From: Rhodoferax sp.
GTDB lineage: Bacteria > Pseudomonadota > Gammaproteobacteria > Burkholderiales > Burkholderiaceae_C
Direction: 5' to 3'
Assembly (NCBI RefSeq): GCF_011391645.1
Contig: NZ_JAABQC010000005.1
Coordinates: 1-48,779 of the forward strand
DNA length: 48,779 bases
Shown: piece after piece, positions 1 to 48,779 of the stretch
How the letters are laid out: every line of letters starts with the position of its first letter
How positions within the stretch are numbered: position 1 is the stretch's first letter
The notes under the pieces: model-generated
What the model was told of the DNA's origin: nothing
Databases searched by the model: none
The model's input: the letters and a program-made list of their open reading frames with translations, nothing else
Program-made: the position numbers and the translations under genes

Positions 1-21
1 TGATTTGGATCAATCAAATCA
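1..21. repeat. short inverted repeat at the left edge
   Basis: TGATTTG is followed after seven bases by its exact reverse complement CAAATCA. The symmetry could be an operator half-site pair or a small hairpin. Its context to the left is cut off, so no function can be assigned. Confidence 0.3.
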
Positions 22-242
22 AATCTTCCGGATGAAAACAATGGGCCATGAGCTACTACCGCCTGCTTGCACTCCCTCAGTTCCCCCGCAACCGGGTAAG
101 TCCGGAGTTGGCCCTTGCCTGCAAATAGCTTGATTGTCAGTGTCTGGTCTTCCGGGTCCGCCCTGGAGATGGACGCAATCCTTGACGGCTTTGCCAAGGC
201 CTCGGGGCAACGTTATGGGCAATTGGCTATCGTTTGTCCAGT
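1..242. other. left-edge stretch with no confident gene
   Basis: No recognisable gene lies here. The plus strand has a short open stretch from 106 to a TAA at 244-246; its last part from the ATG at 172 has coding-like composition and would give 24 residues ending in QLAIVCPV. I cannot assign it to a family. Its stop codon overlaps the waaA stop on the other strand (the sequence TTTAAA), so it could be the tail of a degraded or very small gene convergent with waaA. An inverted repeat (TGATTTG, 7-base spacer, CAAATCA) occupies 1-21. Confidence 0.4.
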
Positions 243-1613
243 TTAAAAGACAATTTCACGCACCATGGCATCCACCAGCCGACGTGCAGCGCCCTGATGG
301 GATTGCGCAAAGCGCTTGGCGGACTGGCGGGCAGTTGCCAAGGTGTCGTCACAGAGTAACTCACCCAGGCCGGCAACCGCCTGGCCCAGGTCTGACACCC
401 GCAGCGCCGCACCGGCTGCAAGCGCCTGCTCGGCCGCCTCCAAAAAGTTAAAGGTGTGCGGCCCCATCACCACCGGGCAGCCGCAGGCAGCGGCTTCGAT
501 CAGGTTTTGCCCGCCCAGCGGCTCGAAGCTGCCGCCCAGCAGTGCCACATCAGCCAGGCCGTAATACAGCGCCATTTCCCCCAGCGAGTCGCCGAGCCAG
601 AACAACGGCTTCCCGGCGGCCGCTGCAACCGGCCCGCCCTGCCCCCAGCCGCTGCGCCGCTGCACGGCAAATCCATGCGACTCGATGAGCGCGGCCACTT
701 CGTCAAAGCGCTGCGGGTGGCGCGGCACGATCAGCCACTGCACTTCTTCCGTGTCAGACATGGCGAGACCATCAGGCCATCGCGGCGAGGGCGCCGCTCC
801 CGCAGACTCCCCAACCTTTGCAGGTGGCCCGCCCGCGGGCTGATCGCGCCTGGCTTGTCTCAAAATCTCCAGCAACGCCTGCTCTTCGCCTTCGCGCGAA
901 CTGGCAAACATGACCACGGGCTTGACCAGTTGCGCCCGCCAGGCTTTGCCGGCGGCGAGTTGGCCCGCGTCAGGGGCAGCATCAAATTTGAGGTTGCCCA
1001 TCACACCCTGAACCCTGGCACCCAATGACTGCAGCCGCTGCGCGTCCAGCGCAGTTTGCGCCCAGACCGCGCGGAGCGCAGCGAAAGTCGGTCGCGCCAG
1101 CCAGCCCAGGCGCTGTGCCCGCCTCAATGATTTTTCGCTGAGCCGCGCATTGACCAGCACCAGCGGAACCCCCATTTGCTGGCAACCCGCCACCAGATTG
1201 GGCCACACCTCGGTTTCCACCAAAATGCCAAGGTTGGGCTTGAAATGGCTCAGAAAGCGCTGCACAACCGCCGGTGTGTCCCACGGCTGCCAGGCCTGCA
1301 GGTCGCCCTCTTTCAAAAGCGTCAAACCCTCTGCTCGGCCGGTTGCCGTGCCATGGGTGAGCAACAGGCGCATTTGCGGCAACTGTTCACGCAATGCGGC
1401 AAGCAGCACCGCTGCGGCGCGGGTCTCGCCCAGTGACACCGCGTGAAGCCAGACCGTGGGACCATCATGCGTTGGCACTGGATGGGTGTAGCGGCCAAAG
1501 CGCTCGTCAATGAAGTGACCGTAAACCGGTTCCAGCACGCTGCGCCGCCGCAATTTGCGTTTGAGCAGCGGCTGCACCAGCCACATCAGGCAGGAATAAA
1601 GCCAGCGCGTCAT
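243..1613 (-). CDS. waaA: 3-deoxy-D-manno-octulosonic acid (Kdo) transferase WaaA
   Basis: WaaA transfers Kdo from CMP-Kdo to lipid A precursor at the cytoplasmic face of the inner membrane, the first step of LPS core assembly. The 456-residue protein starts with a short hydrophobic anchor (about 4-17). It carries the family signature HAVSLGE near residue 57, whose Glu (about 63) is the expected catalytic base, ETEVWPNL near 133, ASSREGEE near 237, VPRHPQRF near 296 and the GGSFEPLGGQN sugar-nucleotide loop. I chose the ATG at 1613, which overlaps the waaC stop as ATGA, over an upstream in-frame start inside waaC. The protein is about 30 residues longer than E. coli WaaA (about 425). The excess is a Gly/Ala/Pro-rich stretch around 257-279 that coincides with a REPIN-like palindromic element at 777-845. 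Last gene of the algC-waaC-waaA operon. Confidence 0.95.
   Translation of the reverse strand: MTRWLYSCLMWLVQPLLKRKLRRRSVLEPVYGHFIDERFGRYTHPVPTHDGPTVWLHAVSLGETRAAAVLLAALREQLPQMRLLLTHGTATGRAEGLTLLKEGDLQAWQPWDTPAVVQRFLSHFKPNLGILVETEVWPNLVAGCQQMGVPLVLVNARLSEKSLRRAQRLGWLARPTFAALRAVWAQTALDAQRLQSLGARVQGVMGNLKFDAAPDAGQLAAGKAWRAQLVKPVVMFASSREGEEQALLEILRQARRDQPAGGPPAKVGESAGAAPSPRWPDGLAMSDTEEVQWLIVPRHPQRFDEVAALIESHGFAVQRRSGWGQGGPVAAAAGKPLFWLGDSLGEMALYYGLADVALLGGSFEPLGGQNLIEAAACGCPVVMGPHTFNFLEAAEQALAAGAALRVSDLGQAVAGLGELLCDDTLATARQSAKRFAQSHQGAARRLVDAMVREIVF
777..845. repeat. REPIN-like inverted palindrome pair inside waaA
   Basis: Two hairpin units face each other. The left unit (777-800) has the stem GCGGCG-AGGG-CGCCGC flanked by ATC and CTCC. 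The right unit (819-845) reads TGCAGG followed by GCCCGC-CC-GCGGGC and GATC. The left unit is identical over 24 bases to one at 15078-15101, and the right unit resembles 15123-15149. The element is 69 bp, a multiple of three, so it keeps the waaA frame and encodes residues of about 257-279. The organisation (two REP-like hairpins in inverted orientation with a G-N-AGG lead) matches REPINs described in other proteobacteria. Confidence 0.75.
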
Positions 1614-2662
1614 GCCTTGGCCGCGTTTGACAGCACGCTCAGCCAGGCCTGCCAGACAGCCTCGACCCCTGGGTAGGGATGGGCAAAGACGCTGCACTGG
1701 CGTGGGGAATGTCGGGATGTTGTGGGGGCTGCCCCACAAACATCAAGGCCTGACTCTGCCAGCGGGCCGGTGCGCCAGGAGGTGTCAAAGTTGTAAACCT
1801 GCACATGCGGCAAATCCAGCGCCACGGCGATATGGCTCAGCCCGCTGTCCACGCCGACCACACCGGTGCAAGTGGCCAGCGCATCGGTGAGCGCATCCAG
1901 TGACATGGCGGGCCAGACACGGGCGTGCGCCAGGCCCTGGGCAATGTGTTGCGCGGCTTGCAGTTCAGCCGGGCTGCCGTGCGGCAAGGCCACGCCAAAA
2001 CCGGCATTGTTGAGCCGCTGCGCCAGCGCGCGCCAGTGCGCCAGCGGCCATTCTTTGTCTGCGCGTGAGGTGCCGTGCACCAGCGCCACCACGCCATGCA
2101 GATTCCGCTCAAGAGCCGGCGCTTTCACGGCCATTTGATCTTGCTGCGGCACGAGACCAAAAACCAGTTCATCGGGCAGTTGGTAGTGCAGCGCCTGGGC
2201 ACACAGCTCGCGCGAGCGCGTCACGGCATGGATGTGCGCCGGCAGCGTGATGGCGACATCGGCCACCCAGCGGGCAGGCGCTTCAAAGCTGGAGCCTTCG
2301 GTCTGGTTGGCCAGGCCAAACCGCTTGCCGCCCGGGCTTAAACGGGCCAGCCAGCAGACCAGCGCCGATTTGGTCAGGCCCTGCAAATCAATCACCGCGT
2401 CGTATGGCTCCTGCTGAAGTTCGGCCTTGAACACGCTCCATGCATGACGCGTTGGCGGACTCAATGGGGATTTGCGCCAGCGCCGAAGCTCACAGGCAAT
2501 CACACGACGCACCCCGGTGCAGCGCCGCACCAGTGGCGCAAAGCCGCGCTCCACCACCCAATCAATCTGTGCCTCTGGCAACGCGCGCAAAATGTCTTGC
2601 ACAGCCGGCATGGCGTGCACCACGTCGCCAAGCGATGACAGCTTGACGATCAAAATCTTCAA
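1610..2662 (-). CDS. waaC: lipopolysaccharide heptosyltransferase I WaaC
   Basis: WaaC adds the first L-glycero-D-manno-heptose to the Kdo region of the LPS inner core, at the inner membrane. The 350-residue GT9-family protein opens with MKILIVKLSSLGDVVHAMPA, the typical WaaC N-terminus with the LGD motif. Further family features are VIDLQGLTKSAL, HGTSRADKEWP and the nucleotide-sugar-binding region GVDSGLSHIAVAL. The start is a TTG at 2662-2660 that overlaps the TGA of algC as TTGA; no ATG fits the conserved N-terminus, so translation is probably coupled to algC. Its own stop overlaps the waaA ATG. Confidence 0.94.
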   Translation of the reverse strand: MKILIVKLSSLGDVVHAMPAVQDILRALPEAQIDWVVERGFAPLVRRCTGVRRVIACELRRWRKSPLSPPTRHAWSVFKAELQQEPYDAVIDLQGLTKSALVCWLARLSPGGKRFGLANQTEGSSFEAPARWVADVAITLPAHIHAVTRSRELCAQALHYQLPDELVFGLVPQQDQMAVKAPALERNLHGVVALVHGTSRADKEWPLAHWRALAQRLNNAGFGVALPHGSPAELQAAQHIAQGLAHARVWPAMSLDALTDALATCTGVVGVDSGLSHIAVALDLPHVQVYNFDTSWRTGPLAESGLDVCGAAPTTSRHSPRQCSVFAHPYPGVEAVWQAWLSVLSNAAKA

Positions 2663-4041
2663 TGCGTGGCCTCGTCGGTCACAGCACCGGGCAGCACCTG
2701 GCGCAACAGCGCCATCATGTCGGCCTGGATGCGCGTCAAGGCTTCAGGGGTGTGGCCCTCAAAGCGCAGCACCAGCACCGGCGTGGTGTTGGACGCGCGA
2801 ATCAGCCCGAAACCATCGGGCCAGTCCACCCGCAAACCGTCGATGGTGTTGAGCGTGGCCGGCGCGGCAAAGTTGACCGCGGCCACCAACTGCGCCACCA
2901 ACAGCGGGGGCTGGCCCTCGGCGCATTTCACGTTGAGTTCGGGCGTGGAGAAGCTGGTGGGCAAGGCGTTGAGCACCGCGTTGGCATCGGGGGATTGGCT
3001 CAAAATTTCGAGCAGGCGGCAACCGGCGTAGGTGCCATCGTCAAAGCCATACCAGCGCTCCTTGAAGAAAATGTGGCCGCTCATCTCGCCCCCCAGCGGC
3101 GAGTTGATTTCTTTCATCTTGGCCTTGATCAGCGAATGGCCAGTCTTGAACATCATCGGCACGCCACCGGCCGCCTCGATCGTCGGGGCCAGTTGCTGCG
3201 AACATTTCACGTCAAACACAATCGTGCCGCCCGGCGCGCGCTGCAACACATCTCGGGCAAACAGCATCATCTGGCGATCCGGGTAGATGGTGTTGCCCTC
3301 TTTGGTGACAATGCCAAGCCGGTCACCGTCGCCGTCAAAAGCCAGGCCGAGTTCGGCATCGCCTTGTTCAAGCGCGGCCATGAGGTCGCGCAGGTTTTCG
3401 GGTTTGCTTGGGTCGGGGTGGTGATTGGGGAAATTGCCGTCGACCTCGCTGAACAGTTCAGTCACCTCGCAGCCGATGGCGCGCAGAATGCCCGGCGCCG
3501 ACGCACCCGCAATACCGTTGCCGCAATCGACCACAATTTTCAGCGGCCGCGCCAGCTTGATGTCGCCCACAATCCGCGCCTGGTAAGCCGCCAGCACGTC
3601 GACGCTGCGAATCTGGCCACCGGCTCGCAGTTCCCAGCTTTCGGATTCCATCATGCGACGCAGCGCCTGAATCTCGTCACCGTAAATGGCGCGACCGGCC
3701 AGCACCATCTTGAAGCCGTTGTAGTCTTTGGGGTTATGGCTGCCGGTGACCTGAATCCCGCTGGCGCACAAGGTGTTGGCGGCAAAGTAGAGCATGGGCG
3801 TGGTGGCCAGACCAATATCGATCACCTCCACACCAGCAGCCGCCAAGCCACGCATCAGGGCGGCGCTCAGGCTAGGGCCGCTCAAGCGGCCATCACGCCC
3901 CACGGCCACCGCCATTTGACCTTCGCGCAACGCCACCGTGCCAAAGGCTTTGCCCAGCGCTTCGGCCACCGCCACATCAATGGTGTCGGGCACCACGCCA
4001 CGAATGTCATAGGCTTTGAAAATGGAAGGTGTGAGTTGCAT
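2659..4041 (-). CDS. algC: phosphomannomutase/phosphoglucomutase (AlgC/ManB type)
   Basis: The enzyme interconverts hexose 1- and 6-phosphates and so supplies precursors for LPS and other surface glycans. The 460-residue alpha-D-phosphohexomutase shows all four family loops: the phosphoserine loop TGSHNPKDYNGF (Ser about 101), the metal loop FDGDGDR (about 235-241), the sugar-specificity loop GEMSGH (about 318-323) and the phosphate-binding RASNTTP near the C-terminus. The GEMSGH form is typical of dual-specificity AlgC-type enzymes. It is first in an operon with waaC and waaA. Whether mannose or glucose phosphate is the main substrate cannot be read from the sequence. Confidence 0.92.
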   Translation of the reverse strand: MQLTPSIFKAYDIRGVVPDTIDVAVAEALGKAFGTVALREGQMAVAVGRDGRLSGPSLSAALMRGLAAAGVEVIDIGLATTPMLYFAANTLCASGIQVTGSHNPKDYNGFKMVLAGRAIYGDEIQALRRMMESESWELRAGGQIRSVDVLAAYQARIVGDIKLARPLKIVVDCGNGIAGASAPGILRAIGCEVTELFSEVDGNFPNHHPDPSKPENLRDLMAALEQGDAELGLAFDGDGDRLGIVTKEGNTIYPDRQMMLFARDVLQRAPGGTIVFDVKCSQQLAPTIEAAGGVPMMFKTGHSLIKAKMKEINSPLGGEMSGHIFFKERWYGFDDGTYAGCRLLEILSQSPDANAVLNALPTSFSTPELNVKCAEGQPPLLVAQLVAAVNFAAPATLNTIDGLRVDWPDGFGLIRASNTTPVLVLRFEGHTPEALTRIQADMMALLRQVLPGAVTDEATH

Positions 4042-4221
4042 GGCGTTCGCCTGTGTGGGTCATTGGGCCTGGAGTGGCGTGAATTGTAGGCGGCCTCAGG
4101 CGGGAGGCTGCGACTGCAGCGTGTTCCCGGCCAGGCATGGGCGACCCGTTTGAAAGCGCTTCTAGGCTTATCATTCGGGACTGTTTTAAAGCCCGAGACC
4201 CATGGGCAAGGAGCTTGAATC

Positions 4222-4719
4222 ATGATGAAATATCCGACCGCGGCTGTGACTGCAGCGCTCGACAGCCCGCTGGGCAGCATCCGCCTGGCAGCCGGGCCCA
4301 ACGGCCTCTTTGGTGTGTGGTTCGAGGAGCAGGACGATAGTCCGGACGCCAGCCACTGGGCGCACGACCCTGACCATGCTGTGCTGGCGCAAGCTGCGCG
4401 CCAATTGAACGACTATTTCGCCGGAAAACGCAGTCAGTTTGACCTGCCGCTGGACCTCAGCGCAGGCACCTCGCTTCAGCAAGCGGTGTGGCGAGCGCTG
4501 CTTGACATCCCGTTTGGGCAAACCTGCAGCTATGGGAAGGTGAGTACAGCAATCGGCAAACCGTCGGCGGTGCGCGCGGTGGGTGGTGCCATAGGGCGCA
4601 ACCCCTTGAGCATCGTGGTGCCCTGCCACCGGGTGATCGGCGCCAAGGGTGCACTCACAGGCTATTCGGGCGGCATGCAACGAAAAGTGGCCCTGCTGCA
4701 GCTTGAAGGCGCGCTTTGA
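4222..4719 (+). CDS. ogt: methylated-DNA-[protein]-cysteine S-methyltransferase
   Basis: This suicide repair protein transfers alkyl groups from O6-alkylguanine in DNA to its own cysteine. The 165-residue protein contains the acceptor motif VVPCHRVIG (Cys about 135) and the upstream DNA-binding helix-turn-helix segment FGQTCSYGKVSTAIGKPSAVRAVGGA. AAGGAG at 4209-4214 provides a ribosome binding site before two consecutive ATG codons (4222 and 4225). The length fits Ogt rather than the larger Ada. Its TGA overlaps the TTG start of the following transporter gene. Confidence 0.94.
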   Translation: MMKYPTAAVTAALDSPLGSIRLAAGPNGLFGVWFEEQDDSPDASHWAHDPDHAVLAQAARQLNDYFAGKRSQFDLPLDLSAGTSLQQAVWRALLDIPFGQTCSYGKVSTAIGKPSAVRAVGGAIGRNPLSIVVPCHRVIGAKGALTGYSGGMQRKVALLQLEGAL

Positions 4720-5630
4720 ATTCACCTCACCCGACAAAATCCTGGCTGCCTGAGTTTGTGCTGCTGGGGGCACTGTGGGGCGCCTCATTTTTATTCATGC
4801 GTTTGGGCGCAGCCGAATTTGGCGCGCTGCCCACCGCCGGCATGCGTGTCGCCATTGCCGCGCTGTTCTTGTTGCCCTTGCTGCTGCTTCGCGGCCAATG
4901 GCAGGCCTTGTCAAAGCACTGGAAAAAGATCTTTGTGCTGGGCATGCTTAATTCAGGCATCCCGTTTGCCCTTTATTCCTATGCCTTGCTGTCAATCACC
5001 ACCGGCCTGTCGTCGCTGCTAAACGCCACTGTGCCGCTGTTTGGCGCCCTGATTGCCTGGCTCTGGCTAAAGGACCGGCCCCAGGGCATGAAGGTACTGG
5101 GCTTGCTGGTGGGCTTTGCCGGTGTCGCCATGCTGGCTTGGGGCAAGGCCAGTTTCAAGCCCGATGCCTCTGGCCAGGTGACCGGCTGGGCGGTGCTGGC
5201 CTGCCTGGGAGCCTGCCTGTGTTATGGCATATCGGCCAGTTTCACCAAACGCTATTTGAGCGGCGTGCCGTCGCTGGTGATTGCCGCCGGCAGCCAGATG
5301 GGGGCCACCCTGGGGCTGGCGCTGCCCACCCTGTGGTTGTGGCCAAGCCAGGCGCCCAGCGCCACCGCCTGGCTGGCACTGCTGGCCGTGGGCGTGTTGT
5401 GCACCGGCGTGGCCTATGTGCTGTTTTTCCGCCTGATCGACAAGGTTGGCGCGGCAGGCTCGCTGACGGTCACATTTTTGATTCCGGTCTTCGCGGTGCT
5501 TTACGGCGTGGTGTTTCTGGGCGAGTCCGTCACTGCCTGGATGCTTATCTGCGGCACCATCATTTTGTGCGGCACGGCTCTGTCGATGGGATTGCTGAAA
5601 CACCTCTTTCAGAAGGTGCCAGCGGTTTGA
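4716..5630 (+). CDS. EamA/DMT-superfamily transporter
   Basis: This is a 304-residue inner-membrane permease with about ten predicted hydrophobic helices arranged as two EamA repeats. The first repeat starts with LLGALWGASFLFMRLG and the second covers the C-terminal half (GWAVLACLGACLCYGISASF onward). Such proteins usually export amino acids, metabolites or drugs, but the substrate cannot be inferred here. The start used is TTG at 4716, overlapping the ogt stop as TTGA. The next in-frame Met lies inside the first transmembrane helix, so the TTG start is likely right. Co-transcribed with ogt. Confidence 0.88.
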   Translation: MNSPHPTKSWLPEFVLLGALWGASFLFMRLGAAEFGALPTAGMRVAIAALFLLPLLLLRGQWQALSKHWKKIFVLGMLNSGIPFALYSYALLSITTGLSSLLNATVPLFGALIAWLWLKDRPQGMKVLGLLVGFAGVAMLAWGKASFKPDASGQVTGWAVLACLGACLCYGISASFTKRYLSGVPSLVIAAGSQMGATLGLALPTLWLWPSQAPSATAWLALLAVGVLCTGVAYVLFFRLIDKVGAAGSLTVTFLIPVFAVLYGVVFLGESVTAWMLICGTIILCGTALSMGLLKHLFQKVPAV

Positions 5631-5653
5631 CCATGGGGCAGCCCACAAAGCAA

Positions 5654-5686
5654 AAAGCCCTGCAACTCATTGAATTGCAAGGCTTT
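5654..5686. terminator. hairpin terminator between the EamA gene and the tRNA cluster
   Basis: AAAGCCCTGCAA and TTGCAAGGCTTT form a 12-bp stem with one mismatch around a 9-base loop. On the minus strand the stem is followed by a run of five T, suiting termination of the tRNA cluster just upstream. On the plus strand a run of four T follows, so it may also end the EamA transcript. It lies between converging transcripts, as expected for a bidirectional terminator. Confidence 0.7.
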
Positions 5687-5691
5687 TAAAC

Positions 5692-5768
5692 TGGCGGAGC
5701 GGACGGGACTCGAACCCGCGACCCCCGGCGTGACAGGCCGGTATTCTAACCAACTGAACTACCACTCC
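5692..5768 (-). tRNA. tRNA-Asp (GTC)
   Basis: A 77-nt cloverleaf with encoded CCA. The acceptor stem GGAGTGG pairs with CCGCTCC, the anticodon loop is CTGTCAC (GTC) and the T-loop is TTCGAGT. Last of three tRNAs read on the minus strand behind gltX. Confidence 0.97.
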
Positions 5769-5857
5769 TGGTAGCTAACGTTTACTCTTGCGAGCCAAGT
5801 CGTCTGTCTTTGCAGACAAACCGTTACCGACTTGCGCCATTCTACTTTTCAGTAAAC

Positions 5858-5933
5858 TGGCGACCCCACGGGGATTCGAACCCCGGTACCTACCGTGAAA
5901 GGGTAGTGTCCTAGGCCTCTAGACGATGGGGTC
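5858..5933 (-). tRNA. tRNA-Glu (TTC)
   Basis: A 76-nt cloverleaf with encoded CCA. The acceptor stem starts GACCCCA and pairs with TGGGGTC, the anticodon loop is CTTTCAC (TTC) and the T-loop is TTCGAAT. It is the substrate of the glutamyl-tRNA synthetase encoded just upstream. Confidence 0.97.
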
Positions 5934-5967
5934 ATAACCTTTGGACTTCCGTCATTCTTGAAAACTT

Positions 5968-6043
<76 letters not shown>

Positions 6044-6091
6044 GAATCCACAACTGCTTTGTTAAGAGCAGCGTTTGTTCCCAAGCCACAA

Positions 6092-6121
6092 ATTATAGCG
6101 TTATTTTTAGGCCCGTTTTAA
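6092..6121 (-). promoter_or_regulatory. probable sigma-70 promoter of the tRNA-Ala-Glu-Asp cluster
   Basis: The minus strand carries a perfect TATAAT (6097-6092) with TTAAAA (6121-6116) 18 bp upstream as a weak -35. The -35 overlaps the last codons of gltX. Transcription would start around 6085, about 40 nt before tRNA-Ala, so the tRNAs can be made independently of gltX. Confidence 0.6.
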
Positions 6122-7492
6122 GCGGCTGATGACTTTTTCACGATCAAAAAGTGCCAGCAGCAGATCCAGTGATGGTGTATGCGCGTTACCGACCACCAAC
6201 ACCCGCACCGGCATGGCCAACTGCGGCATTTTCAGGCCGCAAGCTGTCAGCACTTCCTTGATGGCGGCACCAATGCCTGCCTTGTCCCAGGCACAAGTGG
6301 CCAGCTTGTCGGCCAGCATCGCCAGCGCAGGCTTGGCCGCCTCGGTCACATGCAAGGCCAGGTCGGATTCTGCGGCCTGCACGTCGGCATAAAAAACTGC
6401 CGCCCAGTCAGCCAGAGCCACGGTGGTGTCGCAGCGGTCCTTGAACAGCGCACAGATCCCGGTCAAGCGCGCATCGGCTTCGATACCGCGCTTTTGCAGT
6501 TGCGCCTGCACCAGCGGCGCCAGCACCTCGTCGGCGGTGATCTTGATGTGTTGGGCGTTGACCCAGCGCAACTTGGCTTCGTCAAACTGCGCGGCGCTCT
6601 TGCCCAGGTGGTCCAGGTTGAACCATTCCAGAAACTGGGCACGGCTGAAAATTTCGTCGTCGCCATGGCTCCAACCCAGGCGCGCCAGGTAATTCACCAT
6701 GGCGTCGGGCAGGTAACCTTCTTCGCGGTACTGCGTCACCGGCTTGGCGCCGTTGCGCTTGCTCATTTTTTCGCCCTGTTCATTGAGCACGGTGGGCAAA
6801 TGGGCGTACACCGGCGGCTCTTTGCCCAGGGCCTTGAAGATGTTGATCTGGCGCGGCGTGTTGTTGACGTGGTCATCGCCGCGAATCACATGGGTAATGG
6901 CCATGTCGATGTCGTCCACCACCACGCAGAAGTTGTAGGTGGGCGTGCCGTCCGGGCGCGCAATGACCAGGTCGTCGAGTTCGTCGTTGCTGATCTCGAT
7001 GCGGCCCTTGACCTTGTCGTCCCAAACCACCGAGCCGCCTTGCGGGTTTTTGAAACGCAGCACCGGTTGCACGCCCTCGGGAACCGGTGGCAGGGTCTTG
7101 CCCGGCGCGGGCCGCCAGGTGCCGTCGTAGCGCGGTTTTTCCTTGGCGGCCGTCTGGGCCTCCCGCAGGGCATCAAGTTCGGCCATGCTCATGTAACACG
7201 GGTAAACATGGCCTGCGGCCACCATGTCGGCCAGCACCGCCTTGTAGCGGTCCATGCGCAGCATCTGGTAGAACGGGCCTTCGTCGTAAGTCAAGCCGAG
7301 CCAACTCATGCTCTCGATGATCACATCGACGGCGGCCTGGGTGGAACGCTCCAGGTCGGTGTCCTCGATGCGCAAGATGAAGTCGCCCCCGGTCGAGCGG
7401 GCAAAGGCCCACGGGTACAAGGCCGAGCGGATGTTGCCCAGGTGAATGAAGCCGGTGGGCGACGGGGCGAAGCGGGTGCGGGTTTTGGTCAT
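6107..7492 (-). CDS. gltX: glutamyl-tRNA synthetase
   Basis: GltX charges tRNA-Glu with glutamate in the cytoplasm. The 461-residue class I synthetase has the HIGH-type motif HLGN (17-20) following FAPSPTG, the RIEDTD segment (41-46) and the KMSKR motif (242-246), then the helical anticodon-binding C-terminal domain. Its length fits the bacterial family. Its ATG overlaps the metZ stop (ATGA), so it is the end of the folC-to-gltX operon. The gene for its substrate, tRNA-Glu, lies just downstream. Confidence 0.97.
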
Positions 7493-8712
7493 GAAAGGGT
7501 GTCGAGTTGTTGCAGGCCGCGTGTCAGGTCAGCTTTGATGTCGTCAAGATATTCCAGACCGACAGCGATGCGGATCAGGCCCTGGCCAATGCCGGCCGCC
7601 TGGCGCTGCACTTCGGTCAGGCGGCCATGCGATGTGGTGGCGGGGTGGGCGATGGTGGTTTTGGTGTCACCCAAATTGGTGGTGACCGAGCACACCAGCG
7701 TGCTGTCGATCACATGAAACGCGCGCCTGCGGCCTTGCTCGGCGTCGCGGGCGCGCACGTCAAACGACACCACGGCGCCGCCCAGGCCGCTTTGCTGGCG
7801 CATCGCCAGTTCGTGTTGCGGGTGCGAGGCCAGGCCGGGGTAATAGACCTGCGCCACGTTGGGTTGCTGTTGCAGCCATTGGGCCAGGATGAGCGCGCTG
7901 TCGCACTGGGCGCGCATGCGAATCGCCAGTGTCTCCATGCCCTTGGTGACCACCCACGCGTTAAAGGGCGACAGCACCATGCCGGCGGTGCGGTTGATCG
8001 GCCAGAACACGTCGTTGACATACTTGTGCGAGCAGCAAATGGCACCGGCCACCACCCTGCCCTGGCCGTCCAGGTATTTGGTGCCGGAGTGAATCACAAA
8101 GTCGGCGCCGAATTCAATCGGGCGCTGCAGCGCGGGGGTGCAAAAACAGTTGTCCACCGCCAGCAGCGCACCAGCCGCATGCGCCAGCTCGGCCAGCGCG
8201 GCGATGTCGCAAATGTCGGTGAGCGGGTTGGTGGGGGTTTCGGCAAAGAAAAGCTTGGTATTGGGCTTGAGCGCCGCGCGCCATTGCGCCACATCTGTTT
8301 GGGAAACAAATGTGGTTTCCACGCCAAACTTGGCAAACTCAATCGCAAAAAGGCGCAGCGTTGAGCCAAACACCGACTGCGAGCACACCACATGGTCACC
8401 GGCACGCAACAGGCCCATGCCCAGCAAGAGCACGGCGGACATGCCGCTCGAGGTGGCCATCGCGGCTTCGGTGCCCTCAAGCGCCGCCAGCCGCTGCTCC
8501 ATGCCGGTCACCGTGGGATTGCCAACGCGGGTGTAGGTGTAGCCGTCTTCCTCGTTGGCAAACCGCTTGCGGGCGGTCTCGGCGTCGGGCTGCACAAAGC
8601 TGCTGGTGAGGTAAAGCGCTTCCGAGTTTTCACCGTACTGACTGGGTTCAATGCCGGCACGCACTGCCAGCGTGTCGCGGTGCAGGTTATCAGGGAGTTG
8701 TCTAGCGGTCAT
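7489..8712 (-). CDS. metZ: O-succinylhomoserine sulfhydrylase
   Basis: MetZ forms homocysteine directly from O-succinylhomoserine and sulfide, a PLP-dependent step of methionine synthesis. The 407-residue Cys/Met-metabolism enzyme shows the YTRVGNPT motif (about 60-67), the PLP-stacking region [13 protein letters not shown] with the pyridine-N aspartate (about 187) and the Schiff-base lysine in [12 protein letters not shown] (about 212). Placement directly behind purF (2-nt gap) is a conserved betaproteobacterial order and favours MetZ over cystathionine beta- or gamma-enzymes. I see no SAM riboswitch before it. Confidence 0.92.
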
Positions 8713-8714
8713 GG

Positions 8715-10214
8715 TCAGTCTTCATGGTTGGGCAGGGCCAGCCGGGAGGTGTCCTCCTGGTTTTCATCACCACCGACACGGCTGGCGTTGAGCCGCTCGA
8801 TGTCTTCCAGCGTGATGTCCCCGGTTACGTAAACGCCATCAAAGCAGGACGCATCAAAATCCTTGATGTCGGGATTGAGCGAACCAATGGCTTTTTTCAT
8901 GCCATCCACATCCTGGTAGATCAGGGCATCACAACCAATGATCTGGCGGATTTGCTCCACCGTGCGGTTGTGCGCCACCAGCTCGTCCGAGGTGGGCATG
9001 TCGATGCCATAGACATTGGGATAGCGCACGGGCGGCGCCGCGCTGGCCATGTAAACCTTGTTGGCACCGGCATCGCGCGCCATTTGCACGATTTCCTTGG
9101 ACGTGGTGCCGCGCACGATGGAATCGTCCACCAGCAGCACGTTGCGGCCCTTGAACTCGCTGGCGATCACGTTGAGCTTTTGACGCACCGACTTTTTGCG
9201 CACCGACTGTCCCGGCATGATGAAGGTGCGCCCCACATAGCGGTTTTTGACAAAACCCTCGCGGTAGGGCAGGCCCAGCAACTGGGCCAGTTGAGCCGCA
9301 CTGGGGCGGCTGGACTCGGGAATTGGAATGACCACGTCGATCTCGTTGGGCGGCACCGTCGAGATCACGCGCTTGGCCAGGGTTTCGCCCAGATTCAAGC
9401 GGGCCTGGTAAACCGAAATGTTATCCATCACCGAGTCGGGACGCGCCAGATAGACGAACTCAAAAATACAGGGGTTCAGCACCGGATGATCGGCGCATTG
9501 CCGGGCGTGCACCTGGCCTTGCAAATCTATGAACACCGCCTCGCCCGGCTGGATATTGCGATCAAACTTGTGGTTGGTGCCCTCCATGGCGACTGATTCG
9601 CTGGCCAGCATCACGGTGCCGTCAGACACGCCCATGCACAGCGGGCGAATGCCAAACGGATCGCGAAACGCCAGCACGCCATGGCCCGCAATCATGGCGA
9701 TCACGGCGTACGAGCCCTTGATGCGCCGATGCACCTTGCGCACCGCCTCAAACACATCGTTCGGGCTCAAAGGCAGACCCCGGGTGGTCTCGCCAATTTC
9801 GTGCGCCAGCACATTGAGCAGCACCTCGGAGTCGCTCTCGGTGTTGATGTGTCGATGGTCGGTGCTGAACAGCTCCGCCTTGAGGGCGTGGGCGTTGGTC
9901 AGGTTGCCGTTGTGCACCAGCACGATGCCAAACGGCGCGTTGACATAAAAAGGTTGCGCCTCCTCTTCGCTGAAGGCGTTGCCCGCCGTCGGGTAGCGCA
10001 CCTGGCCCAGGCCGCAATTGCCCGGCAGGGAGCGCATGTTGCGGGTGCGAAACGCGTCGCGCACCATGCCCTTGGCCTTGTGCATGAAGAACTTGCGCTC
10101 CTGCTGCGTCACGATGCCCGCGGCGTCCTGGCCGCGGTGCTGCAACAGCAGCAACGCGTCGTAAATCAGCTGATTGACCGGCGCGTTACTGACCACACCA
10201 ACGATTCCACACAT
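8715..10214 (-). CDS. purF: amidophosphoribosyltransferase
   Basis: PurF carries out the committed step of purine synthesis, making 5-phosphoribosylamine from PRPP and glutamine. The 499-residue protein starts MCGIVGV, so Cys2 becomes the N-terminal nucleophile after Met removal. QHRGQDAAGI and HNGNLTN follow in the Ntn glutaminase domain. The C-terminal phosphoribosyltransferase domain has the PRPP loop VLLVDDSIVRGTT (about 359-371). It lies between cvpA and metZ in the order seen across Burkholderiales; cvpA-purF is also conserved in E. coli. Confidence 0.97.
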   Translation of the reverse strand: MCGIVGVVSNAPVNQLIYDALLLLQHRGQDAAGIVTQQERKFFMHKAKGMVRDAFRTRNMRSLPGNCGLGQVRYPTAGNAFSEEEAQPFYVNAPFGIVLVHNGNLTNAHALKAELFSTDHRHINTESDSEVLLNVLAHEIGETTRGLPLSPNDVFEAVRKVHRRIKGSYAVIAMIAGHGVLAFRDPFGIRPLCMGVSDGTVMLASESVAMEGTNHKFDRNIQPGEAVFIDLQGQVHARQCADHPVLNPCIFEFVYLARPDSVMDNISVYQARLNLGETLAKRVISTVPPNEIDVVIPIPESSRPSAAQLAQLLGLPYREGFVKNRYVGRTFIMPGQSVRKKSVRQKLNVIASEFKGRNVLLVDDSIVRGTTSKEIVQMARDAGANKVYMASAAPPVRYPNVYGIDMPTSDELVAHNRTVEQIRQIIGCDALIYQDVDGMKKAIGSLNPDIKDFDASCFDGVYVTGDITLEDIERLNASRVGGDENQEDTSRLALPNHED

Positions 10215-10243
10215 AGAGTTATCCTAACTTTTCAACGACTCGC

Positions 10244-10738
10244 TCAAGCGGGCAAATACTTCACCAATTCACTTGGCAAGGCGGGCTTTATGTTCTGCAT
10301 GACGCTCAGGGACAGGGCCACGCCGACGGACTCATGCCAGGCGGGGCTGGACTTGAAGGGTGTCATGGCGGCCAGCACAGTGCCCAACAGCAGCAGCAAG
10401 ACGCCCCGAAGCGCGCCAAAACCCGCCCCCAACACCCGATCCACCGGCCGCAAACCCACCGACGACATCAGCTTCTTCAGCAGCGCGGCCAGCAGGCCGC
10501 CCAACATCACCGTGGCAATAAACACCAGCAAAAAACCAGCGCCGTAACGCACCATCTCGCTGGAGCCGCTCATTGGGAGATAGTTCGCCACATCCAGCGC
10601 CAGCCACTGCGCCAGCACAAAGGCAGCAATCCAGCTCAGCACGGACAAAACCTCAAAGACCAGGCCACGCCAGGCACCCAGCAAGACCGAAAGCAACAAT
10701 ACTGTCGCAAAAATCCAGTCCAGCGCAGCCATGGTCAT
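10244..10738 (-). CDS. cvpA: CvpA family membrane protein
   Basis: A 164-residue inner-membrane protein with four or so hydrophobic helices, of the colicin V production (CvpA) family. It begins ALDWIFATVLLLSVLLGAWRG and has the conserved stretch FEVLSVLSWIAAF. The family is tied to envelope integrity and colicin V secretion in E. coli, but its biochemical role is not settled. It precedes purF with a 29-nt gap, as in E. coli. The start may be the first ATG (10738) or the third codon (10732). Confidence 0.88.
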   Translation of the reverse strand: MTMAALDWIFATVLLLSVLLGAWRGLVFEVLSVLSWIAAFVLAQWLALDVANYLPMSGSSEMVRYGAGFLLVFIATVMLGGLLAALLKKLMSSVGLRPVDRVLGAGFGALRGVLLLLLGTVLAAMTPFKSSPAWHESVGVALSLSVMQNIKPALPSELVKYLPA

Positions 10739-10748
10739 GCGCCACCGG

Positions 10749-11492
10749 TCACAGCGTCAGCAAGACGGCGGGCAAACTCAGCTTTTTGATTTTTTCTGCT
10801 GCTTTTTCAGCGTCTGCCCTGTCTGCGAATGGCCCGACCCGCACGCGAATGCGCTTGCCGTCTTTGGTCTCGGCCACGTGGGTATACGTCTTGAGACCGG
10901 CACGCTCAACCTTCAAACGCACTTCCTGCGCCCGCGCGGCGTCGGCAAAAGCGCCCACCTGCACCACAAAGCGGCCTTCGGTGGCGACCGGCTGCGCATC
11001 GGCCGCCTTGCCGTCGAGCAGCGCCCTGGCTTTGTCAGCGTCGCTGGGTTTCGCCGTGATGGCACTCGCCGCTGGCTTGACTGCTTGCGCACCCGCATTT
11101 TTGGCAGGCAACGGCGCGGACTCTGCCGGTGCCTGTGCACTGCCGAGATCAGGTTTTATTTCTGCTTTTGGCGGCTCTGCCGACTCTGTGATCACCACAG
11201 ACTGTGGTGCCGACGCCGCCGGTGCGGGAGCCGCCGCACTGGGCGCAGGCGAGTCTGACAACACCATTGGCGGCGCTTTGTTTTTGTCGGGAATGTCAAT
11301 CGGGGTGTCCACCGCGATGGGGCGGGGTTGCTTGTCAAACAACAGCGGAAAGCCAATAACACCAATCAACACCAGCACGCTGGCCCCGATCAGGCGATGT
11401 TTGGCGCGCTGGCGCATGCGCTCCACAGTCTCAGGCTGAACCGACGCGCTCGGGGCGGGATCGCCTTTTTTGCGAAACTTGAAAAAGTCCAT
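10749..11492 (-). CDS. SPOR-domain protein (DedD-like)
   Basis: A 247-residue bitopic protein. It has a short cytoplasmic N-terminus, one transmembrane helix (about 34-51, LIGASVLVLIGVIGFPLLF), a long Pro/Ala-rich periplasmic linker and a C-terminal SPOR domain (about 172-247, starting FVVQVGAFADAARA). SPOR domains bind denuded peptidoglycan glycan strands at the division septum. Its position between folC and cvpA is that of dedD in E. coli, so a role in cell constriction is the likely inference. Confidence 0.88.
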   Translation of the reverse strand: MDFFKFRKKGDPAPSASVQPETVERMRQRAKHRLIGASVLVLIGVIGFPLLFDKQPRPIAVDTPIDIPDKNKAPPMVLSDSPAPSAAAPAPAASAPQSVVITESAEPPKAEIKPDLGSAQAPAESAPLPAKNAGAQAVKPAASAITAKPSDADKARALLDGKAADAQPVATEGRFVVQVGAFADAARAQEVRLKVERAGLKTYTHVAETKDGKRIRVRVGPFADRADAEKAAEKIKKLSLPAVLLTL

Positions 11493-11509
11493 GCAGATAA
11501 GTGTGTGAA

Positions 11510-12829
11510 TCAGGAGTTGGGCAAATGCTTGGCCTGCAATTGGGGCACGCCGTCTTTGAGCACACCGCCCACAGTCAAGAACGATCCGAAAACCACAATT
11601 CTATCAGCGGGGTCTGCCACGGCGAGCGCGGCCTGCAGGGCCGACTCGGGATCGACACAGACCTCGGCAGAACAGTCCTTGCGCGTGTTTGCGGCTTGCC
11701 ATTGCGCCATCAAATCGGTGGCGCGGGCGGCCCGCTCGGTTGGCAAATTGGTGAAATACCACTTGTCCACAATCGGATTGAGACGCGCCAGCACTGCGGC
11801 AATGTCCTTGTCCGCCATGGCACCAAACACCGCGTGCGTGGTCGGAAAAAACCCCATGGCGTCCAGGTTGGCGGCCAGCGCCGCCGCCGCATGCGGGTTG
11901 TGCGCCACATCAAGCACCAGGTTCGGCTGGCCCGGCACAATCTGAAAGCGCCCTGGCAAATCGACAAAGGCAAAGCCGTTGCGCACGGCCTGGGCGGTGA
12001 TCGGCAGGCGCTCGCGCAAGGCCGTCAGCGCCGCCAGCACACCAGCCGCGTTGACCAACTGGTTGGCGCCACGCAGCGCCGGGTAGGCCATGCCGCTGTA
12101 GCGCCGCCCACGTCCGGCCCAGCCCCACTGCTGCTTGTCGCCGGTCACATTGAAGTCGACCCCCACGCGCCACAGGTCGGCACCCACTTCCAGCGCACGG
12201 TCAAGCACGGTCTGAGGCGGCAGCGGGTCGCTCACCACCACCGGTTTGCCGGTGCGCATGATGCCGGCCTTCTCATAACCAATGGCCTCGCGGGTTTTGC
12301 CAAGCAGCGCCGTGTGGTCCAGATCAATGCTGGTAATGATGGCGCAGTCAGCATCAATGATGTTGACCGCGTCGAGCCGGCCACCCAGACCGACTTCCAG
12401 GATCACGACTTCCAGCTTGCTGTTACGCATCACATCCAGAATGGCCAGCGTGGTGAATTCAAAATAGGTCAATGAGATGACATCATGGTCCTGCACCCGG
12501 GCAATTTCCACCCGACTCAGCGCAGCCACCAGGTCGGCCGCCTTGACCGCCTCGCCATTCAAACGCAGGCGCTCCTCAAAGTTCACCAGATGTGGCGAGG
12601 TGTAGGTCCCGGTGCGGTAGCCCGCCTGCATCAGTATGGACTCCAGCATGGCACAGGTCGAACCCTTGCCGTTGGTTCCCGCCACGGTGATCACCGGGCA
12701 ATTGAAAGCAATACCCATGCGCCGGGCCACAGTGTGGACGCGGTCCAGACCCATGTCGATGGTGGAGGGATGCAGGCGTTCGCAGTGGTCGAGCCAGTCT
12801 TGCAGGGTTTGAGGCGTTGATGTCGTCAT
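11510..12829 (-). CDS. folC: bifunctional dihydrofolate synthase/folylpolyglutamate synthase
   Basis: FolC adds glutamate to dihydropteroate and to folates, an ATP-dependent ligation of the Mur-ligase type. The 439-residue protein has the P-loop VAGTNGKGST (about 49-58), TSPHL (about 78-82), the GLGGRLDAVN metal region and DVAHNPHA in the C-terminal domain. I chose the ATG at 12829 (MTTSTPQ) because the upstream in-frame residues to 12868 do not look conserved. It is first in the minus-strand run to gltX. Confidence 0.95.
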   Translation of the reverse strand: MTTSTPQTLQDWLDHCERLHPSTIDMGLDRVHTVARRMGIAFNCPVITVAGTNGKGSTCAMLESILMQAGYRTGTYTSPHLVNFEERLRLNGEAVKAADLVAALSRVEIARVQDHDVISLTYFEFTTLAILDVMRNSKLEVVILEVGLGGRLDAVNIIDADCAIITSIDLDHTALLGKTREAIGYEKAGIMRTGKPVVVSDPLPPQTVLDRALEVGADLWRVGVDFNVTGDKQQWGWAGRGRRYSGMAYPALRGANQLVNAAGVLAALTALRERLPITAQAVRNGFAFVDLPGRFQIVPGQPNLVLDVAHNPHAAAALAANLDAMGFFPTTHAVFGAMADKDIAAVLARLNPIVDKWYFTNLPTERAARATDLMAQWQAANTRKDCSAEVCVDPESALQAALAVADPADRIVVFGSFLTVGGVLKDGVPQLQAKHLPNS

Positions 12830-12907
12830 GCGCCGAATTGTCCACCAGACACACCACAGCAGGCACACGCCGCCGCTTTAATTCCCGCCAATGGCATGAT
12901 AGGGGCC

Positions 12908-13273
12908 ATGAATACCCCCATCATCACTGTTTATGGCATTGCAAACTGCGACTCGGTCAAAAAAGCGCGCAGCTGGCTCACCGAGCATGGCCTGGCCCAT
13001 GCGTTCCATGATTTCAAGAAGCAAGGCGTTCCCACCGCGCAATTGCCGGGTTGGCTGAGCGCTGCAGGCTGGGAACTGTTGCTCAACCGCAAGGGCACCA
13101 CCTGGCGCAAACTCGACGAAGCCGCGCGACTGGCCGTCGTGGACGCGCCTTCGGCCACGACGCTGATGCTGGCCCAGCCCAGCGTGATCAAACGACCCGT
13201 CGTGGTGTGGCCCAACGGCCAGGTCAGCGTGGGCTTTGATGCGGCGGTATTTGCCGCCCGCGCGGTGCCTTAA
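12908..13273 (+). CDS. ArsC/Spx-family reductase-like protein (YffB type)
   Basis: A 121-residue thioredoxin-fold protein of the ArsC/Spx/YffB family. It opens ITVYGIANCDSVKKARSWL, where the single Cys in NCDSVKKA takes the place of the arsenate reductase nucleophile, and continues with the LLNRKGTTWRKL and IKRPVVV motifs. YffB-like proteins may be glutathione-dependent reductases, but the function is not established. I chose the ATG at 12908 preceded by AGGGG; an upstream ATG at 12896 is in frame but has no good ribosome binding site. It is divergent from folC. Confidence 0.85.
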   Translation: MNTPIITVYGIANCDSVKKARSWLTEHGLAHAFHDFKKQGVPTAQLPGWLSAAGWELLLNRKGTTWRKLDEAARLAVVDAPSATTLMLAQPSVIKRPVVVWPNGQVSVGFDAAVFAARAVP

Positions 13274-13319
13274 AACCCAAAATGCGGTCATGGTGAGCAA
13301 TGCGCGGCGAGCCGTGCCC

Positions 13320-13346
13320 TTGGCAACATGACCACTCCCCTAAAAT
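13320..13346 (+). promoter_or_regulatory. possible promoter of ppnP-argG
   Basis: TTGGCA (13320-13325) and TAAAAT (13341-13346) lie 34 bp before the ppnP ATG with a somewhat short 15-bp spacer. The gap is otherwise non-coding, so this is the best promoter candidate for ppnP and argG. Confidence 0.35.
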
Positions 13347-13379
13347 CGTTGTTTTTCACCGATCAAAAGCACCTTCAGC

Positions 13380-15046
<1,667 letters not shown>

Positions 15047-15077
15047 TAAGTCAGGCGTTTTCCCCGCGGACGAAAGC

Positions 15078-15149
15078 CCATCGCGGCGAGGGCGCCGCTC
15101 CTACAACGGGTCAGGTACATCTTGCAGGAGGCCCGCCTCGGGCCGATGG
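15078..15149. repeat. REPIN-like inverted palindrome pair between argG and the reductase gene
   Basis: The left unit (15078-15101) has the hairpin GCGGCG-AGGG-CGCCGC; read on the minus strand it begins GTAGGAG and ends CGATGG. The right unit (15123-15149) reads TGCAGGA, then the hairpin GGCCCG-CCT-CGGGCC, and ends GATGG. The two units are therefore variants of one GNAGGAG-hairpin-CGATGG motif in inverted orientation, 21 bp apart. They sit between two convergent genes, the usual place for REP elements. A second copy lies inside waaA (777-845). Confidence 0.75.
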
Positions 15150-15153
15150 CTGC

Positions 15154-16113
15154 CTAACGCCCGAGGTATTGCCGGGCAATGGGGCGCACGGCCGATGCCT
15201 TGATGCCGAGCGAATCGAGGCCCGGGTGCTTGCCAGTGGCGACGTTGTCGACCTTCATTGATTCCAGGTTGTCCAGGCTCATCATTGGCTCGCCCGGGGC
15301 CATGCCCATCACGGTGGCCTGAAGCCGCGCTGCCCACGCCGGCAGCGGAATCACCAACCGGCCCATGCCGCCGCCCGTACCGCTGAGTTGTGCGGATATC
15401 TGTACCAACTGCTTCAGGGTCAGCACCTCCGGGCCAAAGGCCTCGATCACGCGCGGCGACGGCTGCGCGCTGGCACCGGACAGGCAGCGCACCACAGCCA
15501 TAGCCAAGTCTTCCACCCACACTGGCTGAAATTTGGCATCGGCGCCCGCCAGCGGCACCATCGGCAGCACCTTTTGCAGCTTGGCAAACATGTTCAAAAA
15601 TTTGTCACCTTCACCAAAAACCACGCTGGGTCGCAGGATGCTTAGATCGAACCCGGCCTGCGCTGCGTCCCCGGCGCTGCCGCCCATGGCCGCCTGCACC
15701 AGCACCGCCTCGCCCTCCCCCTTGCTGCGCAGGTACATGGACGGCGCCAGCGTGGGCTGCAGAGAATCTGCGCCCAGGGCACTGATGTGCACCACCTGAC
15801 CAACACCCGCGGCCAGACAGGCGTGCGCAATTTTTCGCGGCAAGGCCACGTGCGCGTGCTCGAAAGCCGCCTGCGTGCCGTGCAATATGGCAACCAGATT
15901 CACCAGCGCGTCATGCCCGGCCACTGCCTGCGTCAGGGCGGCCTCGTCATGCACGTCAATCTGCCGCACCGTGAGGCGGGGCAAATGCATGACGGCTTTG
16001 GCATTGATGGCCCGCCGCGTTGGTACGGTTACCTGCCAGCCCTCGCGCGCCAATTTTTCACACAGATGGGTACCAACAAAGCCGGTACCGCCTAAAACAA
16101 TGATTTTTTTCAT
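15154..16113 (-). CDS. NAD(P)-binding epimerase/NDUFA9-like reductase
   Basis: A 319-residue atypical short-chain dehydrogenase with the Rossmann signature VLGGTGFVGTHL (about 6-17). VHISALGADS is in the position of the catalytic Ser region, and YLRSKGEGE replaces the usual YxxxK segment, as in NDUFA9/complex I-like and YbjT-like proteins. SILRPSVVFGEGDKFLNMF is typical of that group. Its substrate is unknown. I chose the ATG at 16113 because the 28 upstream in-frame residues are unlike the family start. It precedes nothing on its strand and follows murB by about 46 bp. Confidence 0.85.
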   Translation of the reverse strand: MKKIIVLGGTGFVGTHLCEKLAREGWQVTVPTRRAINAKAVMHLPRLTVRQIDVHDEAALTQAVAGHDALVNLVAILHGTQAAFEHAHVALPRKIAHACLAAGVGQVVHISALGADSLQPTLAPSMYLRSKGEGEAVLVQAAMGGSAGDAAQAGFDLSILRPSVVFGEGDKFLNMFAKLQKVLPMVPLAGADAKFQPVWVEDLAMAVVRCLSGASAQPSPRVIEAFGPEVLTLKQLVQISAQLSGTGGGMGRLVIPLPAWAARLQATVMGMAPGEPMMSLDNLESMKVDNVATGKHPGLDSLGIKASAVRPIARQYLGR

Positions 16114-16159
16114 AAATTGATGATGCGTTAAAAGTGAAAAAGCGCTGCCCTGGGACCGA

Positions 16160-17251
16160 TTAAATGATAACCGGCTCGGTTTGAAGCAGAATGCCAAAGC
16201 GTTCGTACACGCTGGTCTGGATCGCTTTGGCCAGTGTCATGACCTCACCGCCCGTGGCACCCGAGCCATCCACGCCACTGCCACGATTAACCAGCACCAG
16301 CGCCTGTTTTTCATAAACTCCGGCCTGCCCGACCGACTTGCCACGCCAGCCGCAGGCATCGATCAGCCAGCCCGCAGCCAGTTTGACCGATCCATCGGCC
16401 AGCACATAGTGCACCACCTTGGGGTCGCGGGCAATGATGTCGGCACATTGCTCGGGGCTTACGGTGGGATTCTTGAAGAAACTGCCGGCGTTGCCGGTCA
16501 CGTCGGGGTCGGGCAGTTTGGCGCGGCGAATGGCGCACACCCAGTCATACAACTGGCGGGCTGTGGGCTGGGTGACACCTTGCTCAGCCATTTTCTTGTC
16601 AATGTCGGCATACCCCAGCACCGGCTTCCAGGGCTTGGGCAGGGCAAAACGCACGCGCAAAATCAGCGCCCGGTCCTTCAGACCCACGGCCTGATGACCC
16701 ACCGTGGCGTCTGAAGCGCTGGTGTGCTTGAACACCGAGTCGCGGTAGCCAAACGCGCATTGCGCCGCATTCAGGGTGAATATCTGCCCGGTCTGCAGAT
16801 CAATGGCATCCAGCGAATCAAAGCGGTCCTGCAGTTCAACCCCGTAGGCGCCAATGTTTTGCACCGGTGAGGCACCCACGGTGCCCGGAATCAGGGCCAT
16901 GTTTTCCAGCCCGGGGTAGCCCGATTCCAGCGTCCAGGTGACAAAGTCATGCCAGTCTTCACCGGCGCCGGCCTCCACGATAAAGGCCTTTGCGGTTTCT
17001 TGTGCCAGGCGCCGGCCCATCACCTCGACTTTCAGCACCAGCGGCTTCACATCTCCGGTGAGCACGATGTTGCTGCCGCCACCGAGCACAAATTTCGGGC
17101 TCGCGGCCCATTTGGGATCTGCCAGCAAAGCCTGCACATCGGATTCACCGCTGATGCGCACCAGGGCATGGGCCTTGGCCACGATGTGGAAGGTGTTAAA
17201 AGGCTGAAGGGGAACGTTTTTCTGGACTAACATGGCGGGATTGTCGAACAT
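16160..17251 (-). CDS. murB: UDP-N-acetylenolpyruvoylglucosamine reductase
   Basis: MurB reduces UDP-GlcNAc-enolpyruvate to UDP-MurNAc with NADPH and FAD in peptidoglycan synthesis. The 363-residue type I enzyme has LGGGSNIVL (about 57-65), the FAD-binding region [28 protein letters not shown] with the expected Tyr/Arg, the catalytic Ser in [10 protein letters not shown] (about 257) and a C-terminal Glu in QTEPVII. Two starts are possible: ATG 17251, preceded by AGGGG, or ATG 17233 (MLVQKN). Only 15 bp separate the first from the divergent yajQ start, so the promoters must lie within each other's coding regions. Confidence 0.95.
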
Positions 17252-17266
17252 TTAGCGAGAACCCCT

Positions 17267-17752
17267 ATGCCCTCTTTTGATACCGTTTGCGAAGCCAGCA
17301 TGGTCGATGTGAAACACGCCATTGAAAACACCACCAAGGAAATCACCACCCGCTTTGACTTCAAGGGCACGCCGGCTGCCATCGAGCTCAAGGACAAGGA
17401 GATCACGCTGATTGGCGACGCTGACTTCCAGCTCAGCCAGATCGAGGACATCCTGCGCAACAAGCTCACCAAACGCAACGTGGACGTGCGTTTTCTGGAC
17501 AAGGGTGATGTGCAAAAAATGGGGGGTGACAAGGTCAAGCAGGTCATCAAGGTGCGTGACGGCATCGAGACCGAGTTGGGCAAGAAAATCCAGCGCATCA
17601 TCAAGGACAGCAAGATCAAGGTGCAGGCCGCCATCCAGGACGGCAAATTGCGTGTGAGCGGCACCAAGCGCGACGACCTGCAGGCCGCCATGGCGCTGAT
17701 GCGCAAGGAAATCACCGACATTCCGCTGAGCTTTGACAACTTTCGCGATTGA
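17267..17752 (+). CDS. yajQ: YajQ family cyclic-di-GMP-binding protein
   Basis: A 161-residue protein of the YajQ family, starting [19 protein letters not shown] and containing [13 protein letters not shown], the central [11 protein letters not shown] stretch and the C-terminal [10 protein letters not shown]-like ending ([10 protein letters not shown]). Members bind cyclic di-GMP (shown for the Xanthomonas homologue) and may act as effectors on transcription factors; the role here is inferred from the family only. The next gene, 34 bp downstream, encodes a degenerate HD-GYP protein. Confidence 0.92.
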
Positions 17753-17785
17753 GCACGCCTGCCTTGCCTGCGCGGCCCGTTCACC

Positions 17786-18742
17786 ATGAGTTTTATCCTC
17801 AAGTCTGAAGACGAATACGAAGACCTGCTGGGCCTTTGGTCCGACCTTGAGTCAGGCCTGGCCATGCTTCTGAGCTACCCGTTCAAGGTGCAGGAGTTTT
17901 CAGCCCGCGTTGAGCAATACGACCGCTGGATGCAAAACCTGATCCAGTACGACACCGACGTTGCGCTGTACCTGCTGTTCCAGTTGGCCTCACACTCGCC
18001 CGCGGGCTACAGCCCTTCCCACGCGCTGGTGTGCGCCGTGTTGTGCCATCTGGTCGCGCAGGAGGTTCAACTGCCGCAGCACGAGCGCGACAGCCTGGTG
18101 CACGCCGCGCTGACCATGAACATTGCCATGACCAAACTGCAGGACCAGTTGGCCATCCAGAGCGGTCGGCCAACCCCTGAGCAGGAGGTCGCCTTGCAGG
18201 CCCACGAGGCAGCCGGGGCTCAGTTGTTGCGCGACCTGGACGTGCAAAATGCGCTCTGGCTGCAAACGGTGCAAGAGCATCACCAGGTTCAGCCCTTCAG
18301 CCAGAATTTGTTGAGCCTGCCGCCGCCCCGGCGCCTGGCACACATGCTGAATGTGGTTGACCGCTATGCCGCCATGATCAGCCCCCGGCTGTCACGCGAG
18401 GGTCGCAGCGCATCCGAGTCGGCCAAAAGCATCCTGAAAATTGGCAATACCCAGAACAACCAGGTGGGCGAAACACTGGTGCATGTCGTCGGCCTGTTTC
18501 CACCGGGCACATTTGTGCAGCTTGACGACGCCAGCATTGGCGTGGTGCTGCGCCGCAGCCAGCAGGACAACCGTCCCGACGTGGCCATTGTGCTCAGCGA
18601 CAAAGGCTTGCTGATGCGCCCGCCCGCCCTGCATTCAAGCGCCAGCGGCAAACCGGTCATCAGCGCCGCCCTGCCCGCGTCAATGGTTCAGGAGCGTGTC
18701 AACCACCACCTGATCCTGCAACTGGGCACACGATCCATCTGA
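17786..18742 (+). CDS. degenerate HD-GYP-like protein
   Basis: A 318-residue cytoplasmic protein with the layout of an HD-GYP c-di-GMP phosphodiesterase but missing key residues. An alpha-helical N-terminus (1-70) is followed by SHALVCAVLCHLVAQE (about 78-93), which matches the HxxRVxxxA helix. MNIAM (111-115) stands where HDIGK is expected. GRPTPEQEVALQAHEAAGAQLL (127-148) matches the L(T/S)PEE...H..IGAxLL helix, and QEHHQ (163-167) lacks the GYP triad. RLAHMLNVVDRYAAMISPR (183-201) matches the RI.AVADVYDAL helix. A C-terminal GLFPPGTFVQLDDASIGVV segment is common in this subgroup. I infer a non-catalytic sensor or binding role. It follows yajQ in the same operon. Confidence 0.7.
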   Translation: MSFILKSEDEYEDLLGLWSDLESGLAMLLSYPFKVQEFSARVEQYDRWMQNLIQYDTDVALYLLFQLASHSPAGYSPSHALVCAVLCHLVAQEVQLPQHERDSLVHAALTMNIAMTKLQDQLAIQSGRPTPEQEVALQAHEAAGAQLLRDLDVQNALWLQTVQEHHQVQPFSQNLLSLPPPRRLAHMLNVVDRYAAMISPRLSREGRSASESAKSILKIGNTQNNQVGETLVHVVGLFPPGTFVQLDDASIGVVLRRSQQDNRPDVAIVLSDKGLLMRPPALHSSASGKPVISAALPASMVQERVNHHLILQLGTRSI

Positions 18743-18744
18743 AC

Positions 18745-19227
18745 ATGCATGAACCGCGTCTGAATCGCGCCCTGCGCGACATGCTCAGGCGCCAGCGCGT
18801 GGCCAGCCTGGGCACCCTCAGCGCCAAGGGCGAGCCATTTGTGTCGATGGTGCCATTTGCCATTGACCCCAAGGCTGCCTGCCTGGTCATTCACGTGAGC
18901 CTGCTGGCGCCGCACACGCGCAACTTGCTCACCAACCCCGCGGTATCGCTGATGGTGATGCAGCCCGAAACCGCGGATGAGCCGGTGCACGCCCTGCCGC
19001 GCGTTTCCATGGATGGCACAGCCGCGCGGCTGCAGCCCGAGAGCCCCGGCTGGCAGGACGCGCGCCAAGCCTATCTGGCGCGCTTTCCGGAGGCCGAGGC
19101 CATGACGCAGCTGGGTGATTTCAGCTTTGTCGCCATCTACCCCAAGGCGGCGCGCCAGGTGGCTGGCTTTGGCGCAGCCCGGCCGCTGGAAGCCGACGAA
19201 CTGGCCAGTCTGCTAAGGCCTTTGTGA
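18745..19227 (+). CDS. pyridoxamine 5'-phosphate oxidase-like FMN-binding protein
   Basis: A 160-residue split-barrel protein of the PNPOx-like/HugZ-type superfamily. RVASLGTLSAKGEPFVSMVPFA is the typical first strands, followed by LLAPHTRNLLTNPAVSLMV and the C-terminal GDFSFVAIYPKAARQVAGFG. Such proteins bind FMN, F420 or haem; the ligand cannot be told here. It starts 2 bp after the HD-GYP-like gene, so it is likely co-transcribed with it. Its 3' end overlaps the convergent amidotransferase gene by 15 bp. Confidence 0.8.
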   Translation: MHEPRLNRALRDMLRRQRVASLGTLSAKGEPFVSMVPFAIDPKAACLVIHVSLLAPHTRNLLTNPAVSLMVMQPETADEPVHALPRVSMDGTAARLQPESPGWQDARQAYLARFPEAEAMTQLGDFSFVAIYPKAARQVAGFGAARPLEADELASLLRPL

Positions 19228-19950
19228 AGGGGCCGCGGGCTTTTCCTGGCCGTTGTTGATGAACGCCACCATCATGCGCGCCACCGCCACGCCGTCGTGC
19301 CCCAGGGCCAGTCCCTGGGTGCAGGACTGGTACTTTTCCTCACCCAATTGGGTGCGACGCTTGTTGAGCAAAAAAGCGCTGTAGTCTTCGACAAACTCGG
19401 GGTGAGGCTGCACGCAAAACACGTGGTCATCCACCGCAAAGGCCGCCACCGGGCAAAAGTCGCTGGTGGCCAGCAGCCTGGCGCCACTGGGCAAGTCAAA
19501 CACCTGGTCCTGATGGCTGGCCAGCAAGGCCACCTCGTGGCGGCCCTGCGCCTGCGGTAAATCAGCTGCCAGCCATTGGTACTGCATGCGTCCAGCGCCC
19601 CAACCCTGCGGCGCGCGCGCCACTTTCGAACCCAGGCAGAGGGCAATCAACTGGTGGCCAAAACAAACGCCAATGAGTTTCTTTTTGGTCCTCAACAGCG
19701 CCTCCACCTGTTCCCTGAGCTTGAGCACCCAGGGCTCCTGAGAGAAAGAATCAGCCTTGCTGCCGGTGAGCAGCACTGCGTCGTAGCCATCAAACGAGTC
19801 CGGGTACTCGCCCCTGACGGTGTTGAAAATGTCAAATGTGCCCTCGGCCCCGGCCTGGCGCAACAGGCGCTCGAACATGGCGCCATAGCCGATGTAGGTT
19901 GACTCAACCGCGGGGTCCAGAAAATCATTATCAAGAATACAGAGCTTCAT
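19213..19950 (-). CDS. class I glutamine amidotransferase-like protein
   Basis: A 245-residue stand-alone GATase1 domain. The nucleophile elbow is VCFGHQ (Cys about 96) and the rest of the triad is seen in QPHPEF (His about 183, Glu about 185). LLTGSKADSF is the usual oxyanion-side loop. It resembles the YLR126C/GMP-synthase-like amidotransferases of unknown substrate, some of which act as gamma-glutamyl hydrolases. The ATG overlaps the plsY stop (ATGA), indicating coupling to plsY. Confidence 0.85.
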   Translation of the reverse strand: MKLCILDNDFLDPAVESTYIGYGAMFERLLRQAGAEGTFDIFNTVRGEYPDSFDGYDAVLLTGSKADSFSQEPWVLKLREQVEALLRTKKKLIGVCFGHQLIALCLGSKVARAPQGWGAGRMQYQWLAADLPQAQGRHEVALLASHQDQVFDLPSGARLLATSDFCPVAAFAVDDHVFCVQPHPEFVEDYSAFLLNKRRTQLGEEKYQSCTQGLALGHDGVAVARMMVAFINNGQEKPAAPSQRP

Positions 19951-20687
19951 GGCTGGTCACCTTTGGGGTGAGATTTTTGATCGGACCGAGGCGGGTGCCG
20001 GTGGCCGTGCTTGGCGGGCCCATGCGCTGGCGCGTGCGTAACCAAGCCAGCGTCCGCCTTTTTACCCAGCCTCGATTCAGTTCCCTTGATTAGCCGGTTG
20101 ATGTTCTCGGCATGCCGGTAGAGCAAAAACAGCGACATCACCGCCACACTCAATGCCACACTCTTGCTCATCATCCACAGCCCGCCATTGCCCAGCACGT
20201 ACACCACCGGGGCCAACAGTGCTGCCGTGATGGAAGCCAGCGAAGAAAAACGAAAGACAGCCGCCATCAGCAGCCAGATCAGGGCCACGGCCAGCCCCAG
20301 CCAGCCGCTGAAACCCAGCAACACGCCCAATGCCGTCGCCACGCCCTTGCCACCGGCAAATTTGAAAAACACCGGAAACACATGGCCCAAAAATGCGGCC
20401 AGGCCCACCAGCGCCATGGTTCCGTCGCCCAGCCCGTAAGCCGAGCCGTACCACTTGACCAGCATCACCGGCAACCAGCCCTTGGCCGCATCGAGCAACA
20501 GCGTGAGGATGGCGGCCGCCTTGCTGCCAGAACGCAGCACATTGGTGGCGCCCGGATTTTTACTGCCAAAAGTGCGCGGGTCACTCAAGCCCATGGCGCG
20601 GCTGACAATGACCGCAAAAGACAGCGACCCGACCAGGTAGCCGGCCAACACCGCCAACAGCGGCAAAAAACTCTGCATGGATTCCAA
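19947..20687 (-). CDS. plsY: glycerol-3-phosphate acyltransferase PlsY
   Basis: PlsY acylates glycerol 3-phosphate from acyl-phosphate, the first step of phospholipid synthesis, in the inner membrane. The 246-residue protein shows the three family motifs: GSLSFAVIVSR, the SKNPGATNVLR loop and GHVFPVFFKFAGGKGVATALG, with about five to six helices. A C-terminal tail of about 35 residues rich in His and Pro (THAPAHGPAKHGHRHPPR) extends beyond the usual roughly 200-residue length. The start may be a TTG at 20687, with AGGAG five bases upstream, or an ATG at 20678 with a poorer spacing. Confidence 0.93.
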   Translation of the reverse strand: MESMQSFLPLLAVLAGYLVGSLSFAVIVSRAMGLSDPRTFGSKNPGATNVLRSGSKAAAILTLLLDAAKGWLPVMLVKWYGSAYGLGDGTMALVGLAAFLGHVFPVFFKFAGGKGVATALGVLLGFSGWLGLAVALIWLLMAAVFRFSSLASITAALLAPVVYVLGNGGLWMMSKSVALSVAVMSLFLLYRHAENINRLIKGTESRLGKKADAGLVTHAPAHGPAKHGHRHPPRSDQKSHPKGDQP

Positions 20688-20740
20688 ATCAACTCCTGGA
20701 TGCCCAAAGGCTTGGGCGCAATGGCGCTATTTTGCCAGTG

Positions 20741-21241
20741 TCAGGTCAACACCTCGGCCAGCGCGCACTGCACCGGTTTGGCAGCCAGCAAGGTCACGCA
20801 CACTTGCGGATCAATTCCCACCAAATAACCGCGCCGTCCGCCGTTGATCAAGATTTTGGGCAACGCCAAAATGGTGGACTCAACATACACCGCCATGGCG
20901 CGCCGTGTGCCAAATGGCGATGTGCCACCCACCAGATAGCCGCTGTGCCGGTTGGCCACCTCGGGCGCGCAGGGCTCCACCGACTTGGCGCCGATCTGGC
21001 GCGCCAGGTTTTTAGTCGACACTTTCCGGTTGCCGTGCATCAACACCACCAGCGGCTTGGCGTCCTGGTCTTGCATGATGAGGGTTTTGACCACATGAAA
21101 AGGATCCCAGCCCAGTTCGGCCGAGCTGTGCAGCGCACCGCCATGCTCCAGATACTCGTAAGGGTGCTCGCTGAAGGCGACCTGATGGCGCTTTAAAAGC
21201 TGGGTTGCCGGGGTTTCGCTGACGTGCTCTTTTTTGGCCAT
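20741..21241 (-). CDS. ybaK: Cys-tRNA(Pro)/Cys-tRNA(Cys) deacylase YbaK
   Basis: A 166-residue YbaK/EbsC-type trans-editing protein that hydrolyses Cys-tRNA(Pro) mischarged by prolyl-tRNA synthetase. It has SETPATQLLKRHQVAF at the N-terminus, VVKTLIMQ (the Lys expected at the active site), GYLVGGTSPFGTR and INGGRRGYLVGIDP. The length fits the family (about 159 in E. coli). It lies between plsY and the SIMPL gene on the same strand with short gaps. Confidence 0.92.
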   Translation of the reverse strand: MAKKEHVSETPATQLLKRHQVAFSEHPYEYLEHGGALHSSAELGWDPFHVVKTLIMQDQDAKPLVVLMHGNRKVSTKNLARQIGAKSVEPCAPEVANRHSGYLVGGTSPFGTRRAMAVYVESTILALPKILINGGRRGYLVGIDPQVCVTLLAAKPVQCALAEVLT

Positions 21242-21268
21242 ACGTTTTTTCCAGCCAGGTGACTGGGT

Positions 21269-21994
21269 TTACTTCAACTCGTACTCAAAGGTACTCACCA
21301 CCCGCAACCGCTTCAGGCGCGAGCTGCCGTTGTCAAAATCATTGCCATCGTCGCCGGTGATGCGAATCACGCCTTGATTGGCATTTTTCAGCGGACCAAG
21401 TTCGGCGCCCGCTTCGGCAGCAAACTTGGTCGCCTGCTCACGGGCGTTGCGTGTGGCCTCAGCCAGCAGCGGCGCCTTGACGTCGTTAAAGCCGCGCAAC
21501 TGAAAGCGCGGACCGCTTTGCCCGTTGCCCTCGCCGCCCAACTGCACGCCAGCCTGAATCAATGGATCAACCGCGCGCGCCGCAGCTTCGACATCGGTCA
21601 CCCGCGCCGACTTCACCAGCACCTGGCCGGTGCCGTTGAAGCGCAACGGCTGATTGCCCTGCGCGTACTCGCGCGCAAAGAGGTCTTGCACCTGCAGCGG
21701 CCTGGCCTCCACCTCTGCATCGGCGAAACCGCGGGTTTTCAGGAACGCCATCACCTTGTCGCGGTCTGCCGACAGCGCCTGCTGCACGCCGCCAAAGTCG
21801 CTGCCCGCGCGGCGAAAGGACAGTGTCCAGACCGCAAAGTCGCTCTGTACTTCCATTTCGGCCAAGCCCTTGACCGTGACCGAACGGTCCGACATGCGAA
21901 AGCGCTCCAGGCCATGACCCACGGCAAAACCGGCGATGGCAATGCCCAGGCCCACCAAAAATGCGGCCATCAGCCGAGGGAAAAATTGGTTCAT
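21269..21994 (-). CDS. SIMPL-domain (DUF541) membrane-anchored protein
   Basis: A 241-residue protein with one N-terminal transmembrane or signal segment (about 6-25, RLMAAFLVGLGIAIAGFAVG) and a periplasmic SIMPL domain starting RSVTVKGLAEMEVQSDFAVW. The C-terminal part includes NDVKAPLLAEATRNAREQATKFA, typical of the family. SIMPL proteins are linked to stress tolerance, but their biochemical role is unclear. I use the ATG at 21994, preceded by AGGAAG six bases upstream, rather than an in-frame ATG at 22021. Confidence 0.85.
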   Translation of the reverse strand: MNQFFPRLMAAFLVGLGIAIAGFAVGHGLERFRMSDRSVTVKGLAEMEVQSDFAVWTLSFRRAGSDFGGVQQALSADRDKVMAFLKTRGFADAEVEARPLQVQDLFAREYAQGNQPLRFNGTGQVLVKSARVTDVEAAARAVDPLIQAGVQLGGEGNGQSGPRFQLRGFNDVKAPLLAEATRNAREQATKFAAEAGAELGPLKNANQGVIRITGDDGNDFDNGSSRLKRLRVVSTFEYELK

Positions 21995-22036
21995 GAGGTG
22001 CTTCCTATTCAGGTCATTCACGCGCGAAGGCCCGCC

Positions 22037-23098
22037 CTACTGCGCCGGGTCGCGCAATTCCCAGCGAATGGCGTCAATCTGGGCCAACAGGTCTTTTGAA
22101 AGCAGCGTGCCCCAGGCGTTCAGACACTCGTCAAGCTGCGCCACCGATGTGACACCAATGATGGTGCTGGCCACTTGCCACTTGGTGTAGCAAAAGGCCA
22201 GTGCCAACTGCAGCGGTGTCAGGCCGTGCGCTCGGGCCAATGCACTGTAGCGTTTGGCCGCAGCCAGCGCCTCTGGGCGACCCCAGCGCTGCTTGCGTGA
22301 AGACTCAAACTTGGTCAACCGGGCCTGTGCCGGTGCGCCGTGGCCGGTCAAACCTGTGCTGTCATATTTTCCCGTCAGCAAACCAAACGACAACGGCGAA
22401 TAAGCCAGCAGCGACACGCCCAAGTGATGCAAGGTTTCATCCAACGCGTTTTCGACACTGCGGTTGAGCAAGCTGTAGCAGTTTTGCACCGTGGCAACGC
22501 GCGGCAGACCATACTGCTCAGCCAGCCGCACAAATTCGTGCACCCCATACGGCGTCTCGTTCGACAAGCCCACGGCGCGCACCTTGCCGGCTTGAACCAG
22601 CTTGTGCAAAGCCTCCAGCTGGGCGTGAATGGATGTGCCTTCGTCCGCTTTGGGTTGGTAATAAATGCCGCCAAACGCGGGCACGCTACGCACCGGCCAA
22701 TGAATCTGGTACAGGTCAATCACATCGATCTGCAAACGCTTCAAGCTGCCGTCACAGGCTTGCAGAATGTCGTCGACGGTCAAATCCGGGCTGCCACCGC
22801 GAATCCACGGCATGTTGCGCGACGGGCCCGCCACCTTGGTCGCCAGCACCAGTTTTTGCCGGGCGCCCGGGCGCTTGCTGAGCCACTTGCCAATGATTTT
22901 CTCAGTGGCGTTGAAGGTTTCGGCACGCGGTGGTACCGCATACATTTCGGCGGTGTCGATAAAGTTGACACCACGCTCGAGCGAACGGTCCAGGATGTCA
23001 AAGGCCGTGGCCTCGTCGACCTGCTCGCCAAAGGTCATGGTGCCCAGGCAAATTGGGGTCACTTGCAGGTCGCTCTGACCCAGTTGAATGCTTTTCAT
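22037..23098 (-). CDS. aldo/keto reductase (Tas-like)
   Basis: A 353-residue NADP(H)-dependent aldo/keto reductase of the Tas/YajO group. The catalytic tetrad can be seen as Asp and Tyr in IDTAEMYAVPP, Lys in LATKVAGPSRN and His in LYQIHWP. TGKYDSTGLTGHGAP and the C-terminal QVASTIIGVTSVAQLDECL are typical of Tas-like proteins. The substrate is unknown. The ATG at 23098 (MKSIQLGQSDLQVTPICLG) is the family start; upstream in-frame residues overlap the MaoC gene. Confidence 0.9.
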   Translation of the reverse strand: MKSIQLGQSDLQVTPICLGTMTFGEQVDEATAFDILDRSLERGVNFIDTAEMYAVPPRAETFNATEKIIGKWLSKRPGARQKLVLATKVAGPSRNMPWIRGGSPDLTVDDILQACDGSLKRLQIDVIDLYQIHWPVRSVPAFGGIYYQPKADEGTSIHAQLEALHKLVQAGKVRAVGLSNETPYGVHEFVRLAEQYGLPRVATVQNCYSLLNRSVENALDETLHHLGVSLLAYSPLSFGLLTGKYDSTGLTGHGAPAQARLTKFESSRKQRWGRPEALAAAKRYSALARAHGLTPLQLALAFCYTKWQVASTIIGVTSVAQLDECLNAWGTLLSKDLLAQIDAIRWELRDPAQ

Positions 23099-23114
23099 GT
23101 TGCTTCGATTGCGA

Positions 23115-23567
23115 TCAGGCAGCCGCCTTGGCAGCACGGCGCACAGAGGAGCCAACCTTGACCTGTGCCGTGCCCTCAATCACCGCTGCCCCATTGACGC
23201 TGCAAATGGTTTGCAGCAGCACGCGGCAGCGCGCCTCGTTAATTTCAAGCACCTGCACGGTGGCATTAACCGTGTCACCAGGGCGCACCGGGTTAAGAAA
23301 CTTCAAGCTTTGCTCCAGGTAAACCGTGCCCGGCCCTGGCAGGCGGTTGGCCAATACCGCCGAAATCAGGCTGGCAGACAACATGCCGTGGGCAATGCGG
23401 CCCTTGAAAGGCGTGCTGGCAGCATATTCTTCATTCAGGTGAACCGCGTTGACGTCGCCCGAGACGCCCGCAAAAATCAGAATGTCGGCCTCCGTGATGG
23501 TCTTGGCAAAGGTGCCGGTCATGCCGACTTGCAGGTCTTCGATGTCGTAGCCGCTTTGTTCATTCAT
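23115..23567 (-). CDS. MaoC-family (R)-specific enoyl-CoA hydratase
   Basis: A 150-residue single hot-dog protein of the MaoC/PhaJ family. The hydratase motif SGDVNAVHLNEEYA supplies the catalytic Asp and His (about 37 and 42), followed by GRIAHGMLSASLISAV and LKFLNPVRPGDTV. Such enzymes hydrate trans-2-enoyl-CoA to (R)-3-hydroxyacyl-CoA, often feeding polyhydroxyalkanoate synthesis. Neighbouring acyl-CoA synthetase and reductase genes on the same strand fit acyl-CoA metabolism. A C-terminal Ala/Lys/Arg-rich tail (SVRRAAKAAA) is unusual but short. Confidence 0.88.
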   Translation of the reverse strand: MNEQSGYDIEDLQVGMTGTFAKTITEADILIFAGVSGDVNAVHLNEEYAASTPFKGRIAHGMLSASLISAVLANRLPGPGTVYLEQSLKFLNPVRPGDTVNATVQVLEINEARCRVLLQTICSVNGAAVIEGTAQVKVGSSVRRAAKAAA

Positions 23568-23641
23568 GGTGTTTTCTATCTTTTCATGCCGTGTAAATTT
23601 GGGTCAAAAGCTTGGCTGCGCGCATCAGTATCGGCCAGGTG

Positions 23642-25516
23642 TCAAGCAACGTGGCCAGTGGCAAGCGCCTGAGCCCGCGCCTCTTCCTGCAAGCGCAGCA
23701 CGCGGCGCTGCACCTTGCCGGTGGTGGTCATGGGCAGGGCATCCAGAAACTCGATCTCCTTGGGGTATTCATAGGGCGCCAGTTTGTCCCTGACGTGGGT
23801 TTGCAGTTGCTCCACGAGTTCAGCCTCAAATTGCGCCTGCGTTCCCGGGTAGCTCGCGCGGGCAGCCAGAAAATCTGGCGCCAGCACCACAAAGGCCTTG
23901 ACCACCGCGCCGCGTGCGGCGTCGGGCTTGGGCACCACTGCCACGTTGGCCACGGCCGGGTGCTTGACCAGGCAGTTCTCGATCTCACCCGGGCCGATGC
24001 GGTAACCCGCTGACTTGAACACGTCGTCACTGCGGCCCTGGTACCAAAGATAACCCTGGGCATCCCGGCTGGCCAGGTCGCCGGTGCGGCACCAGTCCCC
24101 GGTGAACTTGGCCAGCGTGGAGGCTGCGTTCTTCCAGTAGCCCAGAAAGAAAATGGGGTCGGGCTGACCGTGGATGTCATGGCGATTGACCGCCACGTCA
24201 CCCGCCACGCCCTCGGCACACTCGTTGCCGTAATCATCGATCACCGCCAGCCGGTGGCCGGGGTAGCCCATGCCCATGCTGCCGGGCTTGGGTGGCCATA
24301 GGGCAGCGCAGTTGCCCACGATGTAGTTGATCTCGGTCTGGCCAAACATTTCATTGACCGTCACGCCCAATTGCGCCTGGCAGTAGTCAAACACCGCGTC
24401 CCCCACCTCCTCGCCGGCGCTCATGATGGCTTGCAGCTTCAGGTCAAACTGCTGATTGACCGTCTGGCTGGCGCTGCCCGGGAAGGCCTTCATCATGGCC
24501 TTGAGCGCGGTCGGGAACAAAAAGGTGTGCGTGACACGGCAGTCGCGCAGCAGTTCCAGCGCGGCTTGCGGGCTGAAGCGGCCATTGAACGCCACGATCG
24601 GGCGGCCAAAATAAAGAGAGGGCAACAGCGCGTCCATCAGACCGCCGGTCCAGGCCCAGTCAGCCGGACTCCAGAAGATGGCTTGCGAGCCAGTTGGCAC
24701 AAGGTCGGGGTTGGTCAACCCGCGCAAGCGCTCAACGGGTTCGGCTTGCGCGGCCATCTCAAAGCCGAACCAGTTCTGGCTGCATAGAAAACCGGTCAGG
24801 TTGCCGATCAGCGCCTGGTGCGGTAGCAACGCACCCTTGGGGTTTCCGGTGGTGCCGCTGGTGTAAATCAAGATTGCCGGGGCGTCGGAGCGTGTGGCCA
24901 CCATGGCAAACTTGTTGCTGGCAGCCCCAAGCGCCTTGGCATAGGTTGTATCAGCCAGGTGTTGCGTCGCCATGTCGAGCCCCACCCCCAACACCTTGCG
25001 CAAAGCCGGGCATTGGGTACGAACTGCCTGCACATTGGCCAGCGTCTGTGCGTCGCCAATGGCCACCACCGCGGCGCTGTCCTGCAGCCGAAACGCCAGC
25101 GCCTCCGGGCCGAATAATTGCGACAGCGGCATCGCGACGGCGCCCATTTGCAGCACTGCGATGTAGGCCACGGCGGTTTCGAATCGCTGCGGCATCACGA
25201 TGGCAACCCGGTCACCCGGCTGCACGCCCATGCCGACCAGCGCGTTGGACAGGCGATTGGCCCGCTCTTGCAGTTTGGAAAAAGAGTGGGATGTGCTTTC
25301 AGCCCCGGGCTGGCAGGTCTGGACAGCGATGTTGTTTGCGGTGTTTGGCTGCGCTGCCCAGCGCGCGCAACAGGCTTGCGCCATGTTGAAATGCACCGGC
25401 ACCTGCCAGGCAAACGCGCCGTGCAATCTGGCGTAGGTGTTTGGGAAATCCCAGGCGCACACCACGCCACCGGACTTTGGCCCAGCTGCTTTGTCGCTGT
25501 ATTGACTGACTGTCAT
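23642..25516 (-). CDS. AMP-dependent acyl-CoA synthetase
   Basis: A 624-residue ANL-superfamily enzyme that activates a carboxylate as the adenylate and then the CoA thioester. The P-loop-like motif is YTSGTTGNPKG (218-228). FGQTEINYIVGN is the A5 motif, GDWCRTGDLASRDAQGYLWYQGRSDD covers A7/A8, and TTTGKVQRRVL near the C-terminus carries the A10 Lys. The overall pattern is nearest to acetyl/propionyl or medium-chain synthetases of the AcsM type; the acid is not decidable. AAGGAG lies 8 bp before the ATG. It is divergent from the next gene with a 14-bp gap. Confidence 0.9.
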   Translation of the reverse strand: MTVSQYSDKAAGPKSGGVVCAWDFPNTYARLHGAFAWQVPVHFNMAQACCARWAAQPNTANNIAVQTCQPGAESTSHSFSKLQERANRLSNALVGMGVQPGDRVAIVMPQRFETAVAYIAVLQMGAVAMPLSQLFGPEALAFRLQDSAAVVAIGDAQTLANVQAVRTQCPALRKVLGVGLDMATQHLADTTYAKALGAASNKFAMVATRSDAPAILIYTSGTTGNPKGALLPHQALIGNLTGFLCSQNWFGFEMAAQAEPVERLRGLTNPDLVPTGSQAIFWSPADWAWTGGLMDALLPSLYFGRPIVAFNGRFSPQAALELLRDCRVTHTFLFPTALKAMMKAFPGSASQTVNQQFDLKLQAIMSAGEEVGDAVFDYCQAQLGVTVNEMFGQTEINYIVGNCAALWPPKPGSMGMGYPGHRLAVIDDYGNECAEGVAGDVAVNRHDIHGQPDPIFFLGYWKNAASTLAKFTGDWCRTGDLASRDAQGYLWYQGRSDDVFKSAGYRIGPGEIENCLVKHPAVANVAVVPKPDAARGAVVKAFVVLAPDFLAARASYPGTQAQFEAELVEQLQTHVRDKLAPYEYPKEIEFLDALPMTTTGKVQRRVLRLQEEARAQALATGHVA

Positions 25517-25530
25517 GGCGATGACTCCTT

Positions 25531-26442
25531 ATGATCCGTCAAATGTACCCAATCCAGAGAATTTCCCATAGCGAGTTTGCCCCTATTCGCGGTCTCAATT
25601 ACCACGTGCGGCGCTGGGGCCATCCCGCTGCAGGCAAAACGCCGCTGGTGCTGCTGCACGGCTGGATGGACGTGGCAGCCAGCTTCCAGTTTGTGGTCGA
25701 TGCCCTGGCCGGCCAGCACTTTATCATCGCCCCGGACTGGCGCGGCTTTGGCCTGACCCGGTCTGGCGGCGCCGACGCGTTCTGGTTCCCCGATTACCTG
25801 GCCGACCTTGACGCGCTGCTGGACCACTACGCACCGGGCCAGGGCGTTGATCTGGTCGGCCACAGCATGGGCGGCAACGTGGCCATGATCTACGCCGGGG
25901 TGCGGCCCGAGCGGGTGCGCCGGCTGGTCAATCTGGAAGGCTTTGGCATGCCAGCCACCCGGCCGGAACACGCGCCTGGCCGGTATGCGCAGTGGATGGA
26001 CGAGGTCAGGCGGCTGCGCGGCGGTGCGCTGCACCTGAAAACCTACGATTCCCGCGAGGCTGTGGCGCGCCGTCTGATGAAAACCAACGCCCGCCTGGGC
26101 GCCGACAAGGCACACTGGCTGGCCGGCCACTGGGCGGCCGAGTTGACTCCCGGCCAGTGGTCCATTCTGGGCGAAGCGGCCCACAAGGTCACCAGTGCCC
26201 AGCTTTACCGGGTTGATGAGGTGCTGGCCATCTTCCGCAATATCAAGGCCCCGACGTTGATGGTGGAGGCCGAGGACGACAGCATGGCACATTGGTGGAA
26301 GGGGAAATTCACCCATGCAGAGCACCGCGAGCGCATGAACTCGGTGGCCAATCTTGAGATTGTGCAAGTGCCTGACTGCGGCCACATGCTGCACCATGAC
26401 CAGCCGCAGGCCGTGGCCGCCTTGATTGAAGGCTTTCTTTAA
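25531..26442 (+). CDS. alpha/beta-fold hydrolase
   Basis: A 303-residue alpha/beta hydrolase. LLHGWMDVAASF gives the oxyanion region, DLVGHSMGGNVA the nucleophile elbow (Ser about 112), EAEDDSMAH the probable acid and PDCGHMLHHDQP the catalytic His near 287. No signal peptide is seen. The substrate is unknown; the family includes esterases and haloalkane-dehalogenase-like proteins. The start could be ATG 25531 or ATG 25543 (MYPIQR); neither has a clear ribosome binding site, and the first leaves only 14 bp to the divergent synthetase gene. Confidence 0.85.
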   Translation: MIRQMYPIQRISHSEFAPIRGLNYHVRRWGHPAAGKTPLVLLHGWMDVAASFQFVVDALAGQHFIIAPDWRGFGLTRSGGADAFWFPDYLADLDALLDHYAPGQGVDLVGHSMGGNVAMIYAGVRPERVRRLVNLEGFGMPATRPEHAPGRYAQWMDEVRRLRGGALHLKTYDSREAVARRLMKTNARLGADKAHWLAGHWAAELTPGQWSILGEAAHKVTSAQLYRVDEVLAIFRNIKAPTLMVEAEDDSMAHWWKGKFTHAEHRERMNSVANLEIVQVPDCGHMLHHDQPQAVAALIEGFL

Positions 26443-26534
26443 CCCAGCCAGACTGGCTCAGCCATAAAAATCAGTGGCGTTTAAGTTTTGGCAGTGGTAG
26501 GCTATTTGCCGGGAACATATTCCAGTCATTACCC

Positions 26535-26541
26535 GAGGAGG
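26535..26541 (+). promoter_or_regulatory. strong Shine-Dalgarno of the secreted protein gene
   Basis: GAGGAGG-type sequence (AGGAGGT) ends six bases before the ATG at 26548. It decides the start over an in-frame upstream start at 26488 and predicts efficient translation. Confidence 0.7.
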
Positions 26542-26547
26542 TCATAC

Positions 26548-27867
26548 ATGAAGAATGCATTGACATCACGCCCCTGTCACCCCCCAAACACTTGGGCCAG
26601 ACCTTTGGCTGCGGCGGCCGTGCTTGCGTGCTGCGGGGTAGCATCAGCCCAAAACCAGGTGGTCAAGCCGCCTGTGGCGCAGTATTGGATGGATGTGGCA
26701 ACGATCTCCATGGCAGGCATGGACGACCTGCCCGACATGGGCGCCCTGGGCGGATTGCTGGGTGGCATGGCCGGTATGCCTGGCTTGGGCGGCGTCAGTT
26801 TTGGCGCCACCCGCGGCATGATGCCCGGCCGCTGGCTGGACCTGGCGGTTCAATCACAACGCAAGCCTGCCGGGCCCGAGGCTGTTCAGGCCATTCCGAG
26901 CGGTCAGGGCATGGGCCCGAGCCTGACGCTATTGCCCGTCAAGGCGCAAGCCGAGCGGCCAGGCCAGCGCGGTGGCAGCGTGGACGAAGTGCCTGAGCAA
27001 CCCAAAGGCCGCATTCTGTTTTACTGGGGCTGCAGCGACAGCGTGCGCCCCGGCCAGCCGCGCATTCTGGACTTTGCCAAAGCTGGCGTTGAGGATTACG
27101 GTAAGTTCATGATGGGCCGCGCCACGCGCGACACCGGCGCCAAGGCCATTCCCGGGCACGCGGTCTGGCCCAACGAGACACACCGCCAGAAAGTACCGCC
27201 GCAAGCCTCCCTGGTTGGACAGCACGCACTGACCGGCGACGGGTTGCCTGCCAGCCTGCAATTTGCCGTTGGCCAGCAGCAGGATTTCATGCCCAAACTG
27301 GCCCTGATCAGCCAGGGTGGCGGGGCTGGCGCCACGAGGCTCAGCTGGCAAAGTCTGCCCACCGCGCAAGCCTATTTTTTGAACGCCATGAGCGGCAGCG
27401 ACAACGCGGGCGCCACCGAGATGGTGATCTGGAGTTCATCCGAGGTGCCTGAGCCGGGCTGGGGCCTGATGGACTACGCCAGCAACGCCAATGTGGACAA
27501 GTGGCTCAGGGAAAAGGTCCTGCTGCCCGCCAACAAGACCGATTGCGCCATTCCAGCCGGAATTTTTGCCAAAGCCGAAGGCGCCATGTTGCGCGGCATT
27601 GCCTATGGCCAGGAACTCAACCTGGCGCATCCACCCCGCCCCGCCGACAAGCGCATTGCCTGGGAACCGGAGTGGGCGGCCAAGATTCGCGTCAAAGCCA
27701 TGACCATGGTCATGCTGGGTGAAGAAGCTGCCGCAGCGGGATCTGGCAGGCCTGCCCGCAGCCAGACAGAAGAGGCGGCACCCGCTGACTCGGGCAACAA
27801 ACCGCCCATCGGCATTCCCGGCCTGCCAGACGTGGGCAAAGCCCTCAAAGGCCTGTTTGGGGGCTGA
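26548..27867 (+). CDS. secreted protein of unknown function
   Basis: A 439-residue protein that I cannot assign to a characterised family. It has a signal peptide with a hydrophobic core (LAAAAVLACCGVASA) and a likely cleavage after ASAQ near residue 35. A Gly/Met-rich stretch follows (MAGMDDLPDMGALGGLLGGM and on to about 95). The central part has FYWGCSDSVRPGQPRILDF and an extended beta-like region (SWQSLPTAQAYFLNAMSGSD). The C-terminus is a low-complexity linker ending in IPGLPDVGKALKGLFGG. A strong ribosome binding site precedes the ATG. It stands alone between the hydrolase gene and prfB and is probably periplasmic or surface-located. Confidence 0.75.
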   Translation: MKNALTSRPCHPPNTWARPLAAAAVLACCGVASAQNQVVKPPVAQYWMDVATISMAGMDDLPDMGALGGLLGGMAGMPGLGGVSFGATRGMMPGRWLDLAVQSQRKPAGPEAVQAIPSGQGMGPSLTLLPVKAQAERPGQRGGSVDEVPEQPKGRILFYWGCSDSVRPGQPRILDFAKAGVEDYGKFMMGRATRDTGAKAIPGHAVWPNETHRQKVPPQASLVGQHALTGDGLPASLQFAVGQQQDFMPKLALISQGGGAGATRLSWQSLPTAQAYFLNAMSGSDNAGATEMVIWSSSEVPEPGWGLMDYASNANVDKWLREKVLLPANKTDCAIPAGIFAKAEGAMLRGIAYGQELNLAHPPRPADKRIAWEPEWAAKIRVKAMTMVMLGEEAAAAGSGRPARSQTEEAAPADSGNKPPIGIPGLPDVGKALKGLFGG

Positions 27868-27950
27868 GTTGGCCCAATGATGAAGGAGATGCTGACGACG
27901 TGAGAAAATGCCGGGTTATTTGACAATTCATCAAAATCAGGACCCGCATC

Positions 27951-29055
27951 ATGGAAGCAGAACGCATCAACGCCCTTGGCACCCAATTGGCCGATTTGAC
28001 CGCCCGTACCCTTGAATTACGGGGGTATCTTTGACTACGATGCCAAGTTTGAACGCCTGAGAACCGTCAACGCCTCGCTCGAAGACCCCAGCGTCTGGAA
28101 CGACCCCAAGCGCGCCCAGGAGTTGGGCCGGGAGAAAAAAGCGCTCGACGGCGTGGTGGTGACCATCAGCGAATTAGAGAGCGAACTCGCGGACAACACC
28201 GAACTGTTCGAGATGAGCAAGGAAGAAGGCGATGAGGCCGGCCTGCATCACATTGAAGAAGAAGTCGCCAAGCTCGAAGACATCGTCAAGGGCCTGGAGT
28301 TCCGCCGCATGTTCAACAACCCGGCCGATCCGCTGAACTGTTTTGTTGACATCCAGTCTGGCGCGGGCGGCACCGAGGCCTGCGACTGGGCCAGCATGCT
28401 GCTGCGCCAGTACCTGCGCTACTGCGAGCGCAAGGGCTTCAAGACCGAGATCGAAGACGAAACGCCGGGCGACACCGCCGGCATCAAGGGCGCGTCGTTC
28501 AAGGTGGAGGGCGAATATGCCTTTGGCCTGCTGCGCACCGAGACTGGCGTACACCGGCTGGTGCGCAAAAGCCCGTTTGACTCGTCGGGTGGCCGCCACA
28601 CCAGCTTTGCCAGCGTGTTTGTCTACCCCGAGATTGACGACTCGATCGAGATCAATATCAACCCCTCCGACGTGCGCACCGACACCTACCGTGCCAGCGG
28701 CGCCGGTGGCCAGCACATCAACAAGACCGACTCGGCGGTGCGCCTGACCCATCTGCCCACCGGCATTGTGGTGCAGTGCCAGGACGGTCGCAGCCAGCAC
28801 GGCAACCGCGACATCGCCTGGAAGCGCCTGCGCTCCAAGCTGTACGACTTCGAATTGCGCAAGCAGCAAGAAGAGCAGCAAAAGCTCGAAGACGGCAAAA
28901 CCGACGTGGGTTGGGGCCACCAGATTCGCAGCTATGTGCTCGACAACAGCCGCATCAAGGACCTGCGAACCAACTACGAGACCTCAGCCACGCAGAAGGT
29001 GCTGGACGGTGATTTGGACCAATTCATTGAAGCCTCCTTGAAGCAGGGCGTTTGA
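27951..29055 (+). CDS. prfB: peptide chain release factor 2 (programmed +1 frameshift)
   Basis: RF2 ends translation at UGA and UAA. The reading frame from ATG 27951 encodes 27 residues ([10 protein letters not shown] onward) and then meets TGA at 28032-28034. A +1 shift after CTT (28029-28031) continues at GAC 28033 for 340 more residues, giving 367 in all, the usual RF2 length. The SPF stop-recognition motif is in [10 protein letters not shown] and the peptidyl-hydrolysis GGQ is at about 252-254 ([10 protein letters not shown]). The next gene begins inside the stop codon (TGATG). Confidence 0.97.
28020..28035 (+). promoter_or_regulatory. RF2 autoregulatory frameshift site
   Basis: The sequence CGGGGGTATCTTTGAC matches the E. 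coli prfB site at 15 of 16 positions. It has an internal Shine-Dalgarno-like GGGGG, the slippery CTT and the in-frame TGA. Low RF2 makes the ribosome pause at UGA and shift +1, so RF2 controls its own synthesis. Confidence 0.95.
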
Positions 29056-29750
29056 TGGCTGCTGCCAAAATCCCGGGCCGTGTCGAAGCCCTGATCTTCG
29101 ACATGGACGGCACCATGATCGACTCGATGGGTTACCACGCCCAAAGCTGGGAGATCTTTGCCCGCCAGCACGGCCTGAGCATTGAGATTGACGACCTGAT
29201 GCGCCGCACCACCGGGCGCACCGGGGCCGAGTGCATGCGCGAACTGTTTCAGCGCGACCTGGCCAACGACGAGGCCTGGGCCCTGATAGCCAAAAAAGAG
29301 CAGATTTACCGCGAGCTGTTCGGCCCGGTGTTTGCCGAGGTGGCGGGCTTCAAGGCGTTTTATGCGCAAGCCCTGGCTCTCAACTTGAAGCTGGGCGTGG
29401 GCACAGCCGGTGACCAGCACAACATTGCTTTCGCCATGTCGCACCTGGAATTGACACCTGCGCCGCAGGCGATTGTGGGTGGTGATGAAGGGCTGCCGGG
29501 CAAACCCGAACCTGCCATTTTTCTCGAAGTCGCCCGCCGGATGAACGCCAGGGCTGCGGGCTGCATCGTTTTTGAAGACGCCCCGTTTGGCATTGAAGCG
29601 GCGCGTCGCGCCGGCATGCAGGCGGTCGCCATCTGCAGCGCCCATTCAGCCGACCAACTGGCAGGCCCCCACGTGATCGCCGCAGCGCGCGATTACCATG
29701 AACTCTTAAATTCGAATTTCCTGGAGACTCTGCATGTTGCCACTTCGTGA
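29055..29750 (+). CDS. HAD-superfamily phosphatase (beta-phosphoglucomutase-like)
   Basis: A 231-residue haloacid dehalogenase-like hydrolase with cap domain. Motif I is IFDMDGTMIDS (nucleophile Asp 16, general acid Asp 18). Motif II is seen in LGVGTAGD, motif III in the GLPGKPEPAIF segment (Lys) and motif IV in IVFEDAPFGIEAARRAG. This pattern is typical of sugar-phosphate phosphatases and beta-phosphoglucomutase-like enzymes. The ATG overlaps the prfB stop by one base. The 3' end overlaps pepN by 17 bp. Confidence 0.9.
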   Translation: MAAAKIPGRVEALIFDMDGTMIDSMGYHAQSWEIFARQHGLSIEIDDLMRRTTGRTGAECMRELFQRDLANDEAWALIAKKEQIYRELFGPVFAEVAGFKAFYAQALALNLKLGVGTAGDQHNIAFAMSHLELTPAPQAIVGGDEGLPGKPEPAIFLEVARRMNARAAGCIVFEDAPFGIEAARRAGMQAVAICSAHSADQLAGPHVIAAARDYHELLNSNFLETLHVATS

Positions 29751-32433
29751 CGCAAACGCCCCCGCCGCGGTCATTCGCCGCGCCGACTACACCCCTCCGG
29801 CCTATTGGATCGATACCGTTCATCTGAACTTTGACCTTGATCCCGTCAAGACGCGCGTGCTCAACAAAATGACACTGCGCCGCAACCCCGACGTGCCGGC
29901 CCAGGCGCTGCGCCTGGACGGCGACGAGCTGAATCTGGCGCGCGTGCTCGTCAATGGCGCAGGCACCTCGTTCAAGATGGACGCAGGCCAGCTGGTGCTG
30001 GAAAACCTGCCCGATTCCGAAAGCTTTGAACTCGAGATTTTCACCACCTGCGCTCCCGCCAAGAACACCAAACTGATGGGCTTGTACGTCAGCAACGAGT
30101 CGTTTTTTACCCAATGCGAGGCCGAGGGTTTCCGGCGCATCACTTATTTTCTGGACCGCCCCGACGTGATGGCCAGCTTTACCGTGACGCTGCGTGCCGA
30201 CAAAGCCAAGTACCCGGTCTTGCTCTCCAACGGCAACCTGCTTGAGAGCGGCCTGCTGGACGACGGGCGCCACTTTGCCACCTGGGTCGACCCGCACAAA
30301 AAGCCCTGCTACCTGTTCGCACTGGTGGCGGGCACGCTGGTGTGCCGCGAGCAGCGCATCACCTCGCGCGCCGGCACAGACCACCTGCTGCAGGTCTACG
30401 TGCGCCCCGGCGACATGGACAAGACCGAGCACGCCATGAACTCGCTGGTCAACTCGGTCATTTGGGACGAAGCCCGCTTTGGCCTGCCGCTGGACCTGGA
30501 GCGTTTCATGATTGTGGCCACCAGCGACTTCAACATGGGCGCCATGGAAAACAAGGGCCTCAACGTCTTCAACACCAAGTACGTGCTGGCCAACCAGGCC
30601 ACCGCCACCGATGTCGACTTTGCCAACATCGAGAGCGTGGTCGGCCATGAGTATTTTCACAACTGGACCGGCAACCGCATCACCTGCCGCGACTGGTTCC
30701 AGCTCAGCCTGAAGGAAGGCTTGACGGTGTTCCGCGACCAGGAATTCAGCATGGACCTGTGTGCTGACGCGTCAGCCCGCGCCGTCAAGCGCATTGAAGA
30801 CGTGCGCGTGCTGCGCACGGCGCAGTTCCCCGAAGACGCCGGCCCGATGGCGCACCCGGTGCGGCCCGACAGCTACATCGAGATCAACAACTTCTACACC
30901 GTCACCATCTACGAAAAAGGCGCCGAGGTGGTGCGCATGATGCAAACCCTGGTCGGGCGCGAAGGTTTTGCCTTGGGGCTGACGCTGTACTTTGCCCGCC
31001 ACGATGGCAGCGCCGTGACCTGTGATGACTTTGCGCAGGCCATTGCCGATGCCAACCCCGAATCTTCGCTTGCCAAACTGTTGCCACAATTCAAGCGCTG
31101 GTACAGCCAGGCCGGCACGCCCCGACTGGCAGCCACCACACACTATGACGCTGCCGCACACACCTATACCCTGAACTTTGTTCAAAGCTGCCCCGCCTCG
31201 CCGGGCCAGGATGCGAAGGAGCCGTTTGTGATTCCGGTCAGCTTGGGGTTGGTTGGCGCCCATGGCGGTGCCGCCCTGCCCATGAAATTGCAAGGCAGTT
31301 CAGTTGCTGCCGGTGGCAGCCACCTGTTCGTCATGACGCAGGCCAAGGAGTCGATCACGTTTGAGGACGTCACGGAAGAACCGGTGCCATCGATCCTGCG
31401 CGGTTTCAGCGCCCCGGTGATCATCGACTTTGACTACACCGACGCCCAGTTGCTCACGCTGCTGGCCAACGACCCCGATCCGTTCAACCGCTGGGAAGCC
31501 GGCCAGCGCCTGGCCTTGCGCAGCGCCATCCAATCCGTCAAGGCGGCAGGGCCTGCGGCGAGCAGCCTCGATGCGGCTTTGGTTTCGGCCATGCGATCGG
31601 TGCTGCGCCACCCCACGCTGGACGCCGCGTTCAAGGAACTGGTGCTGACACTACCGTCAGAGACCTACATCGCCGAGCAGCTCGACGTGGTTGATCCGCA
31701 GCGCATCCACGCGGTGCGTGAAGCCATGCGTGAGCAACTGGCGAGCGCGCTTTTGACCGACTGGCAGTGGGCCTATGAGGCGCATTGCCAAAACGGCGGC
31801 TACCGCCCCGACACCCTGTCCAGCGGCCGCCGCGCGCTGGCGGGCCTGGCCTTGTCGATGCTGTGCCTGGCAGCCCGCGCGTCAGCCGATGCAGTGTGGC
31901 CCGGCAAAGCCTACCAGCGCTTCAAGGATGCCGACAACATGACCGACCGCTTCAATGCCCTGAGCGCCCTGGTGCACACCGGCCATGCGCTGGCCACACC
32001 CGCGCTGGCACGTTTTCACAGCCTGTTCAAGTCAGAAGAACTGGTGCTGGACAAATGGTTTGCGCTGCAGGCGGGCTGCACCGACCGCGGCGGCCAGGTG
32101 CTGCCGGCAGTGCGCCAGTTGCTCAAGCACCCAGACTTCCACATTCGCAACCCGAATCGCGCGCGCAGCGTGATCTTCAGCTATTGCAGTGCCAACCCGG
32201 GCGCGTTTCACCGTGCCGACGCAGCGGGTTATGTATTTTGGGCTGACCAGGTGCTGGCGCTTGATGCCATCAACCCGCAAGTGGCCGCGCGCCTGGCACG
32301 CGCGCTGGACCGCTGGAAGAAATTGGTCGAGCCCTACCGCAACGCCGCCTGCGAAGCCCTCAAGCGCGTCGCGGCCAAATCTGACTTGAGCAACGACGTG
32401 CGCGAAGTGGTCAACCGCGCTTTGGCAGATTAA
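29734..32433 (+). CDS. pepN: aminopeptidase N
   Basis: PepN is a cytoplasmic M1-family zinc aminopeptidase that removes N-terminal residues from peptides. The 899-residue protein has the exopeptidase motif GAMENKGLNVFN (about 269-280). The zinc site is HEYFHNW (His 305, His 309) with the third ligand Glu about 328 in LKEGLTVFRD. The C-terminal half is the helical DUF3458-type domain. The length fits gammaproteobacterial-type PepN (about 870-900). CTGGAGA lies before the ATG, which sits within the end of the HAD gene. Confidence 0.96.
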   Translation: MLPLRDANAPAAVIRRADYTPPAYWIDTVHLNFDLDPVKTRVLNKMTLRRNPDVPAQALRLDGDELNLARVLVNGAGTSFKMDAGQLVLENLPDSESFELEIFTTCAPAKNTKLMGLYVSNESFFTQCEAEGFRRITYFLDRPDVMASFTVTLRADKAKYPVLLSNGNLLESGLLDDGRHFATWVDPHKKPCYLFALVAGTLVCREQRITSRAGTDHLLQVYVRPGDMDKTEHAMNSLVNSVIWDEARFGLPLDLERFMIVATSDFNMGAMENKGLNVFNTKYVLANQATATDVDFANIESVVGHEYFHNWTGNRITCRDWFQLSLKEGLTVFRDQEFSMDLCADASARAVKRIEDVRVLRTAQFPEDAGPMAHPVRPDSYIEINNFYTVTIYEKGAEVVRMMQTLVGREGFALGLTLYFARHDGSAVTCDDFAQAIADANPESSLAKLLPQFKRWYSQAGTPRLAATTHYDAAAHTYTLNFVQSCPASPGQDAKEPFVIPVSLGLVGAHGGAALPMKLQGSSVAAGGSHLFVMTQAKESITFEDVTEEPVPSILRGFSAPVIIDFDYTDAQLLTLLANDPDPFNRWEAGQRLALRSAIQSVKAAGPAASSLDAALVSAMRSVLRHPTLDAAFKELVLTLPSETYIAEQLDVVDPQRIHAVREAMREQLASALLTDWQWAYEAHCQNGGYRPDTLSSGRRALAGLALSMLCLAARASADAVWPGKAYQRFKDADNMTDRFNALSALVHTGHALATPALARFHSLFKSEELVLDKWFALQAGCTDRGGQVLPAVRQLLKHPDFHIRNPNRARSVIFSYCSANPGAFHRADAAGYVFWADQVLALDAINPQVAARLARALDRWKKLVEPYRNAACEALKRVAAKSDLSNDVREVVNRALAD

Positions 32434-32499
32434 CATCGGCCTGTTGTTGCAGGCCACGGTCCGAAATCCACGCAACCAACCATTATTGGAAATTTTGTC

Positions 32500-33504
32500 A
32501 TGCCGAAAAGAATATTCCTGACACGCTACCTGGTCGAACAGCAACGCCTGGAAGGCCATATTCCGCCCGAGTTGCGCCTGCTGCTTGAGGTGGTGGCGCG
32601 CGCCTGCAAACGCATCAGCCAGGCCGTCAACAAGGGCGCTCTGGGCGACGTGATGGGTAGCGCCGAGAGTGAAAACGTGCAGGGCGAAATGCAGAAAAAG
32701 CTCGACATCATCGCCAATGAGGTGCTGATCGAAGCCAACGAGTGGGGTGGTCACCTGGCCGCCATGGCCAGCGAGGAAATGGAGGGCATCTACGTGGTGC
32801 CCAACCGCTACCCGCAAGGTGAATACCTGCTGATGTTTGACCCGCTGGACGGCTCCAGCAACATTGATGTCAACGTCAGCATTGGCACCATCTTCAGCGT
32901 GCTGGTCAAACCCGAAGGCGCGGGCGTGTCGGAGCAGGACTTCTTGCAGCCCGGCACCAAGCAGGTTGCCGCCGGCTACTGCGTGTATGGGCCGCAAACC
33001 ACGCTGGTGCTTACCGTGGGCGATGGTGTGGCGGTGTTCACACTGGACCGCGAGCAGGGCTCTTTCATCCTGACCGAAGAAGACCTGCGCGTGCCCGAAG
33101 ACACCAAAGAATTTGCCATCAACATGAGCAATGAGCGCCACTGGGCCACACCCGTGACGCGCTACATTGACGAATGCCTGCAAGGCAAGGACGGCGTGCG
33201 GGGCAAAGACTTCAACATGCGCTGGGTCGGCAGCATGGTGGCCGACGTGCACCGCATCCTGACCCGCGGAGGCGTCTTTTTGTACCCATGGGACAAGCGC
33301 GAACCCGACAAAGCCGGCAAGCTGCGCCTGATGTACGAAGCCAACCCCATGAGCTGGCTGATCGAGCAGGCCGGCGGCATGGCTACCAACGGCAAGCAGC
33401 GCATCATGGAGATCACCCCCACCAAACTGCACGAGCGTGTGAGCGTTTTCATGGGCTCCAAAAACGAGGTGGAACGCGTCACCCGCTACCACAGCGAGCC
33501 CTAA
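32500..33504 (+). CDS. fbp: fructose-1,6-bisphosphatase class 1
   Basis: Fbp hydrolyses fructose 1,6-bisphosphate in gluconeogenesis. The 334-residue class I enzyme has ASEEMEG (metal-binding Glu about 92-93), the signature [15 protein letters not shown] (about 112-126), [12 protein letters not shown] and the C-terminal [12 protein letters not shown]. The start ATG follows a 66-bp gap after pepN. A tRNA-Thr gene follows 29 bp after the stop with its own -10 sequence. Confidence 0.96.
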
Positions 33505-33513
33505 GCCGACCGC

Positions 33514-33519
33514 TATAAT
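33514..33519 (+). promoter_or_regulatory. -10 element of the tRNA-Thr gene
   Basis: A perfect TATAAT lies 14 bp before the tRNA 5' end, placing the transcript start around 33526. No good -35 hexamer is visible at the usual spacing; that region overlaps the fbp stop. Confidence 0.55.
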
Positions 33520-33533
33520 CGCGGTCTTTCCAA

Positions 33534-33609
33534 GCCGGTGTAGCTCAGTCGGTAGAGCAGCTCATTCGTAATGAGAAGGTCGGGTGTTCGATTCATCTCT
33601 CCGGCACCA
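33534..33609 (+). tRNA. tRNA-Thr (CGT)
   Basis: A 76-nt cloverleaf with encoded CCA. The anticodon loop TTCGTAA gives CGT and the T-loop is TTCGATT. The acceptor arms GCCGGTG and CTCCGGC pair except for a U-U at the sixth pair, and the T-stem (GGGTG/CATCT) has two G-U pairs, so the tRNA is somewhat weakly paired on that side. Confidence 0.94.
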
Positions 33610-33621
33610 AATGCAGCATTG

Positions 33622-33656
33622 AAAGCCCGCTATTTAAACGATAGTGGGCTTTTTCT
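33622..33656 (+). terminator. rho-independent terminator behind tRNA-Thr
   Basis: AAAGCCCGCTAT and ATAGTGGGCTTT form a 12-bp stem with one G-U pair and a 7-base loop TTAAACG. A T-rich tail (TTTTTCTTT) follows on the plus strand. It starts 12 bp after the tRNA CCA. Confidence 0.85.
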
Positions 33657-33747
33657 TTGGTGTCGCCATGGCGCCACTGTGCAGCCAGCGCCGGCAGACA
33701 GGCAAAAAAGCCCTGCGGGTAGCGCTACAACGTGGCGCCTGGCTTGT

Positions 33748-34353
33748 TTACCGCGACCGTAGCACCATCTGGTTCTTGTTGATGGTGATGTCGAATTTCG
33801 ACAGGAACGACTGGCCCAGCAAAACGTCATTTTCGTCACCGCCGCTGATGCCCACGCCCACCCTGACGTTGGTCAGGCTCACCGGGCCAATGGACACATC
33901 TACACCGTCCACCACGCGCCCGCGCCGGTCGCCATTGGCTGTTTTGAAGGTGGTTGGCACACCGCCACGGATGAGGGCTTTGTGGGCGAAGGTTTCGCTC
34001 ACGCTGACCAGCGAAGCCCCGGTATCGACCATGAATTTGGCTTCCCGGCCGTTGATGGCTCCGGTTGTGTAGAAATGTCCGTCATGCGACCGACTGATCA
34101 CCAGATCGCCGTTGGCGAGCACCTGGACTTGCCTGGGCTTGAGGTAATGCGTCATGCCCATGTAGAGCAGGCCCATCACAACAAACCAAAATACCATCAT
34201 CGGGATCAGCCCGGTTTTGGTCGGCGACACGGCTTTCGCACCCAGGTTTTGGCGCGAGAAACCAGCAAATTTGCCGCGTGTTTCGTCTATCTGGCGCTGC
34301 TTTTCCCGCTCCCGCTGTGCTTCGCGATACCAGTCCCTGTCTTCAACGCCCAT
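33748..34353 (-). CDS. membrane-anchored retropepsin-like aspartic protease
   Basis: A 201-residue protein of the TIGR02281-type clan AA aspartic protease family. A charged cytoplasmic N-terminus (1-45) is followed by one transmembrane helix (about 48-67, GLIPMMVFWFVVMGLLYMGM) and a periplasmic retropepsin fold. The active-site motif is FMVDTGASLVSVS (Asp about 110) and the paired loop is NDVLLGQSFLSKFDI. A single such domain would work as a homodimer, as in retropepsins. The biological substrate is unknown. It stands alone on its strand, convergent with the tRNA-Thr terminator. Confidence 0.88.
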   Translation of the reverse strand: MGVEDRDWYREAQREREKQRQIDETRGKFAGFSRQNLGAKAVSPTKTGLIPMMVFWFVVMGLLYMGMTHYLKPRQVQVLANGDLVISRSHDGHFYTTGAINGREAKFMVDTGASLVSVSETFAHKALIRGGVPTTFKTANGDRRGRVVDGVDVSIGPVSLTNVRVGVGISGGDENDVLLGQSFLSKFDITINKNQMVLRSR

Positions 34354-34462
34354 GATTCAGTCGATTCCGATAAGTAGTGTGTCCGAACTTTTTTGACTAT
34401 AGTGGATTTCACACTGCAAATGTCCTGTGGGGTTGAGGTAACAAATGGCAACACGGCCGGCG

Positions 34463-34960
34463 TCACGGCGCCGGGCGCTCCGGCCCCTGCCTGCCATCAG
34501 CGCGCGCCGACAGGTAGGCATACAGGTCCAGAATGTGGGCATTCACGCGGGGCTCGCCTTGCCACACGGGCATGGTGAGCGCCCCCTGCTTGCGCTGCAG
34601 GATTTGCTCAATCAGTTCGGCGCGCTCGGCGCTGTCGCCGCCAGCCTTGGCCACCGGAAGACTCCAGTCGTAGCGCGTCAGCACCAGGTTTATGAACTGA
34701 CGCGCGCTGATCTCGCGCACTCTGGGCAACAGGTCGGGAGCGGCCACCGTGCCAGACGCAGCGGGGCCATGGCAGCCCGAGCACCGGTCCTGAAAGACAC
34801 GCCAGCCGGTATAGACCGAACCAGGAGGTTGTGACTGCCGTGCCAGTTCTTCGGCGGCCCTCGTGTTTTCCACCTCCAAAGCGCAACCGCCCAGCAGCGA
34901 GGCCGACGCGAAGGCCACGCCGCACAACAGGTTCGTTGAAATCATTTTCATGGCCATCAC
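34463..34960 (-). CDS. lipoprotein c-type cytochrome
   Basis: A 165-residue single-haem cytochrome c. The signal sequence ends in the lipobox LLGGC (Cys about 26), so the mature protein is probably lipid-anchored in the periplasm. The haem-binding motif CSGCH is at 60-64 and the likely axial Met is in LTMPVWQG (about 131). The donor and acceptor are unknown. The start may be any of Met 1, 3 or 5. It is divergent from groEL with a 126-bp gap. Confidence 0.88.
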   Translation of the reverse strand: MMAMKMISTNLLCGVAFASASLLGGCALEVENTRAAEELARQSQPPGSVYTGWRVFQDRCSGCHGPAASGTVAAPDLLPRVREISARQFINLVLTRYDWSLPVAKAGGDSAERAELIEQILQRKQGALTMPVWQGEPRVNAHILDLYAYLSARADGRQGPERPAP

Positions 34961-35086
34961 CTTTTTTGTCTGTTCAAGATCGGGTCGATTTTGTGCCGCC
35001 TACCTTCTGCTCAATTGAGATTTCTCATTCCTGGCGCAATTGGTCCGGCCTAGCATGTGCCGAAACCCTTCATGAAGGCACACACC

Positions 35087-36724
35087 ATGAACCCAAAACA
35101 ACTGCTGTTCCACGACGATGCCCGCGCCAAAATTCGCAGCGGCGTGGAGGCGCTGGCCGAGGCCGTCAAGGTGACGCTGGGGCCGCGCGGGCGCACCGTG
35201 ATTCTGGAGCGCGACTTTGGCCCGCCACAAATCGTGAACTCGGGCGTGCTGGTGGCCAAGTCGATCGAGCTTGAAGACCGCTTTGAGAACATGGGCGCGC
35301 AGTTGCTGCGCGAGGTGGCGGCGCGCACCAGCGAGATGGCGGGCGACGGCACCACCACCGCCACGGTGCTGGCCCACGGCATGATCCAGGAAGGTCTGCG
35401 CTACCTGGCCGGCGGCATGAACCCGATGGACCTCAAGCGCGGCATCGAATTGGCCATCAGCACCGTGGTGGCCGAGCTCAAAACCATGTCCCGGCCCTGC
35501 GCCACGTCGCAGGAAATAGCCCATGTGGCCGCCATATCGGCCAACAATGACAACTCCATTGGCGACCTGCTTGCCAGTGCCATCGACAAGGTGGGGCGCG
35601 ACGGCGCCATCACCATCGAAGACGGCTCCGGCCTGGAAAGCGTGCTGGAGGTGGTGGAGGGCATGCAGTTCGACCGCGGCTTTTTGTCGCCCTACTTCAT
35701 CAACGACGCCGAGCGCCAAAGCGCGGTGCTGGAAGACGTGGCGATTTTGTTGTGCGAAGGCCGGCTGTCGTCGCTGAAAGACCTGTTGCCGTTGCTCGAA
35801 GAAATCGTCAAGGCCGGCCGGCCCATGCTGGTGATTGCCGAAGACGTGGACAACGACTCGCTGGCAGCGCTGGTCATCAACACCATTCGCGGCACCCTGA
35901 AAACCTGCGCCGTCAAGGCGCCTGGCTTTGGCGACCGGCGCAAGGCCATGGTGCAGGACATTGCGGTGCTGACCGGCGGCACCGTGGTGAGCGACGAAGT
36001 GGGGCTGACGCTGGCCAAGGTCAAGCTGTCTGACCTGGGACGCGCCACCCGTGCCGAGATCACCAAGGAAGCCACCACGTTGATCGGCGGCGCCGGCAAC
36101 CCGAAGGCCATCAAGGAGCGCATTGCCACCATTCGCAAGGAACGCGAACTCGCCAGCAGCGACTACGACCGTGAAAAGCTCGACGAGCGAGCCGCCAAGC
36201 TGGCCGGCGGTGTGGCCCTGATCAAGGTTGGCGCCGCCACCGAAACCGAGCTGAAAGAGCGCAAGGTGCGGGTGGAAGACGCCCTGCACGCCACCCGCGC
36301 GGCGGTTGAAGAAGGCATTGTTCCGGGCGGCGGCGTGGCTTTGCTGCGGGCGCGCCGGGCGCTGGTTAATCTAACCGGCAAGACCCTTGACGAGACCTCG
36401 GGCATACGGCTGGTGGCACGCGCGCTGGAAGAACCCTTGCGGCGCATTGTGAGCAATGCCGGTGACGAGCCGTCAGTGGTTCTGAACCGGGTCGACGAGT
36501 CTGCCGACCTGGCCTTTGGCTTTAACGCGGCCACGCGCACCTATGGCGACCTGCTGCAGATGGGCGTGATCGACCCGGCCAAGGTGACGCGGCTGGCACT
36601 GCAAAACGCGGCGTCAATTGCCAGCCTGATCCTGACCACCGATTGCTTGATTGCCACAGCGCCCAAGCCAGCGCCTGAAATGGGCCAGCCAGGCATGGCG
36701 GCTGGCGCTGGCCCCATGTTTTGA
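35087..36724 (+). CDS. groEL: stand-alone GroEL/Hsp60 chaperonin paralogue
   Basis: A 545-residue group I chaperonin subunit that forms ATP-driven folding chambers. It starts [16 protein letters not shown] and has [19 protein letters not shown], the ATP-binding [11 protein letters not shown] and [13 protein letters not shown]. The C-terminus is [13 protein letters not shown] in place of a long GGM repeat tail. No groES precedes it and I see no CIRCE operator, so it is probably a secondary paralogue rather than the main groESL operon. I prefer ATG 35087; ATG 35072 is also in frame. The next gene, 24 bp on, encodes a host-attachment-family protein. Confidence 0.92.
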
Positions 36725-36748
36725 CATTCACCAAGAAAGGGGAACATC

Positions 36749-37207
36749 ATGGAAAAGAACTGGATTTTGATCGCCAATGGCGAACGGGCACGCTGCTTCG
36801 AGCGCGCGCCGGACCACGCACTCACCGAGCTGACCGACTTTGTCTTTCCCCGCGCCAGCCTGTCTGGCCAGGCGGGTGGCGGCGACCTGACAGGCGCGGC
36901 CGGCAAGGGGCATGGTCGCACAGGGCACGCCGGCACCCAGTTTGAGCCTCACACCGGCGCGCAAGACAAGGCGCACGGCAGCTTCGCCCGGCAACTGGCC
37001 GATTACCTCAACAATGCGGTGGCCACGCAGCGCTGCAGCGCGCTGGTGCTGATTGCCAGCAACCAGATGCTGGGCGAGCTCAAGCCGTGTTTGAGCATTG
37101 CGGCGCAAAAAGCAGTGAAACGCAGCCTGGCCAGCGACCTGACCCAGTTCACCGGACCCGAGTTGAAGAAGCGCGTCGATCAGGCGCTGACGCTGCCCTC
37201 GCGGTAA
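36749..37207 (+). CDS. host attachment family protein
   Basis: A 152-residue protein of the Host_attach family, first linked to Agrobacterium attachment but of unknown biochemistry. WILIANGERARCFERAPDHALTEL is the family start, followed by a Gly/His-rich loop (GRTGHAGTQFEPHTGAQDKAH) and FARQLADYLNNAV. The release-factor-like C-terminus has LVLIASNQMLGELKPCL and SDLTQFTGPELKKRV. AAAGGGGAA before the ATG serves as ribosome binding site. It is likely co-transcribed with groEL. Its 3' end overlaps the nrdJ remnant by 28 bp. Confidence 0.88.
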   Translation: MEKNWILIANGERARCFERAPDHALTELTDFVFPRASLSGQAGGGDLTGAAGKGHGRTGHAGTQFEPHTGAQDKAHGSFARQLADYLNNAVATQRCSALVLIASNQMLGELKPCLSIAAQKAVKRSLASDLTQFTGPELKKRVDQALTLPSR

Positions 37208-37765
37208 ACCGCAAATCCCTTGAGCCCAAGCTCCCAGGCCTGTAGCGCGGCGAGTTCAAGCTCCTGCGCGCTGGTGCTTGCGGGCAGACGCACAGTCTTG
37301 GAGATGGCGTGGTCCACGCAGGACTGCACCATCGCCATCATGCGCAATTGTTCTTCGGCACTGAAGTCGGCCGCTGTCACCATCTGCGCCGGCAAGACGG
37401 CTTTGGCGCCGTGCAATTGCCGGTACTGGCGCACGGCGTCGTCTTCGACCTCGAAGCTGACAGGCTGGCCGTCAGCCCCGCGCACGCTGCGCGTGGCCCT
37501 GGCGGCAAAGATGGGCTCGATGCCGCTCGACACATTGTTGGCCAGCAGGCTCATAGTGCCGCTGGGTGCCACCGCCAGCAGGTGGCTGTTGCGAATGCCA
37601 TGCTCGGCAATGCCGTCCTGCAGCTCATGTGACAGCCCCAGCACGAACGGGCTGGCGCCATATTTGATTTTGTCGAAACCGGGGAAAGCGCCCTTCTCCC
37701 TGGCAATCTCGATGGACGTGAGGTAGGCCGTGCCGCGGATCGTGGTCATGATGGCGCGCGCCACA
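37180..37765 (-). pseudogene. nrdJ: C-terminal remnant of B12-dependent ribonucleotide reductase
   Basis: About 190 residues match the last part of class II (adenosylcobalamin-dependent) ribonucleoside-diphosphate reductase: GTAYLTSIEIAREKGAFP, then PSGTMSLLANNVSSGIEP and the end AWELGLKGFAVYREG. The N-terminal three quarters, including the ATP-cone, the B12 site and the catalytic cysteines, are missing. The open frame continues to 37935, but those extra residues are antisense to a cfa remnant and unlike NrdJ. The normal C-terminal tail is also replaced by sequence shared with the convergent host-attachment gene. It is therefore a truncated, non-functional remnant. Confidence 0.8.
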
Positions 37766-37770
37766 ACCAC

Positions 37771-38083
37771 CTGCTCAAGGACGGCGGCCTGGTGTTGAAC
37801 CACGGCGTCACCTCGACCGACCCGGGCAGCGGAGTGACGCCGCTGGGGGCGGCGAGCTTCATCCAAAGAATATGTTTTTCCCAAAGGCGAGTTGCCGCAC
37901 AACGAGGCCATTAGCGCACTGGTCAGCGAGAACACCTACCGCGTCTGGCGCATCGACCTGGCGGGCTGCGCCCATGCCTTTGCGCAAAACTGGGTGTCGC
38001 TGTACCAGGTGCTGACCTGCAAGGCGGGCAATCAGGAAGCGCTCAACCCGACTCCCTGGTCACGCGCCTACATGTACGCCTGA
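37771..38083 (+). pseudogene. cfa: C-terminal remnant of cyclopropane-fatty-acyl-phospholipid synthase
   Basis: Two reading frames together match the end of CFA synthase. The first gives LLKDGGLVLNHGVTSTDPG and on to LGAASFI (37771-37863). After one extra base near 37863-37864 the second gives KEYVFPKGELPH, then YRVWRIDLAGCAHAFAQNW and the end PWSRAYMYA with TGA at 38081-38083. About 50 residues normally present between ELPH and the YRVWR segment are missing at about 37900. The N-terminal two thirds are absent. The remnant meets the nrdJ remnant head to head at about 37765-37771. Confidence 0.75.
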
Positions 38084-38244
38084 GGTCTCATGGCCATCCT
38101 CTGACCTCTGCGGCGTTCACTTTCGCAAGTTGGTTTGCCTCACTTCGGGCGGTTTGACAAAGGCAATTGACATTTCGCATGCGTGCTGCCGACAAAGAGC
38201 CGCCATGGTGAATGGCGTCTTGCACAGGCCGGGCAAGGCTGGCG

Positions 38245-38802
38245 TTAGCGGTAGCGGCGAATCACCTGGTAGCGTGGCGCCTTGAGGCCGGTCGAGACGA
38301 CCAGCGCAAAGCCCCGTACCTGCCACCGCACCGGCGCACGCGTGGCGGGTGGCACCGCCGCATCGGCATGGCGCGCCAGCGTGACATGGGGAACAAAGGG
38401 CCGGGGGTCAAGTGCCAGCTCAAGCCCGCGCAAAGCCTGCCCGAGCCGGGCACGCAAGTCGCGCAGCGCCGCGGGTGCTTCTGAGGCGCACAGCACCGCC
38501 ATGCCGTGCGGCCAGAGCCGTGGCTGGTCCAAGACCAGATCAAACGGCTGCAACGGCACGGCCGCGCAGGCGGCAATCGCTTCGACCTGTTCGGTGGCCA
38601 CATCGCCGATGAAATGCAGCGTGACATGCCAGTCTCCCGGTGCGTATCGGGCGCAGCCCGGCGGCCAGATCCATTGATTTGCATGCGCGACCACCTGCCC
38701 GCGGGTGGCATCATCAGGCCAGAGCGCCAAAAAAAGTCGTTGGGTTCGGACGACAACAGGTTGGCCGGATGTCATGGTTTCATTTTGGTCATTCGGGGAC
38801 AT
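38245..38802 (-). CDS. thpR: RNA 2',3'-cyclic phosphodiesterase
   Basis: A 185-residue 2H phosphoesterase (ThpR/LigT family) that opens 2',3'-cyclic phosphates on RNA. Both catalytic HxT motifs are present: HVTLHFIG (about 59-66) and HVTLARH further on. RLFLALWPDD is the family N-terminus. The first ATG is at 38802; an internal ATG at 38775 would remove nine unconserved residues and may be the real start. It is divergent from the next gene. Confidence 0.9.
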   Translation of the reverse strand: MSPNDQNETMTSGQPVVVRTQRLFLALWPDDATRGQVVAHANQWIWPPGCARYAPGDWHVTLHFIGDVATEQVEAIAACAAVPLQPFDLVLDQPRLWPHGMAVLCASEAPAALRDLRARLGQALRGLELALDPRPFVPHVTLARHADAAVPPATRAPVRWQVRGFALVVSTGLKAPRYQVIRRYR

Positions 38803-38858
38803 TACAGTATCAGCATTCGCATTTCAAGCAATGCATCCATTCAACCTATCGCGCACGC

Positions 38859-39311
38859 ATGAAACCCCACACCCTCGGCACCTTGCTTGTTTCTCTTCAG
38901 TTCGGCACGCTGGGAGCGCTCTGTCTGATGGCCGCCCCTGCACTCATGCGGCAGCCGTTCCAGCCATGGGTCTGGCTGCTGCTTGGCTTGAGCGGGGTGC
39001 TTGGCTTGTGGGCGCTGTTGGCCAACCGGCCCGGCAACTTCAACATCAGGCCCACGCCGCACGCCAGCGGCAAGCTGATCGCGCATGGGCCCTACCGCTG
39101 GATTCGCCACCCCATGTACACGGCGGTGATGCTGCTTGGCCTGGCCTGCGTCCTGACGCGCGCAGATGTGCTGACCTGGCTACTCTGGGGTGTTTTGTGT
39201 CTGGTGCTGGCTACCAAGGCCGTGCTCGAAGAACGCTGGATGATGGCGCTGCATCCGTCCTATGCGCACTACCAGTCGCGCACGCACTGGTTTATTCCGT
39301 ATCTGTTGTGA
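38859..39311 (+). CDS. isoprenylcysteine methyltransferase-like (ICMT/PEMT) membrane protein
   Basis: A 150-residue inner-membrane protein with about four hydrophobic helices. It carries the family signature GPYRWIRHPMYTAVMLLGLA and the C-terminal LEERWMMALHPSYAHYQSRTHWFIP, which in this superfamily bind S-adenosylmethionine. The methyl acceptor in bacteria is unknown. The ATG at 38859 (MKPHTLGT) begins the first helix. Its 3' end overlaps the convergent CorC-like gene by 20 bp. Confidence 0.85.
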   Translation: MKPHTLGTLLVSLQFGTLGALCLMAAPALMRQPFQPWVWLLLGLSGVLGLWALLANRPGNFNIRPTPHASGKLIAHGPYRWIRHPMYTAVMLLGLACVLTRADVLTWLLWGVLCLVLATKAVLEERWMMALHPSYAHYQSRTHWFIPYLL

Positions 39312-40599
39312 CAGGCATCAGACTGGCCAGCACCTTGTCCACGCGCTTGCCGTCCAGGTCCACCACTTCGAACAGCCAGCCCTCGCAGGGAATTTGCTCG
39401 CCTGTCACCGGCATGTGGCCGCTCACCGCCATCAGCAAGCCGGCCAGGGTGTTGTAGCGGCCGCGCTCCTCCAGCGGCAGATCGTCCATGTCGAGGCGGG
39501 CCTTGAGTTCGCTCACCGGCATCATGCCGTCCAGAAGCCAGCTGCCGTCGTCGCGCTGCACCGCCCAGGCTTCGGTCTTGGCGCTGGGTTGCAGTTCGCC
39601 GGTGATGGCTTCCAGCAAGTCATGCGGCGTGAGCAGGCCCTGCACCACGCCGTATTCGTCGACAACCAGCACCAGGCGACCCACCTTGGCGCGAAACTGC
39701 TCCAGCAGGGTCATGGCACTGAGGGTTTCGGGCACGAAGACGGCCACACTCGCATAGTCCTCCAGCGTGCCCGGCGCAGCCGCCCCCAGTTCGAGCATGT
39801 GCGCCACACTGATCTTGCCGACCACATCGTCCAACGAGCCCCGGCACACCGGATACCAGGAATGGGCACGCTGGGCACCGTCGGCACCCACTTTTAGCAG
39901 ACCCTGCGCCACACTGATGCCGGCATCAAGCCAGTCGATCTCGGCGCGCGGCACCATCAGCGAGGTGAGCTGGCGGTCATCGAGTCCGAACACGTTTTGC
40001 ACCATCTGATGCTCGTGTTCCTCAATCACGCCGGCGTCGACACCTTCCTCCAAGCTGGCGGTGATTTCTTCTTCGGTCATGGTGCGCGCGGCGTTGGTGT
40101 CGATGCGCAGCAGCCTGAGCATGGCGGCGGTCGAGCCCGACAGCAGCTTGACAAACGGACCCGCCGCACGGGCCAGCCACAGCATGGGCCGCGAGACCCA
40201 ACGCGAGACCTGTTCAGGGTAGAGCTGGCCGATGCGCTTGGGCACCAGTTCGCCAAAAATGATGGTGGTGTACGTGATGATGGTCACCACCAGCGCCGTG
40301 GCCGTGATGGCCGCCGCCTTGTCCGACAGGCCCCAGCCCTGCAACCAGGCAGCCAGGCCACCGCTGAACGCCGCCTCGCCCACGATGCCGTTGAGCACCC
40401 CAATCGAGGTGATGCCGACCTGCACGGTGGATAAAAACTGGTTCGGGTTGCCAAGCAGCGTGAGGGCGGCCTGCGCGCCTTTGTCACCCTCGTCGGCCAT
40501 GCCGTTAAGGCGCGATTTGCGGCTGGCGGCCAGCGCAAGTTCCGACATGGCAAAGACACCATTGAGCAGCGTTAAAAAGACAATCAGCAAAAATTCCAT
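39292..40599 (-). CDS. CNNM/CorC-type transporter-associated CBS protein
   Basis: A 435-residue hemolysin-C/CorC family membrane protein. It begins with a DUF21/CNNM transmembrane domain (about 1-190, MEFLLIVFLTLLNGVFAMSE). A pair of CBS domains follows (about 205-330, with LMVPRAEIDWLD and VVDEYGVVQGLLTPHDLLE). The C-terminal CorC_HlyC domain (about 350-430) includes EERGRYNTLAGLLM. The family is tied to Mg2+/Co2+ transport or efflux. I chose ATG 40599, the start of the first helix, 24 bp from the divergent apaH ATG. Confidence 0.9.
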   Translation of the reverse strand: MEFLLIVFLTLLNGVFAMSELALAASRKSRLNGMADEGDKGAQAALTLLGNPNQFLSTVQVGITSIGVLNGIVGEAAFSGGLAAWLQGWGLSDKAAAITATALVVTIITYTTIIFGELVPKRIGQLYPEQVSRWVSRPMLWLARAAGPFVKLLSGSTAAMLRLLRIDTNAARTMTEEEITASLEEGVDAGVIEEHEHQMVQNVFGLDDRQLTSLMVPRAEIDWLDAGISVAQGLLKVGADGAQRAHSWYPVCRGSLDDVVGKISVAHMLELGAAAPGTLEDYASVAVFVPETLSAMTLLEQFRAKVGRLVLVVDEYGVVQGLLTPHDLLEAITGELQPSAKTEAWAVQRDDGSWLLDGMMPVSELKARLDMDDLPLEERGRYNTLAGLLMAVSGHMPVTGEQIPCEGWLFEVVDLDGKRVDKVLASLMPVTTDTE

Positions 40600-40623
40600 A
40601 GACCTCAGACGACAATATCGACC

Positions 40624-41466
40624 ATGGCACTTTACCTGATTGGCGACGTGCAAGGCTGCGACAGCGCTTTGCAGGGTTTGTTGGACAAAATTTCTTTCTC
40701 ACCCAGCAGGGACACACTTTACCTTTTGGGGGATCTGGTCAACCGTGGGCCGGACTCGGCGGGCGTGCTGCGCCGCCTGATGGGTTTTGGCGCCTCGGCG
40801 CAATGCCTGCTGGGCAACCATGACTTGCACCTGCTGGCGGCGGCGGTGGGTGCGCGCCGGCCCAGCCGCAAAGACACTTTGGGCGGCGTGCTGCAAGCGC
40901 CCGACCGCGAGGCCATGCTGGCCTGGCTGCGCCAGCAACACATGGCATTTTTGCTGGAACACCAAAACCATTCGTACCTGCTGGTGCATGCTGGCGTGCT
41001 GCCAACGTGGACAGCAACGCAAACCATGGCGCTGGCGGCTGAGTTTGAGGCCGTGCTGCGCGGCCCCGACCTGGGCGACTTTCTGCATCAGATGTACGGC
41101 AACACACCCACCCAATGGCATGACAGCCTGACCGGCATCGAACGCTTGCGAATGATTGTGAACGCCTTGACGCGGCTGCGTTTTTGCACCGCAGAGGGGG
41201 TGATGGAATTCGAGACCAATGATGGCGCCCACGCCGCACCAGTCGGTTACCTGCCCTGGTATGACGTGCCAGAGCGCAAAACCCGCGATGTCACGGTGGC
41301 ATTTGGCCACTGGTCCACCTTGGGCTGGCTGGGACGCGACGACGTGTTCGCACTGGATTCTGGTTGTGTCTGGGGCGGACAGTTAAGCGCGCTGAAACTG
41401 GGCACGGGCACGGCAGCGCATGAACTGATTCAGGTGAAGTGCGAGCAGGCACAACGGCCAGAATAA
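40624..41466 (+). CDS. apaH: symmetrical bis(5'-nucleosyl)-tetraphosphatase
   Basis: ApaH hydrolyses Ap4A to two ADP and can decap Np4-RNA. The 280-residue metallophosphoesterase has IGDVQGCDSAL (GDxxG, about 6-16), LGDLVNRGPDS (about 35-45), LGNHDLHLLA (about 63-72) and the C-terminal GHWSTLGW and LDSGCVWGG. The length fits the family. It is followed by an imperfect inverted repeat and the convergent rhlE gene. Confidence 0.95.
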   Translation: MALYLIGDVQGCDSALQGLLDKISFSPSRDTLYLLGDLVNRGPDSAGVLRRLMGFGASAQCLLGNHDLHLLAAAVGARRPSRKDTLGGVLQAPDREAMLAWLRQQHMAFLLEHQNHSYLLVHAGVLPTWTATQTMALAAEFEAVLRGPDLGDFLHQMYGNTPTQWHDSLTGIERLRMIVNALTRLRFCTAEGVMEFETNDGAHAAPVGYLPWYDVPERKTRDVTVAFGHWSTLGWLGRDDVFALDSGCVWGGQLSALKLGTGTAAHELIQVKCEQAQRPE

Positions 41467-41473
41467 TCAGTTG

Positions 41474-41509
41474 GGGTCAGAGCACGTCGCTGCGCGAGTG
41501 GTCTGACCC
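41474..41509. repeat. inverted repeat between apaH and rhlE
   Basis: GGGTCAGAGCAC (41474-41485) and GTGGTCTGACCC (41498-41509) can form a 12-bp stem with one G-G mismatch and a 12-base loop. It lies between two convergent genes, where it could stop transcription or protect 3' ends. No T-run follows directly on either strand, so it is not a classic terminator. Confidence 0.6.
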
Positions 41510-41529
41510 GCAAGGTTTCAAGTTAAAAA

Positions 41530-43011
41530 TCAGGCCGCCTGAAACAGCGCGGCGACCTTGCGTTTGGTCTTGATGTTGCTGGAAATGGTGCGCACACCCG
41601 GGCGTGCAGCAGCGGCTTCCCAGGGGGGTGCAGCTTCTGGCGGCAAGGACGGCTCGTAGGGCTTCTCAAAAAATGGATCCTGCTGCTGCGGGCGGCTGCG
41701 GCGGGGTTCAGAGCGTGAGCCACGCGCAAAGTCTTCGGGGCGACGCTGGTCGCTGCCGTCTTCACGGTAAAGCCGGCGGCCGTCATTGATGTGACCCTGC
41801 TTGCGAATGTCGGGCAGGTTTTCTTCAAACGCAATGGGCTCCAGCTCGATTTTGGTCTTGAGCAGCTTCTCGATCTCGGTCACCAGGCGCTGGTCGCTCT
41901 TGGCGACAAACGTCACCGCCAGCCCGGTGGCGCCAGCACGTCCGGTACGACCAATGCGGTGCACATAATCTTCGGCGTGGAACGGAATGTCAAAATTGAA
42001 CACAGCCGGCACGTCCTTGATGTCGAGCCCGCGGGCGGCCACATCGGTGCAGACCAGCAGGTCAACTTCGCCGCTCTTGAATGCATCAAGCGCCTTCAGG
42101 CGTTCGTCCTGGCTCTTGTCGCCATGCAGCGCCGTGGTCTTGAGGCCCTCATGCTCCAGGGAGCGCGCCAGCTTGGCACAACCCAGCTTGCTGTTGACAA
42201 AGACAAAGGCCTGCTTCAAGCCGCGCTGGCGCAGAATCTGGTGCAGGGCGTGGCGCTTGTCCTCACCCTCGACACTGTAAAAATGTTGCTCCACGGTTGA
42301 CGCGGCTGCGTTGGAGCGCGCCACCTCGATCGTCACCGGGTCTTGCAAATAGCTGCTGGCCAGGCGCTTGATCTCGGGCGAGAACGTGGCCGAGAACAGC
42401 AGTGTGGTGCGCTGCTTGGGCAGGTAACTCAAGATGCGCTGCAAATCGGGCAAAAAGCCGATGTCAAGCATGCGGTCGGCTTCATCGAGCACGACGTACT
42501 CGACCTGATTGAGCACACAGTTTTTGGCCTCGATGTGGTCCAGCAGGCGACCTGGCGTGGCCACCAACACTTCGACGCCTTTTTTGAGCTCAAGGGTTTG
42601 CGGCTTCATGTCCATGCCGCCGAACACCACGGCACTGCGCAGGTTGGTGTACTTGCCGTACAGCTCAACCTGCTCGGCCACCTGCACCGCCAGTTCGCGG
42701 GTAGGCAGCAGCACCAGGGCGCGCACCGGGTGGCGCGCAGGCGAGGTCGAGGCGTTTTCGTGCTGGAGCATGCGTTGCATCAGCGGCAAGGCGAAGGCCG
42801 CTGTTTTGCCGGTGCCAGTCTGGGCGGCACCCATCACGTCGCGGCCCTGCAGCACCACGGGGATGGCTTGGGCCTGGATCGGGGTCATCGTCTCGTAACC
42901 CATCTCGGCCACCGCGCGGGCCAGAGGTGCGGCCAATTGCAACTGGGCAAAGGCCATGGTGGGGGTGTCAGAGTTCAGTTCAGCGGAAAATTCAGGGGTC
43001 AGATCGGTCAT
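41530..43011 (-). CDS. rhlE: DEAD-box RNA helicase (RhlE-like)
   Basis: A 493-residue DEAD-box helicase that remodels RNA in ribosome assembly or decay. The Q motif (TPIQAQAIP), motif I AQTGTGKT (63-70), Ia PTRELA, motif II DEAD (176-179), III SAT, V TDVAARGLDI and VI HRIGRTGRAG are all present. A basic, Arg/Pro/Gln-rich C-terminal tail (about 400-493) follows. RhlE-like is the nearest subgroup. The start is at 43011; an internal Met at residue 19 (MAFAQLQL) resembles the usual family start and is an alternative. Confidence 0.93.
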   Translation of the reverse strand: MTDLTPEFSAELNSDTPTMAFAQLQLAAPLARAVAEMGYETMTPIQAQAIPVVLQGRDVMGAAQTGTGKTAAFALPLMQRMLQHENASTSPARHPVRALVLLPTRELAVQVAEQVELYGKYTNLRSAVVFGGMDMKPQTLELKKGVEVLVATPGRLLDHIEAKNCVLNQVEYVVLDEADRMLDIGFLPDLQRILSYLPKQRTTLLFSATFSPEIKRLASSYLQDPVTIEVARSNAAASTVEQHFYSVEGEDKRHALHQILRQRGLKQAFVFVNSKLGCAKLARSLEHEGLKTTALHGDKSQDERLKALDAFKSGEVDLLVCTDVAARGLDIKDVPAVFNFDIPFHAEDYVHRIGRTGRAGATGLAVTFVAKSDQRLVTEIEKLLKTKIELEPIAFEENLPDIRKQGHINDGRRLYREDGSDQRRPEDFARGSRSEPRRSRPQQQDPFFEKPYEPSLPPEAAPPWEAAAARPGVRTISSNIKTKRKVAALFQAA

Positions 43012-43095
43012 TCAATGCCAGGTTCAGATGCTATCGATCCGATAGCTGGGACTGCCCCCAAGGCAGGGGACAAAACCCTTATTATCCTACAACCC

Positions 43096-43962
43096 TCACA
43101 ATTGACGCGCAGAGAAGGTATCACAACCCTTGACACTGCCGTTTTTAAGACCCGTGTCGAACCAGCGCTGACGCTGCGCGCTGGTGCCATGGGTAAAACT
43201 GTCGGGCACCACCTGCCCGGCACCGGCGCGCTGCAAGGCGTCATCGCCAATCTTGGCGGCGGCGTTCATGGCCTCTTCCACATCGCCCTGCTCCAGCAAC
43301 TGGCGCGCCGCCTGTGCATGGTTGGCCCAGACACCAGAAAAGCAGTCTGCCTGCAGTTCCAGCCGCACGCTCAAGGCGTTGTACTCGGTTTGGCTGACGC
43401 GGCCACGCATCTGCTCCATCTTGGTGGTGATACCCATCAGGTTTTGCACATGGTGGCCCACCTCGTGCGCAATCACATAAGCCTGGGCAAAGTCGCCGGG
43501 CGCGCCCAACTGGTTTTTAAGGGTTTCGTAGAAGTCAAGGTCAATGTAGACACTCTGGTCGGCCGGGCAGTAAAACGGCCCCATCGCGGCCTGCCCCTGC
43601 CCGCAGGCCGTAGACGTCATGCCGCGAAAAAGCACCAGCTTGGGCTCCCGGTAAGTTGCCCCGCCCCGGGTGAAAACGTCTTTCCAGACGTCCTCGGTGT
43701 CGGCCAGCACCGTGGACACAAACGCCGCCATGCGGTCATCTGCCGGGGGTTTCTGCGCCGGCGCCGACTGGGTCTGCGATTCCGGACTGCCGCCGGTGAG
43801 CACATTGAGCACCGTGACAGGACTGATCCCAAGAAAATACGACACCACCAGCGCAATGGCCACGGAGCCCAGGCCAATACTGCGACCACCCACTCTGCCA
43901 CCACCCCCGCCGCTGCGGCGATCCTCGACATTGTCCGACTGACGGTTGCCTTCCCATTTCAT
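43096..43962 (-). CDS. YpfJ-type neutral zinc metallopeptidase
   Basis: A 288-residue protein of the YpfJ family. A short Gly-rich cytoplasmic start (RRSGGGGGRVGGRS) and one transmembrane helix (about 30-47) precede a periplasmic domain with the zinc motif HEVGHHVQ (about 166-173) and the third-ligand region LELQADCFSGVWANHA. MKWEGNRQSDNVEDRR is the family N-terminus. The substrate is unknown. It is read in the same direction as dcd, 19 bp behind it. Confidence 0.9.
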   Translation of the reverse strand: MKWEGNRQSDNVEDRRSGGGGGRVGGRSIGLGSVAIALVVSYFLGISPVTVLNVLTGGSPESQTQSAPAQKPPADDRMAAFVSTVLADTEDVWKDVFTRGGATYREPKLVLFRGMTSTACGQGQAAMGPFYCPADQSVYIDLDFYETLKNQLGAPGDFAQAYVIAHEVGHHVQNLMGITTKMEQMRGRVSQTEYNALSVRLELQADCFSGVWANHAQAARQLLEQGDVEEAMNAAAKIGDDALQRAGAGQVVPDSFTHGTSAQRQRWFDTGLKNGSVKGCDTFSARQL

Positions 43963-43981
43963 GGCTGCGCTCCTTGAGGGC

Positions 43982-44551
43982 TCATGCCTTGGGCAGCGTC
44001 ACGCCGCGCTGGCCCTGGTACTTGCCGCCACGATCCTTGTAGCTGGTCTCGCACTCTTCATCGCTCTCAAAAAACAAAACCTGGGCGCAGCCTTCCCCAG
44101 CGTAGATCTTGGCCGGCAAAGGGGTGGTGTTGCTGAATTCAAGCGTCACATAACCCTCCCACTCGGGCTCGAACGGGGTCACGTTGACGATGATGCCGCA
44201 GCGCGCATAGGTGCTTTTTCCCAGGCAGATGGTGAGCACATTGCGCGGAATCCGGAAATACTCAAGGGTGCGCGCCAAGGCAAAACTGTTGGGAGGGATG
44301 ATGCAAACATCAGAATTGAAGTCAACAAAGCTCTTTTCGTCAAAGTTCTTTGGGTCCACCACGGTGCTGTGGATGTTGGTGAAGACCTTGAACTCGGGCG
44401 CGCAGCGGATGTCGTAACCGTAGCTGCTGGTGCCGTAACTGACGATTTTGTTGCCGACCGCATCCTGGCGAATCTGGCCGGGCTCAAAGGGCTCGATCAT
44501 GCCGTGCTGCTCGGCCATGCGGCGGATCCATTTATCGCTTTTAATCGTCAT
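43982..44551 (-). CDS. dcd: dCTP deaminase
   Basis: Dcd converts dCTP to dUTP for dTTP synthesis. The 189-residue trimeric enzyme has [27 protein letters not shown], the catalytic [23 protein letters not shown] with Glu in the usual place, and the C-terminal [16 protein letters not shown] use ATG 44551 with AGGAG nine bases upstream; a TTG at 44560 is in frame but unlikely. Confidence 0.96.
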
Positions 44552-44599
44552 TGGGGTCAACTCCTGGGGTTGGCGCGATTGTAAGCAGGCGAAATCGGC

Positions 44600-45820
44600 C
44601 TACTCTTTTCGCACCCGCACCGGCTGCCCGTCGCCGATCATGCTGCCGGGATAAAGCAGCACGATCTCGCCCTCGCGCAGGCCATCTTTCAGCCAGGCCA
44701 CATCGGCATTGCGGTCATTGAGCTGCACCGCCCGGGTGCGGGCGCGCCCTGCTTCCATCACAAACACGCGCCACTGCGCAGCGTCGCGCACCAGCGCGGC
44801 AGTGGGCACCAGCAAGGCATTGGCCTGCCTGAACAGCGTGATGCGGGCATCCACCCGAAAACCGTCGCCGAGGCGCTGCGCCTCGGGCGCGGCCGATTCC
44901 AGGCTCACCAGCACATTCACGCGCTGCTCCTCGATGCCCAGGGCCGACACCTTGGTGAACGCCACCGGCTCGACACGTGTGACCTGCCCCGCCAGCGCCG
45001 GCGCGCCACTGCCTGGCGACAGTGCCACCTGCGCGCCCGGCTGAATCTGCCGCGCCTCGCCCGACAGCACATCGATCACCGCCTCCAGGGCTGCGGTGTT
45101 GCCAATGTCCAGCAACGGCTGGCCGGCCGTCACCGTGACGGCGCTGTCGTGGTGCAGCTTGATCACCTGCCCGTCCACCGGGCTTTTCAGTTCCCAGCGG
45201 CCTCTTGAGCGCCCGGCCTCGTTTGGCTCGGCGCGGGCCAGGGCGGCGCGTGCCTCGGCCAGCGCATAGTCGGCCATGCCCTGCTCGGCCTGCGCGGCGC
45301 TTAGCGCCTGCTGCGCCGCCTGGCGGGCCAGCACGGCCTGGTCGCGTGCCGACGCGGAGATGAAATTGTCTTGCGCCAGTTTGGCCGCCCGCTCGGCTTC
45401 GAGCGCGGCCTGCGCCAGCGCGGTCTGCGCCCTTTGCACCTGCGCGCCAGCCGCTCGGCGCGCGGCGTCAAAGCTGCCCACACGCTGCTGCAGCACGGTG
45501 CGCGTGCGCGCGTCGATCATCTGCGGTGCCGCCGGCTCCAGGATGGCCACCACGTCACCTGAGCGCACGGCATCACCCACCTTGAGCGTGGGCCGCAGCA
45601 AGGCGGCCTGCGTGGGCGCGGTGATGATGTAGCGATTTTTCAGGCGCAGGCGGCCATCTTCTTCGATGACCTGCTCAAAGGTGCCGGTGGCCACGGTGGC
45701 CACCTCCACCAGCAGCGCGCGCGGCCGGTAAACCGCATAGACCAGCGCGGCGGCCGCTGCCAGCAGCAGCGCCGCAGCGATCCAGCGCGCGTATTTTTTG
45801 CGTGGAGTTTTCTCGTTCAT
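44600..45820 (-). CDS. HlyD-family periplasmic adaptor subunit
   Basis: A 406-residue membrane-fusion protein for ABC export. One N-terminal transmembrane helix (about 13-30) is followed by a barrel-sandwich half (ITAPTQAALLRPTLKVGDAVRSG), a long Ala-rich coiled-coil hairpin (about 100-200), the second lipoyl half (LKSPVDGQVIKLH) and beta-barrel domains. Its start overlaps the stop of the permease gene, so it is made with the permease and ATPase. This three-part set resembles MacAB/DevBCA exporters; the cargo is unknown. An outer-membrane partner is not in view. Confidence 0.88.
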   Translation of the reverse strand: MNEKTPRKKYARWIAAALLLAAAAALVYAVYRPRALLVEVATVATGTFEQVIEEDGRLRLKNRYIITAPTQAALLRPTLKVGDAVRSGDVVAILEPAAPQMIDARTRTVLQQRVGSFDAARRAAGAQVQRAQTALAQAALEAERAAKLAQDNFISASARDQAVLARQAAQQALSAAQAEQGMADYALAEARAALARAEPNEAGRSRGRWELKSPVDGQVIKLHHDSAVTVTAGQPLLDIGNTAALEAVIDVLSGEARQIQPGAQVALSPGSGAPALAGQVTRVEPVAFTKVSALGIEEQRVNVLVSLESAAPEAQRLGDGFRVDARITLFRQANALLVPTAALVRDAAQWRVFVMEAGRARTRAVQLNDRNADVAWLKDGLREGEIVLLYPGSMIGDGQPVRVRKE

Positions 45821-48186
45821 TCGCGTACCTTTAAAACAGCAACCAGGTCCAGCCGGTCAATCTGCCGGCGCACCAGCAGCGCGCTGGCAATGCCGGCCCC
45901 CAGCACAATGAGCGCCGCCGACGCGTAGGTGGACGGCTCGATGATGACCGGGAAGTCGATGCTGTCGGACGACATCAGCTGCATCATCAGCGACGCCAGC
46001 CCCCAGCCCGCCAGCAGGCCGATGGGCAGGGCCAGCAGCAGCTCGGCACCCAGCTCGGCCAGCAGCAGCACCGACACCTCGGCGCGCGTCATGCCCAGCA
46101 CGCGCAGGCTCGCCAGCTCCCAGGCGCGCTCCGACAGCGAAATGCGCGCCGCGTTGTAGATGATGCCCACCGCCATGGCGACCGCAAACAGCGTCAGGAT
46201 GCCGCTGAAAATGCCCATGTTGCGCGAGGTGGTCTTGTTGAAGTTGGCCATCGAGCCGGCCTTGTCGAACACCGAATTGATCACCGGGGCGGCCTTGACC
46301 GCCTCCCAGAACGCGCCCATGGCCAGCGGGTCAACCCGCAGCGCGGCGTCGGCCACGCCGTCGCCATCACGCGCCAGCCGGTTCATGGCGTCCAGGTTCA
46401 TGTAGAGCAGCTTGCCAAACATGGTCTGAACGATATCAACCACCTCGACCTCGGTTTGCCTCTGGTTCCAGAGTCGGAATTCAAGCGCGATGCGGTTGCC
46501 CACGCGCGCGCCAAGCTGACGCGCCAGCATGGCCGACAGCACCACGCCGTGCGCCGGCAGGTCGACCGCGCCGCGCTGCTCGTCGACCACGCGCATCAGT
46601 TGGGCGCCGGCGCGGAAACCCATGAGCGCCGTGTCTTCACTGCGGCCGCCAAAACGCACGCGCACCGGCTCGGTTCGGTAGGGTTCGGCACTGATCACGC
46701 CGGGCAGGCGCCGCAGGTCTTGCACCACGCCCGGCGGCACCGGCCGGTGAAAGTTGACCAGCACATCGCCCTGCTGCACCTGGCGAAATTGCACGTCCAC
46801 GATATGGGCAATGGCGTCGAGCCAGAACGCGCCCGAGATCTGCAGCGCCACCGCCAGCGCAATGCCGGTCACGGTGAAGGCGGCGCGCAGCGGGCGGCGC
46901 TCAAAATTCCGGATCACCATCATGGCCCCGGTGCTGACAAAGCGGCCCAAGCCCAGATGCTCGATCAGCGTGGGCCGGTAGGCCGGCGGCGACGGCGGCT
47001 GCATGGCCTGCGCCGGGCGCAGGCGCACCACCGCGCGAATTGCCGTCCAGGTGCCAAGGGCAGCGGCCACGCCGGCGATCAGGGCCGACGCAAAAATCAG
47101 CCAGGGACGGGTCACGTAGGCCAGCTGGTTGAAGCGGAACACCTCGTCGTACAAGCCCAGCATGCCCTGCCCGATCAGCACGCTCAAAGCCAGCCCGGCC
47201 GCCACGCCCAGGCCGGCGATGGCAAAGGCAAGCTGGATGTAGTGCCAGGCGATGGCGCCGTCGGTGTAGCCCAGCGCCTTGAGGGCGGCAATCTGGCTGC
47301 GCTGCGTGGCCACCTGGCGACTCAGCACCACGTTGAGGATGAACATCGCCACGGCCAGAAAGATCGACGGCAGCACGGTGCCCATCACCTTGAGCTGCGA
47401 CAACTCGTCGGCCACGATCTTGTAAGACAACTGCTTGTCGCGCCCGACCGCGCCAATCGCGCCGTAGGCTTCGAGCAGCTGGTCGACACGCTCCAGCACC
47501 GGCGCCAAAGCCACCCCGGCGTCCAGCCGCAGCGATGCCTGGTTGAAGGCGCCCTGCATGTCAAAGGCCTCCGTCATGCGCGCAGCGTCGATCCACCAGA
47601 TGCCAAACTGCTGGTCGTCCGGCGCGCCGCCTTGCGATGCAAAGACGTACTCGGGCGATGCCACCGTGCCCACCAGAAAGATGCGCTCGCGTTTGCCGTT
47701 CAGGATGGCGTGCACGGTGTCGCCGGGGTTCAGGCCGCGCGCTGCGGCAAAACGGTCGCTGACCAATGCCTCCAGCGCGTCGCCCTGCTCGGGCCAGCGC
47801 CCGCGCTTGAGCGTGAGCGCATTGAGCCCCTGGCGGTTGGCATGCAGACGCGCTAGATCAACACCGATGAAGCGCCCGGTGACGGGTGGCGCCACGCTGG
47901 GCAGACCGATCTGCGCGTCGAACACCACGTCGAGCTTGACCTCGGCCACCCCGTCCAGCGCGGCGAGGCGCTCGCGCAGGTGCACCGGCGCGCGCTTGAC
48001 GCTGGCAAACACGTCGGCCAACCGGTTGTCGCGGTAGAACGCGTCACGCGAGCCCTTGAGCGATTCGTGCACCGACAACATGCCGACAAAACCGGCCACG
48101 CCAATTGCCACCACCAGCGCAATGGTTGCCGCCTGCGCGCGCAGCCGGGTGAGGTCGCGCCAGAGCTTGATGTGGAGGGCTTTCAT
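45817..48186 (-). CDS. FtsX-like ABC transporter permease
   Basis: A 789-residue inner-membrane permease with two FtsX (ABC3) repeats. The first helix (about 18-38, [20 protein letters not shown]) is followed by a MacB-like periplasmic domain, then three helices (about 275-390, [20 protein letters not shown]). The second set starts near 430 ([21 protein letters not shown]), has another periplasmic part and ends with three more helices. Duplicated FtsX domains of this length are typical of lipoprotein or small-molecule exporters that use mechanotransmission. It lies between the ATPase and the adaptor genes. Confidence 0.9.
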
Positions 48187-48193
48187 TTCGCGC

Positions 48194-48779
<586 letters not shown>

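Follow-up and report, generated by a model that had tools for sequence, protein, structure and literature searches.

Unrelated palindromic repeat families, among them an in-frame REPIN, in one loop of the Kdo transferase WaaA of Rhodoferax

Background

The Kdo transferase gene waaA (kdtA) is generally regarded as essential, and a palindromic repeat lying within its reading frame raises the question of how such an element could enter an enzyme of lipopolysaccharide synthesis and be kept there. The locus studied here lies in 48,779 nucleotides of Rhodoferax sp. DNA (NCBI RefSeq GCF_011391645.1, contig NZ_JAABQC010000005.1, positions 1 to 48,779; referred to below as the window). An earlier note on this DNA had proposed that a mobile palindromic element has become part of WaaA, and had likened it to the palindromic elements inside Rickettsia genes.

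Intragenic, in-frame REP monomers and dimers are described in PMC3733652: most of the inserts are dimers or groups encoding 20-30 residues, several non-rickettsial bacteria carry in-frame REP dimers, and X. campestris and X. oryzae have different REPs at about the same recB site. In the REPIN/RAYT system (PMC3116915), pairs of REPs in inverted orientation enclose a short spacer and are present in many copies, together with a REP-flanked RAYT gene. In this work we analysed the waaA insert, its repeat family, and the corresponding loop of WaaA across the genus.

Results and discussion

Structure of the element in waaA

The waaA gene is located on the minus strand at 243..1613 (start codon ATG at 1613-1611) and encodes a protein of 456 aa, recognized by Pfam Glycos_transf_N (E 4.8e-61) and about 30 residues longer than the E. 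coli enzyme, which we take to be 425 aa. The insert occupies 777..845 (minus strand, 69 bp = 23 codons), is in frame, has a length that is a multiple of three, and encodes WaaA residues 257-279 (DQPAGGPPAKVGESAGAAPSPRW), in agreement with the earlier note. In the sense of the gene, a left REP of 27 nt (GGCCCGAGGGCGGGCC type, 819..845, minus strand) on the 5' side is followed by a 14-nt spacer (805..818, minus strand), recognisably common to the waaA inserts of relatives, and by a right REP of 28 nt with the hairpin GCGGCG-AGGG-CGCCGC (777..804, minus strand) on the 3' side, the two REPs being in opposite orientation. This 27 nt + 14 nt + 28 nt layout is that of a REPIN. The element lies inside a gene and not in the extragenic location usual for REPINs, but such a location is not essential, as published intragenic cases show. 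Relative to the arms of its family (family c), 2/28 bases are changed in the right REP and 7/27 in the left REP. The GTAG tag found on the right arm of family c (TGTAGGAGCGG...), the mark of the GTAG superfamily (PMC3733652), is mutated in the window copy (TGCGGGAG).

A second member of family c is intergenic (15078..15149, plus strand), identified by sequence match to the core and by the family profile; the 24-bp identity between the two copies, pointed out previously, is real and falls at 15078-15101. When a family profile was trained with the waaA copy left out and the intergenic copy included, its matches in the window at E<=1 were these two elements: 777-846 (E 4.2e-10) and 15078-15157 (E 2.8e-15). 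The 19-bp core occurs twice in the window against 0.10 expected, and one of 100 shuffles also gave two copies. In predicted single-strand folding against dinucleotide shuffles, the waaA copy was no better than the shuffles (z -0.06) and the intergenic copy had z -1.20; the case for a palindrome therefore depends on the hairpin cores together with the repeat family and does not draw on folding energy.

The AlphaFold model of WaaA (53 sequences) has a mean pLDDT of 89.7, and its best fold match is the Aquifex WaaA structure 2xci (E 3.8e-19); the C-domain of Acinetobacter WaaA (4bfc) was also matched by fold, and both structures were matched by sequence too. Values of pLDDT below 50 are confined to residues 264-283 (numbering without Met), a stretch between helix 242-255 and strand 291-294. 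The insert, which the earlier note had suggested mapping on the Aquifex structure, thus falls in a predicted disordered loop, the one disordered stretch of an otherwise confidently modelled enzyme. The family-c REPIN stands in frame in the waaA loop between this helix and this strand.

Family c in the genome and the search for a RAYT

The genome from which the window is derived (G000; 2.74 Mb, 93% complete, 167 contigs) contains 11 exact copies of the 19-bp core, 17 at <=1, 20 at <=2 and 29 at <=3 mismatches, while the backward control gave none at <=1 and one at <=3 mismatches. The 17 copies at <=1 mismatch show that the core is repeated genome-wide, the many-copy state of a REPIN. Among 89 genus genomes, family c was found in 23 at <=1 mismatch (control zero in each), and five of the six reading frames of its consensus are open. 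In two regions of G088 (C1:314785-336094 and C14:207584-224641) family c REP copies are densely packed, in places about 1.8 kb apart.

A RAYT gene, which the earlier note had proposed to look for, was not found in G000 (93% complete) either by Pfam PF01797 or by RAYT protein search. The Y1_Tnp domain is present in 79/89 genus genomes and absent from G000. The one clear association is in G080, where a RAYT-like gene (L273; Y1_Tnp E 4.8e-10) has family c REPs on both sides. Among 13 Y1_Tnp stretches read with their flanks (L273-L285) it was alone in this; in a second stretch (L274) there is a single match to the left arm, and a weak one. The 20 stronger Y1_Tnp loci (L093-L112) all lack a c core. 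The nearest relatives of the G080 protein, 51-56% identical, are in G070, G023 and G089; the G070 relative (L281) has no c REP in its stretch. With no RAYT detected in this genome, we infer rather than observe that the element is mobile here.

One loop, at least four repeat families

waaA was found in 84 of the 89 genus genomes and 83 genes were used, that of G009 being dropped as its relatives were only 33-38% identical. The loop between the helix and the strand is 16 to 96 residues long, in a series that includes 17, 30, 38, 47, 52, 57, 70 and 96 residues, and it is exactly 30 residues in 51/83 genomes. The window's protein has 47 residues compared with 17 in G003, G089 and G064, which supplies the relatives without the insert residues that the earlier note had called for. 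The 17-residue loops of G089 and G064 (L230, L231) contain CCGCGATG, which resembles a REP end; judged by sequence, these may be deletion scars.

To survey the repeats, profiles were built from 29 copies of family a, 23 of family b and 28 of family c, none of them in waaA according to the lists checked, and were run on 163 waaA genes (83 genus and 80 named, 20 of the latter identical to genus genomes). The family c training set included the intergenic window copy and a copy in a second G000 gene, fcl (see below), so these two matches are not independent, whereas the c matches in waaA and in other fcl genes are. At E<=10 there were 84 matches of family a in 66 genes, 8 of b in 4 genes and 8 of c in 6 genes, with none outside the loop, which makes up 5.8% of the 247 kb of waaA searched.

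At E<=0.01, family c is in the loop of G000, G070, G088, G092 and G094, family b in G021 and G080, and family a in 24 genus genomes, 22 of which have 30-residue loops; in G082 family a lies on the opposite strand. Of 60 further named relatives, seven have family a at this threshold, an Acidovorax MAG among them (1e-12). For the remaining 29 loops of 30 residues the a score falls short of E 0.01, and a derivation from family a would be argued from length and position. Family a (GGCCTCTAGC..AAGCGC..AGCTAT) is itself abundant, with up to 274 copies per genome in 56/89 genus genomes (e.g. G023, G060; control zero). The fourth family, d, was recognized in G086, where its 27-bp pattern has 10 matches at <=3 mismatches, one of them in waaA (control 0); beside it is a worn family c element, known by its spacing and spacer with no c profile match. 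In G094 (L193) the right half of the c REPIN is doubled in frame, so that VGAAPSPRWP is encoded twice.

The idea that these inserts are an assembly chimera or a chance GC-rich similarity can hardly be entertained: the genome is indeed split over 167 contigs, but inserts stand at the same place in the assemblies of G070, G088, G092 and G094, the profile matches in waaA, those of family c included, are confined to the loop, and the controls of the family copy counts at <=1 mismatch were zero.

Two WaaA trees were built without the loop, one of 140 proteins (without L128, L131 and L142, none of which has an a, b or c match at E<=0.01) and a second, more careful one of 21 proteins. Genomes whose loop carries b, c or d, or is 17 residues long, fall into two supported groups of 4 and 7 (support 100/100 and 98/93 in the 21-protein tree) among genomes with 30-residue loops. 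A single clade of c carriers was rejected (AU p 5.7e-88, the group having been chosen after the first tree), while single clades of b carriers (p 0.155) and of 17-residue loops (p 0.173) were not. From the common position of the waaA c inserts and their recognisable spacer (AAGGCAGGnGACCC) we infer one gain of family c, followed by replacement or shortening; since the c carriers are not one clade, a single gain requires several later losses or replacements. Repeated gains may also have taken place, the deepest branch order of the trees being weakly set.

A second gene with the same two families

In G000, 18 of the 20 core copies at <=2 mismatches were surveyed for intragenic location (omitted were L019, which has no REP flanks, and one of two closely paired copies); eight open frames were read and seven of these scanned with Pfam. 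Two copies are in a Pfam-supported frame, one in waaA (between domains) and one inside the Epimerase domain of fcl (L336, G000:C105:2-811), where a single in-frame c REP lies near the gene start. A third (L017) is upstream of its Pfam domain. In G088, 40 of the 50 copies at <=1 mismatch were examined, the waaA copy excluded; eight have open frames of >=60 codons on both sides and one of these eight has a Pfam match in frame, to a thiamine phosphate synthase-like protein. At this locus (L320:2049-3218) the in-frame c REP is at residue 177 and the Pfam domain at 203-373, and the REP is upstream of or within the thiamine phosphate synthase-like gene.

The fcl gene is presumably GDP-fucose synthase-like, a name that we base on the Pfam Epimerase match and a motif known from such enzymes. 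Thirty-six such loci were read (the weak L344 and L346 were left out, and many further matches lie outside this set); the loop motifs, GHRGMVGSAIVR..L to TRTHAELDL, are present in 35/36 loci, giving 36 loops. Family c or b is inside six of them (L336, L337, L340, L349, L339, L345), with c in G000, G010, G092 (two copies) and one G094 copy, and b in G021 and G089; of these six loops, that of G000 had supplied one of the c training copies and the other five none. The remaining 30 loops are plain, 11 or 13 residues long, with no match. From the folds expected of these proteins, the WaaA and fcl loops would each come after helix 1 of a Rossmann-like domain.

A probable tolerated site for repeats

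We consider it probable (roughly three chances in four) that the waaA loop is a tolerated home, or safe site, which the REPIN entered once, in which its peptide is passive, and in which the other families have likewise been kept. A non-autonomous REPIN would have been moved by a RAYT since lost from, or not assembled in, this genome, and would have entered the loop in the ancestor of a group of Rhodoferax species. The insert could survive because its length preserved the reading frame, the family consensus is open in all but one of the six frames, and the site is a loop that is predicted to be disordered and lies outside the conserved core, so that the enzyme would tolerate 16 to 96 residues there. 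Through the same tolerance the unrelated families a, b and d would have been retained at this place in other lineages, and c later shortened, doubled or replaced, with selection at the loop filtering for in-frame, stop-free repeats. The peptide itself most likely serves as a passive spacer. Two observations go against plain tolerance: the c arms of G070, G088 and G094 have kept the consensus in genes that have otherwise diverged, and the prevalence of exactly 30 residues looks like a length constraint.

The first of these observations bears on a tentative alternative, which we think possible but doubtful, that certain helix-to-strand loops (waaA, fcl) are landing pads: palindromes would preferentially insert into, or exchange with, the palindromes already in the loop, the REP arms would be refreshed from the genomic pool, and unrelated elements would swap at one fixed site over long times. 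The presence of four unrelated families at one WaaA loop would fit it. So would the comparison of G070 with G088, in which 2/57 bases of the c arms differ and none of 383 equal waaA windows is as conserved, whereas waaA outside the arms is 74.5% identical (four-fold sites 63.5%); between G070 and G094 the arms again differ at 2/57 bases, with none of 390 equal windows as conserved. The spacers differ at 9/14 and 6/14 positions in these two pairs, and among the three species the four-fold sites changed in the arms are 0 of 15, 15 and 17. Synonymous change is thus resisted much more strongly in the arms of these three species than elsewhere in waaA. The window's copy has no such resistance: arm bases changed from the consensus (of 55) are 9 in G000, 10 in G092 and 22 in G086, and the seven c pairs that involve G092 or G000 have no unusual arm conservation, with 82 to 313 of about 400 windows as conserved. 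G092 is the nearest c carrier to G070 and yet has decayed, as an occasional refreshing of arms would allow. The c arms have therefore been held or reset in some lineages and have decayed in others, including that of the window. For family a the evidence is mixed. Its loop score rises with the number of copies in the genome (rho 0.59, n 55; with the profile source genomes removed, 0.53, n 51), but the correlation ignores ancestry and G010 is a clear exception with 230 copies and 7.8 bits. The loop DNA of seven family a genomes (21 pairs) is no more alike than other waaA windows; homogenisation of family a was rejected on this ground, and the idea of homogenisation now rests mainly on the three c species. 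Tracts of 25-30 bp are also short for gene conversion.

The second observation would be explained if a longer flexible loop improved the enzyme and selection kept whichever repeat provided it, since the 30-residue loop is fixed in 51/83 genus genomes and long loops are also present in Acidovorax, Variovorax and other named relatives. We find this unlikely, as many relatives have loops of 14-21 residues, the loop peptides of the different families have no similarity evident by eye, and the model gives the window insert no order. A role at the level of nucleic acid, through pausing of translation or an effect on mRNA stability by hairpins in the waaA transcript, agrees with the unchanged synonymous sites in the arms of G070, G088 and G094; it is quite improbable in view of a window copy that folds like its shuffles and has lost 9/55 arm bases, and of the decayed copies in G092 and G086. 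A tolerated site thus remains our preferred reading.

Relation to known systems

Proposals made for this locus can now be placed beside published repeats. That a mobile palindromic element is built into an LPS enzyme is supported, since relatives lack the insert residues and the core is repeated elsewhere in the genome. The likeness to the Rickettsia RPE, as these are described in PMC3733652, stands in so far as palindromic DNA is translated within a conserved protein; the present element differs in being a GTAG-type REPIN of a betaproteobacterium, and the case is less unusual than had been thought, with non-rickettsial in-frame REP dimers already known. The intragenic GTAG/CGTC REPs of that source resemble the waaA insert in being REP monomers and dimers translated in frame within genes, but the other genes affected there, which belong to one functional category, carry them at different sites. 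In the present genus one waaA loop is shared by four unrelated families, two of which are also in the loop of a second gene. Neither waaA nor a fucose gene is mentioned in the main text of PMC3733652.

With the REPIN/RAYT system (PMC3116915) the present family shares the inverted pair of REPs around a short spacer, the many copies and a REP-flanked RAYT (in the relative G080); the window's genome differs in having no detected RAYT. The copy studied here also differs in lying inside a gene: of the 1,067 commonest 16-mers in P. fluorescens SBW25, just 14 overlap genes. The BRE repeat of Bordetella and Comamonadaceae, with 4 copies in Rhodoferax ferrireducens and some copies wholly within coding sequences (PMC3110155), might by its description be our family b.

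Conclusions

With REP dimers translated in frame already published, and likewise a pair of different REPs at about the same place in recB, the window insert itself is of a known kind. What is new is that at least four unrelated families use one waaA loop, that two of them recur in another gene, and that the arms have persisted unevenly. Searches of the CC-licensed literature brought up no paper whose title or abstract concerns palindromic inserts in waaA, and no report of one loop serving several repeat families. The loop represents a way for mobile DNA to turn into protein sequence while leaving intact a gene held to be essential, and it provides a natural series of loop lengths at one site of one enzyme. 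With two genes hosting the same two families, target choice versus selection alone becomes a question that can be asked of short mobile palindromes in proteins.
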